A stretch of DNA of 64,000 bases from the NCBI GenBank assembly GCA_002070205.1, contig MWCU01000035.1, positions 62,001-126,000 on the forward strand, given 5' to 3'. A program made the translations under genes and the position numbers. Within the stretch, counting starts at the first letter, position 1; the number at the start of each line of letters is the position of its first letter. Positions 1-64,000 of this stretch are shown piece after piece. Below the pieces are notes generated by a model. It did no database searches. It saw only the letters and a program-made list of their open reading frames with translations, and was not told the DNA's origin. The DNA is from Firmicutes bacterium ADurb.Bin182. GTDB taxonomy: Bacteria > Bacillota > Clostridia > Christensenellales > CAG-138.

Positions 1-38
1 CGGTGCTCGCCGTCAATGAGGGGGGCGGCGGAATATGA
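1..38 (+). CDS. prpC: C-terminal end of a PP2C-type Ser/Thr phosphatase (partial)
   Basis: Only the last codons are inside the window: from base 3 the frame reads V-L-A-V-N-E-G-G-G-G-I and stops at TGA 36-38, which overlaps the prkC start as ATGA. The V-L-A-V string resembles the last beta strand of PP2C phosphatases (the DNITV... region). PrpC normally sits directly upstream of PrkC and reverses its phosphorylations, so the call rests mostly on context. The body of the gene lies outside the window. Confidence 0.5.
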   Translation, partial: VLAVNEGGGGI

Positions 39-1897
39 TAGGAACAGTTCTTGCCGGCAAATACAGGCTGGATTCTCTTATAGGCACCGGAGGAATGGCA
101 AATGTTTATAAAGCCTTTTGCATTCCGGAGCAGAAGACAGTAGCAGTTAAGATACTCAAAGACGAGTACAAAGAAGACGCGGAGTTCGTTCGCCGCTTTA
201 AGCTTGAGGCAAAAGCGGTGCTCGCGTTATCGCACGAGAATATCGTTCGCTCATACGATGTGGGCGAGGACCTGGGCTGTTACTATATTGTTCTTGAATA
301 TGTTGAAGGTATAACCCTTAAGGATTCGATTCAAAAAGAAGGCGGGCTCAGCCCTAAGGACGCTGTGAGCATCGCCTGCCAGATGCTTGACGCCCTTTCT
401 CACGCGCATGAAAAAGGAATCATTCACAGGGATGTGAAGCCGCAGAATGTTATTGTAAACAAACGCGGGAAGGCGAAGCTTGCCGATTTCGGCATAGCAA
501 GGGACGTGACCGGGTCGACTCGTACGTTTGCGGGAGCAAATGTGCTTGGCTCCGTTCATTATCTGTCTCCCGAGCAGGCAAAGGGAGAACAGGCGCACAT
601 TGAAAGCGATATTTATTCCATGGGGATAACCCTATATGAAATGCTGACGGGCAGCGTTCCTTTCGTAGGGGAAACGCCGGTATCAATAGCGCTCAAACAT
701 CTGAACGAAGAAATCCCGGCCCCGCTGAGCGTCGACCCGACTCTTCCGAGGTCGCTCAGCGATATTGTTGTCAAGGCTTCATCGAAGGATCCCGCGCTTA
801 GATACCACAGCGCAAAAGATATGCGCCATGATTTGATTCGTTCGCTCAAGGAGCCGAACGGTACTTTTGCCGTAATTCGTAAAAAGGCGGAACCGAAGCC
901 GAAAAAAAGAAGAGCATCGCATGTTTGGAATATAGGGTTGTTGACGATGGTTGCGCTCGGTATGTTCGCTGTCATGTTTTTTCTGGGCCGCTCCCTGCTT
1001 GAGCGGGAGCCCTCGGATATGACGGAACGGGTGCCGAAACTGGTGGAAAAAACCTTGGAGGAGGCAGAAGAATTCGCAAAGCTGCGCGGGGGCTTCATCG
1101 TTCAGGTTGAGGACTGGGTTCCGAGCGATGATTATGAAAGCGGGGTAATTATTTCTCAGGTGCCGCCTGCCGGCGAAAAAGGCGTTAAAGGGGACGTTAT
1201 CAGCGTCGTGGTATCGAGCGGTAATAACAACGCGCTCGTTCCGGACCTTTTCGGAGCTTCGCTTGCGGACGGTCTTATGCTCATCGACCAGGCGGATTTG
1301 GTTCAGGGGGAAGTAGTATATCAGGCAAGCGAATATCCCGAGGGAACTATATTCCGTCAAAACCCGCCGCCGGATACGCTTGTGGTAAGGGGAGACGAAG
1401 TCGATATTTGGATAAGCGGAGATCCCGGCCGTAACTTCGAGATGCCCATCCTCATTGACAATCAGCTAGAAGACGCGCTCAAAGTGCTTGAAGAACGGCA
1501 GTTTGCTCATGTGCTTATAAGGGAACAGATGCCAAAAGAAGGAGCCCCCCCCGCGAAAGAGGACACGGTCATACTGCAGTCTCCTTCAGCCGGGATCACG
1601 GTAACGAATAAATCCAACGTGGAAATAACGGTTCAGAGAATATTTAAAGGTCCTTTCGGCGCGGACGTGGCGTTCAACGTTGATATCCCGAACAATGATA
1701 CGCCTGTGATGGTAACGCTTCTGCTTAAGGACTCTGTGGAACTTGTTCTTTACGAAGGGGTCTTGCCGGAAGGCGAACAGCAGCCGGTTTCATTCAGCGC
1801 TTTGGTCAGGCAGGGGGGCGAATTCGATACGATTTTATACGTAAACGGAGAAGAAGTCCGCAGAACTGTGATAAACTATACATACAAGGGTTTTTGA
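35..1897 (+). CDS. prkC: PASTA-domain Ser/Thr protein kinase PrkC
   Basis: Membrane Hanks-type kinase (620 aa) that senses muropeptides or lipid II through extracellular PASTA repeats and controls cell wall growth and spore germination in Firmicutes. Seen: glycine-rich loop GTGGMA near residue 18, Lys in AVKIL, catalytic loop HRDVKPQN, DFG, and APE-like SPEQ, forming a kinase domain over about 1-270. A basic juxtamembrane stretch leads to one membrane helix at about 297-320. Three PASTA units follow (about 332-400, 401-469, 470-535), then an extra C-terminal domain of about 80 residues that looks Ig-like. The ATG overlaps the upstream stop as ATGA, so it is translationally coupled to prpC. 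rsgA and rpe follow in the same direction, the usual Firmicute order. Confidence 0.95.
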   Translation: MIGTVLAGKYRLDSLIGTGGMANVYKAFCIPEQKTVAVKILKDEYKEDAEFVRRFKLEAKAVLALSHENIVRSYDVGEDLGCYYIVLEYVEGITLKDSIQKEGGLSPKDAVSIACQMLDALSHAHEKGIIHRDVKPQNVIVNKRGKAKLADFGIARDVTGSTRTFAGANVLGSVHYLSPEQAKGEQAHIESDIYSMGITLYEMLTGSVPFVGETPVSIALKHLNEEIPAPLSVDPTLPRSLSDIVVKASSKDPALRYHSAKDMRHDLIRSLKEPNGTFAVIRKKAEPKPKKRRASHVWNIGLLTMVALGMFAVMFFLGRSLLEREPSDMTERVPKLVEKTLEEAEEFAKLRGGFIVQVEDWVPSDDYESGVIISQVPPAGEKGVKGDVISVVVSSGNNNALVPDLFGASLADGLMLIDQADLVQGEVVYQASEYPEGTIFRQNPPPDTLVVRGDEVDIWISGDPGRNFEMPILIDNQLEDALKVLEERQFAHVLIREQMPKEGAPPAKEDTVILQSPSAGITVTNKSNVEITVQRIFKGPFGADVAFNVDIPNNDTPVMVTLLLKDSVELVLYEGVLPEGEQQPVSFSALVRQGGEFDTILYVNGEEVRRTVINYTYKGF

Positions 1898-1910
1898 ACG
1901 GGAAATCGAA

Positions 1911-2786
1911 GTGAAAGGATTGGTTTTAAAGGGAATAGGCGGCTTTTATACGGTTTGGACTCCCGAAGGCGAAATCGTATGCAAGGCGCGCGGCCGCTTC
2001 AGGCTGGACGGAATCACACCCGTTGCCGGGGATGAAGTGGAATATGAAAAGGAAGATAGCCAAGGCCGGATAGTGTCCGTATTGCCTCGCAAAAACGCTT
2101 TGATCCGCCCCTGTGTCGCGAATATAGACAGGCTGGCGATCGTTATCACCGCGTCATCGCCGAGACCTGATTTGCTTCTTGTGGATAAACTGATGCTACA
2201 GGCCTATATGCTTTCGATAGAGCCCATGCTCGTAATAAACAAGATCGACGAAAGGGATTGTGAACTGTTCAATTCCGTTTCGGAGCAGTATGAGGCTGCC
2301 GGATGCATGATGCTTGCCGTATCGACTTATTCCGGCGAGGGCATGGATAAACTTCGCGGGATGCTTGCCGGCAAAACGACCTGCTTTGCGGGGCAGAGCG
2401 CGGTCGGCAAGTCCTCCATTCTCAACTTTCTCATACCGTCCCTTAACCTTGATGTGGATACGCTGGTATCAAGGGCGGACAGGGGGAAGCAAACGACGCG
2501 GCACGCCGAATTGTGGCTTATCGATAACGGAGGAGCCGTATTGGATACGCCCGGTTTTTATCTTTTAGACATTGATGCGCTCGAGCCTGAAAAACTGGGG
2601 GAGTATTATCCCGAAATGCGCAGCCATATCCGGGATTGTCGTTTTTGCGAGTGTCTTCATGATACAGAGCCTGGCTGCGCCGTAAAACCGCTTATTGCGC
2701 AAGGAAAGCTGTCACAGGGCCGTTACGAACGGTATCTGGAGCTTCTGGAATATTTTAAAACATTGAGGAGACGTCGTTATGATTAA
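1911..2786 (+). CDS. rsgA: Ribosome small subunit-dependent GTPase RsgA
   Basis: Late 30S assembly GTPase (291 aa, normal length). It has the circularly permuted G domain of the family: NKID (G4) near residue 109 comes before the P-loop GQSAVGKSS at about 160-168 and DTPG at about 211. An N-terminal OB fold covers about 1-65, and a C-terminal zinc knuckle has Cys-x-x-Cys, His and Cys (CRFCECLHDTEPGC). The start is GTG, 13 bases after the prkC stop, with only a weak purine-rich site. It overlaps rpe by 8 bases, so the pair is probably co-translated. Confidence 0.95.
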   Translation: MKGLVLKGIGGFYTVWTPEGEIVCKARGRFRLDGITPVAGDEVEYEKEDSQGRIVSVLPRKNALIRPCVANIDRLAIVITASSPRPDLLLVDKLMLQAYMLSIEPMLVINKIDERDCELFNSVSEQYEAAGCMMLAVSTYSGEGMDKLRGMLAGKTTCFAGQSAVGKSSILNFLIPSLNLDVDTLVSRADRGKQTTRHAELWLIDNGGAVLDTPGFYLLDIDALEPEKLGEYYPEMRSHIRDCRFCECLHDTEPGCAVKPLIAQGKLSQGRYERYLELLEYFKTLRRRRYD

Positions 2787-3426
2787 AATCGCACCTTCAA
2801 TTTTGGCAGCAGACTGCTCGGAACTCGGCAATGCGGTAAGAGCCGCGGAGAGCTGGGGAGCGGATATGATCCATTTCGATGTAATGGACGGGCATTTTGT
2901 TCCCGATATTTCATTCGGCCCGAATTCACTGGCCGCTGTGAAAAAGCATACTTCGCTGCCTGTTGACGTTCATCTTATGGTGGAGAATCCTTCCGATTGG
3001 GTCAAACCGTTCGTTGATGCGGGCGCGGACATAATCACGTTTCATGTGGAAGCGGACAGGCATGTTCACAGGACGCTTCAATCCATAAAAGATTCGGGCA
3101 TTAAAGCGGGTGTAGTGCTGAACCCCGCGACTGCTTTGAACGAGCTTCAATACGTTATTGACAGCTGTGACATGATCCTGCTTATGAGCGTGAATCCGGG
3201 GTGGGGCGGGCAGCAGTTCATACCTGCCGTATTGGATAAAATACGCGGTCTCAAGCAAATGGTAAAGGCCCGGGGGCTTAATCCCGATATAGAAGTGGAC
3301 GGGGGAGTCAATACGCAAACCGCAAAGCAGTGCGTCGAAGCGGGTGCAAACGTGCTGGTTGCCGGCAGCGCGGTATTTCATGCGATCGATCCGGCTTCAG
3401 TCATTGCCTCGATGAGGAGGCCGTAA
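2779..3426 (+). CDS. rpe: Ribulose-phosphate 3-epimerase
   Basis: Interconverts ribulose 5-phosphate and xylulose 5-phosphate in the pentose phosphate pathway. The 215-residue TIM barrel has the family landmarks: N-terminal APSILAADCS, metal-site HFDVMDGHFVP, HLMVE, the loop MSVNPGWGGQ and the C-terminal EVDGGVN and AGSAVF phosphate-binding elements. The start ATG lies inside rsgA, preceded by GAGGAG within the rsgA coding sequence. It is the last gene of the prpC-prkC-rsgA-rpe run. No thiamine pyrophosphokinase gene follows, although one often does in Bacilli. Confidence 0.96.
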   Translation: MIKIAPSILAADCSELGNAVRAAESWGADMIHFDVMDGHFVPDISFGPNSLAAVKKHTSLPVDVHLMVENPSDWVKPFVDAGADIITFHVEADRHVHRTLQSIKDSGIKAGVVLNPATALNELQYVIDSCDMILLMSVNPGWGGQQFIPAVLDKIRGLKQMVKARGLNPDIEVDGGVNTQTAKQCVEAGANVLVAGSAVFHAIDPASVIASMRRP

Positions 3427-3495
3427 AAACGTATAAAAAGGAATGCTGCCCGTGATGCGAAAAGAATTTTTGCGTGTGTCCTGAAGGTCTGGCGC

Positions 3496-4026
3496 TTATT
3501 GCTTGTCAAGAAGTTGATTTAGGGCAAACGTATAGACGGATTCCGCTTTGCTTTCCCAATTCTCGCATGCAAGCTTTGCGCAATCCCTGTCGGCCAGCAG
3601 CAGATTGATCTCCAGCAATACGGATGAGGTTTCCATCACTTTCAGGTTTACGATATAACCGCCGGAAGGAACGAGTGATGATGTTGCGGTAAATTGCGTT
3701 TCACGTCTGAGCTCTTCCCGGTTTTTTCCCGCAAACGAAGAAAGTTCTTCTCTGAAAGAACCGGGAAGCAGCGAGCTGAACATTAAAAGAGCTTCATTTG
3801 CCCGTTCGGTAAGCGTGTAGCCTTGTCCGAAAGGGCGGGGGATCGCCGCTATGAAGCCGTCCTCCTCAAGCTCTGCAAGGCAGGTCTGCAGATCAAAATA
3901 CTTTATCCAATTATTTGTAACGATTATATCGGAAAGCTTCGTTCGTGTCAGTTCAATGCCCAGTTCTTTGAGCAAAAACATCACGCAAAGCTTGTCTCTG
4001 GTCACTTCACAGGGGAAATAGGACAT
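3496..4026 (-). CDS. DUF4364 family winged-helix protein
   Basis: Protein of 176 aa matching the DUF4364 family known from many Clostridia. The N-terminal half (about 1-80) reads as a PadR/MarR-like winged helix with a wing near GQGYTLT, and the C-terminal half is a mixed alpha/beta domain of unknown role. A DNA-binding regulator is likely, but its target is unknown. I place the start at ATG 4024-4026 because GAGG sits 8 bases upstream; a GTG three codons earlier overlaps that site. It is transcribed divergently from the tRNA/6S cluster. Confidence 0.82.
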   Translation of the reverse strand: MSYFPCEVTRDKLCVMFLLKELGIELTRTKLSDIIVTNNWIKYFDLQTCLAELEEDGFIAAIPRPFGQGYTLTERANEALLMFSSLLPGSFREELSSFAGKNREELRRETQFTATSSLVPSGGYIVNLKVMETSSVLLEINLLLADRDCAKLACENWESKAESVYTFALNQLLDKQ

Positions 4027-4054
4027 AATAACCACCTCGAAATCGGATAAAGCT

Positions 4055-4083
4055 ATTATAACATAGGACAGGCATAAATGAAA
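4055..4083 (-). promoter_or_regulatory. Promoter of the DUF4364 gene
   Basis: On the minus strand TTTCAT (4083-4078), a 17-base spacer and TATAAT (4060-4055), with TGT just before the -10 giving an extended -10 element. It lies about 30 bases upstream of the start codon and is divergent from the tRNA promoter. Confidence 0.65.
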
Positions 4084-4090
4084 TTTTAGC

Positions 4091-4118
4091 TTGCAAAATC
4101 GACATGATAATGTATAAT
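4091..4118 (+). promoter_or_regulatory. Promoter of the tRNA-Val / 6S RNA / tRNA-Gln cluster
   Basis: TTGCAA (4091-4096), a 16-base spacer and a perfect TATAAT (4113-4118), 13 bases before the 5' end of tRNA-Val. A strong housekeeping sigma-A type promoter. Confidence 0.75.
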
Positions 4119-4131
4119 AGAAATTGCCCGA

Positions 4132-4208
4132 GGGGTTATAGCTCAGCTGGTCAGAGCGCTACGTTGACATCGTAGAGGTCGTTGGTTCGATCCCAACTAA
4201 TCCCACCA
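4132..4208 (+). tRNA. tRNA-Val (anticodon GAC)
   Basis: A 77-base cloverleaf with acceptor arms GGGGTTA and TAATCCC (one G-U pair), D arm GCTC/GAGC, and anticodon stem CTACG/CGTAG around loop TTGACAT, giving anticodon GAC. The T arm is GTTGG/CCAAC with TTCGATC, and the 3' CCA is encoded. Confidence 0.95.
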
Positions 4209-4209
4209 A

Positions 4210-4380
4210 TAAATCCTGAGGTGTTCGTCACGCTTTAGTTATAAACCCACAAAGTGACGTCGGGAGCACGGGTTGAAGGAGCCTAAGCCACCGCTTAAGC
4301 GGTAAGCTGAAGCCTGCACAGTGCACCCACCTGCCGAGAGGCGGGTGTTATAACAGAGGCGAACGGCACCATGGGATTGA
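4210..4380 (+). ncRNA. ssrS: 6S RNA-like (RNA polymerase-binding) transcript
   Basis: A non-coding stretch of about 170 bases lies between two tRNA genes. Its ends pair: AATCC, GGTG and TTCG at 4212-4227 match CGAA, CACC and GGATT at 4360-4378. Internal pieces resemble clostridial 6S RNA: CGGGAGCACGGGTTGAAGG in the 5' half, the palindromic CCGCTTAAGCGG, and CTGCCGAGAGGCGGG plus TAACAGAGGCGAA in the 3' half, which would form the long helix with a central bubble. 6S RNA sequesters sigma-A RNA polymerase in stationary phase. A covariance search with the 6S/SsrS model would settle it. Identification is by pattern and size only. Co-transcription with the flanking tRNAs, with release by tRNA processing, is my inference. 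Confidence 0.75.
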
Positions 4381-4395
4381 TTTACAAAAGATTAA

Positions 4396-4469
4396 TGCGG
4401 AATTGTGTAATGGTAGCACCTACGACTCTGACTCGTATTGTCTAGGTTCAAATCCTAGTTCCGCAGCCA
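4396..4469 (+). tRNA. tRNA-Gln (anticodon CTG)
   Basis: A 74-base cloverleaf with acceptor arms TGCGGAA and TTCCGCA. The first pair is U-A, as is usual for tRNA-Gln. The anticodon stem TACGA/TCGTA encloses loop CTCTGAC, giving anticodon CTG. The T loop is TTCAAAT, the discriminator is G and CCA is encoded. Confidence 0.94.
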
Positions 4470-4474
4470 GGAAT

Positions 4475-4498
4475 AAAGCCCCGTTTCCGGGGCTTTTT
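4475..4498 (+). terminator. Terminator after tRNA-Gln
   Basis: Stem AAGCCCCG/CGGGGCTT with a TTTC loop followed by a T tract. It ends the tRNA-Val/6S/tRNA-Gln transcript. The reverse complement is also terminator-like, so it may serve the convergent oxidoreductase gene. Confidence 0.88.
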
Positions 4499-4609
4499 GT
4501 ATTTCTGCATGCGATACTTGTTGGCCTTTAAGGAGTATTATCTTAACCGGTATTCAGCTTGCCCTAAGCTGAGAAATAAAAACGGGATTTTGTATTCAGC
4601 AAGGTTTTC

Positions 4610-5659
4610 TCATTGCCCGATGCTGCCCAATCCCGATTTCATAATCAATTGCCTTAAAAGCGGGTTGTACATCGCCGGGGACTTCAAATTTTTCAAGAAT
4701 ATATTCAGCTTGATGTCTTCTGCTTTTCGGTTATACCTGTCCAAAAATCCGTCGATTCCCTGCTCGAGACTCTGAGCCAGATATAATGAACTTCTTAAAG
4801 CATAGCTTATTCCCTCGGCGGAGCTCGGGCTTATCGCGCCCGCGGCTTCTCCCGTCAAAGCTATTTTATCCTTTCCCGCGCAAAACTGCGACGTCTTTTT
4901 GGGCCTGTTGATATATGCTCCTTCCGTTTTTATTCTGTTGCCGAAATGAAAGGTGCCGCTTAACTTTGTCTTTAACAGTTCGTGCTTATCCTTAGCGTTC
5001 TTACCCGGCCTGAGCGCGGTTCCGAACAACAGATAAGTCTCCTTAGGTATTATCCAGGAGTAAAAATCGCTTATCTCTTCATCGAAAATCGCCGTGAAAT
5101 AGGGTATCGGACTCACGCATTCGAACCGTTCCTGAATCGAAACGTATTTTTCGGGAGTATTTGTATCTTTGCGGATGCACTTTCTCACTATTGAATCTGC
5201 GCCGTCGGCGCCGACGATAATTCTTGTTTTTGCTGTTTCCTCCCGACCGTTGCGTATATACTTCACCTCATAACCACCCGGTACTTCAGCAAAACTTCTG
5301 AACAAAGCGCCGTATTTTCTGTCGACGCTTGGCGGAATCAATGAAATGAGCCAATTATCGAATTTCCCTCTGTCCATGTTAAAATAGAATCTTTGATATA
5401 TCCTTTCAAGACCGTTCGTTATGTCTATGGTTCTTACCGCAAAAAGCTGGGGATCGACCAACACGTCTTTGGGGATTCCCAATCCGAGTCTTGCTATCAT
5501 TTTCTGAGCATCGGGAGCCAGCAGCCCGCCGCAGCATTTTGAGCCGCCCGGTTTCTCGGGATCCCTTTTATCCATCAACAGAACCTTATACCTGTCCCCG
5601 ATGAGTCTGGCAAGGTTGGACCCTGCGGGTCCGGAGCCAACAATAACGATATCATACAT
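4610..5659 (-). CDS. FAD-dependent oxidoreductase, geranylgeranyl-reductase-like
   Basis: A 349-residue flavoprotein of the GG-reductase/PHBH-like superfamily. The Rossmann dinucleotide motif GSGPAGS is at residues 8-14, IIVGADGADS near 148-157 is the second FAD contact, and LTGEAAGAISPSSAEGISYA near 265-285 is the GD-like ribityl-binding motif. An early Cys pair (SKCCGGLL, about 40-47) is typical of clostridial members. The substrate is not predictable; the family includes prenyl-lipid saturases and halogenase relatives. It is monocistronic, starts at ATG with a GGAG site upstream, and is convergent with the tRNA cluster. Confidence 0.78.
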   Translation of the reverse strand: MYDIVIVGSGPAGSNLARLIGDRYKVLLMDKRDPEKPGGSKCCGGLLAPDAQKMIARLGLGIPKDVLVDPQLFAVRTIDITNGLERIYQRFYFNMDRGKFDNWLISLIPPSVDRKYGALFRSFAEVPGGYEVKYIRNGREETAKTRIIVGADGADSIVRKCIRKDTNTPEKYVSIQERFECVSPIPYFTAIFDEEISDFYSWIIPKETYLLFGTALRPGKNAKDKHELLKTKLSGTFHFGNRIKTEGAYINRPKKTSQFCAGKDKIALTGEAAGAISPSSAEGISYALRSSLYLAQSLEQGIDGFLDRYNRKAEDIKLNIFLKNLKSPAMYNPLLRQLIMKSGLGSIGQ

Positions 5660-5696
5660 AAGCGAGCTCCATAGATATTGAACTGTATTTTATAAA

Positions 5697-5725
5697 ATTA
5701 TATTCCGATTCCTATCGAATTTCAA
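5697..5725 (-). promoter_or_regulatory. Promoter of the FAD oxidoreductase gene
   Basis: On the minus strand TTGAAA (5725-5720), a 17-base spacer and TATAAT (5702-5697), about 38 bases upstream of the start codon. Confidence 0.75.
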
Positions 5726-5951
5726 TAAAAAATTGATGAAATGCAATAATGATTTATTGACAATTGATGAAAACCGATTCATAAGGAGTTCCGGTTCCGC
5801 CAGCCGGGCATTTCATCAGAGAGTTAAGCACCAGCCGCGGGCGCACTTTCATGCGTCTTCAGGTATCATAGAATTTTTAGCCGGTTTTCTCTAAATCGGC
5901 ATTTCATGGGACAAAATAAAGACGGAAATATAACCGGAAAGAAGAATAACG
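5726..5951. other. Intergenic stretch with no recognised feature
   Basis: The AT-rich first part belongs to the divergent oxidoreductase promoter region. The rest holds no convincing open frame, hairpin terminator or riboswitch, and I could not pick out a clear promoter for the AhpD-like gene. Confidence 0.5.
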
Positions 5952-6299
5952 ATGAACGATTATTTCGATAACTATGACTCTACGGAAAAAAACCTTGAAT
6001 ACCTGATGCACAATCACGGCGAAATCTATGAAGCTTATGAAAACTACGGCAGGCTGGTGCATGAAAAGGGCGGTCCGCTGGACGAAAAGACGCGCTGGCT
6101 CATTAAAGTCGCGTTATCCGCCTGCTGTCAATATGAAAACGCTTTAATAACGCATATATTGAAAGCCCAAAAAAGCGGCTGTACAAAAGAGGAGATAGAG
6201 CATGCCATCCTTTTGGTAGCACCGACGTCGGGATTTCCGAAAATGATGCACGGCCTGCTTCTGCTGCGTGATACCCTTGAAGCGGACCCTGTAAGCTGA
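5952..6299 (+). CDS. Carboxymuconolactone decarboxylase / AhpD-like protein without the CxxC pair
   Basis: A 115-residue all-helical CMD-fold protein. The family core is recognisable at about 50-95 (ENALITHILKAQKSGCTKEE, then a hydrophobic helix and SGFPKM). Peroxidase-active AhpD has Cys-x-x-Cys followed by His; here the aligned positions are not Cys, while the Glu and His of the E-x-x-x-x-x-H form remain. It therefore belongs to the subgroup without the redox disulfide, and its function cannot be assigned. It stands alone, 0.5 kb before the M20 peptidase gene, which has its own promoter. Confidence 0.78.
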   Translation: MNDYFDNYDSTEKNLEYLMHNHGEIYEAYENYGRLVHEKGGPLDEKTRWLIKVALSACCQYENALITHILKAQKSGCTKEEIEHAILLVAPTSGFPKMMHGLLLLRDTLEADPVS

Positions 6300-6391
6300 A
6301 AACCGGCTCAAGCGGCTATTATTATCGGGAATGATTCTTAATATAAATAATGTGTACGGAGCTGTCTGCTCTTCTTAACTCATGCCCAAAT

Positions 6392-6421
6392 TTGATTTAA
6401 GCATGCCTGTAATGCTATAAT
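6392..6421 (+). promoter_or_regulatory. Promoter of the AbgA-like gene
   Basis: TTGATT (6392-6397), an 18-base spacer and TATAAT (6416-6421), preceded by TGC (extended -10). About 50 bases upstream of the start codon. Confidence 0.7.
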
Positions 6422-6477
6422 TGGTAATATCGAAATCCGGTTACCGGCAGTTTTCCGTTCGATTCTTGGAGGAAAAA

Positions 6478-7776
6478 ATGAAGTTTGATCGTGTCGACAT
6501 GAACGCGCTTGAGCGCGAGCTGGTTTCGCTTCGAAGGGATATCCACCGTTATCCCGAGGCGGGATGGACTGAATTTCGCACATCGGCTCTGATAATCGAT
6601 GAGCTGCAGAAAACAGGTTTGCACGTTCGCTTCGGCGAATCGATCCACGTGAAGGATGAAATGTACGGAATGCCCTGCAGCGCTGCGCTTTATGAGTGTG
6701 AGAAACGAGCAAAAAGCGAATCGAGCAGGGCGGACCTTATCAAAGCTATGCACGGCGGCATTACCGGCTGCATAGCGGCCATAGAAGGCGGGCGTCCCGG
6801 GCCGACGGTAGGCATCAGAGTCGATATAGACTGCAACGAGGTGGAGGAAAGCAAAGGCCAAAGTCACAGGCCATTCAGGGAAGGCTTTCGCTCGGAGCAT
6901 GATAACCTTATGCATGCCTGCGGACATGACGCGCATGCGGCAATCGGGATAGGTGCGGCAAAGCTCATTCATGCTTATAAGGATAAGCTTAAAGGAAAGG
7001 TGATAATTGCGTTTCAGCCCGCGGAAGAGGGAGTCCGCGGCGCCGCAAGTCTCACAAAAGCGGGTCACTTTTCCGGCTGTGATTATTTTTTCGGCGTGCA
7101 CATAGGGCTCAATATGACTGAATCGGGCAGTGTTGCCGCAAGCAGCACAGGCTTTCTCGCGAGCACAAAAATGGATGTTATTTTCAAGGGTAAATCATCG
7201 CATGCGGGTTTGCGGCCGGAAGCAGGAAGGAACGCTCTTGCCGCCGCGGCAACCGCCGCGCTCAATCTGCTTGCAATCCCGCGCCATAGCGAAGGGGCAA
7301 GCCGTATAAACGTCGGCACGCTCAATGCCGGCACGGGCAGAAACGTGATACCGGAAAAAGCGGTTATGGCTATTGAAACAAGAGGCTCAACGGATGAAAT
7401 CAACTCGTATATGGAAACGTCCGCTAAAAGGATTTGCCGCAGCGCCGCCGATATGTACGGGTGCGAATTTGAGCATCGCTTTATGGGAAAATCCGGCACG
7501 ACAGTATGCGACGCTCCGCTTGTGGAAAAAACCATGGAAATCCTGCGCGACGTTGAAGGAATAAAAAGGGTAGTCAGAGAGACGGATTTCGGCTGCGGCG
7601 ATGACGTAACAACGATTATGAAAGACGTCCGGAAACATGGCGGTATGGCGACTGAAATCGTACTTGGAACACCGCTTTCAGCTCCGCATCATAACGGATG
7701 CTTTGATTTTGATGAAGCGGTTATCGGTATCGGCGCGAGGGTTTTGGCTTCACTCGCGATGGGCGTAAGCAATTAA
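6478..7776 (+). CDS. M20 family metallo-amidohydrolase, AbgA-like
   Basis: A 432-residue M20 peptidase/amidohydrolase. It follows E. coli AbgA (subunit A of p-aminobenzoyl-glutamate hydrolase) through its length: RRDIHRYPEAGWTEFRT at the N-terminus, GRPGPTVGIRVDID, the metal-site ACGHDAHAAIG, FQPAEEGVRGA with the Glu pair, HAGLRPEAGRNAL in the lid domain, GASRINVGTLNAGTGRNVIP, and C-terminal HHNGCFDFDE. AbgA-type enzymes split aryl- or acyl-amide bonds of glutamate conjugates; the true substrate here is unknown. The ATG at 6478 has a GGAGG site 6 bases before it, so I prefer it to a start 19 codons earlier. No AbgB partner or AbgT transporter is adjacent. Confidence 0.87.
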   Translation: MKFDRVDMNALERELVSLRRDIHRYPEAGWTEFRTSALIIDELQKTGLHVRFGESIHVKDEMYGMPCSAALYECEKRAKSESSRADLIKAMHGGITGCIAAIEGGRPGPTVGIRVDIDCNEVEESKGQSHRPFREGFRSEHDNLMHACGHDAHAAIGIGAAKLIHAYKDKLKGKVIIAFQPAEEGVRGAASLTKAGHFSGCDYFFGVHIGLNMTESGSVAASSTGFLASTKMDVIFKGKSSHAGLRPEAGRNALAAAATAALNLLAIPRHSEGASRINVGTLNAGTGRNVIPEKAVMAIETRGSTDEINSYMETSAKRICRSAADMYGCEFEHRFMGKSGTTVCDAPLVEKTMEILRDVEGIKRVVRETDFGCGDDVTTIMKDVRKHGGMATEIVLGTPLSAPHHNGCFDFDEAVIGIGARVLASLAMGVSN

Positions 7777-7796
7777 TGTAATAGGTCGTCGGAAAT

Positions 7797-7907
7797 AAAA
7801 AGGCATATTATAGCGTAGGTCGGTACGACAGATTTTCCGCGAGGCAGGAAACCGGGCTCTGCTTGTGAGACAGCGCTCGAAAAAATGGAAGCAAAATCCG
7901 CCTTTTT
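7797..7907. other. Structured-looking intergenic block closed by a long-range stem
   Basis: AAAAAGGC (7797-7804) can pair with GCCTTTTT (7900-7907) across about 95 bases that contain further short complementary runs and G-rich patches. The T tract of the 3' arm could act as a terminator for the upstream M20 gene. It might be a small RNA or another repeat family. I do not recognise it, and it does not resemble the neighbouring repeat at 7918. Confidence 0.35.
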
Positions 7908-7917
7908 AAAAAAGCAT

Positions 7918-8253
7918 AACGCACCCGCTAGGTGCGTTCAGCGTGTCGAAGAAGTCTGAACAGGCTTCTTCGAGTTCTCCACGTCGTCAAAAACAAGATT
8001 TTTGACTACCTAAAATCAGAGATTTCCGGGCGGCAAAGCGTGCAAAGTACGAAATCCTTACGGATTTCATCCGTTTCACCGTGTAGTCGCTGATGACGGA
8101 ACGTATCAGCGACCATGCCGCTCTACGGATTACATCCGTCACGGCCGTCTGAAAATTAAGGGGTCCCGCGGAAATCAAAGATTTCCGCCAGCCCCTTAAT
8201 AATCCCCAATGGCTTTTTCGACAGTCTCAATGCACCTGTAAGGTGCGTTTTTT
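7918..8253 (+). repeat. Terminator-bracketed intergenic repeat element, copy 1
   Basis: A hairpin-rich, non-coding element. The left hairpin is AACGCACC/GGTGCGTT (7918-7938). The right hairpin has the same GCACC/GGTGC arms and ends in a T tract (8232-8253). Inside are serial stem-loops: CGAAGAAG/CTTCTTCG (7947-7972), GTCAAAAA/TTTTTGAC (7986-8006), GAAATCC/GGATTTC (8051-8068), GTCGCTGAT/ATCAGCGAC and TTAAGGGG/CCCCTTAA with GCGGAAATC/GATTTCCGC inside. Two internal segments recur in inverted orientation at 21533-21700: 7944-7963 (19 of 20 bases) and 8021-8049 (27 of 29). The inner ends are imperfect inverted repeats (TTCGACA plus a few bases before the hairpin). No transposase is encoded, so it is MITE-like at most. 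Confidence 0.75.
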
Positions 8254-8394
8254 GTTTCCCTTCAATAGGCAAATTCTTTATTATCTGGCACTATTAGTAA
8301 TAATTACAATTAGTATTTAGTTCGCTGTAATGATATGCTTTATCCAGTTACAAACATAAATTACATAAATATTATTACAAAAGGAGGAATAATT

Positions 8395-9735
8395 GTGTTT
8401 AGCAAAAGGTTTGCCGCATTGTTTTTGGCAATAATGCTTATATTAGGCATTGCCGGCGAGGCGATGGCGTCAGATGATGATTTCCGGGTTCGCGTGACTG
8501 TCGCTCCTGAAAAGGGAGGGACCGTAACCGGTGCCGGTTCTTATAATTACGGCGAAGAGGTTACATTAACGGCGATACCTAACGAAGGTTATGTGTTTGT
8601 AAAATGGACTTGGTCGGGCTCTAAACCGGGTTCCGATCCCGATCCGTCGCTGGAGAACCAACAAAGCCTTACTTTTGAAGCGACCAGAGACATTGAATTT
8701 ACTTGCCACTTTAAAAAAACATCTACCTATACAGCATCATTCGATCCTAACGGAGGCACCGGCTCTGTTGATGACATAACCGGTCTTTCAGAAGGCGAAA
8801 CCGTTACTCTTCCCGGCGGAGAAGGTCTTTCGAGAGAAGCATATACATTCAAGGGATGGTCGACGGCTCCGGACGGACCCGTAATATCTGAATACACTAT
8901 GGAAGCATCGAACGTAACGTTCTATGCCGTCTGGGAAAAGATACCGACCTATACCGCATCGTTCGATCTTAACGGAGGCACCGGCTCTGTCGACGACATG
9001 ACCGGTCTTCCGGAAGGCGAAACCGTCACTCTGCCCGGCGGAGCGGGTCTTTTGAAAGAAGGATACACGTTCAAGGGGTGGTCAACGGCTTCAAACGGAC
9101 CCGTTATATCGGAATACACGATGGAAGCATCGAACGTAACGTTCTATGCCGTTTGGGAAAAGATACCCACCTATACCGCATCGTTCGACCTTAACGGAGG
9201 CACCGGCTCTGTTGATGACATAACCGGTCTTTCGGAAGGCGAAACCGTCACTCTTCCCGGCGGAGAAGGTCTTTCGAGAGAAGGATACACGTTCAAGGGG
9301 TGGTCGACGGCTCCGTACGGACCCGTAATATCGGAATACACTATGGAAGCATCGAATGTAACGTTCTATGCCGTCTGGGAAAAGATACCGACCTATACTG
9401 CATCGTTCGACATTAACGGAGGTACGGGCAGGGTCGATGACATAACCGGTCTTTCGGAAGGCAAAACCGTTATTCTGCCCGACGGAGCGGGTCTTTCGAG
9501 AAAAGGATACAAATTCAAGGGATGGGCATTCCATAACGGTAAAGTCATAAAGGGTTCGTTCACTATGCCGGATCACGACGTCACTCTGTTTGCTGTTTGG
9601 GTATCCGACTCGGCGGTAGAACCCCCGAAATCGGGCGACGGCATAGACTTGACAGGCTTAAATATGATGCTCGGTGCGCTTGAATTATCAGCGTTTATGG
9701 CACTTAGAAAACGCGAAAGCGAATCGACCAAGTAA
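8395..9735 (+). CDS. Secreted InlB B-repeat (Listeria-Bacteroides repeat) protein
   Basis: A predicted cell-surface protein of 446 aa. The signal peptide runs from a basic start (FSKR) through a hydrophobic core to an A-x-A site before SDDDF (about residues 1-24). An early Gly-rich divergent InlB-type domain (about 28-108) precedes four 74-residue B-repeats, each with FD.NGGTG, FKGW, Y.M and FYAVW. The C-terminus has PKSGD, a hydrophobic stretch and a basic tail, resembling a sortase signal, but the LPxTG form is not intact. GTG 8395 is chosen because AGGAGG lies just upstream and it begins the signal peptide; an ATG 20 codons earlier lacks these. A role in adhesion is inferred from the family only. 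Confidence 0.85.
   Translation: MFSKRFAALFLAIMLILGIAGEAMASDDDFRVRVTVAPEKGGTVTGAGSYNYGEEVTLTAIPNEGYVFVKWTWSGSKPGSDPDPSLENQQSLTFEATRDIEFTCHFKKTSTYTASFDPNGGTGSVDDITGLSEGETVTLPGGEGLSREAYTFKGWSTAPDGPVISEYTMEASNVTFYAVWEKIPTYTASFDLNGGTGSVDDMTGLPEGETVTLPGGAGLLKEGYTFKGWSTASNGPVISEYTMEASNVTFYAVWEKIPTYTASFDLNGGTGSVDDITGLSEGETVTLPGGEGLSREGYTFKGWSTAPYGPVISEYTMEASNVTFYAVWEKIPTYTASFDINGGTGRVDDITGLSEGKTVILPDGAGLSRKGYKFKGWAFHNGKVIKGSFTMPDHDVTLFAVWVSDSAVEPPKSGDGIDLTGLNMMLGALELSAFMALRKRESESTK
8725..9602 (+). repeat. Four tandem 222-bp coding repeats
   Basis: Units begin at 8725, 8947, 9169 and 9391, exactly 222 bases apart, each starting with ACCTATAC. The first three are close to identical at the DNA level including many third positions, and the fourth has diverged in its second half. 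This implies recent duplication or ongoing gene conversion and predicts repeat-number variation between strains. Confidence 0.9.
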
Positions 9736-9747
9736 ATACCGAATTGA

Positions 9748-9770
9748 AAAGCGCGGCAAAACCGCGCTTT
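9748..9770. terminator. Bidirectional terminator between the InlB-repeat gene and the DUF554 gene
   Basis: Stem AAAGCGCGG/CCGCGCTTT around a CAAAA-type loop between two convergent genes. T-rich sequence follows on the plus strand, and a short T run follows on the minus strand. Confidence 0.82.
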
Positions 9771-9806
9771 GTATTTGTTTTTTTATTTATTTACTCAATG
9801 CAATTA

Positions 9807-10502
9807 TCAAGCCAAGTTGATTAAGTTGAGCAGCGGCACAACCGCAACGGGCATAAACAGAGAAAGCACCATATCAGCGGTTTTGATTTTCCCGAGCTTT
9901 AGCATATTAACGGCTATCCCCATAAGAATTACGCCTCCTGCAGCAGACATTTCTGTAATGACAGACAGTTCGAGGTTGCCCGCGAACAGAGCAAAAAACA
10001 GCGTTAACAGGCCTTCATATATGAGCACCGAAAAGGCCGAAAACAATACGCCGATACCTAAAGCGGACGCTAAAAAAACCGACGTGACAGCATCGATAAG
10101 GGATTTGGTGAACAGGATATCGTTGTTTTGATGCAAGCCGCTGTCGATACAACCCATGATTGCCATGGAGCCTACGCAGTATAGAATTGATGCGCCCGCA
10201 AAGCCTTCAGAAAAACCGTTATTCGCATATTTAAAGCGGCTTTGGAGCCGGTCGCCCAACTTTTCCAGCCTTTCGTCGATCTTTAAGAAAGTACCCGTTA
10301 AAGTCCCCAATAATAAACTGACGATCATTATCAGTATATTTTCAGTTTTTACGGAATAGGAAATTCCGATAGCCGCAACTCCGAGAGCCATCGCTTTTAT
10401 GAGAGCGTCATGGTATTTTGGGTTGAGTTTGCTTTTGAACAACAAACCGATCGCACTGCCCGTTAAAACCGCCGCAAAATTAACAATAGCGCCAATAAAC
10501 AT
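9807..10502 (-). CDS. DUF554 family integral membrane protein (YqgA/YdfK-like)
   Basis: A 231-residue polytopic membrane protein with six to seven predicted helices, matching the DUF554 family (E. coli YqgA). Characteristic pieces are the N-terminal GAIVNFAAVLTGSAIGLL, KAMALGVAAIGI, the central YCVGSMAIMGCIDSGL and SAAGGVILMGIAVN near the C-terminus. The family is presumed to transport small molecules, but the substrate is unknown. Start ATG with AGAAGG upstream. The gene is monocistronic and convergent with the InlB-repeat gene. Confidence 0.9.
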   Translation of the reverse strand: MFIGAIVNFAAVLTGSAIGLLFKSKLNPKYHDALIKAMALGVAAIGISYSVKTENILIMIVSLLLGTLTGTFLKIDERLEKLGDRLQSRFKYANNGFSEGFAGASILYCVGSMAIMGCIDSGLHQNNDILFTKSLIDAVTSVFLASALGIGVLFSAFSVLIYEGLLTLFFALFAGNLELSVITEMSAAGGVILMGIAVNMLKLGKIKTADMVLSLFMPVAVVPLLNLINLA

Positions 10503-10588
10503 AAACCTTCTCTTTTCGAAAAAATATATTATTTATAATAATGGAAATAACAAAAATCGACAAGCCCCGATTCAAAGGGAAGTTATCA

Positions 10589-12280
10589 TTAAAGCGAATC
10601 AAGACCGAGTTTTTTTAAAGGAAATGACTTGGTGACAGGATCGATGTCTTTATATTCAACATAAACAAGGCAATTTTCGGAATAAAGCAAAGCGTAGCTT
10701 CTCCGGGCGCCCTTCGGAGGTGCAATTTTCTCGACTCTGCTGACAGCGGCTTTCAGCGCGGGGTCATGGATTCGAAGTGCGGCGGGCAACTTTCCGGACC
10801 GGTCCGTGGACAGGCGGTCGCAGACCAGCGCGTCGCGCAGAGCCGTTCTGTCCGCTCCCGCCCCGGAGAAATATTCAAGTATCAGCTCCGTGTACGCGTC
10901 CAGCGAAATATTATCTATGTTTTTATCGGCGCAAAATGCTCCGAATGAGCTTAGCAGCTGAAACGGGCTGTTCCCGGTCTGTTTGAGAAGGTATATTATC
11001 GTCCTTCGAAAACGTCCGCTGTTATAAACGCGCTCCAGCGCATCCTCCGTATGGTGCAATCGGGCGACCTGCTCAATTGTGAGCCAGGGAGTGCTTATAA
11101 CCTCATACGGCGGTTCTTTTGAATACTCGCACGGATAGCGTTCAGGGTTCTCGCGCATGCAAGAACCGTGCAGCAGCTTTAAAAATCCGAGCTGCAATAC
11201 ATTAGCGTCAAGCTCAAATGCGGTATTGAAGCTCAGTTCGAGGCTTTCCATATCCTCATAAGGCAGGCCCGCAATCAAGTCTATGTGGATATGCATATTT
11301 CCGGGTCCCGTTAGTTTTTTTATGTTTTTTACTAAACTGTCGACGTCTGTTTTTCTGTTGACTGATTCGAGCGTCCTTTTGCTTAAGCTCTGCAGCCCGA
11401 TTTCAAGCTGGATTAAGCCGGCGGGAGCTTTCTTTAGCAACCGGATCGTTTCATCGTCCAGAATATCCCCCGCGATTTCAAAGTGGAAACGGACGCCGTA
11501 AGGTATGGAGCGGCCGTAATTATCGATAATAAAGCGGAATATATCCTTTGCTCTTCTGCCGCAGGCGTTAAAAGTGCGGTCAACGAACTTAACGGTTTTC
11601 GTTCCGCTGTTTGCAAGCAAAACTATATTTTCTTTTGACTTTTCCAAATCAAAGAACCTGACAGCGCCGGGTCTTCCGGAAAGACAAAAAGCGCATGAAT
11701 ATGGACAGCCGCGGCTGGTTTCAATGTAGGCGATACGTCCGTTCAGCGTCTTAAAATAATCGGTTGAATAGGGAAAAGGCGGGTCCTCTTTAATGATAAC
11801 CCCGGGGACGGTAACGGACTTCCCGTTTTCCCTGTAGCATAATCCCGGAATGTCGCGCATGTCCGCGCCTGAGGCCAGACAATCAATCAGCATTGCAAAC
11901 GAGCGTTCTCCCTCTCCCGAGATGATATAATCAGCCGAAGGCCGCTCAGCCAAAACCTGTTCCGGATTGAAGCTGACTTCCGGACCTCCGAGTATGACGG
12001 AGCATTCGGGCAACTTTGATTTCATTATATCTATCAGCCGCGTTACCGCCGTTATATTCCAAATGTAGCAGCAGAATCCCGCCGCATTCGGTTTTTGCGA
12101 TAAAATCCTGTCCGCGATATCTTCGATTTTTTCGTTGATCGTACCTTCCGATATGAGCGTATTTATTTTATTGTTGCAGAACTGTTTGACTCCCGCGGCA
12201 AGATACCAGGGAGCAAGCGAGGAGTGGATGTATTTTGAGTTCAGGGAGCAGATAACTGCAGTAAAATTTTCTTTTATCAT
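10589..12280 (-). CDS. B12-binding domain radical SAM protein (DUF4080 type)
   Basis: A 563-residue enzyme. Residues 1-150 form a cobalamin-binding-like Rossmann domain (LNSKYIHSS, ILGGPEVSFNPE, YIISGEGE). The radical SAM core at about 185-400 carries the cluster motif CPYSCAFC, and the C-terminal DUF4080 region includes the tail YALLYSENCLVYVEY. The family resembles the Mg-protoporphyrin cyclase/BchE superfamily, and its substrates are unknown. It occurs widely in anaerobic Clostridia as a stand-alone gene, as here. Start ATG 12278-12280. Confidence 0.88.
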   Translation of the reverse strand: MIKENFTAVICSLNSKYIHSSLAPWYLAAGVKQFCNNKINTLISEGTINEKIEDIADRILSQKPNAAGFCCYIWNITAVTRLIDIMKSKLPECSVILGGPEVSFNPEQVLAERPSADYIISGEGERSFAMLIDCLASGADMRDIPGLCYRENGKSVTVPGVIIKEDPPFPYSTDYFKTLNGRIAYIETSRGCPYSCAFCLSGRPGAVRFFDLEKSKENIVLLANSGTKTVKFVDRTFNACGRRAKDIFRFIIDNYGRSIPYGVRFHFEIAGDILDDETIRLLKKAPAGLIQLEIGLQSLSKRTLESVNRKTDVDSLVKNIKKLTGPGNMHIHIDLIAGLPYEDMESLELSFNTAFELDANVLQLGFLKLLHGSCMRENPERYPCEYSKEPPYEVISTPWLTIEQVARLHHTEDALERVYNSGRFRRTIIYLLKQTGNSPFQLLSSFGAFCADKNIDNISLDAYTELILEYFSGAGADRTALRDALVCDRLSTDRSGKLPAALRIHDPALKAAVSRVEKIAPPKGARRSYALLYSENCLVYVEYKDIDPVTKSFPLKKLGLDSL

Positions 12281-12637
12281 CTCAAATCCCTAAGGGAGTG
12301 TCAGGATTGTATTTTACATGGGCGAAGAAAAACGAATAAATTTCCATTCGCGTTTATTAGGCGTGAATATTATACCGTATGCAAATGCCGCTGTAAACCG
12401 AGGGACGGGTAGACGCGGCAAAGCCTTGGGATATTGCCGGGCAGAATTTACTGCGGGCGTTTTTAAAGGCCGGCTGCGAGTATCGGAGCGAGCAGGCGCA
12501 ACCGTATATTATATAAAAAATCAACGACTGCACCTCTTAATTGACAGCGCTTATTATATGGTTCACAATATAATTGACATGCGGCATGGCTTTTCATTTA
12601 TTTTCTCCCATCCTCTACATATACCGGAGGAGTATGT
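12281..12637. other. Intergenic region upstream of the hydantoinase-XDH operon
   Basis: 357 bases between divergent genes. An open frame on the plus strand starting near 12318 has no ribosome site and no recognisable protein content, so I do not call it. A perfect TTGACA lies at 12541-12546. The nearest matching -10 is CACAAT at 17 bases (12564), while TATAAT at 12569 is 22 bases away, so the operon promoter is probably here but its exact -10 is uncertain. No riboswitch was recognised. Confidence 0.4.
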
Positions 12638-14035
12638 ATGTACTATGATCATTTGATAAAGAACGGAACCCTCATAACGCCTAATGATACATTTAATGCG
12701 GACATCTATATAAAAAACGGAAAAATAGCCGCAATAACGAACGAACGGCTTGAAGGCGATGCGAAGGAGGTAACGGACGCGTCCGATAAGCTGGTGCTGC
12801 CCGGGTTTATCGATTCGCATGTACATTCGAGGGACGGATATAACGGCGCACATTACAAGGAGGATTTTTTCCATTCTTCCATGGCAGGCGCGGCGGGCGG
12901 CATAACGACCATTCTTGAAATGCCCAATTCAAATCCTGCGGTGTACAGCGCGGATACGCTTAATATGCTTGTGGAGTGCATAACGCCCAAAGCGCATACG
13001 GACTTCGGAATATGGGGGCTATGCCTCGGCGACCTCAATATCGATCAGCTGATACCGCTTAAAGAAGCGGGCGTGGTCGGATTTAAGTTTTTCTGGGGCT
13101 ATGCCGTCGATTCAGACAGTTATCAGCTTATTTACAATTATACGGAAGGCATGGAAAACGTAATCCCGCCTCCCGATCAGGGAGAGGTGTACAGAATATT
13201 CAGGCAGGTTGCGAAAACAGGCAGAATACTCGCTATCCATGCGGAAAACTTTGAAATAATAAAAGCTTTGACCCATGAGGTTAAAAAAAGCGGAGATTCC
13301 GGCTATCGCGCAATGCTTCGCTCGCGCCCTCCCGTTACTGAGACAACGATAATAGAAACTGCGATACTGATTGCGAAGGAATTGGGTACGCGGCTCCATA
13401 TCCTGCATTTAGCGGCCGGTGACGGCGTTGATTTGATTAAAGCGGCACAAAATGCCGGATTGCCCGTAACGGGAGAGACCTGCCCCCACTACCTTGCATT
13501 TACCGATAAAGACGCCGATCGGCTCGGTTCTTTGATAAAGGGGTATCCGCCTGTCAGAACGCAAGCGGACCAAAATAGGCTATGGGCCGGGTTGAATGAC
13601 GGTACGCTTTCTTCGGTATGCTCAGATCACGCTCCGCATTCGTATGAGGAAAAGCAAAAATGTCTGTGGGAAGCTCCTGCCGGAACGGCGTCCATCGAAA
13701 CGATGGCTCCGGTTTTGATAGACGCGGTCAGTAAAGGCAAATTGACATATAACAAGCTTTCCGAGGTGATGTCTGCAAACCCGGCAAAGCTGTTTGGCTT
13801 GTACCCGAGAAAAGGATCGCTGAACATAGGTTCGGATGCCGATATGGTAATCATCGATCCCTCCGCCAAGTATACGTTCGATCAGGCAAACATGCATTCG
13901 CGCATCAAGCTTTCACCTTATCACGGAATGACTTTCAGCGGAAGAATCGTTCAAACCGTTCTTCGGGGCATGACCGTAGCAAAGGACGGACGGCTGGTAT
14001 CAGGACCTGCAGGCAGGTTTATAAGACCTGACTAA
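12638..14035 (+). CDS. Cyclic amidohydrolase, allantoinase/dihydropyrimidinase-like
   Basis: A 465-residue metal-dependent amidohydrolase of the dihydroorotase/allantoinase/hydantoinase group. Metal ligands are visible: HVHSRD near residue 60, the Lys expected to be carboxylated in GFKFFW near 148, HAEN near 203, HILHLAAG near 253, the GETCPHY loop and SDHAP near 329. This enzyme class opens cyclic ureides such as allantoin, hydantoins or dihydropyrimidines. It is the first gene before two purine-hydroxylase-type complexes, which favours a role in purine or ureide breakdown; the exact substrate is inferred. A strong CCGGAGGAG site precedes the ATG, and the next gene begins 40 bases downstream. 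Confidence 0.85.
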   Translation: MYYDHLIKNGTLITPNDTFNADIYIKNGKIAAITNERLEGDAKEVTDASDKLVLPGFIDSHVHSRDGYNGAHYKEDFFHSSMAGAAGGITTILEMPNSNPAVYSADTLNMLVECITPKAHTDFGIWGLCLGDLNIDQLIPLKEAGVVGFKFFWGYAVDSDSYQLIYNYTEGMENVIPPPDQGEVYRIFRQVAKTGRILAIHAENFEIIKALTHEVKKSGDSGYRAMLRSRPPVTETTIIETAILIAKELGTRLHILHLAAGDGVDLIKAAQNAGLPVTGETCPHYLAFTDKDADRLGSLIKGYPPVRTQADQNRLWAGLNDGTLSSVCSDHAPHSYEEKQKCLWEAPAGTASIETMAPVLIDAVSKGKLTYNKLSEVMSANPAKLFGLYPRKGSLNIGSDADMVIIDPSAKYTFDQANMHSRIKLSPYHGMTFSGRIVQTVLRGMTVAKDGRLVSGPAGRFIRPD

Positions 14036-14075
14036 GGAGCGTTTGAAGCGATAAAAGGTTAAGAGGAGTTAATAT

Positions 14076-16427
14076 ATGCAGATATTATCCGATTCGCTTA
14101 TCGGCGCCGTTACGCCCAGAACGGATGCTCCGGCCAAGGCGGCCGGGCGTATTCAGTTTACATCCGATATAAATATTCCCGGCATGATGTACGGCGCGAT
14201 TTTAAGAAGCCCTCACCCGCATGCCGAAATCGTATCGATCGATACCTCTGCTGCGGAGGCCATGGGAGCGGTATGCCTGACATACGAGGATATAAACCCC
14301 GTTCTGTATAATGAACGCAGCGTCAGCATACCTTCCGCTACTTACCGCGACAGGACGGTTCTTCCCAAGAAAGCGCGTCATTGCGGCGAGCCTGTTGCCA
14401 CAGTAGCGGCAGATACGCAGGAACTTGCTTTTAAAGCGTTAAAGGAATTAAAAGTAACGTACAACATATTGGAACCCGTGTTTGATCCCATGGAGGCAAT
14501 GAAAGACGGTGCGCCCGAGCTCTACGATACGATTTACCTCGGCGATGAAGCGGTCAAAATCCATAACAACATCGGGGTAATCCGCAATATCGACGAAGGC
14601 GATTGCGACGCAGGTTTTAAAGCAGCCGACAGGATATTTGAACACCATTTTGAGCTTGAGAGAATTTATCATTGCCAGTTGGAAACAAAAGGCGCGGTAT
14701 GCAAACCGGAACCGGACGGGTCGATAACGGTTTGGGCTACAGCGCAGTCCATTCACGCAAACAGGCAGCTTCTCGGCAGGATATTGGGACTTCCGCTGTC
14801 AAAAATCAATGTAAAGAAACTGCCTTTCGGCGGATCATTCGGTTCGAGCATTCAAGTCAATACTGTAACGCCGATATGCGCCTCCCTTGCAATGAAAGCC
14901 GGACGTCCCGTCAAGCTTATTACATCACGTGAGGAAGACTTTTATGACCATCACAAGTATCCTGCTATATTTGACGTAAAGCTGGGTGTGTCAAATGACG
15001 GCAGATTGACCGCAGCACATGTTAAAGCTGTAGTTGATTTCGGAGCGCATCAGATACAGCCGATGGCATTCTTAGGCTGCACGGCAGGCTGGTTTGCTTC
15101 ATTGTATAAATACGACGGCAACATCAGGTTCGACGGTATCGCAGTATATACGAACAAAACGCCGTGCTGCGCAATGCAGGGTTACGGTAACCCGCAGATA
15201 AACTTCGCCATTGAAAGCATGGTGGATATTATTTGCGAGGAGATGGGTTTTGACCCCATAGATTTCAGGCTTAAAAACTATCGGGGACCCGGTGAGGAAT
15301 TTTGGGGCCAGGGACCGACGATTCGTTCCATCATAAAAAGCTCCGGCGTAGAGGAAAGCCTTGTCGAGGGACGGGAGGTATTCGGATTTGACGAAAGAAC
15401 AGCTCCTTCCTCCAAAAACGGAGACATACGAAGAGGCATCGGGCTTGCGAGAGGTTTTCATACCTCCGGAACCGCGGGTCCCAAGGAAGGCGAAGTCATC
15501 GATTATTCGAGCGCAACAATTAAAATCAATGAAGACGGTTCTGTCGATCTGATCACTCCCGTTACCGACCACGGAGGAGGCACTTGCGACGCGCTTAAGA
15601 AAATTGCGGCGGAGGTACTTCAGGTCCCGCTGGAGATGATAGGGCTTTCGCCCGCGGAAACAATGAATACCGGCTATGACGTCTGTACGCACGCTACGCG
15701 CGGCGTATACTGCGGCGGAGCCGCCGTTTACCATGTTGCCATGAAAGTCAAAGATAAGCTGCTGGAGACTGCAGGAAGGCTGATGGCGGAGCATGCTTAT
15801 AACCTCGAGGTCATAAGGGACGACCGTCTCGGGCAAGGCGTTGTTCAGGTGAAGGGATACCCATTGAAGAAAATGACTGTCGGTGAGATCGCGAGGCAGG
15901 CCCAGATCATGAGCTGGGGAACGATAGCATATACGGACAGTTATCGCCAGCGCAATTGTCCTCCCTGCTTTACGACGCATTTTGTGGAAGCGGAAGTAAA
16001 TCTGAAAACGGGCGTTATCAGCATTCCCCGGGTTTTGATATACGGCGACTGCGGCACCGCAGTAAACCCGGATCTTGTAAAAGGACAGCTTATCGGTTCA
16101 TTTAACCGAGGCCTCGGATATACGCTATATGAGCGGCTTGCCTATGACGGCAGAGGCCGGCTTACAAACAGCGGGCTGATGACGGATTATAAAATGCCGA
16201 CAATTTCAGAGATGCCTTCCGTGGAGGATATTGACGTCAGGATCTGCCATACTTATGAGCCTTCCGGTCCGTTCGGCGCTAAAGGGATAGGGGAGGCCGC
16301 CTTGGCGAGCGTCCAGGCGGCTATAGCGAACGCCGTATACAATGCGATCGGAATAAGGTTTTTCAAACTGCCCATCACGCCGGAAGCGGTGCTTAAAGAG
16401 CTTAAGAAAAAGGCGCGGGAGAGGTGA
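14076..16427 (+). CDS. Xanthine dehydrogenase family molybdenum-binding (large) subunit 1, motif-divergent
   Basis: A 783-residue Mo-cofactor subunit of the xanthine oxidase family. The C-terminal GPFGAKGIGE (about 731-740) supplies the catalytic Glu. Two other signatures are altered: the usual GGGFGGK loop reads GGSFGSS (about 250-256), and the Arg-containing RGFG.PQ active-site motif reads MQGYGNPQ (about 367-374), so the Arg that positions purine substrates in xanthine oxidase is replaced by Gln. It should still be a molybdenum hydroxylase but probably with another substrate. Medium and small subunit genes follow directly. AGGAG upstream supports the ATG. Confidence 0.87.
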   Translation: MQILSDSLIGAVTPRTDAPAKAAGRIQFTSDINIPGMMYGAILRSPHPHAEIVSIDTSAAEAMGAVCLTYEDINPVLYNERSVSIPSATYRDRTVLPKKARHCGEPVATVAADTQELAFKALKELKVTYNILEPVFDPMEAMKDGAPELYDTIYLGDEAVKIHNNIGVIRNIDEGDCDAGFKAADRIFEHHFELERIYHCQLETKGAVCKPEPDGSITVWATAQSIHANRQLLGRILGLPLSKINVKKLPFGGSFGSSIQVNTVTPICASLAMKAGRPVKLITSREEDFYDHHKYPAIFDVKLGVSNDGRLTAAHVKAVVDFGAHQIQPMAFLGCTAGWFASLYKYDGNIRFDGIAVYTNKTPCCAMQGYGNPQINFAIESMVDIICEEMGFDPIDFRLKNYRGPGEEFWGQGPTIRSIIKSSGVEESLVEGREVFGFDERTAPSSKNGDIRRGIGLARGFHTSGTAGPKEGEVIDYSSATIKINEDGSVDLITPVTDHGGGTCDALKKIAAEVLQVPLEMIGLSPAETMNTGYDVCTHATRGVYCGGAAVYHVAMKVKDKLLETAGRLMAEHAYNLEVIRDDRLGQGVVQVKGYPLKKMTVGEIARQAQIMSWGTIAYTDSYRQRNCPPCFTTHFVEAEVNLKTGVISIPRVLIYGDCGTAVNPDLVKGQLIGSFNRGLGYTLYERLAYDGRGRLTNSGLMTDYKMPTISEMPSVEDIDVRICHTYEPSGPFGAKGIGEAALASVQAAIANAVYNAIGIRFFKLPITPEAVLKELKKKARER

Positions 16428-16433
16428 ATAAGC

Positions 16434-17321
16434 ATGAATACCATGATAATCGAGCAGGAATTTGAATACGTCAAGCCTGGATCGCTTTTTGAAGCGCTGG
16501 ACATACTCGCTCAAACCAATAACGTAAAAATATACGCCGGCGGAACGGACCTTATCGTTAAGCTGAAAACAAGCGGAATAAACATGGATGCGATGATGGA
16601 TATAAACGGAATCCCCGAATTGAGCGAATTAACCGCGTCCGGCGGTAATGGCTTGGTTATCGGCAGCGCGGTCAAGCTGTCGCGGATCGAAAAACATCCG
16701 GCAGTAAAGTCAAATTACAGCGCTTTATTCGAAGCTCTCATGTCCATGGCTTCCGTTTCGGTAAGAAATATGGGGACTCTTGGAGGGAATTTAGCGAACG
16801 CGTCGCCCGCCGCTGATACTGCGGGACCTGTCATATGTTATAAAGGCATTTTGGAACTTATGAGCAGAAGCGGCATTAGGGAAGTGCCGGCAGAAGATTT
16901 CTTTATTTCTTCGGGCGTCAGCGCGATCCGTCCCGATGAACTGCTCACCCGCATAAAGCTTCCGGCGGTGAACAAAAATACCGGCGCTAAATTTATAAAA
17001 ACAGGGCGCGTAAAATCCGATATCGCAAAGGTCAGTTTTACCGTCGTGATTGAGCGTGAAGGCAGCAAAATCAAAAGCTGCAGGGCAGCGGCGGGCTCGG
17101 CAGCCGCAAAACCGGTGTATTTACGGACTGTCAGCGAAAGCCTGAAAGGCAGAATCATGACGCGGGAATTGATCACAGAAACGGTCGATCGGATAGCCGG
17201 TATTATTGAGCCCATCGATGATCAGCGTACAACAGCGGAATATAGGAAGGAATTGATAAAAGTCATTGCAGCCGACGCGTTTTCGAAGGCCTGGAGTCTC
17301 AGCGGAGGGAAACTTATATGA
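16434..17321 (+). CDS. Xanthine dehydrogenase family FAD-binding (medium) subunit 1
   Basis: A 295-residue FAD subunit that carries electrons from the FeS subunit to the acceptor. Flavin contacts are visible as YAGGTDLIVK near residue 34 and the second motif NMGTLGGNLANASPAADTAGP, split over about 111-131. A CO_deh_flav_C-like domain makes up the C-terminal third. It starts six bases after the large subunit stop and overlaps the small subunit gene by 4 bases (ATGA), so the subunits are expected in equal amounts. An internal start four codons on (M-I-I-E) is possible. Confidence 0.92.
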   Translation: MNTMIIEQEFEYVKPGSLFEALDILAQTNNVKIYAGGTDLIVKLKTSGINMDAMMDINGIPELSELTASGGNGLVIGSAVKLSRIEKHPAVKSNYSALFEALMSMASVSVRNMGTLGGNLANASPAADTAGPVICYKGILELMSRSGIREVPAEDFFISSGVSAIRPDELLTRIKLPAVNKNTGAKFIKTGRVKSDIAKVSFTVVIEREGSKIKSCRAAAGSAAAKPVYLRTVSESLKGRIMTRELITETVDRIAGIIEPIDDQRTTAEYRKELIKVIAADAFSKAWSLSGGKLI

Positions 17322-17815
17322 GCGTGCATGACATCACATTGACTGTCAACGGCAGAAAAGTCCGTCTTACCGTAAAGAGCAATGAACTTTTGCTGAATGT
17401 TCTCAGAGACAGGCTGCTTTTAACCGGAGCCAAATACGGATGCGGTATAGGCGAATGCGGCGCATGTACGGTCCTTCACGGCAGGGAATGCGTATTAAGC
17501 TGCTTTATACCTGCGGTTTGCGCGGACGGATGGGAAATCACAACCGCTGAAGGGCTTTCAAAAGACGGAAAGCTTTCCGTCGTTCAGCAGGCGTATGTGG
17601 ACAAGGCGGCAATCCAGTGCGGATTTTGCACTCCCGGCATGGTCATTGCGTCCACCGCGCTGCTTTATGAAAACCCGGAACCCGACGAGGCGGAGATCAA
17701 GGATTATTTCAGGGGGAATTACTGCCGCTGCACGGGTTATGCTGCGATGATTGAAGCGGTAAAAGTGGCTGCAATGCGCATGAAGGAAAGAGGATGCGAT
17801 GATGAGGAGCTTTGA
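17318..17815 (+). CDS. Xanthine dehydrogenase family 2Fe-2S (small) subunit 1
   Basis: A 165-residue iron-sulfur subunit. The N-terminal plant-ferredoxin-type cluster has Cys at GCGIGECGACTVL plus a later Cys, and the C-terminal helical cluster domain has CGFCTPGM and NYCRCTGY. It passes electrons from the molybdenum site to FAD. It completes the first large-medium-small set, and its last 17 bases overlap the second medium subunit gene. Confidence 0.94.
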   Translation: MSVHDITLTVNGRKVRLTVKSNELLLNVLRDRLLLTGAKYGCGIGECGACTVLHGRECVLSCFIPAVCADGWEITTAEGLSKDGKLSVVQQAYVDKAAIQCGFCTPGMVIASTALLYENPEPDEAEIKDYFRGNYCRCTGYAAMIEAVKVAAMRMKERGCDDEEL

Positions 17816-18671
17816 TTTTGTGAACGCGAGGACCCTCGGTGAAGCGCTTGCTTTGCTTTCGGCGCATGGCCAAAATGCGCTCGTCGCGGCGGGGAGCACG
17901 AATATAATGGAGAATATACGAGCAAATGCCGTGAACGGGCTCACTCTTATAAATATCAGGGATATCCGGGAACTTCGCGGAATTTCAATAGAGGAAGATG
18001 TTATCACAATCGGCGCGCTGACCGAAATTGCGAAGATTTCAGAATCGCGAATTCTTAAGGAAAAAGCTCCCGCGCTTTGGATGGCCGCGGACGCGTTCGC
18101 CGATCCGATTATAAGGAATTCCGCAACGATAGGCGGGAATATCGCTTTCTCCTCGCCGGCAGCCGACACGGCGCCTCCTTTGCTTGCACTTGGCGCGTGT
18201 GTCGACATCGCAAACAAAGACGGGCGGCGAAGCGTGCAGATAAGCGATTTTTTCAGAGGCGTTAATCAAAACATACTCGAACCCGGGGATATCATCACAG
18301 GCTTTCGATTCATGGTTCAGCGGCAAAGCGGCTTCTATAAGCTCGGCTTGAGAAATGCCATGGCTATTTCGGTCGCTTCCGCTGCTGTAAGCCTGGAACT
18401 TGATGACGAAGGCAAAATCAAAGCCGTGCGTATTGCGATGGGTTCTGTCGCTCCGGTGCCCGTGCGCTGCCGCTGTACGGAGAAAGCGCTGACAGGATGC
18501 AAACTTGACGGCATATCTTATGCGAAAATCGCGCAAGCGCTGCAAAACGACATAAATCCTATAGATGATATCAGGGCCTCGGCATCATACAGGCGCAGCG
18601 TTTCTCCCGTATGCGTTAAGCGCGCCGCCGAGCTTGCGCTGTACGGTGAATTTAAATGCGGAGGTTTATGA
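17799..18671 (+). CDS. Xanthine dehydrogenase family FAD-binding (medium) subunit 2
   Basis: A 290-residue paralogue of the preceding FAD subunit. The first flavin motif is at VAAGSTNIMENIRAN (about 30) and the second, RNSATIGGNIAFSSPAADTA, at about 107-126. The first motif lacks the usual GGTD and reads AGSTN, a moderate deviation. It starts inside the small subunit 1 gene (ATGATG, either Met possible) and begins the second medium-small-large set. Electron transfer flavoprotein role by family. Confidence 0.9.
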   Translation: MMRSFDFVNARTLGEALALLSAHGQNALVAAGSTNIMENIRANAVNGLTLINIRDIRELRGISIEEDVITIGALTEIAKISESRILKEKAPALWMAADAFADPIIRNSATIGGNIAFSSPAADTAPPLLALGACVDIANKDGRRSVQISDFFRGVNQNILEPGDIITGFRFMVQRQSGFYKLGLRNAMAISVASAAVSLELDDEGKIKAVRIAMGSVAPVPVRCRCTEKALTGCKLDGISYAKIAQALQNDINPIDDIRASASYRRSVSPVCVKRAAELALYGEFKCGGL

Positions 18672-18672
18672 T

Positions 18673-19158
18673 ATGGGGCATGCGGATGTAAATATAAAGA
18701 TTAACGGCGAAAACAGGAAATTCACCTGCGAAGCGCATATAAGCCTTCTTCGCCTTCTTCGGGATAATTATTATTACGACGTAAAATGCGGCTGCGAGAA
18801 AGGCGATTGCGGCACATGCACGGTTTTTTTGGACGGAAAGGCCGTAAAAAGCTGCGTTACGCTTGCAGCCGCGTGCGACGGTCACGAGGTGTGGACCATA
18901 AAGGGGCTCGGCGGAAGCGATGCTCTTGCCGAAAAGCTTCAGAAGGCATTCGTTGAGTGCGGAGCCGTTCAATGCGGTTTTTGTACCCCGGGGATGATCG
19001 TTGCGGGTTTAGAATATTTAAAAAAGGGCGGCCGGGCAGACAGGAACGCTATCAGAAAAGCGATTTCCGGCAATCTGTGCCGCTGCACCGGATATGTTAA
19101 AATAGTCGACGCGATTTTTAAAACCGCCAGGGAAGTTGAATCAGAGGTATCGGAATGA
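18673..19158 (+). CDS. Xanthine dehydrogenase family 2Fe-2S (small) subunit 2
   Basis: A 161-residue two-cluster ferredoxin subunit. It has KCGCEKGDCGTCTVFLDG plus Cys for the first cluster, and CGFCTPGMI and NLCRCTGY for the second. I start it at ATG 18673, one base after the preceding stop and 8 bases after GGAGG, giving the length of small subunit 1; a longer frame from 18565 would overlap the FAD subunit and adds nothing recognisable. The large subunit gene overlaps it as ATGA. Confidence 0.93.
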   Translation: MGHADVNIKINGENRKFTCEAHISLLRLLRDNYYYDVKCGCEKGDCGTCTVFLDGKAVKSCVTLAAACDGHEVWTIKGLGGSDALAEKLQKAFVECGAVQCGFCTPGMIVAGLEYLKKGGRADRNAIRKAISGNLCRCTGYVKIVDAIFKTAREVESEVSE

Positions 19159-21467
19159 GAACCGAATTGAATTTGATTGGTAAACCCGTATCCCGTCACG
19201 ACGCATGGGCCAAAGCGAAGGGAGATCAGTTGTTCAGCGACGACTGGTCTATGCCCGGCATGCTTTTCGGAAAGGTTTTGAGGAGCAAGTATCCCGCGGC
19301 CGTTCTTAAGCGGATCGATACGAAGAAAGCGGAGGAACTTCCGGGCGTTAAAGCCGTTTTGACAGCAAAAGACGTTCCGGTAAATGAGGACGTGACGAAA
19401 TTCGGCCAGATGCGCGACGTGGGCGGAGGATTCGAGGGCTTGTACAGAGTGCTGGCGAGCGGCAGGATACGTTCAAAAAGCGAAGCAATAGCGCTGGTGG
19501 CCGCCGAATCCCCGGAGACAGCGGAAGAAGCGTTAAAGCTTATAGAAGTTGATTACGAGGTTTTGGAGGGGGTTTTTGATCCAAGAGAGGCTTTAAAGGA
19601 AGGCGCGTATTCCGTCACCGGCGATGGGTGCGGCAACGTTATAATGAGGACAAAAATATGTGACGGCAATATCGAAGAGGCTTTCAAAAAATGCGACGTC
19701 ATCGTTGAAAACGACTATGAGACCACTCCGAACGAACACGCGTATTTGGAAACCGAAGGGGGAATGGGCTGGATCGATGAAAACGGCGTAATCACTTTGC
19801 GAGTCGGCACTCAGGTTTTGGAGCATTACCGCACTATAGCGAAAGTATTGGGACTCCCTCATAACAAGGTCCGCAATATCGGAGTGCCGGTGGGCGGCGG
19901 TTTCGGCGGCAAAGAGGATATAACGGTTGAGATGTATATCGCGCTTCTCGTGCAAAAAACAGGACGCCCCGTTAAAATGGTATGGAGCCGGGAGGAATCG
20001 ATTGAGTCCCATTCAAAACGGCATCCCGAGTATCTGCATTACAAGACTGGGGCAACGAAGGACGGGAAAATACTGGCGCAGGAAGTATCCATAGTAATGG
20101 ACGGCGGAAGCTATACCTATCTCACTCCCTGGGTGCAGATGTACTCTACTTTTGCGGCACCCGGCTGTTACAAGATACCCAATGTGAGCGTAAAAAGCGT
20201 CAGCGCTTTTACGAACAATACTTTCAACAGCGCAAACCGCGGATTCGGCGCTCCTCAGGTGAACTTTGCCTCAGAGCGTCAAATGGATGAAATCGCGGCA
20301 AGGTTGAATTTGGATCCCGTCGAGCTGCGCAGAAGGAATGTGCTGCACGACGGCGACAGGCTGCCATCAGGTCATGTGCCCCGCGGCCATATCGCCTTGA
20401 AAGAGCTTCTAGATAAAGTGAATAAAGAACTTAACCGGTCGTCCAAGCCTGACAGACTGCCGGACGGAAGAAAGGTGGGAAGAGCTCTGGCGCTCGGGCA
20501 TATGGTTTACGGCCGTCTGAATTTTCTGCACGATTCATCCAGGGTTTCCATCCGGCTGGAACTTGACGGAAGCGTAACGCTTCGCGCCGGCGTTCCCGAT
20601 CTCGGAGGGGGGCAGGCGAGCGTACTTGCTCAGATTGTAGCCGAAGAACTGGGACTTGAGATCGAAGACGTGCATCCCTATATAATGGATACTCACCTGA
20701 CACCGTTATGCGGCACGACTACTGCGACCCGTCAGCTGTATATGTCAGGCAATGCGGCATTAAAGGCAGCCGTTCAAATGAAAGAGAAGATTCTTGAAAA
20801 AGCATCCGCTTTATCTGGATGCCCCGTGAACATGCTGGCCCTTAAAAACCGGAAAGTATACAGCGTAATCGAGCCCGAAACCATCTCAATCCCGTTTGTC
20901 GACGTAATTAAGCACCTTTCGAACGACGGCGAGGTTTTGGAGAACATCGCACAATTCAACGCGCCTTTTACGGAGGTTCCCGACTTGAATGATATAAAAG
21001 GGGAATTGAATCCCGATATTACATACACCTGTCACGGCGTTGAGCTTGCGGTGGATGAGCAGACGGGGAAAATAGAATTGCTTCGCGTAATAGCGGCAGC
21101 TGACGCAGGCAGGGTGATCAACAGGAATTCCTGTGAAGGCCAGCTTGAGGGCGGATGCGTTTATCATGCCTGGTGGCCGACTATGGAAGATTTGAAGCAA
21201 GAAAACGGGATAACGATGGCAAACAGTTTTTCAACATATCTCATTCCGACCGCTGCCGATGTTCCCGATATCGAATCAATTCTTATCGAAAGCGGCGGCG
21301 GTCTCGGACCCTATGGCGCTAAAGGCATAGGGGAACCCGCCGATAATTCAATAGCGCCCGCGGTCGTAAACGCGATACGCGACGCCATAGGAGTCGGTTT
21401 CAATAAAATGACCGTTACGCCGGAAAAAATACTGAACGCGGTCTTAAGTTTTAAAAATAAAGAATAA
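19155..21467 (+). CDS. Xanthine dehydrogenase family molybdenum-binding (large) subunit 2
   Basis: A 770-residue Mo-cofactor subunit with the full canonical motif set: VGGGFGGKED (about 246-255), ANRGFGAPQ with the substrate-orienting Arg (about 360-368), and GPYGAKGIGEP with the catalytic Glu (about 718-728). It is therefore the more likely true purine hydroxylase of the two trimers. It is the last gene of the operon that starts with the allantoinase-like gene at 12638 and is followed by the hairpin-bracketed repeat at 21533. No XdhC/MocA-type maturation gene is present in the window. Confidence 0.93.
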   Translation: MRTELNLIGKPVSRHDAWAKAKGDQLFSDDWSMPGMLFGKVLRSKYPAAVLKRIDTKKAEELPGVKAVLTAKDVPVNEDVTKFGQMRDVGGGFEGLYRVLASGRIRSKSEAIALVAAESPETAEEALKLIEVDYEVLEGVFDPREALKEGAYSVTGDGCGNVIMRTKICDGNIEEAFKKCDVIVENDYETTPNEHAYLETEGGMGWIDENGVITLRVGTQVLEHYRTIAKVLGLPHNKVRNIGVPVGGGFGGKEDITVEMYIALLVQKTGRPVKMVWSREESIESHSKRHPEYLHYKTGATKDGKILAQEVSIVMDGGSYTYLTPWVQMYSTFAAPGCYKIPNVSVKSVSAFTNNTFNSANRGFGAPQVNFASERQMDEIAARLNLDPVELRRRNVLHDGDRLPSGHVPRGHIALKELLDKVNKELNRSSKPDRLPDGRKVGRALALGHMVYGRLNFLHDSSRVSIRLELDGSVTLRAGVPDLGGGQASVLAQIVAEELGLEIEDVHPYIMDTHLTPLCGTTTATRQLYMSGNAALKAAVQMKEKILEKASALSGCPVNMLALKNRKVYSVIEPETISIPFVDVIKHLSNDGEVLENIAQFNAPFTEVPDLNDIKGELNPDITYTCHGVELAVDEQTGKIELLRVIAAADAGRVINRNSCEGQLEGGCVYHAWWPTMEDLKQENGITMANSFSTYLIPTAADVPDIESILIESGGGLGPYGAKGIGEPADNSIAPAVVNAIRDAIGVGFNKMTVTPEKILNAVLSFKNKE

Positions 21468-21532
21468 ACGCGGTCAAGAAAAATATGCTTTTAAAATGCT
21501 CCGGGCAATACCGGCAGGATTTGACAAAAATC

Positions 21533-21700
21533 AGCGCCGGCGAATCGCCGGCGCTTCAGTCTGTTAAAAATCCATGTAGGGTATTATTACTGTGCACGCT
21601 TTGCCGGCCGGAAATCTTCGTACTTAGGCAAAGTGTGAAAAAGAGGTCTGTTCAGATTTCTTCGACATTCAAAAGCGCCGGCGATTTGCCGGCGCTTTTT
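21533..21700 (-). repeat. Terminator-bracketed intergenic repeat element, copy 2 (inverted)
   Basis: It lies between the convergent XDH operon and the lipoprotein gene. The left hairpin has arms AGCGCCGGCGA/TCGCCGGCGCT (21533-21555). The right hairpin has the same core with arms GCGCCGGC/GCCGGCGC, flanked by A and T tracts (21671-21700), and reads as a bidirectional terminator. The interior of about 115 bases matches copy 1 on the opposite strand at 21648-21667 (19 of 20) and 21588-21616 (27 of 29). It is shorter than copy 1 because the part after 8049 in copy 1 is missing. Confidence 0.75.
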
Positions 21701-21717
21701 TCGTTTAACGATTATTC

Positions 21718-22782
21718 TTACTCAACGACGGTGACTTTGGCGATTGTTACGCCGAGATCGTTTGCGGTTTCGGCATCAGTATCCTTGAGGATATTTACTT
21801 CACCGGCTACCATTTTAGCATACAGAGCGTCGTAATCGGCCTTGCTGAACGTGGTGAATTTAGACGTCTCCATAGGAAGCTTAACGCCCTGGTTTGAAGC
21901 GTCGAACACAAGGCCCTGGCCTCCGGGGAACTTGCCTTCATAATACTGCGCAAGAAGCTGTTCGGTCGCTTCTCCGATGCCTTTCATTGCGGAGGTTATA
22001 ACGGACTCGGACAGGAAGCTTTGATCCACGTCCACGCCTATGGATTTTTTGCCCGCAGCTTCCGCAGCGGCGAATACCGAGAAGCCGACAGCACCGCCGC
22101 AGCCGAAAATGACTTCGGTGCCGCCCTTATACCATGAAGCGGCAAGAGCCTGAGCCTCGGGCGTCTGTTCGAATCCGCCGGTGTAGTGATACATTATGTC
22201 GATAGAGTCTAAGCCCGATTCGGCGGCAGCCGCCTCGGCGCCCTGAACGAAGCCGTAACCGAAGCGAACGACCGCGGGAACGGCCATACCGCCCATGAAT
22301 CCGAGTTTTGTATAGCCGTCTTTAACGGCGGCATAGCCTGCGAGATAGCCGGACTGCTCTTCCGCAAACACAACGCCGACAACGTTTTTATTTGTGCGGA
22401 ATTCGGAGTAATCGGCGTTATGCGGATTACCGTCGATCAGAATAAAGGTCACGTCGGGATACATATCCTGCGCGATGAATATCGGCTCCTCAAAAAGGTA
22501 CCCGGGCGTCGCGATGATTTTCGCACCGTTTTCGACAGCCAGTTCAATGGACGCAAGATAAGCATCTGTTGATTGTTCGGTGGGTTGATAGTACTTGTGG
22601 CTGATTTTGTTGGCTTCGGCATACCTTACAATGCCTTCCCATGTTCCCTGGTTAAAGGATTGATCGTCGATGGTTCCGATATCCGTAATCATCGCGATCT
22701 CATAGGTTTCTTTGGCCGGAGCGCAAGCTGCAAGGGCAAAGCTCATAGCCAACACCAGAGTTAGAGCGATTACCTTTTTCAT
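21718..22782 (-). CDS. BMP/PnrA-family nucleoside-binding lipoprotein
   Basis: A 354-residue substrate-binding lipoprotein of the BMP (Med/PnrA) family, which delivers purine nucleosides to ABC importers in several bacteria. The signal peptide ends in lipobox LAAC at residues 16-19. Family hallmarks are the ITDIGTIDDQSFNQGTWEG region (about 32-50), ATPGYLFEEP, GFMGGMAVPAVVRFGYGF, GCGGAVGFSV and GVDVDQ. The start is ATG 22780-22782, preceded by AGGAGG; a frame extending 25 codons upstream is not needed. No permease or ATPase gene is nearby, so partners must be elsewhere. Its convergence with the hydroxylase operon supports purine uptake feeding that pathway, by inference. Confidence 0.9.
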   Translation of the reverse strand: MKKVIALTLVLAMSFALAACAPAKETYEIAMITDIGTIDDQSFNQGTWEGIVRYAEANKISHKYYQPTEQSTDAYLASIELAVENGAKIIATPGYLFEEPIFIAQDMYPDVTFILIDGNPHNADYSEFRTNKNVVGVVFAEEQSGYLAGYAAVKDGYTKLGFMGGMAVPAVVRFGYGFVQGAEAAAAESGLDSIDIMYHYTGGFEQTPEAQALAASWYKGGTEVIFGCGGAVGFSVFAAAEAAGKKSIGVDVDQSFLSESVITSAMKGIGEATEQLLAQYYEGKFPGGQGLVFDASNQGVKLPMETSKFTTFSKADYDALYAKMVAGEVNILKDTDAETANDLGVTIAKVTVVE

Positions 22783-22807
22783 AATTGGTATTCTCCTCCT
22801 TTTATTT

Positions 22808-22832
22808 CCGTATATCATCGCTGCATATACGG
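22808..22832. promoter_or_regulatory. Inverted repeat in the leader of the BMP lipoprotein gene
   Basis: CCGTATAT (22808-22815) and ATATACGG (22825-22832) form perfect 8-base arms around 9 bases, about 25 bases upstream of the start codon. It could be an operator or an mRNA hairpin. The GTATA/TATAC core resembles the palindrome in front of the GntR gene at 27949. Confidence 0.45.
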
Positions 22833-23104
22833 TAATTGTACAGTGTGATTGTATCAAATTTATAATTATATTTAAAGTGCTAAATATCCATATTTTCCTA
22901 TAAATGTGTCAAATGAATAGTTGGTGGTTAAAAAAGCCTTATTTTTCGGCAAATAAACGATACGGGTCAATTAATATATTATGTTGATCTCATTACGGGT
23001 ACATAAAATTTACATTAATAACACAACAATGCCAAAAAATAATGGTACAAGTAAGCAAATGATGCTACAATGGTTCTTGTTGAAATATTCTTCGGAGCCA
23101 AAGG
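22833..23104. other. AT-rich divergent intergenic region
   Basis: Carries the promoters of the BMP lipoprotein (minus) and the DUF5685 operon (plus). On the plus strand TGCTACAAT near 23068-23076 is a plausible extended -10. On the minus strand several A/T-rich -10 candidates exist and none stands out. I see no open frame or riboswitch; in particular no purine riboswitch core was recognised. Confidence 0.4.
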
Positions 23105-23932
23105 ATGTTCGGTTACGTAGCGCCTTTAAAATGCGAGCTTAAAGTACGTGAGCTCGCTCTGTATAACTCATATTACTGCGGCTTATGCAAAACCATAGGC
23201 AGAAGGTACGGTGAAGCGTGCAAGCTCGTTCTTAACTACGACTGTACTTTTCTTGCTTTGCTTCTTTGCGGGATTGAGGGCGCCGTGCCGTGCCGGCAGG
23301 AGCGCTGTTTTTACAAACCTTTTTTAAAAAAGAAGCCCGTGGCGGCCTCTTCGAAAATGCTTGAATTTGCCTCAGACATCAATATATTGCTCGCTTATTT
23401 CAAAGCCGATGATGATTGGCGCGACGAACATAAACTCAAAGGACTGGCCATAAAAGTAATTCTAAAAGGGGCTTTGTCCAAAGCGATGAAAAACAGCGGC
23501 GATGCTTATGATGCTATACGGAGCGGGATCGCTTTGCTGTCCGATTTGGAAAGATCGGGATGTAAAGAGCCCGATAAGCCTGCGGAAGCATTTGCCGATA
23601 TGATGAGAAAAATATTGTCGCTTTCTCCCGTAAAGAACGATTCCGACCGGGCCGTGCTCGGACATATGGGCTATCATCTCGGGCGATGGATCTATTTGAT
23701 AGACGCATGGGATGACAGAACCGCGGATAAGAAGAGGGGCTCTTATAATCCGTTCAACGTTATAAATGCCGATAAAGAGCGGGCATCGTTTATTCTGCAT
23801 TTTTCCGTCAATGAAGCTGTTAAGGCTTATGACTTATTGGAGATAAAAGATAATAAGGGCGTTTTGGACAATATTATATACATGGGATGTTCGCAAAAGA
23901 CGGAGCAGCTGCTGGAAGGAGATAAGGGATGA
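23105..23932 (+). CDS. DUF5685 family protein
   Basis: A 275-residue soluble protein of the clostridial DUF5685 family. The N-terminus is MFGYVAPLK, followed by a Cys pair in YYCGLCK (about 24-30) and further Cys in PCRQERCFY, suggesting a metal or redox site. The C-terminal half has a conserved-looking [12 protein letters not shown] segment. The function is unknown. It is followed with a 4-base overlap by a J-domain gene, so the two are coupled and may act together on protein folding or assembly, which is inference. Confidence 0.85.
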
Positions 23933-24561
23933 ATCCGTATAAGGTATTGGGTGTAAGTGAAACGGCGAGTCAGGAAGAAATTCGGGCCGCTTATCTCGCG
24001 CTGGTCAAAAAGTATCATCCCGACAGATATGCGGACAATCCGCTGAAAGAACTGGCAAACGAAAAGCTTAAAGAAATCAATGAAGCATATGAAGCTTTGT
24101 CCAAAAAAGGCAGCGGGACCTCATCAAGAACCTCATACGGATCTTATGAAAGCAGCGCGGGTTTCGGAGGCGCGTATTCGGGGCCCTTCGCGGACGAGTT
24201 CGCAAAAGCCCGTTCTTATATAAGTCAAAACAACCTCCAGGCGGCAAAGCTTGTGCTGGACGGAATACCCGTACGCAACGCGGAGTGGCATTACCTGTAT
24301 GGCATCATATATTTAAGACAGGGCTGGTATGATAAAGCAAGGGAGTATCTCGGTATAGCTTATGAACAAGAGCCCGGGAACGCGGAATACCGGAACGCGT
24401 TTACCGCCCTCAACAATTCCGGAAACCCCTACGGACGCGGCCCTTATCAGAATACCACCGGATACGGAGGAAGCTGCAGCGGATGCGATGTTTGCACATC
24501 GCTTATCTGCGCTGATTGCTGCTGCGAATGTCTGGGCGGCGACCTTATCAGATGCTGCTGA
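23929..24561 (+). CDS. DnaJ-domain protein with Cys-rich C-terminus
   Basis: A 210-residue J-protein. The J domain fills residues 1-65 with the HPD motif (KKYHPDRY) that stimulates DnaK. A Gly/Ser linker follows, then a TPR-like helical segment (about 85-150), then a tail that is very rich in Cys: CSGCDVC and [11 protein letters not shown], ending in RCC. It lacks the zinc-finger and substrate domains of true DnaJ. This tail could bind metal. It forms an operon with the DUF5685 gene upstream and a membrane protein downstream. Confidence 0.88.
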
Positions 24562-24569
24562 GGAATTGC

Positions 24570-25109
24570 ATGGTTAGGAAATTCGGCTTAACACAAAAAT
24601 TGACATTCGGCGCTATGATTTTGGCGCTGACTGTCCTTGCTCTTTATTGCGCCTCTGTCCTTCCCGCCGGAAAGCTTGTCTTCTATTTTTTGTCTTCGGT
24701 TTTTATATATGCGCTTGTCTGCGAGCGAGCATATATGACCGCGGTGATTTGCTATATCGCGGCTTCCGCATTGTCGTTTTTAATAATTCCGGAGAAGACC
24801 GCTTTTTTTGCCTACGTTTTAATTTTGGGCCATTACGGAATATTCAAAACATTTATAGAAAGCAGAATTAACGACAGAATTCTTATGTTCTTATCAAAAC
24901 TGCTTTATGCCAATATATTTGTTTGTGCCGGGATTTACATTGCGCTGTATACGCTTAATTTGAAGATCGGCGGGTTAATATCCTCAATGCCGTTATGGCT
25001 GTTGATTGCGGCCGCGGAAGCGGCGCTGATGATATATGACGGCCTGTATACCGTCAGCCAGCGGATTTATCAGGCTAAGATCAGGGATTTTATGCTTTCG
25101 GGAAGATGA
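24570..25109 (+). CDS. Small integral membrane protein of unknown function
   Basis: A 179-residue protein with about five predicted membrane helices (two near residues 13-50, others near 55-95, 110-130 and 138-160) and a basic C-terminus. I recognise no named domain; similar proteins accompany DUF5685-DnaJ pairs in Clostridia. I start it at ATG 24570, which has GAGG 6 bases upstream at the DnaJ stop codon; the frame stays open further upstream, but only by overlapping the DnaJ gene. Confidence 0.75.
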   Translation: MVRKFGLTQKLTFGAMILALTVLALYCASVLPAGKLVFYFLSSVFIYALVCERAYMTAVICYIAASALSFLIIPEKTAFFAYVLILGHYGIFKTFIESRINDRILMFLSKLLYANIFVCAGIYIALYTLNLKIGGLISSMPLWLLIAAAEAALMIYDGLYTVSQRIYQAKIRDFMLSGR

Positions 25110-25221
25110 GTTGTCCTTTAATATTGAATACGCTGGATTTCTTTAAGTAAAAACCCGGAAAATCAAAGAACACCGACGGGCGTCTTCGTTCACGATACAA
25201 CTTATATTTTTGTATGATATT

Positions 25222-25243
25222 AACCGGGATATTCCGGTTTTTT
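25222..25243 (+). terminator. Terminator of the DUF5685-dnaJ operon
   Basis: Stem AACCGG/CCGGTT with loop GATATT followed by a T tract, about 110 bases after the membrane protein stop. Confidence 0.65.
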
Positions 25244-25394
25244 AAAGCTGAGTCTTTTCCGCTATTATATTCATCAGAATAAGCAGGAACGTCTCTCTGT
25301 CGAATCTTATCAAAACATACCCGAATTCGCTGCCGCTTCCGTTATTTACAACATATATGCCAATACCCGGCGCGCTCAGCTCATACGCCGGCAT
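25242..25394 (-). CDS. Possible small protein (50 aa) or gene remnant
   Basis: The minus strand encodes M-P-A-Y-E-L-S-A-P then a Gly/Ser-rich turn and a hydrophobic, acidic C-terminal half ending E-K-T-Q-L. Amino acid composition is protein-like, but the ribosome site is weak. Another frame just upstream (from about 25444, M-N-D-Y-V-V-L-I-P-P-K) stops as this one starts, so the two may be halves of one frameshifted gene. No family recognised. Confidence 0.3.
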   Translation of the reverse strand: MPAYELSAPGIGIYVVNNGSGSEFGYVLIRFDRETFLLILMNIIAEKTQL

Positions 25395-25574
25395 CTTCGG
25401 CTTTTAATCCGGATTTTGGCGGGATGAGCACTACATAATCATTCATTGTGACCCCGGGTATATTCTGTTTGATTTATAAAATTATGTAATAAAAAGGTCT
25501 TTCCCTCAAGTTAATTTTGACGCTAAAGGGGAATGCTTTATATGAGCGTGATATTGTTTTGGGAGGCGTCAAAT
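25395..25574. other. Intergenic region before the class A PBP gene
   Basis: Holds the possible upstream half of the small minus-strand gene and the leader of the PBP gene. A frame extending to ATG 25533 exists, but the ribosome site GGGAGG at 25561 favours TTG 25575. I cannot choose a convincing promoter among several A/T-rich candidates around 25470-25500. Confidence 0.4.
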
Positions 25575-27905
25575 TTGAAGAAAAGACCTGGAAAAAACAG
25601 ACGGAATTATTTCAGAAAGATCTTTTTGGCTTTTGTACTTTTTTGTATGGCGTTTTTGCTGTTTGGAGCCATTTATATATTCAGGCTTGACGCATGGAAC
25701 GATTTCGATCCGGATAAGATACTCAACGTACCCGAGACTCTGATTATCTATGACAAGGAAGGTAATGAAGTCAGCCGGATGCACGGGCCGGAGGACCGCG
25801 TTAAGATATCCATTGACGAAGTACCCGATATTGTACAGAAAGCATTTATATCTGCCGAAGACGCGAGGTTCTATGATCATATAGGGATCGACTTTATCAG
25901 GATCGCCGGCGCGGCCTGGGAGGATATCAAAGCGGGAGCATATGTTCAGGGTGCGTCGACCATATCACAGCAGCTTGTTAAGCTCAGCCATTTGACTTCA
26001 AAAAAGACCATGAGCCGCAAACTCGAAGAGGCGGTTCTTGCTTATCAAATGGAGCAGGCATTCAGCAAAGACGAAATTCTTGAGATGTACTTGAATTACG
26101 TCTATTTCGGAGGCGGCTATTACGGTCTCGAGGCGGCAGCCCAAGGATATTTCGGCATAAGCGCAAGTGAGCTCAGCGCTTCCCAGGGAGCGTTATTGGC
26201 CGGAATATTAAAGTCGACAAGCAACTACGCCCCGCATTTGGACTTGGATGCCTCCGTACGCAGAAGGGATATCGTTCTCAGGCTGATGAGGGACTACGGA
26301 TACTTGAGCGAAGAGGAATACATCGCGTGCAAAAATGAACCCGTCATAATAACCCGCGGAACCCGGCAGGAGATGAGGGGCTATTACATCGATTACGCTT
26401 TAAGGTCGGCCTGCGATGTTTTAAATATCAGCATGGACGAGTTGTTGACGGGCGGTTACAGGCTTTATACCGCAATGAACACAAATGTGCAGTTAAGATG
26501 CGCGGAGCTGTTTGAAGACGAAGCGATGTTTCCGACAAAAGACTGTCAGGCGGCTTTGGTTCTTGTGAATGCCAAAACGGGTTATGTGGAAGCGCTCATG
26601 GGCGGAAGGGACAACGAAATCGCCCTTGCATATAACCGTGCGACAGAGATAAGGCGTCAGCCGGGCTCGGTCATAAAACCTATAATGGTATATGCGCCTG
26701 CGCTTGAAAGTTTTGGATTTACTGCTTCCACAATGCTTTTGGACACGCCGACGGATTTTAACGGCTATATGCCGAAAAATTACGGGGACAGATACAACGG
26801 ATGGGTCACTCTCAGGGAAGCGGTTATGAAATCGCTCAACGTTCCGGCAGTGAAGGTATTATCAACGATCGGCGTGAAATCCGGAACTTCGTTTGCAAAA
26901 AAAATGGGTTTGGAATTTGACGAAAGGGATGACAGCCTTGCGCTTGCGCTCGGCGGGTTTACATACGGAGTTTCACCGTATCAAATCGCAGGTGCTTTTG
27001 CCTCCTTTGCGGCCGGAGGAACATATGAAAAGCCAACGCCGATAATCTCGATCACGGATGCTGACGGCAACGTGCTTTACGAGCATAAGGCTGACAGGCA
27101 AAAAGTGATGAGCGAGCAGAATGCATATATTTTGACCAGTCTGCTCCAAAGCGCAATCGAGGAAGACGAGGGAACGGGGAGAAGGCTTGGGGATATCGGA
27201 ATACCTCTTGCCGGGAAAACAGGCACGGTGGATGCGCGGAAAAGCAACGGAAACCGGGATGCCTGGATGGCCGCCTATAACCCCGAATACGCTGCCGCGG
27301 TATGGATGGGTTACGATAATTCCGCGGGCGAAAACGCTTTGCCGAAAGAGGCGACGGGAGGGACTTATCCTGCGTTTATCCTAAAAGAGATCTTTATAAA
27401 ACTGTACGAAGGGAAGCAAGCGCCTGATTTTAAAATGCCGCCGGGGGTGAAGACAGTCAGGCTTGATAAGCATACGCTTGAGGAGGAGCATGAAGCGGTC
27501 CTTGCGACGCCCCTAACTCCGTTACACGAAGTAATCACAGAGGTATACGTGGAAGGCACGGAACCGAAGGGTTTAAGCGGCTATTGGGTCGTTCCGTCAG
27601 CCCCTTTGGATCTGAGCTGCGACTTCGGTGCAGACGGCATGCCTCAAATATCCTTTACGCCTCCCGACAGCTTTGCCGCATACGGCCTTTACAGAAGAGA
27701 TGAAAACGGCGTGAGCGTTAAACTGGCTGAGTTTGAAGGAATAAGGCCGGTCAAATATACGGATAAAACCGCAAGGTTCGGAAAAAGTTACGAATACTAT
27801 GTTATACCCTATCATCCGATGCTTGTTATTGACGGGCGAGTCGTAACGGGACCCGCGTCAAGATATATTAAGGTGATGATGCCTGAATATTTATTTTCAG
27901 GATAA
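25575..27905 (+). CDS. Class A penicillin-binding protein (PBP1A family)
   Basis: A bifunctional peptidoglycan synthase of 776 aa. A basic N-terminus and one membrane helix (about 13-38) come first. The GT51 glycosyltransferase domain (about 55-230) has the catalytic Glu in SAEDARFYDH and the conserved GASTISQQL. The transpeptidase domain (about 300-600) has the active Ser in GSVIK (SxxK), SLN (SxN) and KTGT. A C-terminal fibronectin-like segment with PPDSFAAYGLYRR ends the protein. TTG 25575 has GGGAGG 8 bases upstream and opens directly with the basic stretch; the alternative ATG 25533 would add 14 residues. Confidence 0.93.
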   Translation: MKKRPGKNRRNYFRKIFLAFVLFCMAFLLFGAIYIFRLDAWNDFDPDKILNVPETLIIYDKEGNEVSRMHGPEDRVKISIDEVPDIVQKAFISAEDARFYDHIGIDFIRIAGAAWEDIKAGAYVQGASTISQQLVKLSHLTSKKTMSRKLEEAVLAYQMEQAFSKDEILEMYLNYVYFGGGYYGLEAAAQGYFGISASELSASQGALLAGILKSTSNYAPHLDLDASVRRRDIVLRLMRDYGYLSEEEYIACKNEPVIITRGTRQEMRGYYIDYALRSACDVLNISMDELLTGGYRLYTAMNTNVQLRCAELFEDEAMFPTKDCQAALVLVNAKTGYVEALMGGRDNEIALAYNRATEIRRQPGSVIKPIMVYAPALESFGFTASTMLLDTPTDFNGYMPKNYGDRYNGWVTLREAVMKSLNVPAVKVLSTIGVKSGTSFAKKMGLEFDERDDSLALALGGFTYGVSPYQIAGAFASFAAGGTYEKPTPIISITDADGNVLYEHKADRQKVMSEQNAYILTSLLQSAIEEDEGTGRRLGDIGIPLAGKTGTVDARKSNGNRDAWMAAYNPEYAAAVWMGYDNSAGENALPKEATGGTYPAFILKEIFIKLYEGKQAPDFKMPPGVKTVRLDKHTLEEEHEAVLATPLTPLHEVITEVYVEGTEPKGLSGYWVVPSAPLDLSCDFGADGMPQISFTPPDSFAAYGLYRRDENGVSVKLAEFEGIRPVKYTDKTARFGKSYEYYVIPYHPMLVIDGRVVTGPASRYIKVMMPEYLFSG

Positions 27906-27911
27906 ATTTTC

Positions 27912-27940
27912 TTGACGAAACTTGTAGAATTATATATTAT
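27912..27940 (+). promoter_or_regulatory. Promoter of the GntR-family gene
   Basis: TTGACG (27912-27917), a 17-base spacer and TATTAT (27935-27940), starting 6 bases after the PBP stop codon. A 14-base palindrome follows just downstream. Confidence 0.65.
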
Positions 27941-27948
27941 TAAAATAA

Positions 27949-27962
27949 AGTGTATATACACT
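27949..27962. promoter_or_regulatory. Candidate autoregulatory operator for the GntR protein
   Basis: AGTGTATATACACT is a perfect 14-base palindrome located about where transcription would start, 40 bases before the gene. FCD-type GntR proteins bind short palindromes of TGTATACA type, so negative autoregulation is a reasonable inference. Confidence 0.55.
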
Positions 27963-28001
27963 GTTGAATATACATCTGAATTTCAATTGAAAGCGTGCGT
28001 G

Positions 28002-28667
28002 ATGAATTTGGACATTAAAGACATTGCTCAAGAGATGCACCCAAAGTCAATGGCAGCGAGGGATTGGGTATTTCAAGTGATCCGCACCGCGATAATTCGC
28101 GGCGTGTTGCCGGGAGGAATGCCGCTGAGACAGGATGAAATATCCGCAAATCTGAACGTCAGCCATATACCGGTAAGGGAGGCTTTCAGACAGCTTGAAG
28201 CCCAAGGCCTTGTAAGGATTTTCCCGAACAGGGGCGCGGTAGTAACAAAGCTGACCCTCGAGGAAATGGCAAACGTGATGGACACGCGAATTATTCTGGA
28301 ACTGGGCGCCATCCGGGCGGCGATACCGCAAATGACCGATGTTACCATAAACCGGGCGCATATGATTATTGAGGAATCTCAATACGAAAAAGACTATCAC
28401 AAACTGGAAGAATTAAATCTCAAGCTTCATTTCGCATTATACGAACCCGCAAACAACCCAACATTGTTCGCTTTGATCGATCAGCTTCATGCAAACGTCG
28501 ACAGGTATGTGAGGCCTTATTATTCGGATTGCATCCATCATCAGCAAAGCAAAAAAGAGCATGCGGAACTTTTGGAAGCATGCAAAAGTAAGGACGCGGA
28601 CCTCGCTGCAGCAATTTTGCGTACCCACCTTGAGGCGGTAAAGGTGCTTCTGCTGAGTCAGCCTTAA
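28002..28667 (+). CDS. GntR family transcriptional regulator (FadR/FCD subfamily)
   Basis: A 221-residue regulator. The N-terminal winged helix (about 12-80) has LRQDEISANLNVSHIPVREAFRQL. The all-helical FCD ligand domain (about 90-215) has metal/ligand residues in D.R..LE, H in LHFALYEPANN and the C-terminal H.EL...C and R.HLE motifs. FCD members respond to organic acids, sugars or amino acid derivatives. No obvious target operon adjoins it; the xdh cluster or the BMP gene could be targets given similar palindromes. I choose ATG 28002 so that the HTH sits at the usual distance; longer frames reach back into the promoter. Confidence 0.88.
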   Translation: MNLDIKDIAQEMHPKSMAARDWVFQVIRTAIIRGVLPGGMPLRQDEISANLNVSHIPVREAFRQLEAQGLVRIFPNRGAVVTKLTLEEMANVMDTRIILELGAIRAAIPQMTDVTINRAHMIIEESQYEKDYHKLEELNLKLHFALYEPANNPTLFALIDQLHANVDRYVRPYYSDCIHHQQSKKEHAELLEACKSKDADLAAAILRTHLEAVKVLLLSQP

Positions 28668-28687
28668 CCGGAATTAAAGGAATAATC

Positions 28688-28717
28688 GGGCGGGGCAAGT
28701 GCTTCCGCTCTTTTTAT
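28688..28717 (+). terminator. Terminator after the GntR gene
   Basis: An imperfect stem (GGGCGGGG with CTTCCGCTC, two G-U pairs) over 28688-28710 followed by five T residues. Confidence 0.55.
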
Positions 28718-28850
28718 TTCGTGAAAAATGAGGTTATATGTTTACAAAAAAACCTAAAATAAATCAAACTTAAGCAAGCCGGTATATGGTATATTTTGAA
28801 TAGTATGGGGAGGTGATATTACGTATTCCGCGGCGTTTGAAATAGCAGCA

Positions 28851-29300
28851 TTGGGAATGCGATATATATTCCTTATGCTCATAGCATATATCCTTTTCAG
28901 GCTTGTTCACCAATCCGTTAATGAATACAAGGCTATCAGCGACGCAAAAAAAAGCATAAAGGGGTTTTCGCCCGGTTATCTTCTTATTTTTGAGCCCGAA
29001 GCGCTGAAGGGGAAGCGCGTCGAATTGCGCAAAGAGACGACGATAGGCAGGTCCTCTCATTGTGATGTAATGATAAATTTAAAGCAGATTGCGCCTGTTC
29101 ATGCCGCGATTTATGAAAAGAGGGAGAAAGTTTACATTTACGATTATGGCAGCAAATCGGGGGTTTACGTTAATAATACGCGCATCGGGAGGAAGGACAG
29201 GCTTCTGAACAGCGGTGACTGCATAAAAATCGGCGATGCCGTGATGTCTGTTAAACTGTACGGAGAGGAGGATCCTGTTGAACAGGCTGAGACATATTAA
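28851..29300 (+). CDS. FHA-domain membrane protein
   Basis: One N-terminal membrane helix (about 5-22) and a cytoplasmic forkhead-associated domain (about 60-140) with GRSSHCDV, a conserved His in APVHA and SGVYVNNTRI, the pThr-peptide binding residues. It would read phosphorylation by PrkC-type kinases and pass it to the division or elongation machinery encoded next. TTG 28851 is the first standard start, but a strong GGGGAGGTGAT at 28807-28817 points further upstream, where only ATT (28818) or ACG (28821) lie in frame; these would add 11 or 10 residues to the helix. It overlaps the SEDS gene by 23 bases. Confidence 0.87.
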   Translation: MGMRYIFLMLIAYILFRLVHQSVNEYKAISDAKKSIKGFSPGYLLIFEPEALKGKRVELRKETTIGRSSHCDVMINLKQIAPVHAAIYEKREKVYIYDYGSKSGVYVNNTRIGRKDRLLNSGDCIKIGDAVMSVKLYGEEDPVEQAETY

Positions 29301-30525
29301 AGCGGCGGACTTGCTTTTTCTGATCGTTATATTCGATATTGCCGCTTTTACTCTTATCGGGTTCAAGGATCAGATTATAAACACGGCGGCGATTGTCTTC
29401 GGGGCGCTTCTATCGTTGCTGCTGTTGTTCGTATACTCGGTTGTGTGCCTTTTGTTCCGCCACATCGATAGATTTATTCTTATAATTGTTTTTCTTCTCG
29501 CCTCATTAGGCCTCGTAATACAATACAGAATAGGAGCGAATATCGCAGAAAAACAGCTCATTATGACCGGCTCCGGATTTCTTGCCATGATCTTGTGCAT
29601 CCTACTTATGCGCATACCGCGTTTGTTCAGGCGCTTGAACTGGCTGTTATTGTCAGGCTCAGTGGCGCTGCTTGCCGTTCTTATTTTCATTGGAGACGAG
29701 CAATACGGCGCGAAAAACTGGATCGTGATAGGCGGCTATTCTTTTCAGCCTTCCGAGTTTGTCAAGGTGGCCCTGGTTTTTATACTTGCGAATTATCTGA
29801 CGGAAAGCAGAAGATTGAAAGATATCCGGCCGCTGATAGGATTTGTGCTCACCACGGTTGCGCTTCTCGTTTTTGAACGAGATCTCGGGGCCGCCGTGTT
29901 GATTTTCGGTACGGCGCTCATACTTTTTTACGTTGCAACGGGCAACAAGTTTTTAACTTTGACAGGTATGGGGGCCGGGGCTGTCGGGGCTGCATTGAGC
30001 TATTTGCTTTTTGATCATGTAAAAGCGCGCGTTTCCGTATGGAAAAATCCCTGGGCAACTTACTCAACGAGCGGCTACCAGATAGCTCAGGGATTAATGG
30101 CAATCGCATCGGGCGGATTATGGGGAGCGGGGCTGACGCTGGGATCGCCTAAGCTGATACCCGCATATCATACCGACTTTATATTCGCGGTAATTTGCGA
30201 AGAGTTCGGCATTATAGCCGGGCTTTGCGTCATTGCGTTCTATCTCGTTTTGATAGTGCGGGGCGCCTTGATTTCTCTTCATTCTTCAGACAGATATTCC
30301 ATGCTTTTGGCATTCGGCTGCACGGTCATGCTTACCCTTCAAAGCTTTGTAATAATCGGAGGCGTCATAAAGCTGATTCCGTTGACCGGGATTACTTTGC
30401 CTTTTGTGAGCTATGGCGGAAGCTCGATGATATCCTGCATGATGCTGATAGGTATTCTTGAGGGCGTTGCCATTCATAACGGCGAGGTTCTTGAGATGGC
30501 GATGAACGGAGGAACGGCTTTATGA
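29278..30525 (+). CDS. SEDS-family glycosyltransferase (FtsW/RodA/SpoVE)
   Basis: A polytopic membrane peptidoglycan polymerase (415 aa) with about ten helices. Family signatures are GAKNWIVIGGYSFQPSEF, ERDLGAAVLIFGT with the catalytic Asp, KNPWATYSTSGYQIAQGLMAIASGG, HTDFIFAVICEEFG and the C-terminal LTGITLPFVSYGGSSM. The start is TTG 29278 with GGAGAGGAGG 7 bases before it, inside the FHA gene. It is followed by its cognate class B PBP with a 4-base overlap. The FHA-FtsW-PbpA order is common in Gram-positive genomes. Confidence 0.93.
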   Translation: MNRLRHIKAADLLFLIVIFDIAAFTLIGFKDQIINTAAIVFGALLSLLLLFVYSVVCLLFRHIDRFILIIVFLLASLGLVIQYRIGANIAEKQLIMTGSGFLAMILCILLMRIPRLFRRLNWLLLSGSVALLAVLIFIGDEQYGAKNWIVIGGYSFQPSEFVKVALVFILANYLTESRRLKDIRPLIGFVLTTVALLVFERDLGAAVLIFGTALILFYVATGNKFLTLTGMGAGAVGAALSYLLFDHVKARVSVWKNPWATYSTSGYQIAQGLMAIASGGLWGAGLTLGSPKLIPAYHTDFIFAVICEEFGIIAGLCVIAFYLVLIVRGALISLHSSDRYSMLLAFGCTVMLTLQSFVIIGGVIKLIPLTGITLPFVSYGGSSMISCMMLIGILEGVAIHNGEVLEMAMNGGTAL

Positions 30526-32069
30526 ACACCAAAAGAAACATCGTCGCGATGCTGATTTGTTTTTGTGTTTTGTTCATTCTGCTTTGCGTTTATCTCGTAT
30601 ATATAGTATCGGTATACGGAATCAGGTGGTTCACGACTCCGTATAATTCAAGAATTTCCGCGCAAAAAACGACTGTCAAAGCAGGGGATATCCGGGATAG
30701 GAACGGGCTCGTTCTGGTTTTCTCCGACGATGACGGAAACAGGCTTTATACGGACGACAGATCTGTAAGGCGCGCATGCTCCCATGTGATTGGGGATAAT
30801 TACGGTCAAGTTTTCGGTGCGGAAACCCTGTATGCGCACTACCTTCTGGGATTCGATCAAAGCATGCCTGAGAGGATTTATCAATCCGCGGCGGGTAAGC
30901 GCGAAGGATCGGATATCCGTTTGACAATCGATGCGCGGCTTAATGAGTATGTGTATGATATGATGGATTACTATCAAGGTGCGGTGGTAGTTATGAATTA
31001 CAAAACGGGTGAGGTGCTCTCATCCGTCAGTCAGCCCACATTTGACCCGAAATCGATGGCGGATTACCTTTCCGGGGAAAAAGAACTCGCCGAAAGCGCG
31101 ATGGTTAACCGCGTCACAATGGGAAGGTACACACCGGGATCTGTTTTTAAGCTCATAACGCTTACGGCAGCTCTGCGCTATCTGCCGGGTATTGAAGAGA
31201 GGGTATTTCACTGCTCCGGTCCCCTGGTTTTTGACAGAGATTCCGGAAGATATCTTGAAGGCGTGCAAATTTCGCGGGAAGAGGAAAAGCTCTTCGTTAA
31301 CGAAAATAACGGGAACGAGCGGGATACGATGCCGGATGAAGATGCGGACCGGGGCGCGGAACCGCCGGTCAGAGAAAAATACAGTCTGGTTCGCGATTAT
31401 AACGGCGATTACCATGGAGATATAACGCTTTGCGAAGCTTTGGAGGTATCCTGCAATACCTCTTTCGGAATTTTGGCCATGGAAGTGGGAGCCGATAAGC
31501 TGGCGCAAACCGCCGGGGGATTCGGCATAGGGAAAGACTTTCTGTTCGACGATCTTGTGGTCTATCCGAGCAGCTTTTCGAAAGCGGATTCCGATCTTAA
31601 TCTTGCATGGTCCGGAGTCGGGCAGTACAAAGATACGATGACTCCGCTGCAAATGTGCATGATAAGCTCCAGCATAGCCAATGAAGGCGTGATGATGGAA
31701 CCGAAAATGCTGAGGATGGTCATAACCAATCAAAATAAGATATCCAAATCGGTAGAGCCTGAGATTTACTCGAAACCGTTCAAAACGAACGAAGCCGAAT
31801 TGTTGAGAGAATACATGATAAATGCGGTCGAAAACGGCACGGGCAGAAGGGCGAAGATAGATGGATATACCGTGGGAGGAAAGACGGGCACGGCAGAAAT
31901 CTCAACGGGTGAAGGCATACAAAACCATGCATGGTTTACGGGCTTTATATATGATGAGGATCATCCGCTTTCTATATGCATAATACTTGAAGGGGCAGGA
32001 AGCGGTGGAAGCATCGCGGCGCCGATAGCGAAAAAGATATTCGAAAAAGCGATAGAGCTTGGATATTGA
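30522..32069 (+). CDS. Class B penicillin-binding protein (PbpA type)
   Basis: A monofunctional transpeptidase (515 aa) with an N-terminal membrane helix (about 8-30). The active site is TPGSVFK (SxxK) near 210, SCN near 306 and KTGTAE near 451, all intact. It carries an acidic insertion of about 50 residues before the SxN motif (around 255-290, NENNGNERDTMPDEDADRG), which is unusual. Paired with the upstream SEDS polymerase (ATGA overlap), it would cross-link the strands that enzyme makes. Confidence 0.92.
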   Translation: MNTKRNIVAMLICFCVLFILLCVYLVYIVSVYGIRWFTTPYNSRISAQKTTVKAGDIRDRNGLVLVFSDDDGNRLYTDDRSVRRACSHVIGDNYGQVFGAETLYAHYLLGFDQSMPERIYQSAAGKREGSDIRLTIDARLNEYVYDMMDYYQGAVVVMNYKTGEVLSSVSQPTFDPKSMADYLSGEKELAESAMVNRVTMGRYTPGSVFKLITLTAALRYLPGIEERVFHCSGPLVFDRDSGRYLEGVQISREEEKLFVNENNGNERDTMPDEDADRGAEPPVREKYSLVRDYNGDYHGDITLCEALEVSCNTSFGILAMEVGADKLAQTAGGFGIGKDFLFDDLVVYPSSFSKADSDLNLAWSGVGQYKDTMTPLQMCMISSSIANEGVMMEPKMLRMVITNQNKISKSVEPEIYSKPFKTNEAELLREYMINAVENGTGRRAKIDGYTVGGKTGTAEISTGEGIQNHAWFTGFIYDEDHPLSICIILEGAGSGGSIAAPIAKKIFEKAIELGY

Positions 32070-32080
32070 ATAATCCCGAA

Positions 32081-33208
32081 TCAATAGTAATACGCAAGCA
32101 GCAGGTCTACCATAGCGCCGTAGCTCTTCACGCCTTCGGCCTGTCCGTTGAATTTCAGGTAATGATCATTGATATTGGTCGCGGCTTCTTCAACAGGTCC
32201 TTCGAATTCCTTCCAGTAAGTATTGTAATCAATGAGGTCACGGTCCATTCCGTCACTGTAGTATTCCCTGAGTTTTGTATATGCCTCATTATCGATTGAA
32301 TTCAATTTATTGCCGGCGTGAATCAATGCAAGCATGACGCCCGAATACTTTACAGAGGGGTCATCCGAATGAATGCAGGCAAGGTACGCAACGAAATTCG
32401 CCTCGTCTTCACGGGCAACCCCTAAATAGTGAGCGCTTTCGTGCGCGGCGCTTGAAAGCAGTATAAGCGGCGGCTGATCCGTGTTAACATTGGGTTCTGC
32501 CGTAAACGGAATAAATATGCCCGATATCCCCGAATATGACAGACCTTTGGATAAATATATGCTTTTGGCGGGATATACTTTGCGGGAAAAAAAGCGGATA
32601 TTCTTTCCGAGGTTCTCATATGCAGCCGGAATGCGATCGAAGTATGCGCGATAACCCTCCGGCAGGCAAAAAACCCCGTTCTCATCTTCCGCCACCTGTT
32701 CGCGCAAAAGGATCGCCTCGTCCGCAAGCATATAACATAAGCTTTCCAACTGCTCCGGAGGGCGGGGGCGGGTGTTTAGATTCAATAAGCTTGCAAGTTC
32801 GGGACGATAGTAATTAAAGCCCCACAAAAAATAAAACGCGTTCAATAATATGCCTGATGCTATGAATAAAGTAATAAGCGTGCTTAACACGCGCTTGCCC
32901 GATATTCTTCTTCGTATAAAGCGAACGGCTCCTATGATTATAAAAATCGGCAGGCTTAACAACAGCATATAAAGAATCATCTCGGCGGCCGAGAAGGGCA
33001 GCAAGCTGAAAACAGCGCCGAGAGGACGGCTGAAAAATGGGTACAGGACTTTACTGTACAGTTTTTCCGTCAATTCAGGATAAGATAATGAAATGGAAGG
33101 CAGTATAAAACCCAGCGGTATCAATAGAAGCCAAAACAGTCTGAACAGCTGAGCCGACAGGCTGTTGTTGCTTTCGTCTCGGTTTTTTTTGCTTTTTTCG
33201 CCGTTCAT
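32081..33208 (-). CDS. DUF3810 family membrane protein with an HExxH motif
   Basis: A 375-residue protein with three membrane helices in the first 130 residues and an outer domain with HESAHYLGVAREDEANF (about 255-271), a zincin-like HExxH plus downstream Glu. The DUF3810 family is thought to be a membrane-anchored metallopeptidase, but substrates are unknown. An N-terminal basic, Asn-rich stretch precedes the first helix. It is convergent with the PBP gene, with 11 bases between the stop codons. There is no ribosome site; see the promoter entry. Confidence 0.85.
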   Translation of the reverse strand: MNGEKSKKNRDESNNSLSAQLFRLFWLLLIPLGFILPSISLSYPELTEKLYSKVLYPFFSRPLGAVFSLLPFSAAEMILYMLLLSLPIFIIIGAVRFIRRRISGKRVLSTLITLFIASGILLNAFYFLWGFNYYRPELASLLNLNTRPRPPEQLESLCYMLADEAILLREQVAEDENGVFCLPEGYRAYFDRIPAAYENLGKNIRFFSRKVYPAKSIYLSKGLSYSGISGIFIPFTAEPNVNTDQPPLILLSSAAHESAHYLGVAREDEANFVAYLACIHSDDPSVKYSGVMLALIHAGNKLNSIDNEAYTKLREYYSDGMDRDLIDYNTYWKEFEGPVEEAATNINDHYLKFNGQAEGVKSYGAMVDLLLAYYY

Positions 33209-33214
33209 GGATAT

Positions 33215-33223
33215 ATTATATCA
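33215..33223 (-). promoter_or_regulatory. Extended -10 promoter that would yield a leaderless mRNA
   Basis: On the minus strand TGATATAAT ends 6 bases before the DUF3810 ATG, with no Shine-Dalgarno between. A start site 6-8 bases downstream of the -10 coincides with the A of the ATG. Confidence 0.5.
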
Positions 33224-33276
33224 CAAGGCATGCTTATGAAGATATAAGCTCCTTAACTTATTACGAGGTGAAATTT

Positions 33277-34077
33277 ATGGAAATAGGCATTTCCACCGCG
33301 AGTTTTTACGCCCGTATGCATCCCGAAGACGCGGTCGATTTTATAGCTTCGACGGGATGCGGGATATCCGAGATATTCCTTAATACATATTCCGAATATG
33401 AACCGGATTTCATAGACCAGATAAAGAAAAAGATTTCGGCGAATTCCCTCAGGATTTTTTCCGTTCACCCGATGGGCACGCAATTCGAGCCGCAGTTGTT
33501 CTCCGTCAACAGCAGGCAAAGGCAGGATGCGTGCGCTATTTTTAAAAAAGTGCTTGAAGCTGCGCAAACACTCGGAGCGGGATATTATGTTATGCACGGT
33601 CCCGCCGGAATCAGACACTCCGCAAAAAATACGCGGCTTGACTGGATAGGTCCCATACTGCATGAGCTTTGCGAGGTCGCAAAGCTTTTCGGGGTAGCAT
33701 TGTCCTGGGAAAACGTCAGCTGGGGCTTGTTCAATAATCCCGACTTCGCACGGCGCATAGTTGAGTATTCAAAAGCGGATAACCTTACATTCACGTTGGA
33801 TATCAAGCAGGCGGCGAGAAGCGGTTATTCGCCTTTTGATTATGCCGATGCGATGCAAGAAAGGATCGCGAATGTGCATGTTTGCGATTATATCACAAAC
33901 GGCGGTCTGACATTGAAAATGCCGGGCCGCGGCACATTCGATTTTCAAGCGTTAAAGGCAAGGCTCCATGATCTTTCTTACGACGGTCCTCTCATAATTG
34001 AGGTCTACAGCGATCTTTACGACGACGTCAACGAGTTGAAAACGTCCTACGGATATTTAATGAACCTGCTCGGTTAG
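33277..34077 (+). CDS. Sugar phosphate isomerase/epimerase-like TIM barrel protein
   Basis: A 266-residue xylose-isomerase-like (AP endonuclease 2) barrel. Metal-site elements are visible: SWENVSWG with a Glu (about 146-153), LDIKQAARSG in place of the usual D.K/D.GH (about 172-181), HVCDY (about 203-207) and the C-terminal IIEVYSD (about 246-252). It is likely to act on a sugar or polyol, but the specificity is unknown. I use ATG 33277; GAGG 8 bases upstream is the ribosome site, and it overlaps a GTG three codons earlier. Its 3' end overlaps the convergent gene by 4 bases. Confidence 0.82.
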   Translation: MEIGISTASFYARMHPEDAVDFIASTGCGISEIFLNTYSEYEPDFIDQIKKKISANSLRIFSVHPMGTQFEPQLFSVNSRQRQDACAIFKKVLEAAQTLGAGYYVMHGPAGIRHSAKNTRLDWIGPILHELCEVAKLFGVALSWENVSWGLFNNPDFARRIVEYSKADNLTFTLDIKQAARSGYSPFDYADAMQERIANVHVCDYITNGGLTLKMPGRGTFDFQALKARLHDLSYDGPLIIEVYSDLYDDVNELKTSYGYLMNLLG

Positions 34078-34568
34078 TCCGGCCGGTATTTCTCGATAAG
34101 TTTGTTTACCCAATCAGGCTGTGGCGCTTCTATCACGGTGAAGGGCTTGCCCTCCTCTACGGATCCTTCCGGAAACATAAAGATTACCGGACCTTCCCGA
34201 AGCCTGTTTTCCCGTACCGCGGCATAGAAGAGCGCGTAGGTTTCATAACCCTCGAAATAAGTCAATATTGTTATCCGCCCCCATTCCTGCGGGAGAATCT
34301 TTTCGTATTGCCGGTCTTTCATGACATCCACGCTTATTTGCGCGGTTTTGCCGTCCGAACCGGTGATGTATTTTTCGTTCAATTCCGGTATTACGACGAT
34401 CGCGCCTTTTATTGGCTTGCTTGTATATCCGTCCACGACCTGTATCCGTATTTGTCCCCGTTTTTGAAGCGGGAGATTGCTACTGAATACAAGCATTAAT
34501 ACGGGTACGAGAATTGCAAGGGAGATTATTCCGCTTATCATCAGCTTATGGTTCCCGGATAACTTCAA
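34074..34568 (-). CDS. Membrane-anchored protein with a carboxypeptidase-regulatory-like domain
   Basis: A 164-residue protein with an N-terminal membrane helix (about 9-29), then QIRIQVVDGYTSKPIKGA and TGSDGKTAQISV, typical of CarboxypepD_reg/Cna-B-like beta sandwiches, and an outward C-terminal half. I recognise no named family. It could be an envelope accessory protein. It lies alone between the isomerase-like gene and pgi, which is divergent. Confidence 0.65.
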   Translation of the reverse strand: MKLSGNHKLMISGIISLAILVPVLMLVFSSNLPLQKRGQIRIQVVDGYTSKPIKGAIVVIPELNEKYITGSDGKTAQISVDVMKDRQYEKILPQEWGRITILTYFEGYETYALFYAAVRENRLREGPVIFMFPEGSVEEGKPFTVIEAPQPDWVNKLIEKYRPD

Positions 34569-34656
34569 GAAGCATCATCCTCAATCGCTTGATATATTAA
34601 AGATATGCGGTATGTTTATACCCGTATGTTTTTTTCGTTTATGTTAAACAGGACTG

Positions 34657-34665
34657 TGGTATAAT
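34657..34665 (+). promoter_or_regulatory. Extended -10 promoter of pgi
   Basis: TGGTATAAT (TG-n-TATAAT) 25 bases before the pgi start codon. The -35 is poor (TTTATG at 16 bases). Confidence 0.6.
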
Positions 34666-34690
34666 TTACAAAAAACGGGGGGCACTGTAA

Positions 34691-36112
34691 ATGCGATACA
34701 AAGATCCTGACTGGTGCGAAAAAATGAGGATACGCTTTGATTATAACAATATGATGAGCGATATGATAGGCAAGCAAGGGATAAGCAAACGCGAAATCGA
34801 AGACATTGAGCCCCGCGCCGAAAAAGCGGTCCTCGGCATGGCTGAAAAACGGCATTCTATGAAATGGAGAGAACTGCCTTATATAAACGAATCGGTTATC
34901 GGCGATATTCTTGAAACCTCTGATGAAATACGGAGCAGGTTTGAAAATTTCGTCATTCTCGGTATCGGCGGAAGCGCTTTGGGGCCTGTTGCGGCGCAGC
35001 AGGCGCTTAATCACCAAAGATACAATGAGCTGAACAATGCCGCAAGAAAAGGGCCTCGTTTGTATATAGAAGACAATATCGATCCTGAACGCATGAACTC
35101 GCTGCTTGATATAATCGATGTTAAGAAATCTATGTTCAACTGCATAACAAAATCTGGCGGCACCTCCGAAACCATGGCACAGCTTATGATCGTGACCGGC
35201 ATTTTGAAGCAGCGTTTGAACGGGTCATTCGGAAGCAATATTATCGCGACTACCGATGCGAACCGGGGAAGCCTTATTAAAATCGCGCGCGATTATAAAC
35301 TTCGAACGTTTTATATCCCCGAAGGAGTCGGCGGCAGATTCAGCGAATTGTCACCCGTCGGATTGCTGCCCGCCGCGGTCTGTGGTATAGATATAAAGGA
35401 ATTGCTTGCGGGAGCTGCCTATATGGACAGGTTATGCGGGGAAAGCGATTTTCGGAAAAATCCGGCGTACATGATGTCTGTCATGCAATTGATCGCGATG
35501 GAAAAGGGCTGCAATATCTCGGTTTTCATGCCATATTCCGACGCGTTAAAATACATGTCGGACTGGTACGCGCAGCTGTGGGCGGAATCTTTGGGCAAAA
35601 AGTTCGATCGCAGCGGAAAGATCGTAAATACGGGTCAGACTCCCGTCAAGGCTCTCGGAGTCACGGATCAGCATTCGCAGATACAGCTTTATACGGAAGG
35701 GCCGTATGATAAGGTGGTCACGTTTTTAAAAACGGATAAATTCAGAACGGTCGTTGAGATCCCTCGCGAATTTGAGGATATGAAGGACGTATCCTTTTTG
35801 GGCGGACATACTCTGAACGAATTGTTAAGCGCGGAACAAGCAGCCACGGAATACGCGCTCAGCAAGAGCGGTCATATGAACAACAAGATAACGCTTCCCG
35901 AGGTCAACGCCTTTACTATAGGGCAGCTGATATTTATGCTCGAAATGGCAACGGCTTTCGCGGGAGAGCTCCTCAATATAAACGCTTTTGATCAGCCCGG
36001 CGTAGAGGAAGGCAAGAACGCCGCATTCGCTTTATTGGGCAGACCGGGATATGAAGGGAAGAAGGCGGAGCTCGGATTTGCGCCCAAAAAGCTGCCGGAC
36101 TACGTTATTTGA
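34691..36112 (+). CDS. pgi: Glucose-6-phosphate isomerase
   Basis: A glycolytic/gluconeogenic enzyme interconverting glucose 6-phosphate and fructose 6-phosphate. The 473-residue protein has the SIS-fold signatures: VILGIGGSALGP near 98, CITKSGGTSETMAQ near 153, GVGGRFSELSPVG near 212, the Glu in AQLWAESLGKKFDR near 297, DQHSQIQLYTEGP near 325, and a C-terminal Lys-containing QPGVEEGKN near 435. The spaced GGGG site ends 9 bases before the ATG. No other sugar-metabolism gene is coupled to it apart from the TIM barrel protein 0.6 kb upstream on the same strand. Confidence 0.96.
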   Translation: MRYKDPDWCEKMRIRFDYNNMMSDMIGKQGISKREIEDIEPRAEKAVLGMAEKRHSMKWRELPYINESVIGDILETSDEIRSRFENFVILGIGGSALGPVAAQQALNHQRYNELNNAARKGPRLYIEDNIDPERMNSLLDIIDVKKSMFNCITKSGGTSETMAQLMIVTGILKQRLNGSFGSNIIATTDANRGSLIKIARDYKLRTFYIPEGVGGRFSELSPVGLLPAAVCGIDIKELLAGAAYMDRLCGESDFRKNPAYMMSVMQLIAMEKGCNISVFMPYSDALKYMSDWYAQLWAESLGKKFDRSGKIVNTGQTPVKALGVTDQHSQIQLYTEGPYDKVVTFLKTDKFRTVVEIPREFEDMKDVSFLGGHTLNELLSAEQAATEYALSKSGHMNNKITLPEVNAFTIGQLIFMLEMATAFAGELLNINAFDQPGVEEGKNAAFALLGRPGYEGKKAELGFAPKKLPDYVI

Positions 36113-36208
36113 TATGTTACCAAACTGTAAAAAGGTCCCTCGAAGATGACATCGGCGTCGATTTCGGTTACAATGTATTCGTACGCAACATTTGAAGGGT
36201 AATCGGAT

Positions 36209-37339
36209 ATGACTAAACGCGCTTATATAATAGTTTCCGCGATATTGATAGTATTAATAGTCGTCGCCTGCGCAAAACAGGAGCCGGAAGAGTCTGCTCC
36301 GGTTACGGAGGCTCCTTCTCCCGCTGTTCAGGATAACAAGCCTTTTTCCGCCGCAGAGCATCTTATCGGGTTCGTCATTAAGGATGACGAGCAGATAAGC
36401 AGCTATATGCTTAAACACGGGTTTCTTCACACGGCCGGGAATTTGGGCTATGCCTCGCGGCTTTTTACGTTCGGCGGATCATCGTCCGCCGAGGATGCTG
36501 TGCGGTCCGCCGTGGAGGCCGGCTGTGAAGGGCTTGTAATATACGATCCGGATTCGGTCTATCATGATGCGATAAAGCTGGCTTCCGACAACGGTATTTA
36601 TGTGGTCGTGCCTTATTATGAAACGACTGCCGACGGAGTGGATTCCAATGTTGTCGCGGACGACCGCGAATACCTTGAAGAGGTTGCAAGATCGGTCGCG
36701 GAGCGCATGAGGGAAAGGAAGCTCAAAACCGGAAGACTTATGGTTTACGGATGGAGCACGGATTTTTGCTTTGCTGAGTTTAAAAAGGCGATCGCACAAT
36801 ACTATCCCGAATACAGCGTCACGGAATTTACGAGAACCCAGGAGGACAGGCAGGCTGCCATAGACGAACTCGCAGACTTCATATTGAATAACAGGGATAT
36901 CAAAGGCTTGTTTTGCATAGACAGCGACGGGTCTTTTATAGCTGTTAAAGCGCGTGAGAAGTCTCAAAAAGACTTTAAAAACTTAAAGCCGACTCCGACG
37001 CCAAAGCCTACGCCAACTCCGGCATCGCCCGTTCCGAACGAGGCTACGCCGGTGCCTGAGGCGTTGCTGAAAGACATCATCATTACCGTTTTCGGTTCCG
37101 GAATCACAAACGAAAATGTTGAGTTGATGGAAGACAACGATATATACGCGCTTGTTTCGGCCCCTTATTATGAGGCCGCGGCGCATTCCGCAATGCTTCT
37201 GGACAAGCTGATGCGCGGCGAAAGCGTACCCAAGCATCAAACGCTGAACATTCCCATTGTCAGGCAGGACACTATGCATAAGTATCTTGCCGTTTACAAT
37301 CAGGTAATCGATTTGTTCGAATTGCAAAACGTTCAATGA
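36209..37339 (+). CDS. Sugar-binding-like lipoprotein with an internal Pro/Thr linker
   Basis: A 376-residue lipoprotein. The signal peptide ends in lipobox VVAC (about 18-21), then an acidic/Pro linker. A type I periplasmic-binding fold follows (LIGFVIKDD, GCEGLVIYDPDS, GIYVVVPYYET, IKGLFCIDSDGS). Unusually, the domain is interrupted at about 256-280 by a P-T-P-K repeat linker before it resumes (IIITVFGSG, ALVSAPYYEAA). No transporter genes accompany it. Instead its stop overlaps the rodA start as ATGA, suggesting a sensory or scaffolding role in wall synthesis, which is inference. Confidence 0.75.
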   Translation: MTKRAYIIVSAILIVLIVVACAKQEPEESAPVTEAPSPAVQDNKPFSAAEHLIGFVIKDDEQISSYMLKHGFLHTAGNLGYASRLFTFGGSSSAEDAVRSAVEAGCEGLVIYDPDSVYHDAIKLASDNGIYVVVPYYETTADGVDSNVVADDREYLEEVARSVAERMRERKLKTGRLMVYGWSTDFCFAEFKKAIAQYYPEYSVTEFTRTQEDRQAAIDELADFILNNRDIKGLFCIDSDGSFIAVKAREKSQKDFKNLKPTPTPKPTPTPASPVPNEATPVPEALLKDIIITVFGSGITNENVELMEDNDIYALVSAPYYEAAAHSAMLLDKLMRGESVPKHQTLNIPIVRQDTMHKYLAVYNQVIDLFELQNVQ

Positions 37340-38490
37340 GCATACTGGATAAAAAACTTATAAAAAACCTTGATTATTTTACTATTGCCGTAGTATTCGC
37401 ATTGGTTTGCTTCGGTTTGGTAAGCATTGCGAGTATCATGGCTTCTCCGTTTGACGGCAAAGAGGCAACGCTCAGCGATTATATTCAAAAACTGAACTTG
37501 GAGTATGTGGAGCGTCAAATCGTAAATTTCCTTGTCGGGATCGCGGCCATGCTTATCGTGCTGGTAATCGATTATCATATGCTCAAAGGTTTCATCAACT
37601 ATATATATTACGCCAATGTCGCTTTGCTTTTGATACTTCTTTTGGCTGGGGAATCCACGCGCGGAATATTCGGCTGGTTCAAAATCGGCACGCGGATGTT
37701 CCAGCCTTCCGAGCTCTGTAAAATTTCACTTATAGTAATGATTTCGAAAATAGTCTCCGATTCCATGGATCGCGACGGCAGTCTCAAGCGATTCAAGGAG
37801 ATTATGAAAGCGCTTGTATATTTTATCGTTCCGTTTTTTCTCGTATACAAACAGCCGGATATGGGTACGGCTTTTGTATTCATTGCCATTCTTTTCTGCA
37901 TTTTTTTCGTGGGAAGGATCAATTGGAAGTACATTGCGGGAGCTGTCCTGTTTTCAGCCGCGGCGCTCCCTTTGACCTATTTTTATCTGATTACTCCTGA
38001 CCAGAAAAACCGAATAGATTCATTTTTGAATCCCGGCCGCGATGCCCGGGGCCTTGACTACAATGTCATTCAGTCTAAAACATCGATAGGTTCGGGACAA
38101 TTGAACGGACGGGGCTTCTTTACGGACGGAACGCTCGCGCAGCTTAAATACGTTCCCGAACGGCATACGGATTTCGTATTTTCAGGCATCGTTGAGGGAG
38201 TCGGATTTATCGGCGGAACTATTCTTATTGCATTATATTTTGTTCTCATTTTCCGTTGGCTTTGGATCGCGGCGAAGGCGAAGGATAATTTCGGGACCTG
38301 TCTTGTGACGGGCTGTTTGGGCATGCTGGCCGCGCATGTGTTTGAGAACGTCGGAATGACGATGGGGCTTATGCCCGTTACCGGAATACCGCTTCCGTTT
38401 ATCAGCTACGGGGGATCCAACCTTTTGACCAATATGATTGCCGTCGGGATAGTGCTCAATGTCTGGATGCGGCGTCCGGCTCGCCGCTGA
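37336..38490 (+). CDS. rodA: Rod-shape SEDS glycosyltransferase RodA
   Basis: A 384-residue polytopic peptidoglycan polymerase of the elongasome. It has RGIFGWFKIGTRMFQPSELCKI, KQPDMGTAFVFI with the catalytic Asp, GLDYNVIQSKTSIGSGQLNGRG, HTDFVFSGIVEGVG and VTGIPLPFISYGGSN. The long RodA-type loop and its position before spoIVFA/spoIVFB match the Clostridial order (rodA-[mgsA]-spoIVFA-spoIVFB), so I call rodA rather than ftsW. Translation is coupled to the lipoprotein gene. The minCDE and mreBCD genes usually found upstream are absent here. Confidence 0.9.
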   Translation: MSILDKKLIKNLDYFTIAVVFALVCFGLVSIASIMASPFDGKEATLSDYIQKLNLEYVERQIVNFLVGIAAMLIVLVIDYHMLKGFINYIYYANVALLLILLLAGESTRGIFGWFKIGTRMFQPSELCKISLIVMISKIVSDSMDRDGSLKRFKEIMKALVYFIVPFFLVYKQPDMGTAFVFIAILFCIFFVGRINWKYIAGAVLFSAAALPLTYFYLITPDQKNRIDSFLNPGRDARGLDYNVIQSKTSIGSGQLNGRGFFTDGTLAQLKYVPERHTDFVFSGIVEGVGFIGGTILIALYFVLIFRWLWIAAKAKDNFGTCLVTGCLGMLAAHVFENVGMTMGLMPVTGIPLPFISYGGSNLLTNMIAVGIVLNVWMRRPARR

Positions 38491-38491
38491 A

Positions 38492-38520
38492 TAATATACT
38501 TTCGTACATGAACATATTCC
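38492..38520 (+). promoter_or_regulatory. Candidate sigma-E promoter for spoIVFA-spoIVFB
   Basis: TAATATA (38492-38498; 6 of 7 to the B. subtilis sigma-E -35 KMATATT), a 14-base spacer and CATATTCC (38513-38520; CATA core of the -10). Start of transcription would fall near 38526-38528, within the 5' arm of the hairpin at 38519. Confidence 0.45.
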
Positions 38521-38555
38521 CCTCCTCATATATTTGATTGAGGAGGGGTTTTTTT
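38519..38555 (+). terminator. Terminator hairpin that also sequesters the spoIVFA ribosome site
   Basis: CCCCTCCTCA (38519-38528) pairs perfectly with TGAGGAGGGG (38539-38548) around a 10-base loop, then seven T (38549-38555) run directly into ATG 38556. It is a textbook intrinsic terminator for rodA transcripts. Its 3' arm is at the same time the only Shine-Dalgarno of spoIVFA. Confidence 0.85.
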
Positions 38556-39254
38556 ATGGATGATTTGCAGCGCTTGAACACAACGCCTTTTGTTTCGGCT
38601 CAATACGCGGGCAAATGCGAAGGAAATAAAAAAGTCTCGCTGAAAAAGGGCATATTTAATCGATCCCGGAGAAAGAAGTTCAAAAGAACGGCGCGCAATC
38701 CGGCATACGCCGCTTCTATGCTGATAAAAATCTGTATGTGCGCAGGTGCATGCGCGTTGGTGCTGCTGATCAAGCTTTCGAATACCCCGGAAACAAACAG
38801 AGCCGCAGATGCGGCAATTCAGACTGCGACGGATGAACCGGACCTTGAGCAGATGCTGGGGAAGCTCAGATTTGTGGAGCTTCCGGCTATACTGTCCGTA
38901 TTCGGCGACGCCGAAAAGCTGACCATGCCGGTATCCTCGGGAACCGCGCAAATAGTTGACGATGAACGGATGATGCAGATACTGACTGAGGGCGATTCAA
39001 AAGTCGTCGCATCGGGTTCCGGAACGGTAAGCGAGATAGGCGAGGATGATGCCCTCGGCATGTATGTTAAAATCAGGCACGATGACGATATGGAAAGCAT
39101 ATATTACGGTTTCAGCGAGATTGCCGTCGAGCAGGGACAGCCTGTAAAACAGTTGGACACATTGGGTACTCTTAACAGCGACGGCATACTCAGCGTCAGG
39201 GTACACGTAAACGGCAGACCGCGCAACCCCGCGAACTTTCTGAGCTTTCCGTAA
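38556..39254 (+). CDS. spoIVFA: SpoIVFA-like M23-domain protein, regulator of the sigma-K protease
   Basis: A 232-residue protein: basic N-terminal part (about 25-55), one membrane helix (about 57-77), then a degenerate M23/LytM domain (about 140-232) with GSGTVSEIGEDDALGMYVKIRHDD and GILSVRVHVNGRPRNPANF, lacking the zinc ligands of active endopeptidases. In B. subtilis SpoIVFA holds the SpoIVFB protease inactive in the outer forespore membrane until SpoIVB cleaves it. Identification rests on fold, topology and the SpoIVFB gene directly downstream. Start ATG after GAGGAGGGG. Confidence 0.82.
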   Translation: MDDLQRLNTTPFVSAQYAGKCEGNKKVSLKKGIFNRSRRKKFKRTARNPAYAASMLIKICMCAGACALVLLIKLSNTPETNRAADAAIQTATDEPDLEQMLGKLRFVELPAILSVFGDAEKLTMPVSSGTAQIVDDERMMQILTEGDSKVVASGSGTVSEIGEDDALGMYVKIRHDDDMESIYYGFSEIAVEQGQPVKQLDTLGTLNSDGILSVRVHVNGRPRNPANFLSFP

Positions 39255-39266
39255 AAGGCAGGACAA

Positions 39267-40157
39267 GTGCATTTATTTACGATAGGAAACACAAAAATAA
39301 AATGCGGCATCGTCCTGCTTGCGGTTATTCCGGTTGCGATAATATTCGGAAAATCAGATATTTTATTCACTGCGTTCATATCGCTTACATTGCATGAACT
39401 CAGCCATACATTGATAGCGGGAGCCGTCGGATACAAGGTTTTGTCCGTAGAATTGCAGCCGTTCGGGTTCGTAGCTAACTTATCGGGAAATTCATTGCTT
39501 CCCGAGTGCGAGCTTGCGATTGCGGCGGGAGGACCGGTATGCAGCCTTATATCGGCGACAGGCGCACTTGCGGCAGTATCCGCGTTTCCCGATTTTGGGC
39601 CGGCGCTGCATTTTTTCGCACAGTTTAACCTGATGCTGGCGGTGTTGAATCTGCTGCCGGCGCTGCCTCTGGACGGCGGAAGGATGCTTCGGGCGCTTTT
39701 ATCAAAACGGCTCAGACCCAGAACGGCTACTTTGATCGGAATCTGGTCGGGCATCGTTATTAGCGCGTTGATGGTCGCCGCAGCGATAGGGCTGCTTATA
39801 AAAAATACTGTCAACATAACTTTATTCATTATCGGATTTTTTTTATTGGCAGCAGCCGTAAAGGAGTACAGGAATATTGACGGTATGCAGCTTTCGGCAC
39901 TTATGGCGCGCTCGGATTCGCTTCGGCGCGGCGAACGGCTGAAGCTGTGCCATACGGCCATGCATTTTGGCGTCACCGCGGCGGAAGCGTTGAAAACGAC
40001 GCATGCGGGGCGCTTTAACGTTATTCTGGTCGTAGATGACACGATGCGTAAACTGGGTGAGCTCGATGAGGGGAAGCTGATAGAAGGAATCGCAAGATAC
40101 GGGAGCGGAATAACGATCGGCAGGCTTGTGCGGTTAATTGACCGCTTAGATAATTGA
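39267..40157 (+). CDS. spoIVFB: SpoIVFB-type intramembrane metalloprotease (M50)
   Basis: A 296-residue site-2 protease that releases sigma-K from its pro-form during sporulation. The zinc motif HELSH is at residues 43-47 inside a membrane helix, and the third ligand motif LPALPLDGGR is at about 131-140. About five helices precede a cytoplasmic CBS-like domain (about 205-296: MARSDSLRRG, NVILVVDD, ITIGRLVRLID), as in SpoIVFB. The start is GTG 39267 with a modest AGGCAGGA upstream, 12 bases after spoIVFA. Confidence 0.9.
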   Translation: MHLFTIGNTKIKCGIVLLAVIPVAIIFGKSDILFTAFISLTLHELSHTLIAGAVGYKVLSVELQPFGFVANLSGNSLLPECELAIAAGGPVCSLISATGALAAVSAFPDFGPALHFFAQFNLMLAVLNLLPALPLDGGRMLRALLSKRLRPRTATLIGIWSGIVISALMVAAAIGLLIKNTVNITLFIIGFFLLAAAVKEYRNIDGMQLSALMARSDSLRRGERLKLCHTAMHFGVTAAEALKTTHAGRFNVILVVDDTMRKLGELDEGKLIEGIARYGSGITIGRLVRLIDRLDN

Positions 40158-40200
40158 TGATACACTTTGAGTTGATTTAGTTTTAATACCGGAGGATACG

Positions 40201-42036
40201 TTGGACGAAAATATACTGAACAGAATGCTCGGCGCCGTAGAAAAACCGGCGAGATACAGCGGCGCTGAGCTGAACATGATCAAAAAAAAGGACGCGGCCG
40301 TAAAATTTGCGCTTTGCTTTCCTGACATTTATGAGATAGGCATGTCTCATTTGGGGTCGCGCATTTTATATCATATAATCAATAAGCGCGAGGATGCTTT
40401 ATGTGAACGGGTTTTTGCTCCCTGGCCCGATATGGAGGAGCAATTACGCCGGAACTCGGTATCCTTATTTACTCTGGAATCAAAGCGCCCGCTTCGCGAA
40501 TTTGATATAATCGGTTTTTCTTTGCTTTATGAGTTGTGCTACACAAATATCCTTACCGTTTTGGAACTTGCCGGCATACCTGCGTATTCCGGTGAAAGAG
40601 GCGAGGATATGCCGCTCATTATATGCGGCGGAACCTGCGCTGTAAATCCCGAACCGGTTGCTGATTTTATGGATGCGGTATTGATAGGCGACGGGGAGGA
40701 AATGGTTGGCGAGGTGCTGGATGCTTATAATAAAGCAAAAGCAAAAGGACTTGGCAAGCAAAAGATATTGCTTGAGCTTTCCCGAATCGAGGGCGTATAC
40801 GTACCTTCATTCTATAAACCGGTATACTCTGAAGACGGCCTATATAAAGGCATCATTAAGATTATCGGCGAAGCGCCGGATAAAATTAAAAGAAGAGTCG
40901 TAAAGGATCTTGACAAGGCCGAATATATAGGCAAGCCCATAGTTCCGTATCTGCCGATAGTTCATGACAGGATAGCCGTTGAAGTATTCAGGGGCTGCAC
41001 GCGGGGCTGCCGTTTTTGCCAGGCAGGCTATATATACAGGCCTTTGAGGGAGCGAAAACGGGAGACCGTGATAAAGCTTGCAAACGAGCTTATAGACTGC
41101 ACGGGTTATGACGAGATATCCTTATTTTCGCTAAGCACCGGTGATTATTCCGAATTTCATGAGCTGGTACCGGAGCTTCTGGATATGTTTGAAGATAAGA
41201 GGGTATCGCTCTCGCTGCCTTCTTTAAGGATCGATTCATCCGTAAAGAAAGACCTCGAGCGCATGAGGTCCGTGAGAAAAGCCGGCTTGACGTTTGCTCC
41301 CGAGGCAGGCACACAAAGAATGCGCGATGTGATAAACAAGGGTGTGACCGAGGAGGATCTTTTAAAAAGAGCGGAAGAGGCTTTTGAGTCCGGCTGGAAC
41401 AGCCTGAAACTTTATTTTATGATCGGATTGCCGGGAGAAACGGAACGGGATCTCCTCGGAATCGCCGATCTCGCGCGAAAGGTTTCGGATGCTTATTACA
41501 GCATGCCGAAAGAAAAGCGGGATAAAGGTCTCAGGCTCAGCGTCAGTGCGTCTACATTTGTCCCCAAGCCCTTTACGCCTTTTCAATGGGAACCTCAGAA
41601 TACGCCGGATGAGATAAAGCAAAAGCAGCAATTCCTTAAATCCGCGCTCAAAGGCATACGCGGAGTTGAGTTTTCATATCACGGGTCAGAAAGCAGCATA
41701 CTTGAGGCCGTATTTTCACGGGGCGACAGAAGGTTGTCAAGGCTTCTGCTCACCGCCCATGAAAACGGCTGCCGTTTTGATTCCTGGACCGAGCACTTTA
41801 ATTTCGGCGCATGGATCAAAGCATTCGAAGAATGCGAAATCGCTCCCTCCCTGTACGCTAACAGGCGCAGGGATATAGATGAACCGCTGCCGTGGGATCA
41901 TATTGACGCTTTGGTGTCTAAAGAGTATTTGAAGCGCGAGTATAAAAAATCCCGGGAGGCTAAAAAAACGGCTGATTGCCGAAAAGGCTGCAACGGATGT
42001 TTCGGAGAGCATTGTGCGGATTATTGCAAGATTTGA
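40201..42036 (+). CDS. B12-binding-like radical SAM protein (TIGR03960 type)
   Basis: A 611-residue enzyme. The N-terminal domain (about 30-170) resembles a cobalamin-binding Rossmann fold with GMSHLGSRIL, PLIICGGTCAVNPEP and DAVLIGDGEE. The radical SAM core carries CTRGCRFCQAG near residue 265. The C-terminus is Cys-rich (CRKGCNGCFGEHC). It matches the family always found next to, or fused with, the TIGR03936 radical SAM-linked protein. The substrate is unknown; a tRNA or rRNA modification role has been considered because of the rng/ribosomal context. TTG start 10 bases after GGAGG. It overlaps the partner gene by 23 bases. Confidence 0.9.
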   Translation: MDENILNRMLGAVEKPARYSGAELNMIKKKDAAVKFALCFPDIYEIGMSHLGSRILYHIINKREDALCERVFAPWPDMEEQLRRNSVSLFTLESKRPLREFDIIGFSLLYELCYTNILTVLELAGIPAYSGERGEDMPLIICGGTCAVNPEPVADFMDAVLIGDGEEMVGEVLDAYNKAKAKGLGKQKILLELSRIEGVYVPSFYKPVYSEDGLYKGIIKIIGEAPDKIKRRVVKDLDKAEYIGKPIVPYLPIVHDRIAVEVFRGCTRGCRFCQAGYIYRPLRERKRETVIKLANELIDCTGYDEISLFSLSTGDYSEFHELVPELLDMFEDKRVSLSLPSLRIDSSVKKDLERMRSVRKAGLTFAPEAGTQRMRDVINKGVTEEDLLKRAEEAFESGWNSLKLYFMIGLPGETERDLLGIADLARKVSDAYYSMPKEKRDKGLRLSVSASTFVPKPFTPFQWEPQNTPDEIKQKQQFLKSALKGIRGVEFSYHGSESSILEAVFSRGDRRLSRLLLTAHENGCRFDSWTEHFNFGAWIKAFEECEIAPSLYANRRRDIDEPLPWDHIDALVSKEYLKREYKKSREAKKTADCRKGCNGCFGEHCADYCKI

Positions 42037-42694
42037 GAAGGGCGGGCATGCGCGTTTTTTGTCGCATCTTGACGTCCTCAGAATGTTTCACAGGGCGTTT
42101 CGCAGGGCGGGGATCCCGATATCATATTCGGAGGGATTCAATCCGCATCCCCTGCTTTCGTTTGCTGCGGCTCTGGCAGTAGGCTATACGAGCGAATCCG
42201 AATGGCTGGACGCAAAGCTTGAAAGGGATATTGAAATATCCGAGTTCATGCGCAGTTTGAACGATTCGCTTCCGTGCGGATTCAGGCTGACGCAATGCTT
42301 TGCGGCGGAAGAACGCCTGCCGTCCTTAACAAAGCTTATGTGCGCAGCCGAGTACATTATAAGCCTTTCATATAATGAGCGGGAATTTCCTTCGAAGTTG
42401 GAAACGGCTGCAGAGAAGCTTATGTCAAATAATATATTTGTAAAAAAGCGCTCTAAAAGCGGTTTTAAAATTGTGGATATAAGACCGCTGGTGTATGATA
42501 TTCATGTGGAAACTTTGGGTGAGGGAGAAATTGCTTTATCCGTGACAGGCTGTTTGAACTCCTCGGAAAGCTTGAATATAGGTTTGCTTCTGGACAGTCT
42601 GTTTCAAATAGCCGGAAAGCCCGAAACGGTTTTCGTGCATCGCAGGCGGATATATTCAGATGACGGCACAATACTGCCGAAGTTTGGCGGTTAA
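42014..42694 (+). CDS. Radical SAM-linked protein (TIGR03936 / DUF2344)
   Basis: A 226-residue partner of the preceding enzyme. The hallmark N-terminus is R-I-I-A-R-F-E-K-G-G then HARFLSHLDVLRMFHRAFRR and YSEGFNPHPLLSFA, and the C-terminus has TVFVHRRRIY. The GTG 42014 start lies inside the upstream gene, preceded by GGAGAG. In many bacteria the two are fused into one chain, so they surely act together; the reaction is unknown. Confidence 0.92.
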   Translation: MRIIARFEKGGHARFLSHLDVLRMFHRAFRRAGIPISYSEGFNPHPLLSFAAALAVGYTSESEWLDAKLERDIEISEFMRSLNDSLPCGFRLTQCFAAEERLPSLTKLMCAAEYIISLSYNEREFPSKLETAAEKLMSNNIFVKKRSKSGFKIVDIRPLVYDIHVETLGEGEIALSVTGCLNSSESLNIGLLLDSLFQIAGKPETVFVHRRRIYSDDGTILPKFGG

Positions 42695-42717
42695 GCGTTT
42701 ATTAACGGAGTGGTTTT

Positions 42718-44232
42718 GTGAACAAGGAAATACTGGTTGACATAAATCCTTATCAGACCCGGGTTGCGCTGCTTGAAGACGGGGTGCTGGCGGAGATATA
42801 CATTGAGCGAAGAGGCCGGGAAAGGACCGTAGGCAATATTTATAACGGAAAAGTACAGAACGTGCTTCCCGGCATGCAGGCCGCATTTGTGGATATCGGT
42901 CTTGAGCGCAACGCGTTTCTTTATGCGGGCGATATTCAGGTCAATAAATCGGATTTCAACTTCGGTTCGGACAATGAAGAAGTTGCGATAGGCTCCTCAA
43001 ATATCCGCGATATCGTTAAAGCAGGGCAGGATATAATGGTTCAGGTATTAAAAGAGCCTGTGGGCACAAAGGGAGCGCGCGTAACCACGCACATCACTTT
43101 GCCGGGACGCACTTTGGTCTTGATGCCCACAGTGAATTACGTCGGCGTTTCCCGGCGCATAGAGGATGAAAACGAACGCGAAAGGCTGAGGAATATACTT
43201 GAACGCATCAAGCCCGAAAATATGGGCGTAATCGTAAGGACAGCGGCCGCGGGGAAAAACGAAGCGGAATTCGAATCGGATCTGGCCTTTCTTCTTCGCT
43301 TATGGAAGAGGATACAGCAAAAGAGCGGCCTGGTCAGTTCCCCGAGACTCATACATGCAGAAGAATCGCTGATTTTCAGAACGATACGCGACATTTTTAC
43401 GCCCGACATAAGCAAGCTTACAATTAACGACCGCGAATTCTACGAGCGCGTTCAGGTTGTCGCGAATATCATTTCGCCCGGCCTGACAGACCGCGTAATC
43501 CTAAACGAATCATACGATCTGTTCGACCAATATGATCTGGAGCCGAAAATCGAGAAAGCGCTTGCGAGGAAGGTGTGGCTCAAAAACGGCGGCTATATAG
43601 TAATAGATCACACCGAGGCTCTGACCAGTATCGACGTCAATACGGGCAAATATGTCGGGGGCGACAATCTTCAGGAGACGATAACGGAAACAAACTGCGA
43701 GGCGGCAAAAGAAATTGCGAGGCAAATAAGGCTCCGCGATATGAGCGGTATAATCATTATCGATTTTATCGATATGGACAAGATGTCCGATAAAGAAAAA
43801 CTGCTGGAAACGCTCAATGCGGAATTAAAAAAAGACAGAACAAAATCGAATGTGCTCGGCATTACCTCATTAGGCCTTGTGGAGATGACAAGAAAGAAAA
43901 TCCGTCAGCCGATAGACAGCATTCTGCAGATACCGTGCCCTTATTGCAACGGCGACAGCAGAGTGCTTTCCGAAGAATCCGTCGTTTTAAAAATAAGGCA
44001 CAGACTTTTAAAGTGCTTTGATGAGCAGTCCTGTCCCGTTTATCTTGTGCGGGCGCACCCGAATGTCATAGCTTTGATCAATGATGAGTCGGCGGCATTT
44101 TCTGCCCTCCTGCCCCTCATTCCGGGAAAGACAATCTATATCAAACCCGACCCGGCGATGCATATACAAGAATATGCCGTTGAGCCGCATTTCGGCTCAG
44201 CGCCCGAAAATGCCAAACAGTACGGCATATAA
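42718..44232 (+). CDS. rng: Ribonuclease E/G family endoribonuclease
   Basis: A 504-residue RNase G-type enzyme for rRNA maturation and mRNA decay. An S1 RNA-binding domain is at about 35-120 (GNIYNGKVQNVLPGMQAAFVDIG). The catalytic core has TSIDVNTGKYVG and IIIDFIDMDK, whose Asp residues bind Mg. The zinc-link CPYCNG is near residue 405. It lacks the long C-terminal scaffold of enterobacterial RNase E. GTG start, and the position before rplU is conserved in Clostridia. Confidence 0.94.
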   Translation: MNKEILVDINPYQTRVALLEDGVLAEIYIERRGRERTVGNIYNGKVQNVLPGMQAAFVDIGLERNAFLYAGDIQVNKSDFNFGSDNEEVAIGSSNIRDIVKAGQDIMVQVLKEPVGTKGARVTTHITLPGRTLVLMPTVNYVGVSRRIEDENERERLRNILERIKPENMGVIVRTAAAGKNEAEFESDLAFLLRLWKRIQQKSGLVSSPRLIHAEESLIFRTIRDIFTPDISKLTINDREFYERVQVVANIISPGLTDRVILNESYDLFDQYDLEPKIEKALARKVWLKNGGYIVIDHTEALTSIDVNTGKYVGGDNLQETITETNCEAAKEIARQIRLRDMSGIIIIDFIDMDKMSDKEKLLETLNAELKKDRTKSNVLGITSLGLVEMTRKKIRQPIDSILQIPCPYCNGDSRVLSEESVVLKIRHRLLKCFDEQSCPVYLVRAHPNVIALINDESAAFSALLPLIPGKTIYIKPDPAMHIQEYAVEPHFGSAPENAKQYGI

Positions 44233-44297
44233 AAGGCCCAGGGCGCAAGTATTGACCTTTTCTCTTTGCCGCGGCAAACCCTTAGATTTTTCAAAAG

Positions 44298-44326
44298 TTG
44301 ACACAGATGTTGCGTTGTGATAGAAT
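44298..44326 (+). promoter_or_regulatory. Promoter of the rplU-prp-rpmA operon
   Basis: TTGACA (44298-44303), 17 bases, TAGAAT (44321-44326). One mismatch in total to the sigma-A consensus. Confidence 0.85.
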
Positions 44327-44332
44327 GTCGCG

Positions 44333-44411
44333 GTAGCCGCTCCGTGTCGGCTGATTAAGCGCGGGCTTTATCCGCCGCCGGACATGGGCGAGACTGGTAA
44401 GAGGAGGTGCA
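44333..44411 (+). promoter_or_regulatory. L21 leader (ribosomal protein autoregulatory RNA)
   Basis: The 5' leader contains the pieces of the Firmicute L21 leader: CCGTGTCGG, then GCGCGGGC..TTTATCCGCCGC hairpin, GGGCGAGACTGGTAA and AAGAGGAGGTG as ribosome site. Similar RNAs upstream of rplU are thought to bind a ribosomal protein and repress the operon. A covariance search with the L21_leader model would confirm it. Confidence 0.75.
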
Positions 44412-44417
44412 ATCGGT

Positions 44418-44723
44418 ATGTATGCTGTTATTCAAACAGGCGGCAAGCAGTATAAGGTATCCGAGGGCGATGAGATCTTTGTTGAAAAACTCGAAGCCGA
44501 GCCCGGTTCCGAAGTCGCATTTGACGTTTTGCTGTTGTCGGATGATACTGGCGTCCGTGTGGGCAAACCCGTTTTGAGCGGCGTTGAGGCAAAGGCGAGA
44601 GTCATAGAACACGGCAAAAACAAAAAAGTGGTTGTGTTCAAGTATAAACCCAAAAAGAATTACCGCAAAAAACAAGGTCATCGTCAGCCTTTTACAAAGG
44701 TTGAGATCACCTCTATCGGCTGA
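44418..44723 (+). CDS. rplU: 50S ribosomal protein L21
   Basis: A 101-residue 23S rRNA-binding protein with the standard start [14 protein letters not shown], the [18 protein letters not shown] signature near residue 75 and full family length. GGAGG 10 bases before the ATG. First gene of the rplU-prp-rpmA operon. Confidence 0.98.
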
Positions 44724-44726
44724 AGA

Positions 44727-45056
44727 ATGACGGAGATCCTGATATATCGCGAGAACGGATATATCGTGGGGTTTGCCGCGAAAGGGCATACCGGCTATGC
44801 CCGGGAGGGATGCGATGTCGTATGCAGCGCCGTATCGGCGCTTACGCAAAGCGCGGTCCTCGGGATCACCGAACTGTTGAAGTTGACCTGTGCGGTATCC
44901 GTCGGCGAAGGAAACATATCCTGTATGCTGGAAAAGGATATAAGCGGGGAAGACCTTCAAAACGCGCAGCTGATATTGGGCACGATGCATTTAGGCCTAA
45001 AAAGTATTGCTGATGATTACAAAAAGTACCTCAGGATAACAGAGAAGGAGGTGTAG
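44727..45056 (+). CDS. prp: Ribosomal-processing cysteine protease Prp
   Basis: A 109-residue protease that trims the N-terminal extension of ribosomal protein L27. The catalytic pair His21 and Cys33 lies in [20 protein letters not shown], as in staphylococcal Prp. It sits between rplU and rpmA as in all Firmicutes that need it, and its substrate site is visible in the next gene. It starts 3 bases after the rplU stop. Confidence 0.95.
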
Positions 45057-45060
45057 TACG

Positions 45061-45357
45061 ATGATGAAGATTAATTTGCAGCTTTTTGCTCATAAAAAGG
45101 GCGTCGGCAGTTCAAGAAACGGACGTGACAGCGAATCGAAACGCCTGGGTCCCAAGCGCGCCGACGGGCAGTTCGTTCTCGCGGGCAATATACTTGTCCG
45201 CCAGCGCGGAACTCATATCCATCCGGGCACAAACGTAGGCATCGGAAAGGATGATACCCTTTTTGCAAAGGTCAACGGCGTAGTGAGATTCGAGCGAAAG
45301 GATAAAACACGCAGACAGGTCAGCGTTTATGAGGTGACCGAGGCTGCCGTGAACTGA
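45061..45357 (+). CDS. rpmA: 50S ribosomal protein L27 with cleavable N-terminal extension
   Basis: A 98-residue L27. The N-terminus reads INLQLFA followed by HKKGVGSS, matching the Prp recognition site, with cleavage between Ala and His so that the mature N-terminus reaches the peptidyl-transferase centre. The body [28 protein letters not shown] is typical. Two adjacent ATG codons (45061, 45064) could serve as start after GGAGGTG. Confidence 0.98.
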
Positions 45358-45366
45358 CTGAAACTT

Positions 45367-45402
45367 AAAAGCGCGCCAAAACTGTTTTTGGTGCGCTTTT
45401 TT
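45367..45402 (+). terminator. Terminator of the rplU operon
   Basis: Stem AAAAGCGCGCCAAAA/TTTTTGGTGCGCTTTT with one G-T pair and a short loop, followed by T residues. Confidence 0.88.
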
Positions 45403-45421
45403 GTTATGCGGAGGTTGTTCG

Positions 45422-46288
45422 ATGTTTTTGGCGGAAATCAAAGAGGGAAAAGCGGTTATCAGCGGTCTTGAAATTTTCGATCTTGAGCGCAGCTGCCGGT
45501 GCGGCCAGGCATTTCGCTGGCAAAGATACAAGCGTGGATTTTTCGGAGTCGCAAGAGGCTGCGGAGTATATGCCGAGCAGGACGGGGACGTTTTGACTTT
45601 GGAGCCCTGCGGCGAAGACCGCCTCGCTATGTGGATCGATTACTTTGACCTTAAAAGAGACTATTCGGCTGTCGTGGGTATGTTCGAAAGCGACGAGCGG
45701 CTTCGAATCTGCCTGCCCGAGTCTTGCGGAATAAGGGTTTTTAACCAGGAGCCGTTTGAGACTTTGATATCGTTTATCGTTTCGGCCAATAACAATATTA
45801 AGCGAATCAGCGGTTCTTTGGAGGCCATGAGCCGTTTATGCGGCAAACGGAATCGGTATGATGACCGCGTGTTTTATAGTTTTCCCGATCCCGAATCGAT
45901 AGCATCTTTGAGCATAGAACAGCTTTTGGACTGCGGAACGGGGTACAGGGCGCCTTATATCAAAGAGACGGCTAAGGCCGTTTGCGACGGGTTTTCGCTT
46001 GAAGCGCTGAGGGATACGGATATTGCCGATGCGAGGAGAAAATTACTGTCGCTCAAAGGCGTGGGCCCGAAGGTAGCGGATTGCGTTTTGCTTTTTTCGC
46101 TCGGGTTTTCCGATGCCTTCCCTATGGACGTTTGGATGAATCGGGCAGTCCGCCATTTGTTTTTCAACGGGGAGATACCGTCAGCCGATTCGATAAATGA
46201 CGTTGTCGAAAAACTGGGACCGCTAGCCGGCATAGCACAGCAATACATCTTTTATTTTGCAAGGGAAAACAAATTCGGAAAAGACTGA
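45422..46288 (+). CDS. OGG1-type 8-oxoguanine DNA glycosylase
   Basis: A 288-residue base-excision repair glycosylase/AP lyase of the clostridial Ogg type. The N-terminal domain (about 1-110) has CGQAFRWQRY. The helix-hairpin-helix LKGVGPKVADCVLLFSLG near residue 213 supplies the catalytic Lys in KVADC, and the catalytic Asp is in PMDVWMNRAV. ATG 45422 has GGAGG 8 bases upstream; an earlier in-frame Met lies inside the terminator stem and is rejected. It stands where obgE is often found after rpmA. Confidence 0.88.
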   Translation: MFLAEIKEGKAVISGLEIFDLERSCRCGQAFRWQRYKRGFFGVARGCGVYAEQDGDVLTLEPCGEDRLAMWIDYFDLKRDYSAVVGMFESDERLRICLPESCGIRVFNQEPFETLISFIVSANNNIKRISGSLEAMSRLCGKRNRYDDRVFYSFPDPESIASLSIEQLLDCGTGYRAPYIKETAKAVCDGFSLEALRDTDIADARRKLLSLKGVGPKVADCVLLFSLGFSDAFPMDVWMNRAVRHLFFNGEIPSADSINDVVEKLGPLAGIAQQYIFYFARENKFGKD

Positions 46289-46315
46289 ACCGCATTCCCG
46301 TTCGCGCAAAATCCT

Positions 46316-46339
46316 GCTGCCTTAACGGCAGCTTTTTTT
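46316..46339 (+). terminator. Terminator after the OGG-type glycosylase
   Basis: GCTGCC/GGCAGC stem, TTAAC loop, seven T residues. Confidence 0.85.
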
Positions 46340-46355
46340 GTATGTATTATTCGGG

Positions 46356-46384
46356 TGATATTTCATCATATGCGTACATATAAT
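46356..46384 (+). promoter_or_regulatory. Sigma-E promoter of the spoIIIA operon
   Basis: TGATATT (46356-46362), exactly 14 bases, CATATAAT (46377-46384). This matches the B. subtilis sigma-E consensus (KMATATT, 14, CATACAHT) with one mismatch in each box and stands 24 bases before spoIIIAA, an operon controlled by mother-cell sigma-E. Confidence 0.7.
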
Positions 46385-46407
46385 CTACACAAAGGAGAGG
46401 ACATGCA

Positions 46408-47361
46408 ATGCGGAGCTGTTCGAACAAAGGATGGAAAACTGCCTTGATTCCGTATTTCCCCAAAGAAATACGCGAAAAGCTGAACAGTCTTCCGGATGAT
46501 GTCGAGGTTGAGGAAATCAGGATACGGATCGGAAAGCCGATACAGATTCTGTACGGGATCAATGAATTGATTGTGGAAGCCGATAACTTTCTTGTCGGGG
46601 AGAGTGAATGCCAGGAATTATTGGATAATATATGTTTCCATTCGATATATGCATGGGAGGATGAACTTAAAAACGGGTTTATCACATTGCCCGGCGGGTA
46701 CAGAATCGGTTTATCCGGAAGAGCGGTAATACAGGACGGAGCTGTTAAACGCATCGCCGATATCACTTCATTTAATATCAGGATAGCCCGGGAATGCAAA
46801 GGGTGTGCCGACAAAGTAATGCCTTACATATTGGACGTCGACGGCGCGCCTTTATCAACCCTTATCGTATCGCCGCCGGGATTCGGAAAAACAACGCTTT
46901 TAAGGGATATCGCTCGCCAGGTTTCCGACGGAATAAACGGCGCAAGGGCGTGCAAGGTTTGCATTGCGGACGAACGATCCGAAATAGCGGGAAGCTGGAG
47001 GGGGATTCCTCACAATGACCTCGGACTGCGAACGGACGTATTGGACAGCTGCCCGAAAGCATGGGCGATGGGGCGGCTGCTTCGCACAATGTCACCCGAG
47101 GTCATAGTAACCGATGAGATCGGAAGTGAGCCGGATGCAATGGCGATCATGGATGCAGCAACGTGCGGGGTCGCTGTCCTTGCAAGCGCGCACGGAGGAA
47201 GCTTGAACGAAGTGCTCAAACGTTCCTCGCTTCGAAAAATCACGAACTCAGGTACGTTTAAGCGCTATTTGCTTCTCAGCCGGTCAAGAGGCATCGGAAC
47301 TCTTGAGCAAGTCGCGGATGAAAACATGAATCTGTTGTTCAGGAGAGAAAACTGTGGGTAA
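46408..47361 (+). CDS. spoIIIAA: Stage III sporulation ATPase SpoIIIAA
   Basis: The mother-cell ATPase of the SpoIIIA-SpoIIQ channel (317 aa), related to type II/IV secretion ATPases. The Walker A SPPGFGKTT is at about 155-163, the Walker B-like VIVTDEIGSE near 231, and an R-rich IADERSEIAGSWRG segment lies between. GGAGAGG precedes ATG 46408. It is first in an eight-gene operon with tight overlaps. Confidence 0.96.
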   Translation: MRSCSNKGWKTALIPYFPKEIREKLNSLPDDVEVEEIRIRIGKPIQILYGINELIVEADNFLVGESECQELLDNICFHSIYAWEDELKNGFITLPGGYRIGLSGRAVIQDGAVKRIADITSFNIRIARECKGCADKVMPYILDVDGAPLSTLIVSPPGFGKTTLLRDIARQVSDGINGARACKVCIADERSEIAGSWRGIPHNDLGLRTDVLDSCPKAWAMGRLLRTMSPEVIVTDEIGSEPDAMAIMDAATCGVAVLASAHGGSLNEVLKRSSLRKITNSGTFKRYLLLSRSRGIGTLEQVADENMNLLFRRENCG

Positions 47362-47869
47362 AGCACTTTTAATGATCTGTGTTTTCAGCTGCTGCACATT
47401 GACGGGGCTTATGGTCGCAACAAAGCTGAGGCTGAGGTATGACTGCCTTTTGGGATTGCTCAATTCACTGAGGCAGTTGAGAGCAAAAATGGAATACTCC
47501 GCGCTGCCGTTGTTCGAAATCGTAAAACGGATAGGGGACGCGAGAACTTCCGTATTGTGGGATTCGTTTTCGCTGCAACTGGAGAAAGGGGACGCGGTGG
47601 CGGAAGCCTGGAAGCGTGCCGTTCATGACGCAAGCTCGAAGGAAGAAATGTTCGGGACCCTTAAAGAGAAGGAATCGGATGCGCTCTCGGATTTCATTTC
47701 GTCCTTGGGAAAACACGACCTTGCGACGCAGCGGAAAGCCATCAACGTTATTGAACTGCAGCTTCAGGAGTGTTTGGACGAAGCGAAATCGGAACTCAGC
47801 AAAAAAGGGAAATTGTACAGTTCCATAGGTATGTTGTGCGGAATATGCGGCGCGATATTAATCTGGTAA
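47354..47869 (+). CDS. spoIIIAB: Stage III sporulation protein SpoIIIAB
   Basis: A 171-residue membrane protein with GspF-like topology: an N-terminal helix, a helical cytoplasmic region (about 35-150) and a C-terminal helix (GMLCGICGAILIW). It partners the SpoIIIAA ATPase. GTG start overlapping spoIIIAA by 8 bases. Confidence 0.94.
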   Translation: MGKALLMICVFSCCTLTGLMVATKLRLRYDCLLGLLNSLRQLRAKMEYSALPLFEIVKRIGDARTSVLWDSFSLQLEKGDAVAEAWKRAVHDASSKEEMFGTLKEKESDALSDFISSLGKHDLATQRKAINVIELQLQECLDEAKSELSKKGKLYSSIGMLCGICGAILIW

Positions 47870-47881
47870 GTCGGAGGCATT

Positions 47882-48079
47882 ATGGACATAGATCTCGTAT
47901 TTAAAATTGCAGGAATAGGTATTCTGGTAGCGGTTATCACTCAGCTTCTGAAGCAAACCGGTCGCGATGACATAGCAATGATCGCTGCGATCGCAGGACT
48001 CGTTATCGCACTGATGATGATTACGAACCTGATAGCCGATCTCTTTGACAGCGTCCGCCGTGTTTTTGAGCTGCATTGA
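47882..48079 (+). CDS. spoIIIAC: Stage III sporulation protein SpoIIIAC
   Basis: A 65-residue membrane protein with two helices and the family signature ITQLLKQTGRDD between them. GGAGG lies before the ATG. A paralogue of SpoIIIAD, which follows. Confidence 0.95.
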   Translation: MDIDLVFKIAGIGILVAVITQLLKQTGRDDIAMIAAIAGLVIALMMITNLIADLFDSVRRVFELH

Positions 48080-48088
48080 GGTATCCCC

Positions 48089-48481
48089 ATGTTCGTTTTT
48101 AAAACGATTGCGCTTGCGATAATAGCTACCGTTTTTTGCGTGCTGATAAAATCTTATAAGCCGGAAATGGCTCTGCAGATAAGCATTGCGGCGGGCATTT
48201 TGATTATTTTATCGGCGATAGAACAGATTACGGGAATATCCAAAGCAATAAGCAAGATGGCTGAAGAGTACGGGATTAATATAACGTATATCACAGTTAT
48301 TCTAAAAGCTATAGGCATAGCCTATCTGACTCAATTTGCGGCTCAAATATGCAAAGATGCGGGAGAAACGGCAATTGCGGGCAAGGTCGAGCTGATCGGG
48401 AGAGTCCTTATTCTTGCTATGGCGCTGCCTCTTGTGACGGTGCTTTTGAAAATGATACAAAGTATTGTCGGGACGGGATGA
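48089..48481 (+). CDS. spoIIIAD: Stage III sporulation protein SpoIIIAD
   Basis: A 130-residue membrane protein with four helices; AAQICKDAGETAIAGKVELIGR near 88 is typical. Its stop overlaps the spoIIIAE start. Confidence 0.95.
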   Translation: MFVFKTIALAIIATVFCVLIKSYKPEMALQISIAAGILIILSAIEQITGISKAISKMAEEYGINITYITVILKAIGIAYLTQFAAQICKDAGETAIAGKVELIGRVLILAMALPLVTVLLKMIQSIVGTG

Positions 48482-49656
48482 ACATGCGGCAAATCATAAT
48501 TGTCTTTGCCGTGCTCTGTTGTTTGTTGTTTGCACCTAAAGCACTCGCGGAAACGGCAGTCGATATCGAAATTGCGAACGAGATAAAATCTCAGGTCTCC
48601 AATTCGGATATTCATTCGTGGCAGAGCGTGCTGGACAGCCTGTCGCCGGAAGTTAAGGAGATCTGGGGGAGTCACGATATTTCGGAACTGGTCGAAAACT
48701 TCGCTTACACGAGCGATTTCGCTTCCCCGGTTAACATAATCGATGTGGTTATGAATATATTCACAAAGGAGCTTGCTTCCAATATCTGGCTTCTCGCGAA
48801 AGTTCTTGCCATAGCGCTTTTATCGGGTCTGATAAACGCGCTCGGCGGAGAGTCTGAAGCCAACGGAATACGTGATATAGCGGGATTCGTTTGCTACTGC
48901 CTTGCGGTCGGCGTAATAGTAACGCAATACATATCAGCGGTAACCGTCGGAAAAGAAGCGATTGCGGGCATGAGCGATTTTATCGGGCTGGCTCTTCCCG
49001 TTTTGACCGCTCTGCTGAGCGCAACCGGAAGCATAGCGGCGAGCGGCGTATTCCAGCCCGCTATGGCGTTGCTGAGCGGATCCGTTGCCGCGGCAATAGA
49101 AAGCGCGGTGCTTCCGGTTATTTTGGCGGGAGGAGTTCTTGCTATAGTAAACAATATTACGGAGCGGGTACAGCTTAATCAGCTTTTTTCGCTGAGCAAA
49201 ACCGCGGCAAAGTGGATGATCGGGCTTATTTTCACCGTATACTTCGGAGTAATCTCGGTGCAGGGCATGAGCGCAAACGCCATTGACGGCGTTTCGATAA
49301 GAACCGCCAAGTATGCTCTGGATAAATTCATACCGATAGTAGGTTCTGCGGTTTCGGGAACCATGGATACGGTAATAGGATGCGCTTTGATAGTTAAAAA
49401 CGCCGCGGGAATAACGGCCATGGTTTTGACATTCGGGATCTTAATGCCGCCCCTTATAAAAATCGCGGGCACAATATTTGTTTTCAGGATTGCGGCAGCC
49501 CTGTGCGAACCTATAGGGGAAACGAAGCTTTCGAAAATGATGGTTTCGGTCGCGGAAATATCGACTTATTTATTTGCCGTAATAATGGCATTGGGCGTTA
49601 TGTTCATGATAACGGCGGGTCTTATGATGGCTACGGGCAGTATGGGCCATTTTTAG
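48478..49656 (+). CDS. spoIIIAE: Stage III sporulation protein SpoIIIAE
   Basis: A 392-residue polytopic membrane protein of the SpoIIIA channel. A signal peptide (about 1-24, ending in A-L-A) is followed by a forespore-facing N-terminal region and at least seven helices. SPVNIIDVVMNIFTKELA and GFVCYCLAVG are typical. I start at ATG 48478 (ATGA overlap with spoIIIAD), a second Met follows two codons later; the longer open frame upstream is shadow. Confidence 0.94.
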   Translation: MNMRQIIIVFAVLCCLLFAPKALAETAVDIEIANEIKSQVSNSDIHSWQSVLDSLSPEVKEIWGSHDISELVENFAYTSDFASPVNIIDVVMNIFTKELASNIWLLAKVLAIALLSGLINALGGESEANGIRDIAGFVCYCLAVGVIVTQYISAVTVGKEAIAGMSDFIGLALPVLTALLSATGSIAASGVFQPAMALLSGSVAAAIESAVLPVILAGGVLAIVNNITERVQLNQLFSLSKTAAKWMIGLIFTVYFGVISVQGMSANAIDGVSIRTAKYALDKFIPIVGSAVSGTMDTVIGCALIVKNAAGITAMVLTFGILMPPLIKIAGTIFVFRIAAALCEPIGETKLSKMMVSVAEISTYLFAVIMALGVMFMITAGLMMATGSMGHF

Positions 49657-49666
49657 GAGTGAAACG

Positions 49667-49942
49667 ATGGAATCAATGATGAGCACTGTTGTGACGATTG
49701 CGGCGATGGCTGTTGTCTGCATGCTGCTTGAAATGCTGCTGCCTAAAAGCGCGCTTAAGAGCAGCGTTGCGATTATAATCGGGATCGCTTTTTTGCTTAC
49801 TGCAGCCGAACCTATAATCGGTCTTATCAAAAAGCAGGATCAGCCTGTGATCGAAAGAGCTGCCGGCATATTTGAAGAAGAAGAGCGCGATCTCCAGCCT
49901 TACAGGGATTTCTTGCTCGGTATTTTCAGCAAAACCGAATGA
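49667..49942 (+). CDS. spoIIIAF: SpoIIIAF-position protein, strikingly short
   Basis: A 91-residue protein in the spoIIIAF place, with two membrane helices (about 4-24 and 32-52) and an acidic tail. B. subtilis SpoIIIAF has about 206 residues; here the ring-forming C-terminal soluble domain is missing except for about 35 residues. The stop falls inside an overlap with spoIIIAG and I see no frameshifted remainder, so this is probably a natural short form. Identity is from position and topology. Confidence 0.75.
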   Translation: MESMMSTVVTIAAMAVVCMLLEMLLPKSALKSSVAIIIGIAFLLTAAEPIIGLIKKQDQPVIERAAGIFEEEERDLQPYRDFLLGIFSKTE

Positions 49943-49959
49943 CAGCGGGGGTAATGAAC

Positions 49960-50544
49960 ATGGCAAAGAAGGATCTATTCGCGGCATTTACGGAAAAACT
50001 AAAAAATAACAAGAAGCTTGAGCTTGCTGTTTATGCGATACTGGTTTTGGCTGTTGCGGCGATTTTTTTGTCAACGTTTGCCGAGCCTAAAAAGGAACCT
50101 GTTCGTGATATCGAATCCTCGAATGAAATACAATTAAGAAATGAGCAGCAGATCGAAGAGAAGCTTCAGGATGTATTATCAAAAATCCGCGGGGCGGGAA
50201 AAGTGGAGGTGATGATCACTTACGAAACGGGAACGGAGATAGTCCCCGCGTTCAGCAGTGACAAACAGAGCAGCAGCACTGTGAATGAAAGCGAGACCAC
50301 ACAAAGCAGCACTATAAGCGAAACCGAATCAAGGCAGCCAGCGACGATTTCCCAGGGGAACGGCAATCAGCCGCTCGTGCTGACGGAAAGACAGCCTGTA
50401 GTAAGGGGCGTTATAGTTGTTGCAGAAGGAGCGGCGGATATAATGGTAAAATTGGACCTGCAGCTTGCGGTCCAAACGGTTTTAGGCGTCAGTGCGAATT
50501 GTATTGAAGTGTTTGAAATGTCAACTTATAACGGGGGTGAATGA
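49960..50544 (+). CDS. spoIIIAG: Stage III sporulation protein SpoIIIAG
   Basis: A 194-residue ring-forming channel protein: a basic N-terminus, a membrane helix (about 23-42), then a ring-building motif domain (EEKLQDVLSKIRGAGKVEVMITYE) interrupted by a Ser/Thr-rich, low-complexity segment (about 100-145) and closed by RGVIVVAEGA and TVLGVSANCIEVFEM. ATG 49960 lies 8 bases after GGGGG; ATG 49939 and 49954 are also in frame. Confidence 0.92.
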   Translation: MAKKDLFAAFTEKLKNNKKLELAVYAILVLAVAAIFLSTFAEPKKEPVRDIESSNEIQLRNEQQIEEKLQDVLSKIRGAGKVEVMITYETGTEIVPAFSSDKQSSSTVNESETTQSSTISETESRQPATISQGNGNQPLVLTERQPVVRGVIVVAEGAADIMVKLDLQLAVQTVLGVSANCIEVFEMSTYNGGE

Positions 50545-50545
50545 A

Positions 50546-51076
50546 ATGAAGGATAAGAAAAAAACCTGGCTGGCGATAATTGCGCTTGTGCTGCTGTTGA
50601 TTGCCGCCATTTACGTTAATTATCGGCTGAACGCTTCAAATGAAGAGAACGAGCCGACTGCCGCCGGGAAGGATAACGATGAGATCCGGATAACGTCAGC
50701 GGGTACCGAAACGGTCAGCGGCGCGGGAACAGAGTATTTTTCGGCTTTCAGGGAAGAAAGGGAAAACAGGCGCAGCACGGAATTCGAATTGCTCGACGCG
50801 ATTATAACTTCCGAAAACTCCGATAAGCAGACCGTTGCGGACGCTCAGGCGAAAAAGCTCGAGCTTATCGCCTGCATTGAAAAAGAGTTTATTATCGAGA
50901 GCCTGCTTAAGGCAAAGGGGTTCAGGGACGCGGCGGTCACTTTTCACGCGGGATCCGCCAACGTTATCGTGGACAGTGAAACTTTGACGGAGGAACAAGT
51001 GGCCCAGATACTGGAAATCGTTCTCCGCGAAACGGGAGAAAAGGCGGAAAACGTTAAAATTGCGCCGAAAAAATGA
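50546..51076 (+). CDS. spoIIIAH: Stage III sporulation protein SpoIIIAH
   Basis: A 176-residue mother-cell partner of the forespore channel component (SpoIIQ in Bacilli). One membrane helix is at about 9-27, then a YscJ/FliF-like ring-building domain (about 75-176: FREERENRRSTEFELLD, KAKGFRDAAVTFHAGSANVIVDS). ATG 50546 follows GGGGGTG. Last gene of the spoIIIA operon. No spoIIQ is in the window. Confidence 0.93.
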   Translation: MKDKKKTWLAIIALVLLLIAAIYVNYRLNASNEENEPTAAGKDNDEIRITSAGTETVSGAGTEYFSAFREERENRRSTEFELLDAIITSENSDKQTVADAQAKKLELIACIEKEFIIESLLKAKGFRDAAVTFHAGSANVIVDSETLTEEQVAQILEIVLRETGEKAENVKIAPKK

Positions 51077-51174
51077 ATAAAATATGTATAGGAGACAGTA
51101 ATAACAGCTAATAATTTACATAAATAAAAAAGTTTGATACAATAACAAATAACTGTATGAGAAGGAGGCGGCTT

Positions 51175-51630
51175 ATGGGAAGCGAAAAGGATATCAGCGC
51201 GGAAATTAAAACCGGTACCGGCGGCAAGATCATATTTGCTCCGGATGTGATAGCGACGATAGCGGGACTTGCTGCGTCGGATGTCAAAGGCGTTGCCGGT
51301 ATGAGCGGAGGCATGGTTGACGGCTTTGCTCAGATGCTCGGAAGAAAGAATCTTACAAAGGGCGTAAAGGTTGAGGTCGGTTCCGAAGAGGCCGCCGTGG
51401 ACGTAAGCGTTATCATCGAATACGGCCACCGTATTCAGGAAGTTTGCGCTTCCATTCAGCAATCCATCAAAAGCTCCATTGAAAATATGACGGGGCTCCG
51501 TGTGGTGGAAGTCAACGTTTTTGTTCAAGGCATAAGCTTTGATAAACAAGAGCTCAAGCCTGAAAAGCCGCAAAAGGAAAAGCCGGAAAAAGAACCGCCT
51601 GCCCCGGCTGAGCCGTCGAGGGTCCGATAA
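51175..51630 (+). CDS. Asp23/Gls24 family envelope stress protein
   Basis: A 151-residue Asp23 protein: GKIIFAPDVIATIAGLAASDVKGVAGM, VEVGSEEAAVDVSVIIEYG, then IQQSIKSSIENMTGLRVVEVNVFVQG, followed by a Lys/Pro/Glu tail. It is tethered at the membrane by AmaP, encoded next. ATG 51175 after AGGAGG. Equivalent to B. subtilis YqhY, which is likewise encoded near nusB. Confidence 0.92.
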   Translation: MGSEKDISAEIKTGTGGKIIFAPDVIATIAGLAASDVKGVAGMSGGMVDGFAQMLGRKNLTKGVKVEVGSEEAAVDVSVIIEYGHRIQEVCASIQQSIKSSIENMTGLRVVEVNVFVQGISFDKQELKPEKPQKEKPEKEPPAPAEPSRVR

Positions 51631-51660
51631 CGATATTTTTCCTTTATTGAATACTTAGCC

Positions 51661-51690
51661 GATTCGGGCGGAACGCTCTCCGCCCGAATC
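51661..51690 (+). other. Perfect 11-bp hairpin between asp23 and amaP
   Basis: GATTCGGGCGG (51661-51671) and CCGCCCGAATC (51680-51690) enclose 8 bases. No T tract follows on either strand, so it is more likely an mRNA-stability or processing element setting the Asp23:AmaP ratio than a terminator. Confidence 0.6.
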
Positions 51691-51718
51691 ATAATGTCAA
51701 AATGAGAGGCTGAAGAAT

Positions 51719-52276
51719 ATGAAAATTAAACTGATTGACAGGATCCTTCTGGCGCTTATACTGATTGCAGTGCTGCTCATATGCGCCGCACTTATCGGCA
51801 TCGCGTTGCGTTTGATTCCGATGGCTTTGCTTCAAAGCATGGTCGAATGGCCTTTTTTGAATGTGGTAAACTCAGCCGTGCTTGGTTCCGCCGGCGCATT
51901 GTTTTTTATACTCGCTTTCAGGCTGTTTTTTGCCGGCAAAAAGCAACCCGAACAAAAGCCCGCATTCTCGCTTGTAAAGAATAACGAGTTCGGTTCGGTA
52001 TACATTACCCTTTCGGCTATCGACAGCATGATTCAGAAGCACTGCCGCAGCAACACCCGGATTCGCGACTGTCAGAGCGCCGTAAACCTGACTGATGACG
52101 GAATTAGGATCAATTTGAAGCTGTCCCTTCTGCCGGACTCAAACGTTCCCGAGCTGACTGCGGAACTGCAAAAAGGGCTTAAGGAATATGTTGAAAGCCT
52201 GTCCGGCATTATGGTGCAGGATATAGGAATATTGGTCGAAAGCATGTCGAGCTTGCCAAAATCGCGTGCGGATTGA
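51719..52276 (+). CDS. amaP: Alkaline shock response membrane anchor AmaP
   Basis: A 185-residue protein with two N-terminal membrane helices (about 8-33 and 48-70) and a cytoplasmic Asp23-like domain (NNEFGSVYITLSAIDSMIQKH through IMVQDIGILVESM). It anchors Asp23 beneath the membrane. It precedes the small DUF2273 gene, the usual trio. Confidence 0.9.
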   Translation: MKIKLIDRILLALILIAVLLICAALIGIALRLIPMALLQSMVEWPFLNVVNSAVLGSAGALFFILAFRLFFAGKKQPEQKPAFSLVKNNEFGSVYITLSAIDSMIQKHCRSNTRIRDCQSAVNLTDDGIRINLKLSLLPDSNVPELTAELQKGLKEYVESLSGIMVQDIGILVESMSSLPKSRAD

Positions 52277-52295
52277 TGCGGATCGGAGCGATAAA

Positions 52296-52523
52296 ATGAA
52301 CCGGGACGGATTTTCAGATTTTATTCGAAGGCATAAATGGTGCGTAATATGCGTCTCGCTGGGACTTTTGTTTACGATACTCGTGTTTACGATAAACTTT
52401 TGGCGCACATTGCTGCTTTTTGCTATAACCGGTCTATGCTTTCTGTTCGGAACGCTGCTTGATAAAGGCGGGCTGGATGGCGTAAAGGATTTTTTTGAAA
52501 AGCTGCTGCCAAGAATAAAATAA
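52296..52523 (+). CDS. DUF2273 small membrane protein
   Basis: A 75-residue protein with two close membrane helices and the family ending LLDKGGLDGVKDFFEKLLP. DUF2273 genes accompany Asp23/AmaP. ATG 52296 has CGGAG upstream; the frame extends 10 codons further back but overlaps amaP. Confidence 0.9.
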   Translation: MNRDGFSDFIRRHKWCVICVSLGLLFTILVFTINFWRTLLLFAITGLCFLFGTLLDKGGLDGVKDFFEKLLPRIK

Positions 52524-52542
52524 AACCCGGAAGGACCCGTTA

Positions 52543-52956
52543 ATGAGCAGGAAAATTGCGCGTCAAGTGTCTATGAAGCTGATATTCGCTCAATTATGCG
52601 GCGGTGAAGACACATACGAAGCTATATTGGAAAAGTCCGGTATCAACGAGCAGCCGACGGACGCCGATATTGAATTCTCCCGCGATGTGCTGAGCGGAAT
52701 TGCTAAAAATCTTCAAAAGATCGACACGGAGATATCGGATGCGGCGATAGGATGGCGCATTGATCGCATGCCTAAGGTGGATTTATCCATATTGCGTATC
52801 GCGGTATATGAAATGCTTTATTGCGAAGATATTTCGTTCAGCGTATCTATCAATGAGGCGGTAGAGCTTGCAAAGGAATTCGGAGGGGAACATTCACCTG
52901 CGTTTATCAACGGTCTTCTTGGAACAGTCGCAAAAAAACTGAGCCGTAATGAATAA
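52543..52956 (+). CDS. nusB: Transcription antitermination factor NusB
   Basis: A 137-residue all-helical protein of rRNA antitermination complexes, starting with SRKIARQVSMKLIFAQ and ending with AVELAKEFGGEHSPAFINGLLGTVA. The position between the Asp23 trio and xseA is conserved. folD, often found here, is missing. Confidence 0.96.
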   Translation: MSRKIARQVSMKLIFAQLCGGEDTYEAILEKSGINEQPTDADIEFSRDVLSGIAKNLQKIDTEISDAAIGWRIDRMPKVDLSILRIAVYEMLYCEDISFSVSINEAVELAKEFGGEHSPAFINGLLGTVAKKLSRNE

Positions 52957-53136
52957 ACGCGCGCAGTTATAAGCAACCCGCGGTGGAGCAGTTCATATAA
53001 CGAGCCGGCATCTATGGCTTTGTTCATATGGTCAACGACTTTAAAAAGTTTCAAAAGCGACTGTATAATAACAATCTCATCGGCGCCGGAAGCCGCTGGT
53101 TCAGGCGATGGTTCAATGCAAACAAAGGAAGTCTCT
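52957..53136. other. Short region before xseA with a candidate promoter
   Basis: The frame of xseA stays open upstream to 53014, but the residues do not resemble XseA and there is no ribosome site. TGTATAAT at 53062-53069 is a good -10 without a clear -35, so xseA may have its own promoter. Confidence 0.4.
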
Positions 53137-54348
53137 ATGGACGGCTGCATACTCACAGTAACACAACTTAATGAATACGTGAATACATTGCTGCTTCGCG
53201 ACCCGATTTTAAGAAATATTTCTTTGACAGGTGAGATAAGCGGATTTAAACGTCACAGTTCAGGTCATCTGTATATGGCACTGAAGGATGACCAGTCGCT
53301 GATAAAATGCGTTATGTTCAAGCAGAACGCTGCGGGGCTCGGATTTTTGCCCGCTGACGGAATGCAGGTTACCGCCGCGGGATATGCGGCGATTTACTCG
53401 AAGGACGGCCAATATCAATTTTATATTAAATCCATGATGCTGCGCGGCGAGGGAGAACTGTACAGAAGGTTTCTCCTTTTAAAGAATCGCCTGCAGTCAA
53501 AAGGCTTTTTTGAGGCAAGCCATAAAAAACCGATTCCTTTCCTTCCGCGCTGCGTGGGAGTTGTTACGTCCGGCACGGGAGCCGCTTTTCACGACATCCA
53601 AAACGTTATAAGGCGGCGATTTCCCAAAATGAACATTCTGCTTTGCCCCGCAAAGGTCCAGGGCGAAGGAGCGGCGACAGAGATCGCGAACGCGATAAGG
53701 ACCATGAACAGACTAAAAGAAGCGGATGTGCTTATAGTCGGGAGGGGCGGAGGAAGCATGGAAGACCTCTTTGCATTCAACGAAGAAGCGGTTGCCGAAG
53801 CCATATATGAAAGCCAAATACCCGTCATAAGCGCAGTCGGTCATGAAACTGATTTTACTATAGCGGATTTTACGGCTGACGTAAGAGCGCCGACTCCTTC
53901 CGCGGCAGCTGAACTTTGTGTGCCCGATTATTGCGAGCTTTTAAACAAAATCACAAGATTATCGGTTTCGCTCGGCGCTTCAGCCCGCGCGGGAATGAAC
54001 GCGCGCAGGGAAAAAGTACGGATGATCACCGGCTCAAGTTCGTTTTTGTTGCCGTTTCATAAGCTTCAAAACGAGCGACAAAGGCTGGACAACCTTAGTG
54101 AGAATCTCAGCAGGACAACTTGCACGGCACTGGACTCGAAGCGCCGGGAACTTTTGCGATTGTTTGAGAAATTGGAGTCAATCGATCCAAAAAATGTTCT
54201 TAAACGGGGATATGTGCTTGCGAGGACCGCACAGGGCGCCGTTATCGACAAAGTTGAAGCGCTTTCCCGGGGTGACGAACTGCAGCTGTTATTCAATGAC
54301 GGAAGTGCCGATGTTTTGGTGAAAGATACAAGGAGAACCTATCAATGA
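53137..54348 (+). CDS. xseA: Exodeoxyribonuclease VII large subunit
   Basis: A 403-residue catalytic subunit degrading single-stranded DNA. An N-terminal OB fold (VTQLNEYVNTLLLRDPILRNISLTGEISGFKRHSSGHLYMALKD region), then the nuclease core with GRGGGSMEDLFAFNEE and GHETDFTIADFTAD RAPTPSAAAEL, a long coiled coil, and a C-terminal RGYVLAR segment. ATG 53137 after AAAGGAAG matches the family start. The xseB start overlaps its stop as ATGA. Confidence 0.95.
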   Translation: MDGCILTVTQLNEYVNTLLLRDPILRNISLTGEISGFKRHSSGHLYMALKDDQSLIKCVMFKQNAAGLGFLPADGMQVTAAGYAAIYSKDGQYQFYIKSMMLRGEGELYRRFLLLKNRLQSKGFFEASHKKPIPFLPRCVGVVTSGTGAAFHDIQNVIRRRFPKMNILLCPAKVQGEGAATEIANAIRTMNRLKEADVLIVGRGGGSMEDLFAFNEEAVAEAIYESQIPVISAVGHETDFTIADFTADVRAPTPSAAAELCVPDYCELLNKITRLSVSLGASARAGMNARREKVRMITGSSSFLLPFHKLQNERQRLDNLSENLSRTTCTALDSKRRELLRLFEKLESIDPKNVLKRGYVLARTAQGAVIDKVEALSRGDELQLLFNDGSADVLVKDTRRTYQ

Positions 54349-54566
54349 GCGACAAAAGCGAGCTTACGTTTGAGCAGGCAATGGAAAAACTTGAAGAGAC
54401 CGTCAACAAATTGTTGGTATCCGGCATCCCGCTGGAAGAGATGATAACGCTGTATGAAAAAGGAGTTCAGCTTTCCAAGCAATGCATGAAGCAGCTGGAT
54501 GAATATGAAGCCCGCATCGATATATTGTCAACCGGCGGCAAAAAAACAATGCCGGCCGATTGTTAG
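54345..54566 (+). CDS. xseB: Exodeoxyribonuclease VII small subunit
   Basis: A 73-residue helical protein with LTFEQAMEKLEETVNKL and ITLYEKGVQLSKQCMKQLDEYE, the family pattern. It binds along the XseA coiled coil. Overlap with xseA ensures coupled translation. Confidence 0.96.
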   Translation: MSDKSELTFEQAMEKLEETVNKLLVSGIPLEEMITLYEKGVQLSKQCMKQLDEYEARIDILSTGGKKTMPADC

Positions 54567-54576
54567 GAGCTTTGAT

Positions 54577-55467
54577 ATGGATTTTCTTTCAAAAATGAAA
54601 GAATACCGCGATTCTGTGGAGAACTCCTTAAAAATCTATATTGAAAATCCGCTCATACCCGTTTCGCTGTCGGAAGCAATGGCATACAGCCTTTTTGCAG
54701 GAGGAAAACGGCTGCGTCCGTGCATGACGCTCTCAGCGTGCGACTTGGTAGGGGGCAATATCAGCGCGGCTCTTCCCATAGCCTGCGCCGTTGAGATGAT
54801 ACACACCTATTCGCTTATCCACGATGACCTTCCGTGCATGGATAATGACGACTTCCGCAGGGGCAGACCGTCTAACCATATCGCTTTCGGCGAAGGCAAA
54901 GCTGTATTGGCAGGGGACGGTCTGTTTTCATACGCTTTTCAGGTTATGCTTCAGGCTGAAAAGGAATGGGGATCGCTGATACCGACTTATACGGAAGCGA
55001 TCCGTGCGGTTGCGGACGGCGCCGGCGTGTGGGGAATGGTTGCCGGACAGGCCATGGATTTGGAGAGTGAGAACGATCAATGTGCCGGAGAGAAAGAACT
55101 TTTTTATATACATTCGCATAAAACAGGCGCAATGCTCAAAGCAAGCGTACTCGCGGGTGCGGCAATGAAACGGATCGACAAAGAAGCGCTCTCTTCTTTA
55201 AGCTCATTCGGCGAATATTTCGGGTTGTTGTTTCAGATTACGGACGACATTCTTGATGAAACGGCAGGAAGCAAAGAATTGGGGAAGACCGCAGGAAAGG
55301 ATTCGGCCAGCGGGAAACTTACATATGTTAAGATATACGGTCTTGGCAAGGCGCGGATGAAAGCCGCTGAAGCCGCAAGCGAAGCAAAGGCGTACCTTTC
55401 CGTTTTTGGCGGAAAAGCCCGTTTTTTCAATGAACTCGTTGATTTTGTCCTTAACCGGGAAGGATAA
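54577..55467 (+). CDS. ispA: Polyprenyl (farnesyl) diphosphate synthase
   Basis: A 296-residue all-helical prenyltransferase making C15 (or longer) diphosphate for undecaprenyl lipid and quinone synthesis. The first Asp-rich motif is IHDDLPCMDNDD, with the two extra residues of short-chain bacterial enzymes, and the second is ITDDILD. GGKRLRP is the substrate-binding motif. ATG 54577 follows TAGGAG. It stands before dxs, the first step of the same MEP pathway. Confidence 0.94.
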   Translation: MDFLSKMKEYRDSVENSLKIYIENPLIPVSLSEAMAYSLFAGGKRLRPCMTLSACDLVGGNISAALPIACAVEMIHTYSLIHDDLPCMDNDDFRRGRPSNHIAFGEGKAVLAGDGLFSYAFQVMLQAEKEWGSLIPTYTEAIRAVADGAGVWGMVAGQAMDLESENDQCAGEKELFYIHSHKTGAMLKASVLAGAAMKRIDKEALSSLSSFGEYFGLLFQITDDILDETAGSKELGKTAGKDSASGKLTYVKIYGLGKARMKAAEAASEAKAYLSVFGGKARFFNELVDFVLNREG

Positions 55468-55478
55468 GGCTTTAAAGC

Positions 55479-55507
55479 TTGTAAAGCTAAAAAGTCTATG
55501 CTATAAT
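55479..55507 (+). promoter_or_regulatory. Strong promoter downstream of ispA
   Basis: TTGTAA (55479-55484), a 17-base spacer and TATAAT (55502-55507) with TGC before it (extended -10). It is 300 bases upstream of dxs. Confidence 0.72.
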
Positions 55508-55552
55508 GCAGCAATGCCCGGCTTTTAAATTTGCACAGTTATGCGTTACGCT

Positions 55553-55576
55553 GCCAGTAGCAATACTGGCATTTTT
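55553..55576 (+). terminator. Terminator/attenuator hairpin in the dxs leader
   Basis: GCCAGTA/TACTGGC with a GCAA tetraloop, then ATTTTT. It lies about 40 bases after the expected start of transcription from the promoter at 55479, so it would release a transcript of about 60 bases unless read through. Confidence 0.65.
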
Positions 55577-55640
55577 CGCAGCAGGTGCGCTTTTAACTGC
55601 AGTAAATCGCGATAAATCCGGGAAAATTCCGCGGGCTGGG

Positions 55641-55670
55641 CGTATTGCGCGGGTTTTAAAACCCAATACG
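55641..55670. other. Long palindromic hairpin in the ispA-dxs gap
   Basis: CGTATTG and CAATACG flank GGGTTTTAAAACCC, a perfect 14-base palindrome, giving one extended stem with a 3-base bulge. No function assigned. The rest of 55577-55815 holds no gene I would call; a minus-strand frame (M-F-I-P-H-S, about 73 codons, stop near 55546) has GAGGTGA upstream but no recognisable content. Confidence 0.45.
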
Positions 55671-55815
55671 GGCTGACAAGCTTGATTACGGCGATTGCCG
55701 CATGCGAAACAGCCGGAAAGAAAACAGCCGTTAAGTCATAAAATAACAACGAATGCGGAATGAACATTCGGGTCACCTCAGAGGCGGCCACAAAGAATAA
55801 GCAGGTAAAATCTTA

Positions 55816-57660
55816 ATGACTGACTATAGGTTGCTGAATACAGTCAATTCTCCCGAGGATTTAAAAAATATACCGGAACGCTTGCTTCCGGAGCTTGCCG
55901 GACAATTGCGCGATTTTCTGGTTAAAAACGTTTCCAATACCGGAGGCCATCTTGCCTCAAATTTGGGAGTCGTTGAATTGACGATTGCGCTTCACCGGGT
56001 ATTTAACGCTCCGGGCGATAAAATCATATTCGACGTCGGTCACCAGTGCTACGTTCATAAAATCGTTACGGGAAGAAGGGAATCCTTTAAGCACCTTCGG
56101 GAAATGGAAGGCTTGAGCGGTTATCCCAAAACAAGCGAAAGCGAATACGACGCTTTTAACACGGGACATTCCGGGACTTCTGTTTCCGCCGCGTTGGGGA
56201 TGGCACGCGCTCGAGAAATAAAGCGGACGAATGAAGCCATTGTTGCCGTCATAGGCGACGGAGCGCTGACCGGCGGGATTGCGTTTGAAGCGCTTAACGA
56301 CGCCGGGCAGAGCAAGCTTCCGATAATTATTGTTTTAAATGATAACAATATGTCCATTTCCCGCAATGTCGGAGCGATGAACAGATATTTGAACAGCATG
56401 CGCACCAGCCTGCGATATCAGAACTTTAAGAAGGATCTGGTAAGTTTTTTGGATCGGTTCAGCAGTTTGGGCAAAAGCATGTCCAGGTTTTTGGAACGCT
56501 TTAAAAACAGAATCAAGTATTTTTTGCTTCCGAACGTGCTGTTTGAAGAGCTTGGATTCACATATCTCGGGCCGATAGACGGTCATGATATTCGCTTGCT
56601 GCAGAGGGTTTTGGACCAGGCGAAAAATATCATGCGCCCGGTGATAGTACATGTCAAAACGAAGAAGGGAAAGGGATATAAGCCCGCGGAAGAGAACCCC
56701 GAGAAGTTTCACGGAGTCGGCGAATTCGATCCGTCCACCGGAATATTGCATAAGGAAGGACGCAAAAGGATGAATTCGGATATTTTCGGCGATGCGCTTG
56801 TACAACTGGCAAAGGACGATGAGCTTATAGCGGCGATAACAGCGGCAATGCCCGAAGGTACAGGACTTATGCCCTTTGCCGAAAAGTTCAGGACAAGATT
56901 TTTTGACGTTGGAATCGCGGAACAACATGCCGTGACTATGGCCGCCGGCATGGCCGCGAGCGGGATGAAGCCTGTCGTGGCGATATATTCTTCATTTTTA
57001 CAGCGTGCATACGATCAGATTATCCATGACGTATGCCTTCAAAATTTGCATGTTATTTTTGCGGTAGACAGAGCGGGCCTGGTAGGCAGGGACGGAGAAA
57101 CGCATCAGGGAGCATATGACATTGCATATTTATCCCATATGCCGAACATGACCGTTTATTCGCCCGCATCTTTAGCTGAACTGAAGTCAATGCTCAAACA
57201 GGCGCTGCAGCTGGGATGTCCGGCGGCGATCCGCTATAACCGCGGCCTTTTGCCTGAATCTGTTTCCGATCGTCCGCTTGAATACGGGAAATGGGATGTT
57301 ATTAAACCTCTGGGCTTGTTTACCGTGGTTGTTACCGGCAGACTGGTGGAAACCGTTATCGGCCTTGATACGGATACGGGCATAGTCAATGCGAGATTTG
57401 TCAAGCCTGTCGACTGCGAGTTGTTGGAAAATATGAAGCAGAAGTGTAAAGCTGTCCTGGTGATCGAGGACGGCGTCATTACAGGCGGGCTTGGTTCGGT
57501 TATAGCGCAGCGCTTAAGCCCGTCGCGCATCCGGGTCGAGTGCATGGGATTGCCCGACAGACCGGTACCGCAAGGCAGCATAGCGGAACAGGATGAATAC
57601 TGCGGTTTATCCAAAGAGCACATTCACCGAAGGATTAAGGAGATTTCGGAGAATTTATGA
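55816..57660 (+). CDS. dxs: 1-deoxy-D-xylulose-5-phosphate synthase
   Basis: The thiamine-diphosphate enzyme (614 aa) that makes DXP from pyruvate and glyceraldehyde 3-phosphate, the entry to the MEP isoprenoid pathway. Seen: GGHLASNLGVVELTIALH, DVGHQCYVHKI, the ThDP motif GDGALTGGIAFEALN with the N of NDNNMSIS, DGHDIRLL, the central-domain FDVGIAEQHAVTMAAGMA with the catalytic Glu, and DRAGLVGRDGETHQGAYD. Normal length. The start has only a weak AGCAGG site. tlyA overlaps its stop as ATGA. Confidence 0.96.
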   Translation: MTDYRLLNTVNSPEDLKNIPERLLPELAGQLRDFLVKNVSNTGGHLASNLGVVELTIALHRVFNAPGDKIIFDVGHQCYVHKIVTGRRESFKHLREMEGLSGYPKTSESEYDAFNTGHSGTSVSAALGMARAREIKRTNEAIVAVIGDGALTGGIAFEALNDAGQSKLPIIIVLNDNNMSISRNVGAMNRYLNSMRTSLRYQNFKKDLVSFLDRFSSLGKSMSRFLERFKNRIKYFLLPNVLFEELGFTYLGPIDGHDIRLLQRVLDQAKNIMRPVIVHVKTKKGKGYKPAEENPEKFHGVGEFDPSTGILHKEGRKRMNSDIFGDALVQLAKDDELIAAITAAMPEGTGLMPFAEKFRTRFFDVGIAEQHAVTMAAGMAASGMKPVVAIYSSFLQRAYDQIIHDVCLQNLHVIFAVDRAGLVGRDGETHQGAYDIAYLSHMPNMTVYSPASLAELKSMLKQALQLGCPAAIRYNRGLLPESVSDRPLEYGKWDVIKPLGLFTVVVTGRLVETVIGLDTDTGIVNARFVKPVDCELLENMKQKCKAVLVIEDGVITGGLGSVIAQRLSPSRIRVECMGLPDRPVPQGSIAEQDEYCGLSKEHIHRRIKEISENL

Positions 57661-58472
57661 ACAAGACAAGGGCTGATATACTTCTTGTCGAGCAAGGACT
57701 CGCCAAAACCCGTGAAAAGGCAAAATCCCTTATAATGGCGGGAGAGGTATACTCCATGGGGAAACGCATAGAAAAGGCAGGCGAAAGCGTCTCGCGAGAT
57801 CAAACCCTTGAAGTCAAAGAAAATCCGCTTCCCTTTGTAAGCAGGGGAGGTTTGAAGCTTTTGAAAGCCATAGACGAGTTTTCGTTGGATCTTCAAGGCG
57901 TTGTGGCTTTGGATATCGGAGCGTCAACAGGCGGATTTACGGATTGCATGCTTCAAAAAGGCGCCGCAAAGGTCTACGCGATAGACGTCGGCTACGGTCA
58001 GCTTGACTGGCGGTTAAGGAACGACAAAAGGGTAAAAGTGATGGAGCGCACGAACGCAAGGTTCTTAAAGCTTGATTGGCTGGACGAAAGACCCTCTTTC
58101 GCAAGCATCGATGTTTCATTTATATCCCTGACGCTGATACTTGAGCCTTTGTTTCAATGCCTGATTGACGGCGGCACGGTTATAGCGCTTGTAAAGCCGC
58201 AATTTGAGGCAGGCCGCGATAAGGTCGGAAAACACGGAGTCGTACGGTCTATTGATACGCATGTGAATGTGCTTGAAAATATATCCGCATTTGCTTTAAA
58301 AACCGGGTATTCAGTATCGGGTATCGGATATTCACCGATAACGGGTCCGAAGGGTAACATAGAGTTTCTGCTTCATTTAAAAAAAGGCAAATCGACGGAT
58401 AACGCAATGCGGGAGGAATTGAGAAAGAGGATAATCGAAACGGTCGAAGATGCGCATTCCGCCTTAAATTAA
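57657..58472 (+). CDS. tlyA: TlyA family rRNA 2'-O-methyltransferase
   Basis: A 271-residue protein: an S4 RNA-binding domain (about 4-65: RADILLVEQGLAKTREKAKSLI region), KENPLPFVSRGGLKL, and an FtsJ-like SAM domain with LDIGASTGGFTDCMLQKGA near 86 and VIALVKPQFEAGRDKVGKHGVV near 177. TlyA methylates 16S/23S rRNA in mycobacteria; the Firmicute orthologue (YqxC) stands in the same dxs-tlyA-nadK-argR-recN order as here. Confidence 0.93.
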   Translation: MNKTRADILLVEQGLAKTREKAKSLIMAGEVYSMGKRIEKAGESVSRDQTLEVKENPLPFVSRGGLKLLKAIDEFSLDLQGVVALDIGASTGGFTDCMLQKGAAKVYAIDVGYGQLDWRLRNDKRVKVMERTNARFLKLDWLDERPSFASIDVSFISLTLILEPLFQCLIDGGTVIALVKPQFEAGRDKVGKHGVVRSIDTHVNVLENISAFALKTGYSVSGIGYSPITGPKGNIEFLLHLKKGKSTDNAMREELRKRIIETVEDAHSALN

Positions 58473-58503
58473 CACAATTTTTATACAAAGTCTTACTTTT
58501 TGC

Positions 58504-58533
58504 TTGATAAAATTACATACATGATATTATAAT
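58504..58533 (+). promoter_or_regulatory. Promoter of nadK
   Basis: TTGATA (58504-58509), 18 bases, TATAAT (58528-58533), 30 bases before the start codon. Confidence 0.72.
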
Positions 58534-58562
58534 ACTTATACATTATGCTTCCGGAGAATTCG

Positions 58563-59384
58563 ATGAATATTAAAAGCATCGGTTTCATAACAAATACAAA
58601 AAAGCCGATGGCGCTGGAAGTTCTTCACAGGTTGATTAAAACCGCAAAGGACAAAGGATTAAAATGCGTTGACGGATGCAGTATTAAAAAAGCGTTTGAC
58701 AACGGTCCCGCAGCTGATATCGGAGGATGCGATGTCGATATTTTGACGGCAATAGGAGGCGACGGCACCATACTTCGCGCCGCGCAGATCGCATCCCGAA
58801 AAAAGATTCCCATATTGGGGGTCAATTTGGGGCGGATAGGCTTCTTAAGCGAAATCGAGGCCGACGAATTTTCAGATACGATAGATTTAATTCAACTGGA
58901 TAAGCATTGCATTGAAAGGAAGTTAATGTTTGAATGCAGTGTCAATGATACCAGTGCATATTATTGTTTGAATGATATCATTCTGTACAAGCCCTCATTA
59001 TCGGGAGTTGCCGTTATCAATATTGCCGTCGACGGTCAAAATGCGGGTTCCGTATCCTGCGACGGTATAATCGTAAGTACGCCGACAGGCTCCACAGGTT
59101 ATTCGATATCGGCGGGAGGTCCCGTCATTGCAAGCGGTCTGGATGCGGCTATCATTACTCCGATTTGCCCTCATTCGCTTAATCACAGGCCTATAGTCGC
59201 CAAGGCGGAATCAAAGCTCGAATTGACTATGCAGAACGAAGGATATTTGTCTGTTGACGGGCAGCACGTAATGAGAATTTGCGCAAATGATTTGATAAAG
59301 GTAAGCAAAGCATCGGTTTTTACGGATTTTATCAGGATCAAAGAACGAAACGTTTTTGAGCTTATAAAGAAAAAGCTGACGTAA
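58563..59384 (+). CDS. nadK: NAD kinase
   Basis: ATP-dependent NAD kinase (273 aa) that makes NADP. Signature GGDGTILRAA near 61-70, NLGRIGFLSE near 86-95, the NE/D-type CLNDIILYKP loop, and DGIIVSTPTGSTGYSISAGGP with the second Gly-rich motif. ATG 58563 lies 7 bases after CGGAGA; an earlier in-frame ATG at 58545 would precede that site. Confidence 0.95.
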   Translation: MNIKSIGFITNTKKPMALEVLHRLIKTAKDKGLKCVDGCSIKKAFDNGPAADIGGCDVDILTAIGGDGTILRAAQIASRKKIPILGVNLGRIGFLSEIEADEFSDTIDLIQLDKHCIERKLMFECSVNDTSAYYCLNDIILYKPSLSGVAVINIAVDGQNAGSVSCDGIIVSTPTGSTGYSISAGGPVIASGLDAAIITPICPHSLNHRPIVAKAESKLELTMQNEGYLSVDGQHVMRICANDLIKVSKASVFTDFIRIKERNVFELIKKKLT

Positions 59385-59419
59385 TCAAGTTTATTTTAAT
59401 ATATGCGGAGGTAACCGGG

Positions 59420-59872
59420 ATGAAAGCCGCGAGGCATGCGATGATACTTGAACTGATCGAAAAGCACGATATAGAAACGCAGGAGGAACTGGGAGCTTAT
59501 CTTAAAGAACATAACTATTCGGTTACGCAGGCCACAGTTTCCCGGGACATCAAAGAGCTTCGGCTTATAAAAGCATTGACCGACAGCGGAAAGTATAAAT
59601 ACGCAACGGTCGACAAAACGGAAGCCGGCTTAAAAGACCGGTTCAGCCGTATTTTTGCTCAGTCGGTAATATCCGTAACAAGTGCCGGCAATATCATAGT
59701 CATAAAAACCATCAGCGGGTCGGCGAATGCCGCGGGGGAAGCGATCGATTTTATGAAATGGAATGATATCGCGGGTACTCTCGCGGGAGACAACACGATA
59801 TTCGTAGCCGTCAAAGACGTAAAGGTCATACCTGAGCTTATTAAAAAGTTTCATGCCATGATGAAAATCTAA
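59420..59872 (+). CDS. argR: Arginine repressor ArgR/AhrC
   Basis: A 150-residue regulator of arginine metabolism. The N-terminal winged helix (about 1-70) has the TQEELGAYLKEHNYSVTQATVSRDI signature region. The C-terminal oligomerisation and arginine-binding domain has SGSANAAGEAIDFMKWNDIAGTLAGDNTIF, including the Asp pair region. GGAGG 9 bases before the ATG. No arg biosynthesis genes are near; the position before recN is conserved. Confidence 0.95.
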   Translation: MKAARHAMILELIEKHDIETQEELGAYLKEHNYSVTQATVSRDIKELRLIKALTDSGKYKYATVDKTEAGLKDRFSRIFAQSVISVTSAGNIIVIKTISGSANAAGEAIDFMKWNDIAGTLAGDNTIFVAVKDVKVIPELIKKFHAMMKI

Positions 59873-59884
59873 AGGAGGCCTTTG

Positions 59885-61585
59885 ATGCTTCAAAGGTTGC
59901 TTATCAGCAATGTGGCTTTGATCGAGGAACTGGATGTTGAACTGAGCAAGGGTTTTAATGTGCTTACCGGCGAGACCGGGGCGGGTAAATCCATTGTAAT
60001 TGACGCTGTAAACCTTGTACTGGGTGAAAGAGCGAACCGGGACCTCATAAAATTCGGAGCTTCCAAAGCTTGCGTGCAAGCGGTTTTTGATATAGAGCAA
60101 AATCAAAATGTCGCGGCGAAGCTGCGTGAAATGGAAATGGATTCCGGCTCGAAGGAGCTTATACTCGCGAGGGAGATCTCTGCAAACGGCAGAAACATTT
60201 GCCGCATAAACGGTACTTTGGTGCCGCTGACTACTTTAAAAGAAGTCAGCGATTTGCTTGTTGACGTTCACGGCCAGCACGAGCATCAATCCCTTCTCAT
60301 ACCTTCGTCCCACATCAGGTATTTGGACGCATTCGCATTCGATAAGACGGGCCCTATAAAGGAGAAATTATCGGCCGTATCAAAAAGGTGCAAAGAAATT
60401 AAAACGAGGCTTCTGTCCGGTTTTGTTTCCGAAGCGGAAAGAGCACGCAGAATAGATATCCTGAACTTCCAGATAAGCGAAATAGAACAGGCGAATATTG
60501 CATCCGGAGAAGACGGTCTTCTTATGGAGGAGCGTACTGTCCTTCAAAATGCCGGGAGAATTATGAACGCGCTCGAAAGTTCGTACTCGGCTCTTAATGC
60601 CGAAGAGAGCGGCGCATTGAGCGCACTTAACAAAGCCTGTGAGGATATTGCGGGAATATCGCAATTTAAAGCGGAATATGCGGATATTTCCAATAAGCTG
60701 TACGATTTGTACTATGCTCTCGAAGACATAAATTTTATGTTGCGGGATTATAAAGCCGGATTCGATTTCGACGAATCGCGCCTTGATGCCATTGAAAACA
60801 GATTGGATTTGATCGCGGCGCTGAAGCGGAAGTACGGCAGCGGAATAGATGAAATACTTGAATATAAAAATAGATGCGTTCGAGAGCTTGAAGAGCTGAA
60901 TTCGGGCGAACAACAAAAAGAGTTTCTTCAAAAAGAGTTTGATTCTCTTTCTTCCGAATATCGGGAATTATCGGAAGAGCTTTCCGCGATAAGACGGAAA
61001 TCGGCTTTGCTTCTGGAAAAGAGCATCATTGAGCAGCTTGAAGATCTGGGCCTTTCCGGATCGCGTTTTGAGATCAAATTTGAGCGAACGGACGCCGAAT
61101 TCTCCGAGTCGGGAATCGATAAAGTGGAGTTTCTGCTCTCGACGAATGCCGGGGAACCGCCGAAGCCGTTTTCCAGGGTTGCTTCCGGCGGAGAGGTATC
61201 CAGAATCATGCTTGCCCTTAAAACGGTTTTGGCTCTATCCGATGATATTCCGACCTTGATATTCGATGAGATCGATACGGGAGTCAGCGGCAGAATCGCG
61301 ACGGTCGTAGGAGAAAAAATGCTTCACATCTCTCAGTCTCATCAGGTGATCTGCGTAACGCATCTTCCTCAGATAGCCGCTCTTGCCGATTCGCATTATT
61401 TGGCGGAAAAATTCAGCACCGATGATTCATCGTCATCGGTTCTTCGTAAGCTCAGCAATGACGAACGCTGTCAAGAGGTCGCGAGAATCATGGGATCGGA
61501 CAAAACTTCGGATCTTGCCTTAAAGCATGCCACCGAGATGATTGAAAACGCAGAGAAAAAAAAGAAACAACCGTCCACAAATTAA
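59885..61585 (+). CDS. recN: DNA repair protein RecN
   Basis: An SMC-like ATPase (566 aa) acting early in double-strand break repair. The N-terminal half-domain has Walker A TGETGAGKSIVIDAV near 30 and the HGQHEHQSLL motif. A coiled coil (about 150-370) follows. The C-terminal half has the signature FSRVASGGEVSRIMLALK, Walker B IFDEIDTGVSG and CVTHLPQIAA. ATG 59885 follows AAGGAGG that overlaps the argR stop. Confidence 0.96.
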   Translation: MLQRLLISNVALIEELDVELSKGFNVLTGETGAGKSIVIDAVNLVLGERANRDLIKFGASKACVQAVFDIEQNQNVAAKLREMEMDSGSKELILAREISANGRNICRINGTLVPLTTLKEVSDLLVDVHGQHEHQSLLIPSSHIRYLDAFAFDKTGPIKEKLSAVSKRCKEIKTRLLSGFVSEAERARRIDILNFQISEIEQANIASGEDGLLMEERTVLQNAGRIMNALESSYSALNAEESGALSALNKACEDIAGISQFKAEYADISNKLYDLYYALEDINFMLRDYKAGFDFDESRLDAIENRLDLIAALKRKYGSGIDEILEYKNRCVRELEELNSGEQQKEFLQKEFDSLSSEYRELSEELSAIRRKSALLLEKSIIEQLEDLGLSGSRFEIKFERTDAEFSESGIDKVEFLLSTNAGEPPKPFSRVASGGEVSRIMLALKTVLALSDDIPTLIFDEIDTGVSGRIATVVGEKMLHISQSHQVICVTHLPQIAALADSHYLAEKFSTDDSSSSVLRKLSNDERCQEVARIMGSDKTSDLALKHATEMIENAEKKKKQPSTN

Positions 61586-61638
61586 CAGAATGTAATGATA
61601 TTGTAAGTATATGTGTTAATGAGAGAGTAAAACCTATA

Positions 61639-61666
61639 AGCGTCGGCAAAAGCTGATGCTTTTTTA
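61639..61666 (+). terminator. Terminator after recN
   Basis: AGCGTCGGC/GCTGATGCT stem (two G-U pairs), AAAA loop, T tract. It separates recN from spoIVB. Confidence 0.75.
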
Positions 61667-61686
61667 TTATTTGAGGAGATTGCTTG

Positions 61687-62946
61687 ATGATCAAACACTT
61701 TAACTTGAAAAAAACTGCCGGTGTTATACTGGCGCTGTCGGTTATGCTGTTTAATTACAGCCCCGCCATGACGAGTTTGCGCGAGATTCCGAATGACATT
61801 TATATAAAAGAAGGCCAGTCATACAGTATTCCGGAAATAAAAGCTCCTTTCAGCTTTTATCCGGATGATATAAAGAGCGTCGAATACAGTAGGGACCAAA
61901 GTCTGGCCGATTTAGGGCTTAAGGACCCAAACGATTCGCTTACGATACGCTTGTTTGGCGTCGTGCCGGTCAAGGATGTAACCGTTCACAGGCGCAGCGA
62001 TCTTACCGTAATACCGGGAGGTCATTCCATCGGAGTAGCAATCTTTACAAAAGGTGTTTTAGTGATAGCGACCGGCGAGATAAATACGACAAACGGAAAT
62101 ATGCCCAGTCCCGCGGCGATGGCCGGAATTAAAGCAGGCGATATAATTGTCAGTTTAAACGGTGTCGAACCGGATAACGCGGCGCATTTGAGCAAGCTGT
62201 GCTCCGATGCGAAGGGGGACGTAGTGCTGGGAGTTCAAAGAGGATCGGACGTTGAATATATAAAAGTACAGGCAGAGCTCGATAAATCCGAAGGTATATA
62301 TGTTATGGGGATGTGGGTAAGAGACAGTACGACGGGCATCGGTACACTTTCATTCTATGATGAAACGCTCGGTAAGTTTGCATCGTTGGGACATGCGATC
62401 GCCGATATCGATACAAAATCAAAAATCACGATAAAAGAGGGAAAGATTTATTTTTCAAAAGTCGTTGATATCGTTGAGGGCTCAAAAGGAGAACCGGGGG
62501 AATTGCGGGGTTCTTTTCTGCAATCGAATCAGCCGGCCGGAGAAATCGAATCGAACTCGGAATTCGGGGTGTTCGGACGGCTGTATGACAGACTGGTCTC
62601 GCAAATATATCCCGACGGATTGCCGATGGCTTATCCCGAAGACGTTTATGAGGGACCCGCCCAGCTGTTTACGACAGTTGATGAAAAAGGCGTTCAGGCT
62701 TTTGACTGCGAAATAATAAAAGTCAACCGGCAGAGCAGCCGGGAATCCAAGAGCATGGTTCTCAGCATAACGGATCCTGAGCTTCTGGGATTAACGGGAG
62801 GAATAGTTCAGGGAATGAGCGGAAGTCCAGTGATACAAAACGGGAAACTGGTTGGCGTCATAACCCATGTTTTTGTCAACGACCCGACAAGAGGATATTG
62901 CATTTATGCGTATTGGATGAATGAGGAGATGCGAAATGCCGCGTGA
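61687..62946 (+). CDS. spoIVB: SpoIVB signalling serine peptidase (S55)
   Basis: A forespore-secreted protease (419 aa) that cleaves SpoIVFA to trigger pro-sigma-K processing. An N-terminal membrane/signal segment (about 10-28), a PDZ domain (about 115-200, around AGIKAGDIIVSLNGVEPDN) and the S55 domain with catalytic His236 in GHAIADID and the Ser in GMSGSPVIQNGKLVGVITHV (about 376-395). Both catalytic residues are intact, and His236 even keeps the B. subtilis numbering. ATG 61687 has GAGGAG 8 bases upstream. Its target pair spoIVFA/spoIVFB is at 38556-40157. Confidence 0.96.
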   Translation: MIKHFNLKKTAGVILALSVMLFNYSPAMTSLREIPNDIYIKEGQSYSIPEIKAPFSFYPDDIKSVEYSRDQSLADLGLKDPNDSLTIRLFGVVPVKDVTVHRRSDLTVIPGGHSIGVAIFTKGVLVIATGEINTTNGNMPSPAAMAGIKAGDIIVSLNGVEPDNAAHLSKLCSDAKGDVVLGVQRGSDVEYIKVQAELDKSEGIYVMGMWVRDSTTGIGTLSFYDETLGKFASLGHAIADIDTKSKITIKEGKIYFSKVVDIVEGSKGEPGELRGSFLQSNQPAGEIESNSEFGVFGRLYDRLVSQIYPDGLPMAYPEDVYEGPAQLFTTVDEKGVQAFDCEIIKVNRQSSRESKSMVLSITDPELLGLTGGIVQGMSGSPVIQNGKLVGVITHVFVNDPTRGYCIYAYWMNEEMRNAA

Positions 62947-62967
62947 TGCATCCCGCTAATATTACGA

Positions 62968-62996
62968 TAGACTACCGAATTATGATATGTTATAAT
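62968..62996 (+). promoter_or_regulatory. Promoter of spo0A
   Basis: TAGACT (62968-62973), 17 bases, TATAAT (62991-62996) with TGT in front (extended -10). A sigma-A type promoter; I see no clear sigma-H promoter or 0A box (TGTCGAA) in the leader. Confidence 0.6.
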
Positions 62997-63056
62997 TTTA
63001 TACAATCCATCTGATCAACGCATATAAGGATTTTCTCACGCCAAGGAGTGCTGGAA

Positions 63057-63890
63057 ATGGCCAAGCTGAAGCTTCTTATAGTTGACTCAAACAGGGAATA
63101 CTGCTTAATGCTGGAAAGATGCTTTGCGGCAACGGATGCCTTTGACGTCCTGCCCTCTGCTCATACCGGTGAGGAAGCAATAAGGAAAATACGCGGCGGC
63201 GAGATCGACGTGCTGTTATTAAGCCTTGTAATACCCCAAATGGACGGCTTGGAGATACTTCAGCAAATCAGGAATATGGATTTCATAAATCCTCCTAAAG
63301 TGTTTATGCATTCCGCGATAAGCATTGAGTCGGTCCAGAGAATGACACAATCATTAGGTTCGATGTATTATTTCCAAAAGCCTGTCGAACCTTCGGTCAT
63401 GGCAAAGCGGATATTGGATTTTCTGGAATTATCAAATGCAGGGCAAAATGAAAGTGCATCAAGGCCCGGTCAAAACCGGAAAGAGCAAACCAGATTGCTT
63501 GAGGAAATAATTACGCATATGATATTGAAACTCAATATTCCGGCAAGCATAAAAGGCTATCATTATATCAGAAAGTCCATTCAGCTGTATATCGAAAACA
63601 GAAACAAAGCTAATTACGGAATGACTACTCATATATATCCCGCTGTCGCCAAGCTCTTTGACAGCACGCCGTCCAGGGTGGAACGCGCGATACGCCACGC
63701 GATAAGCGTCGCTTGGAATCGAAGCAGCGTGGACGTTCTCAACGAAATGTTCGGATATACCGTTAATAAGGATAAAGGAATGTCAACGAACAGCGAGTTC
63801 ATTGCAATGCTTGCCGACAGAGCATTGATCCGCTTAAAAAGCAGAAATATATTCAACGGAACTCTTCCAGCCGTTACGGGAAAAGAATAA
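63057..63890 (+). CDS. spo0A: Sporulation master regulator Spo0A with a degenerate phosphoacceptor site
   Basis: A 277-residue response regulator. The C-terminal Spo0A domain (about 150-270) is well kept: IPASIKGYHYIRKSIQL, the recognition region SRVERAIRHAISVAW and MSTNSEFIAMLADR. The receiver (1-120) aligns without gaps to B. subtilis Spo0A up to residue 56: Asp10 is kept, Asp11 is Ser, and the phosphoacceptor Asp56 is Ser (codon AGC, 63222-63224) in LLLSLVIPQMDG. The Thr/Ser position is kept as Ser86, and Lys108 in QKP is kept. So it should not be phosphorylated in the normal way. ATG 63057 is 8 bases after AAGGAG. It follows spoIVB as in all spore formers, so it is the orthologue and not a stray paralogue. 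Confidence 0.95.
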   Translation: MAKLKLLIVDSNREYCLMLERCFAATDAFDVLPSAHTGEEAIRKIRGGEIDVLLLSLVIPQMDGLEILQQIRNMDFINPPKVFMHSAISIESVQRMTQSLGSMYYFQKPVEPSVMAKRILDFLELSNAGQNESASRPGQNRKEQTRLLEEIITHMILKLNIPASIKGYHYIRKSIQLYIENRNKANYGMTTHIYPAVAKLFDSTPSRVERAIRHAISVAWNRSSVDVLNEMFGYTVNKDKGMSTNSEFIAMLADRALIRLKSRNIFNGTLPAVTGKE

Positions 63891-63944
63891 ACCGGGAATT
63901 TATAGCATAATAATCAACCAACCCGGCAGCGGATGGTATGTGTT

Positions 63945-64000
63945 ATGCAAAATTCAAATCAAAAGCATACGATAATTAACAACAATCCTTATTTGTTTTT
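63945..64000 (+). CDS. Possible start of a gene running off the window
   Basis: From ATG 63945 (or 63933 in the same frame) an open frame M-Q-N-S-N-Q-K-H-T-I-I-N-N-N-P-Y-L-F continues to the edge. There is no convincing ribosome site and too little sequence for identification. Confidence 0.25.
   Translation, partial: MQNSNQKHTIINNNPYLF

Follow-up and report, generated by a model that had tools for sequence, protein, structure and literature searches.

The window analyzed here is a stretch of 64,000 nucleotides (G000:C35:62001-126000) from a draft assembly of Firmicutes bacterium ADurb.Bin182 (2.65 Mb in 127 contigs). Two copies of a repeat lie within it, and their boundaries, set by comparing copies, are listed with their internal features in Table 1. 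Neither copy, at the lengths given there, holds a transposase; no open reading frame (ORF) of at least 100 aa runs across copy 1, and the single such ORF spanning copy 2 (21485-21835) is incidental. Elsewhere in the window, a 6S RNA gene is located between two tRNA genes (4132-4466). Another large, imperfect hairpin (AAAAAGGC...GCCTTTTT) occupies 7795-7918 between the upstream gene and copy 1, this stretch folding at -31 kcal/mol, and an ORF just 3' of copy 1 (8335-9735) contains 222 bp tandem repeats encoding repeats of the Listeria-Bacteroides type (TIGR02543).

Table 1. Features of the two repeat copies, in window coordinates
Feature	Position	Strand	Details
Putative target-site duplication, left of copy 1	7918-7938	.	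AACGCACCCGCTAGGTGCGTT; stem-loop AACGCACC-CGCTA-GGTGCGTT; fold -11.3 kcal/mol
Copy 1, MITE-like element	7939-8228	+	290 nt, CAG to CTC; from copy comparison
Copy 1, left TIR and subterminal hairpin H1	7939-7974	+	CAGCGTGTCGAAGAAGTCTGAACAGGCTTCTTCGAG; layout as in IS1182 left ends, e.g., CAGTCTGTCGAAAAAGTCCAGTTTATGCTGGGCTTTTTTG in L127
Copy 1, conserved covarying core, helices H2-H5	7992-8156	+	covariance model R1, 60.1 bits, E 1.7e-16
Copy 1, right TIR	8213-8228	+	CTTTTTCGACAGTCTC
Putative target-site duplication, right of copy 1	8229-8249	.	AATGCACCTGTAAGGTGCGTT; stem-loop AATGCACC-TGTAA-GGTGCGTT; fold -10.4 kcal/mol; outer U-tract then to 8253
Putative target-site duplication, copy 2, low-coordinate side	21533-21556	.	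AGCGCCGGCGAATCGCCGGCGCTT; fold -20.3 kcal/mol
Copy 2, internally deleted, inverted relative to copy 1	21557-21670	-	114 nt; R1 match 21530-21639 (-), 33.2 bits
Putative target-site duplication, copy 2, high-coordinate side	21674-21697	.	AGCGCCGGCGATTTGCCGGCGCTT, then TTTT; fold -19.1 kcal/mol

The blocks that the initial annotation described as shared by the two elements were present and inverted, with a best 29-mer of 27/29 against at most 19/29 in shuffled controls. The imperfect inverted repeat noticed at the inner ends was borne out as a terminal inverted repeat (TIR), CAGcgTGTCGAAgAAG...CTTTTTCGACAGtCTG. The description of a terminator on both sides of each copy held in part: hairpins fold on both sides, but in copy 1 the tracts are found on the outer faces (a U-tract after the right hairpin and an A-tract before the left). 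The left and right brackets of copy 1 are identical at 17 of 21 positions.

The covariance model of the core, run on the window, found copies 1 and 2, and its two weaker extra matches were the same places on the opposite strand. No known Rfam family matched the repeat at or above its gathering threshold; a miRNA family scored 27.7 bits against a cut-off of 90, a match attributable to chance.

Copies in the host genome and in other genera

Searching the genome with 7918-8253 returned approximately 40 related places, many of them cut by contig ends, with copies in both orientations relative to the contig. Homology among copies extended from query position ~20-22 to ~310-313, i.e., it ended just inside the hairpins, which lie outside the homology. 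For each of the 19 copies whose two ends fall on a single contig, the 40 nt outside the left end were compared with the 40 nt outside the right end. Hairpin pairs alike within a copy and unlike between copies, as had been proposed for the two window elements, were found in the wider set as well: 14 of the 19 had the same stem-loop on both sides, and the stem-loop differed from copy to copy. Bracket scores summed to 297.5; none of 100,000 permutations reached this value, the highest being 210, and cross-copy flank pairs had a mean score of 5.4. In L019, a perfect 27 bp palindrome, GAACGGGCGGACAGTGTCCGCCCGTTC, flanks the element at either end. Three additional copies are interrupted by contig ends and have the same hairpin on both halves, where we infer that the halves join across contigs (L006 with L014, L027 with L008, and L009 with L026). 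Copies without a matched bracket were L011, L012, L015, L024, and L197. A pattern search for ACTGTCGAAAAAG with two mismatches allowed performed no better than its reversed-pattern control and was therefore not used as evidence.

In some host copies (L006, L008, L014, and L027, on contigs C76, C32, C38, and C79, respectively), a 31 bp unit, CGCTGATGACGGAACGTATCAGTCGATAAGT, is repeated head to tail in the interior; the array extends as far as the contig ends, where it probably interrupted the assembly. Three others (L003, L005, and L007, on C71, C22, and C37) are inserted in a hairpin of an apparent other dispersed repeat (CTCCCCTTGCAAGGGGAGCC with AGCTTAGATGCACCCC nearby), as if this were a favored target.

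In other genera, 80 MITE copies from 13 genomes were sampled, and their flanks were compared at a threshold score of 12. This score was reached by 22 of the 80 copies versus 19 of 1908 cross-copy comparisons. Hairpins abut the TIRs in the strong copies (L269, L275, L312, L317-L320, and others); a few copies (L283, L286) had high flank scores, but their duplications are not clear stem-loops. At score 12, the remaining 58 copies had no matched bracket. Decay, recombination, or mis-set boundaries may account for missing brackets here and in the 5 of 19 host copies.

One insertion could be traced to a site without the element. The copy at L332 (in genome G083) is located beyond the 3' end of a gene that is conserved among four sister species and has the layout GAAGAACGTTAGTCA-hairpin-element-hairpin, with G083 reading GAAGAACGTTAGTCAGGGCCGTCCCGTTTGGGGCGGCCTT-element-GGGGCCGTCCCGTTTGGGGCGG. 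At the orthologous site, the element is missing from all four sister species (G082, G085, G084, and G020), where GAAGAACGTTAGT precedes a single terminator-like hairpin; this is the kind of single-hairpin empty site that the initial annotation had suggested looking for in relatives. An empty-site search in the genus of G035 yielded no orthologous site.

Autonomous IS1182-family elements and identity of the repeat

Within the same bacterial family, a search with NF033551 (IS1182 family transposase) identified elements in relatives, and several of these elements have the MITE's TIR beside hairpins. Scanning contigs with an alignment of four of these elements gave 80 loci, mostly in Clostridia. 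The transposases score above the NF033551 IS1182 cut-off and contain DDE_Tnp_1_6 and DUF772 domains. IS ends were set using the TIR motif; automatic inverted-repeat detection had taken target palindromes for TIRs. Both TIRs were placed in 52 IS elements, and direct repeats of 20-36 bp abut CAG...CTG in 31 of these, with zero mismatches in 28 of the 31. When the single-copy site was reconstructed, the palindrome center coincided with the repeat center in 30 elements and was half a base off in the other. Direct-repeat length was correlated with stem-loop length (Spearman 0.70, P 1e-5), and where the stem runs on into the A/T tracts, the cut falls inside the stem. As a control, flanks were compared between elements, and the matched-repeat score was reached in 1 of 2550 pairs. 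The outer sides of the 31 elements are enriched in T and A (3.97 and 4.65 of 8, versus 2.32 and 2.23 at the IS ends).

L121 and L122, both among the 31, have one common hairpin and may represent one insertion seen in two records. Duplication was absent in 21 of the 52 elements, most of which have a hairpin on each side with different sequences, a pattern that inter-copy recombination or assembly errors at repeats would produce. Elements of another IS1182 branch (L088 in G106 and L089 in G093) have the seeming end GGGGCTGTtAAAAA with a hairpin nearby.

The TIR of the MITE (CAGcgTGTCGAAgAAG / CTTTTTCGACAGtCTG) matches that of the autonomous IS1182 elements (CAGnCTGTCGAAAAA / TTTTTCGACAGnCTG). 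Common to both are a left-end layout in which a hairpin begins inside the TIR, a stem-loop target, and stem-loop duplication. Genome G083 holds both, with IS elements at L090 and L103 (L103 lies between two copies of one hairpin) and MITEs with matching TIRs at L277-L281. Our preferred reading of the element is an IS1182-type MITE that duplicates an entire stem-loop as its target site. Judging from sequence comparison, we place at roughly 85% the probability that the repeats represent a MITE mobilized in trans by a palindrome-targeting DDE transposase of the IS1182 family, with the whole stem-loop duplicated; the enzyme acting in trans would be the IS1182 transposase. Insertion into terminators with duplication of the hairpin, one of two origins offered in the initial annotation, is supported by the 14 of 19 matched brackets, the single-hairpin site in four species, and the 20-36 bp IS duplications. 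That annotation contained neither the identity of the element nor its family-wide covarying core.

No autonomous partner of the matching IS1182 subfamily was present in the host assembly (a draft in 127 contigs), while partners are present in relatives, e.g., G083; in the host, the partner is therefore absent, unassembled, or lost. Two host candidates were rejected: a contig-edge IS1182 fragment on C111 (L061), which belongs to another IS1182 branch without a matching end, and phage contig C108, which has two chance TIR-like sites and frames resembling phage structural genes, with no transposase seen. The lack of a matching IS1182 gene in the host assembly could point instead to a non-IS1182 enzyme that shares the TIR motif and hairpin targeting by chance, as could the fact that no counterpart of the MITE core was noted in the IS elements. 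We consider such an enzyme unlikely, given that the TIR, the subterminal hairpin, the unusual target, and the duplication type are all common to the MITE and IS1182, and that the two occur together in G083.

Two other explanations would dispense with insertion, or with mobility altogether. Were the repeat a resident structured RNA gene or regulatory 3' UTR module with its own terminators, and not a transposon, its strong conserved covarying structure and terminator context would be expected; that reading is very improbable in view of ~40 dispersed copies, unrelated hairpins at each copy, the TIRs, the empty site, and both contig orientations. The empty-site and bracket data oppose a resident module as the sole explanation, and such a role can coexist with mobility. 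Least probable of all is that the flanking terminators were made alike later by gene conversion or recombination, the former being the other origin offered in the initial annotation. Imperfect hairpin pairs, such as the 17/21 match in copy 1, are what conversion or decay would leave, but the exact duplications abutting TIRs with zero center offset in autonomous elements, together with the lone hairpin that four species carry where the element has not inserted, argue against it. Gene conversion is not needed, and it explains neither stem-loop-centered duplications nor single-hairpin sites.

Covarying core, proposed mechanism, and related systems

The core was aligned for 26 copies from several genera. 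Its four helices pair in 97.4% of cells, with 12 pairs changed on both sides, and pairing falls to 31-55% when the partner is slid by 1-3 columns; related sequences can beat shuffles without structure, and these slid controls retain relatedness. Folding energies of two single copies also lie well below those of shuffles (z -8.4 and -8.0). A U-G pair retained in 25 of 26 copies weakly favors plus-strand RNA over DNA. The core covariance model matched 60 of 103 genomes of the family (17 of 26 genera), and class-wide, among 391 genomes under stricter filters, it matched one genome besides the host, weakly. Selection may act on the core structure either at the RNA level or, in the service of transposition, at the DNA level. 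A tentative and rather doubtful extension is that the MITE body is a selected structured RNA that stem-loop-duplicating IS1182 transposition has spread to the 3' UTRs of numerous genes within one bacterial family, while the doubled hairpins preserve termination at the outer face.

In the mechanism we propose, IS1182 transposase would act in trans on a palindrome, usually an intrinsic terminator, presumably recognized as a cruciform or stem-loop. DDE joining would take place at the 5' feet of the stem-loop, in an order of strand joining that we infer, and repair would duplicate the stem-loop. Gap repair would copy the entire stem-loop so that a 20-36 bp hairpin abuts each element end, and the A- and U-tracts of the old terminator would remain on the outer faces, where transcription would presumably terminate after insertion. 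The element boundaries, the common TIR, the palindrome-centered stem-loop duplication, and one uninserted single-hairpin site are evident from comparison of copies and relatives. Some IS1182 members target palindromes, according to a review as cited in PMC5678879 and PMC4923244. Stem-loop duplication was drawn as a theoretical branch in Fig 13 (pathway b) of PMC5678879, with deletion proposed for IS1272. Blunt deletion without duplication was described for IS1272 and TnSha1 in PMC4923244, and several targets were confirmed as terminators by RNA-seq.

The closest likeness is thus to the IS1182 family itself (NF033551; IS1272 and TnSha1 of staphylococci; PMC5678879, PMC4923244), a DDE transposase family in which, as here, the target is chosen by stem-loop shape and not by sequence. 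For IS1272 and TnSha1, as here, the target is often a transcription terminator and insertion occurs in both orientations. Insertion of these elements reportedly removes the hairpin wholly or in part and leaves no target duplication, whereas here the whole hairpin is duplicated; the inverted-repeat-replacing mode of IS1272, in which the stem-loop is removed without duplication, was not what we found. Bacterial MITEs in general (reviewed in PMC10969869) resemble the repeat in being short, non-coding, TIR-bounded, intergenic, structured, and multicopy with internally deleted derivatives; IS1182 goes unmentioned in that review, and the passages drawn on here describe no hairpin-sized duplication. 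REP elements are likewise dispersed intergenic palindromes, but here the core is multi-helix and TIR-bounded and the edge palindromes are site-specific. Group IIC introns insert beside terminator hairpins. They share these neighbors with the repeat, but no target duplication is expected of them and TIRs are present here; group II intron RNA gave no Rfam match, either across the window at the gathering threshold or within 7900-8270 when E values as high as 1 were allowed.

Searches of an open-access library turned up no account of stem-loops being duplicated systematically; this coverage was confined to open-access papers, and priority is therefore not claimed. Transposons that read DNA shape are rare, and in the outcome reported for IS1272 the target hairpin is lost. 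The duplicating outcome, drawn as an alternative in PMC5678879, seems frequent among Clostridia: in 31 cases, the duplication has a variable length that is set by the stem-loop. This dependence makes a structure-guided cut directly testable. Copying of the whole hairpin, one per side, shows how an insertion can spare the terminator that it strikes, and suggests that terminator preservation is the reason such elements are tolerated.
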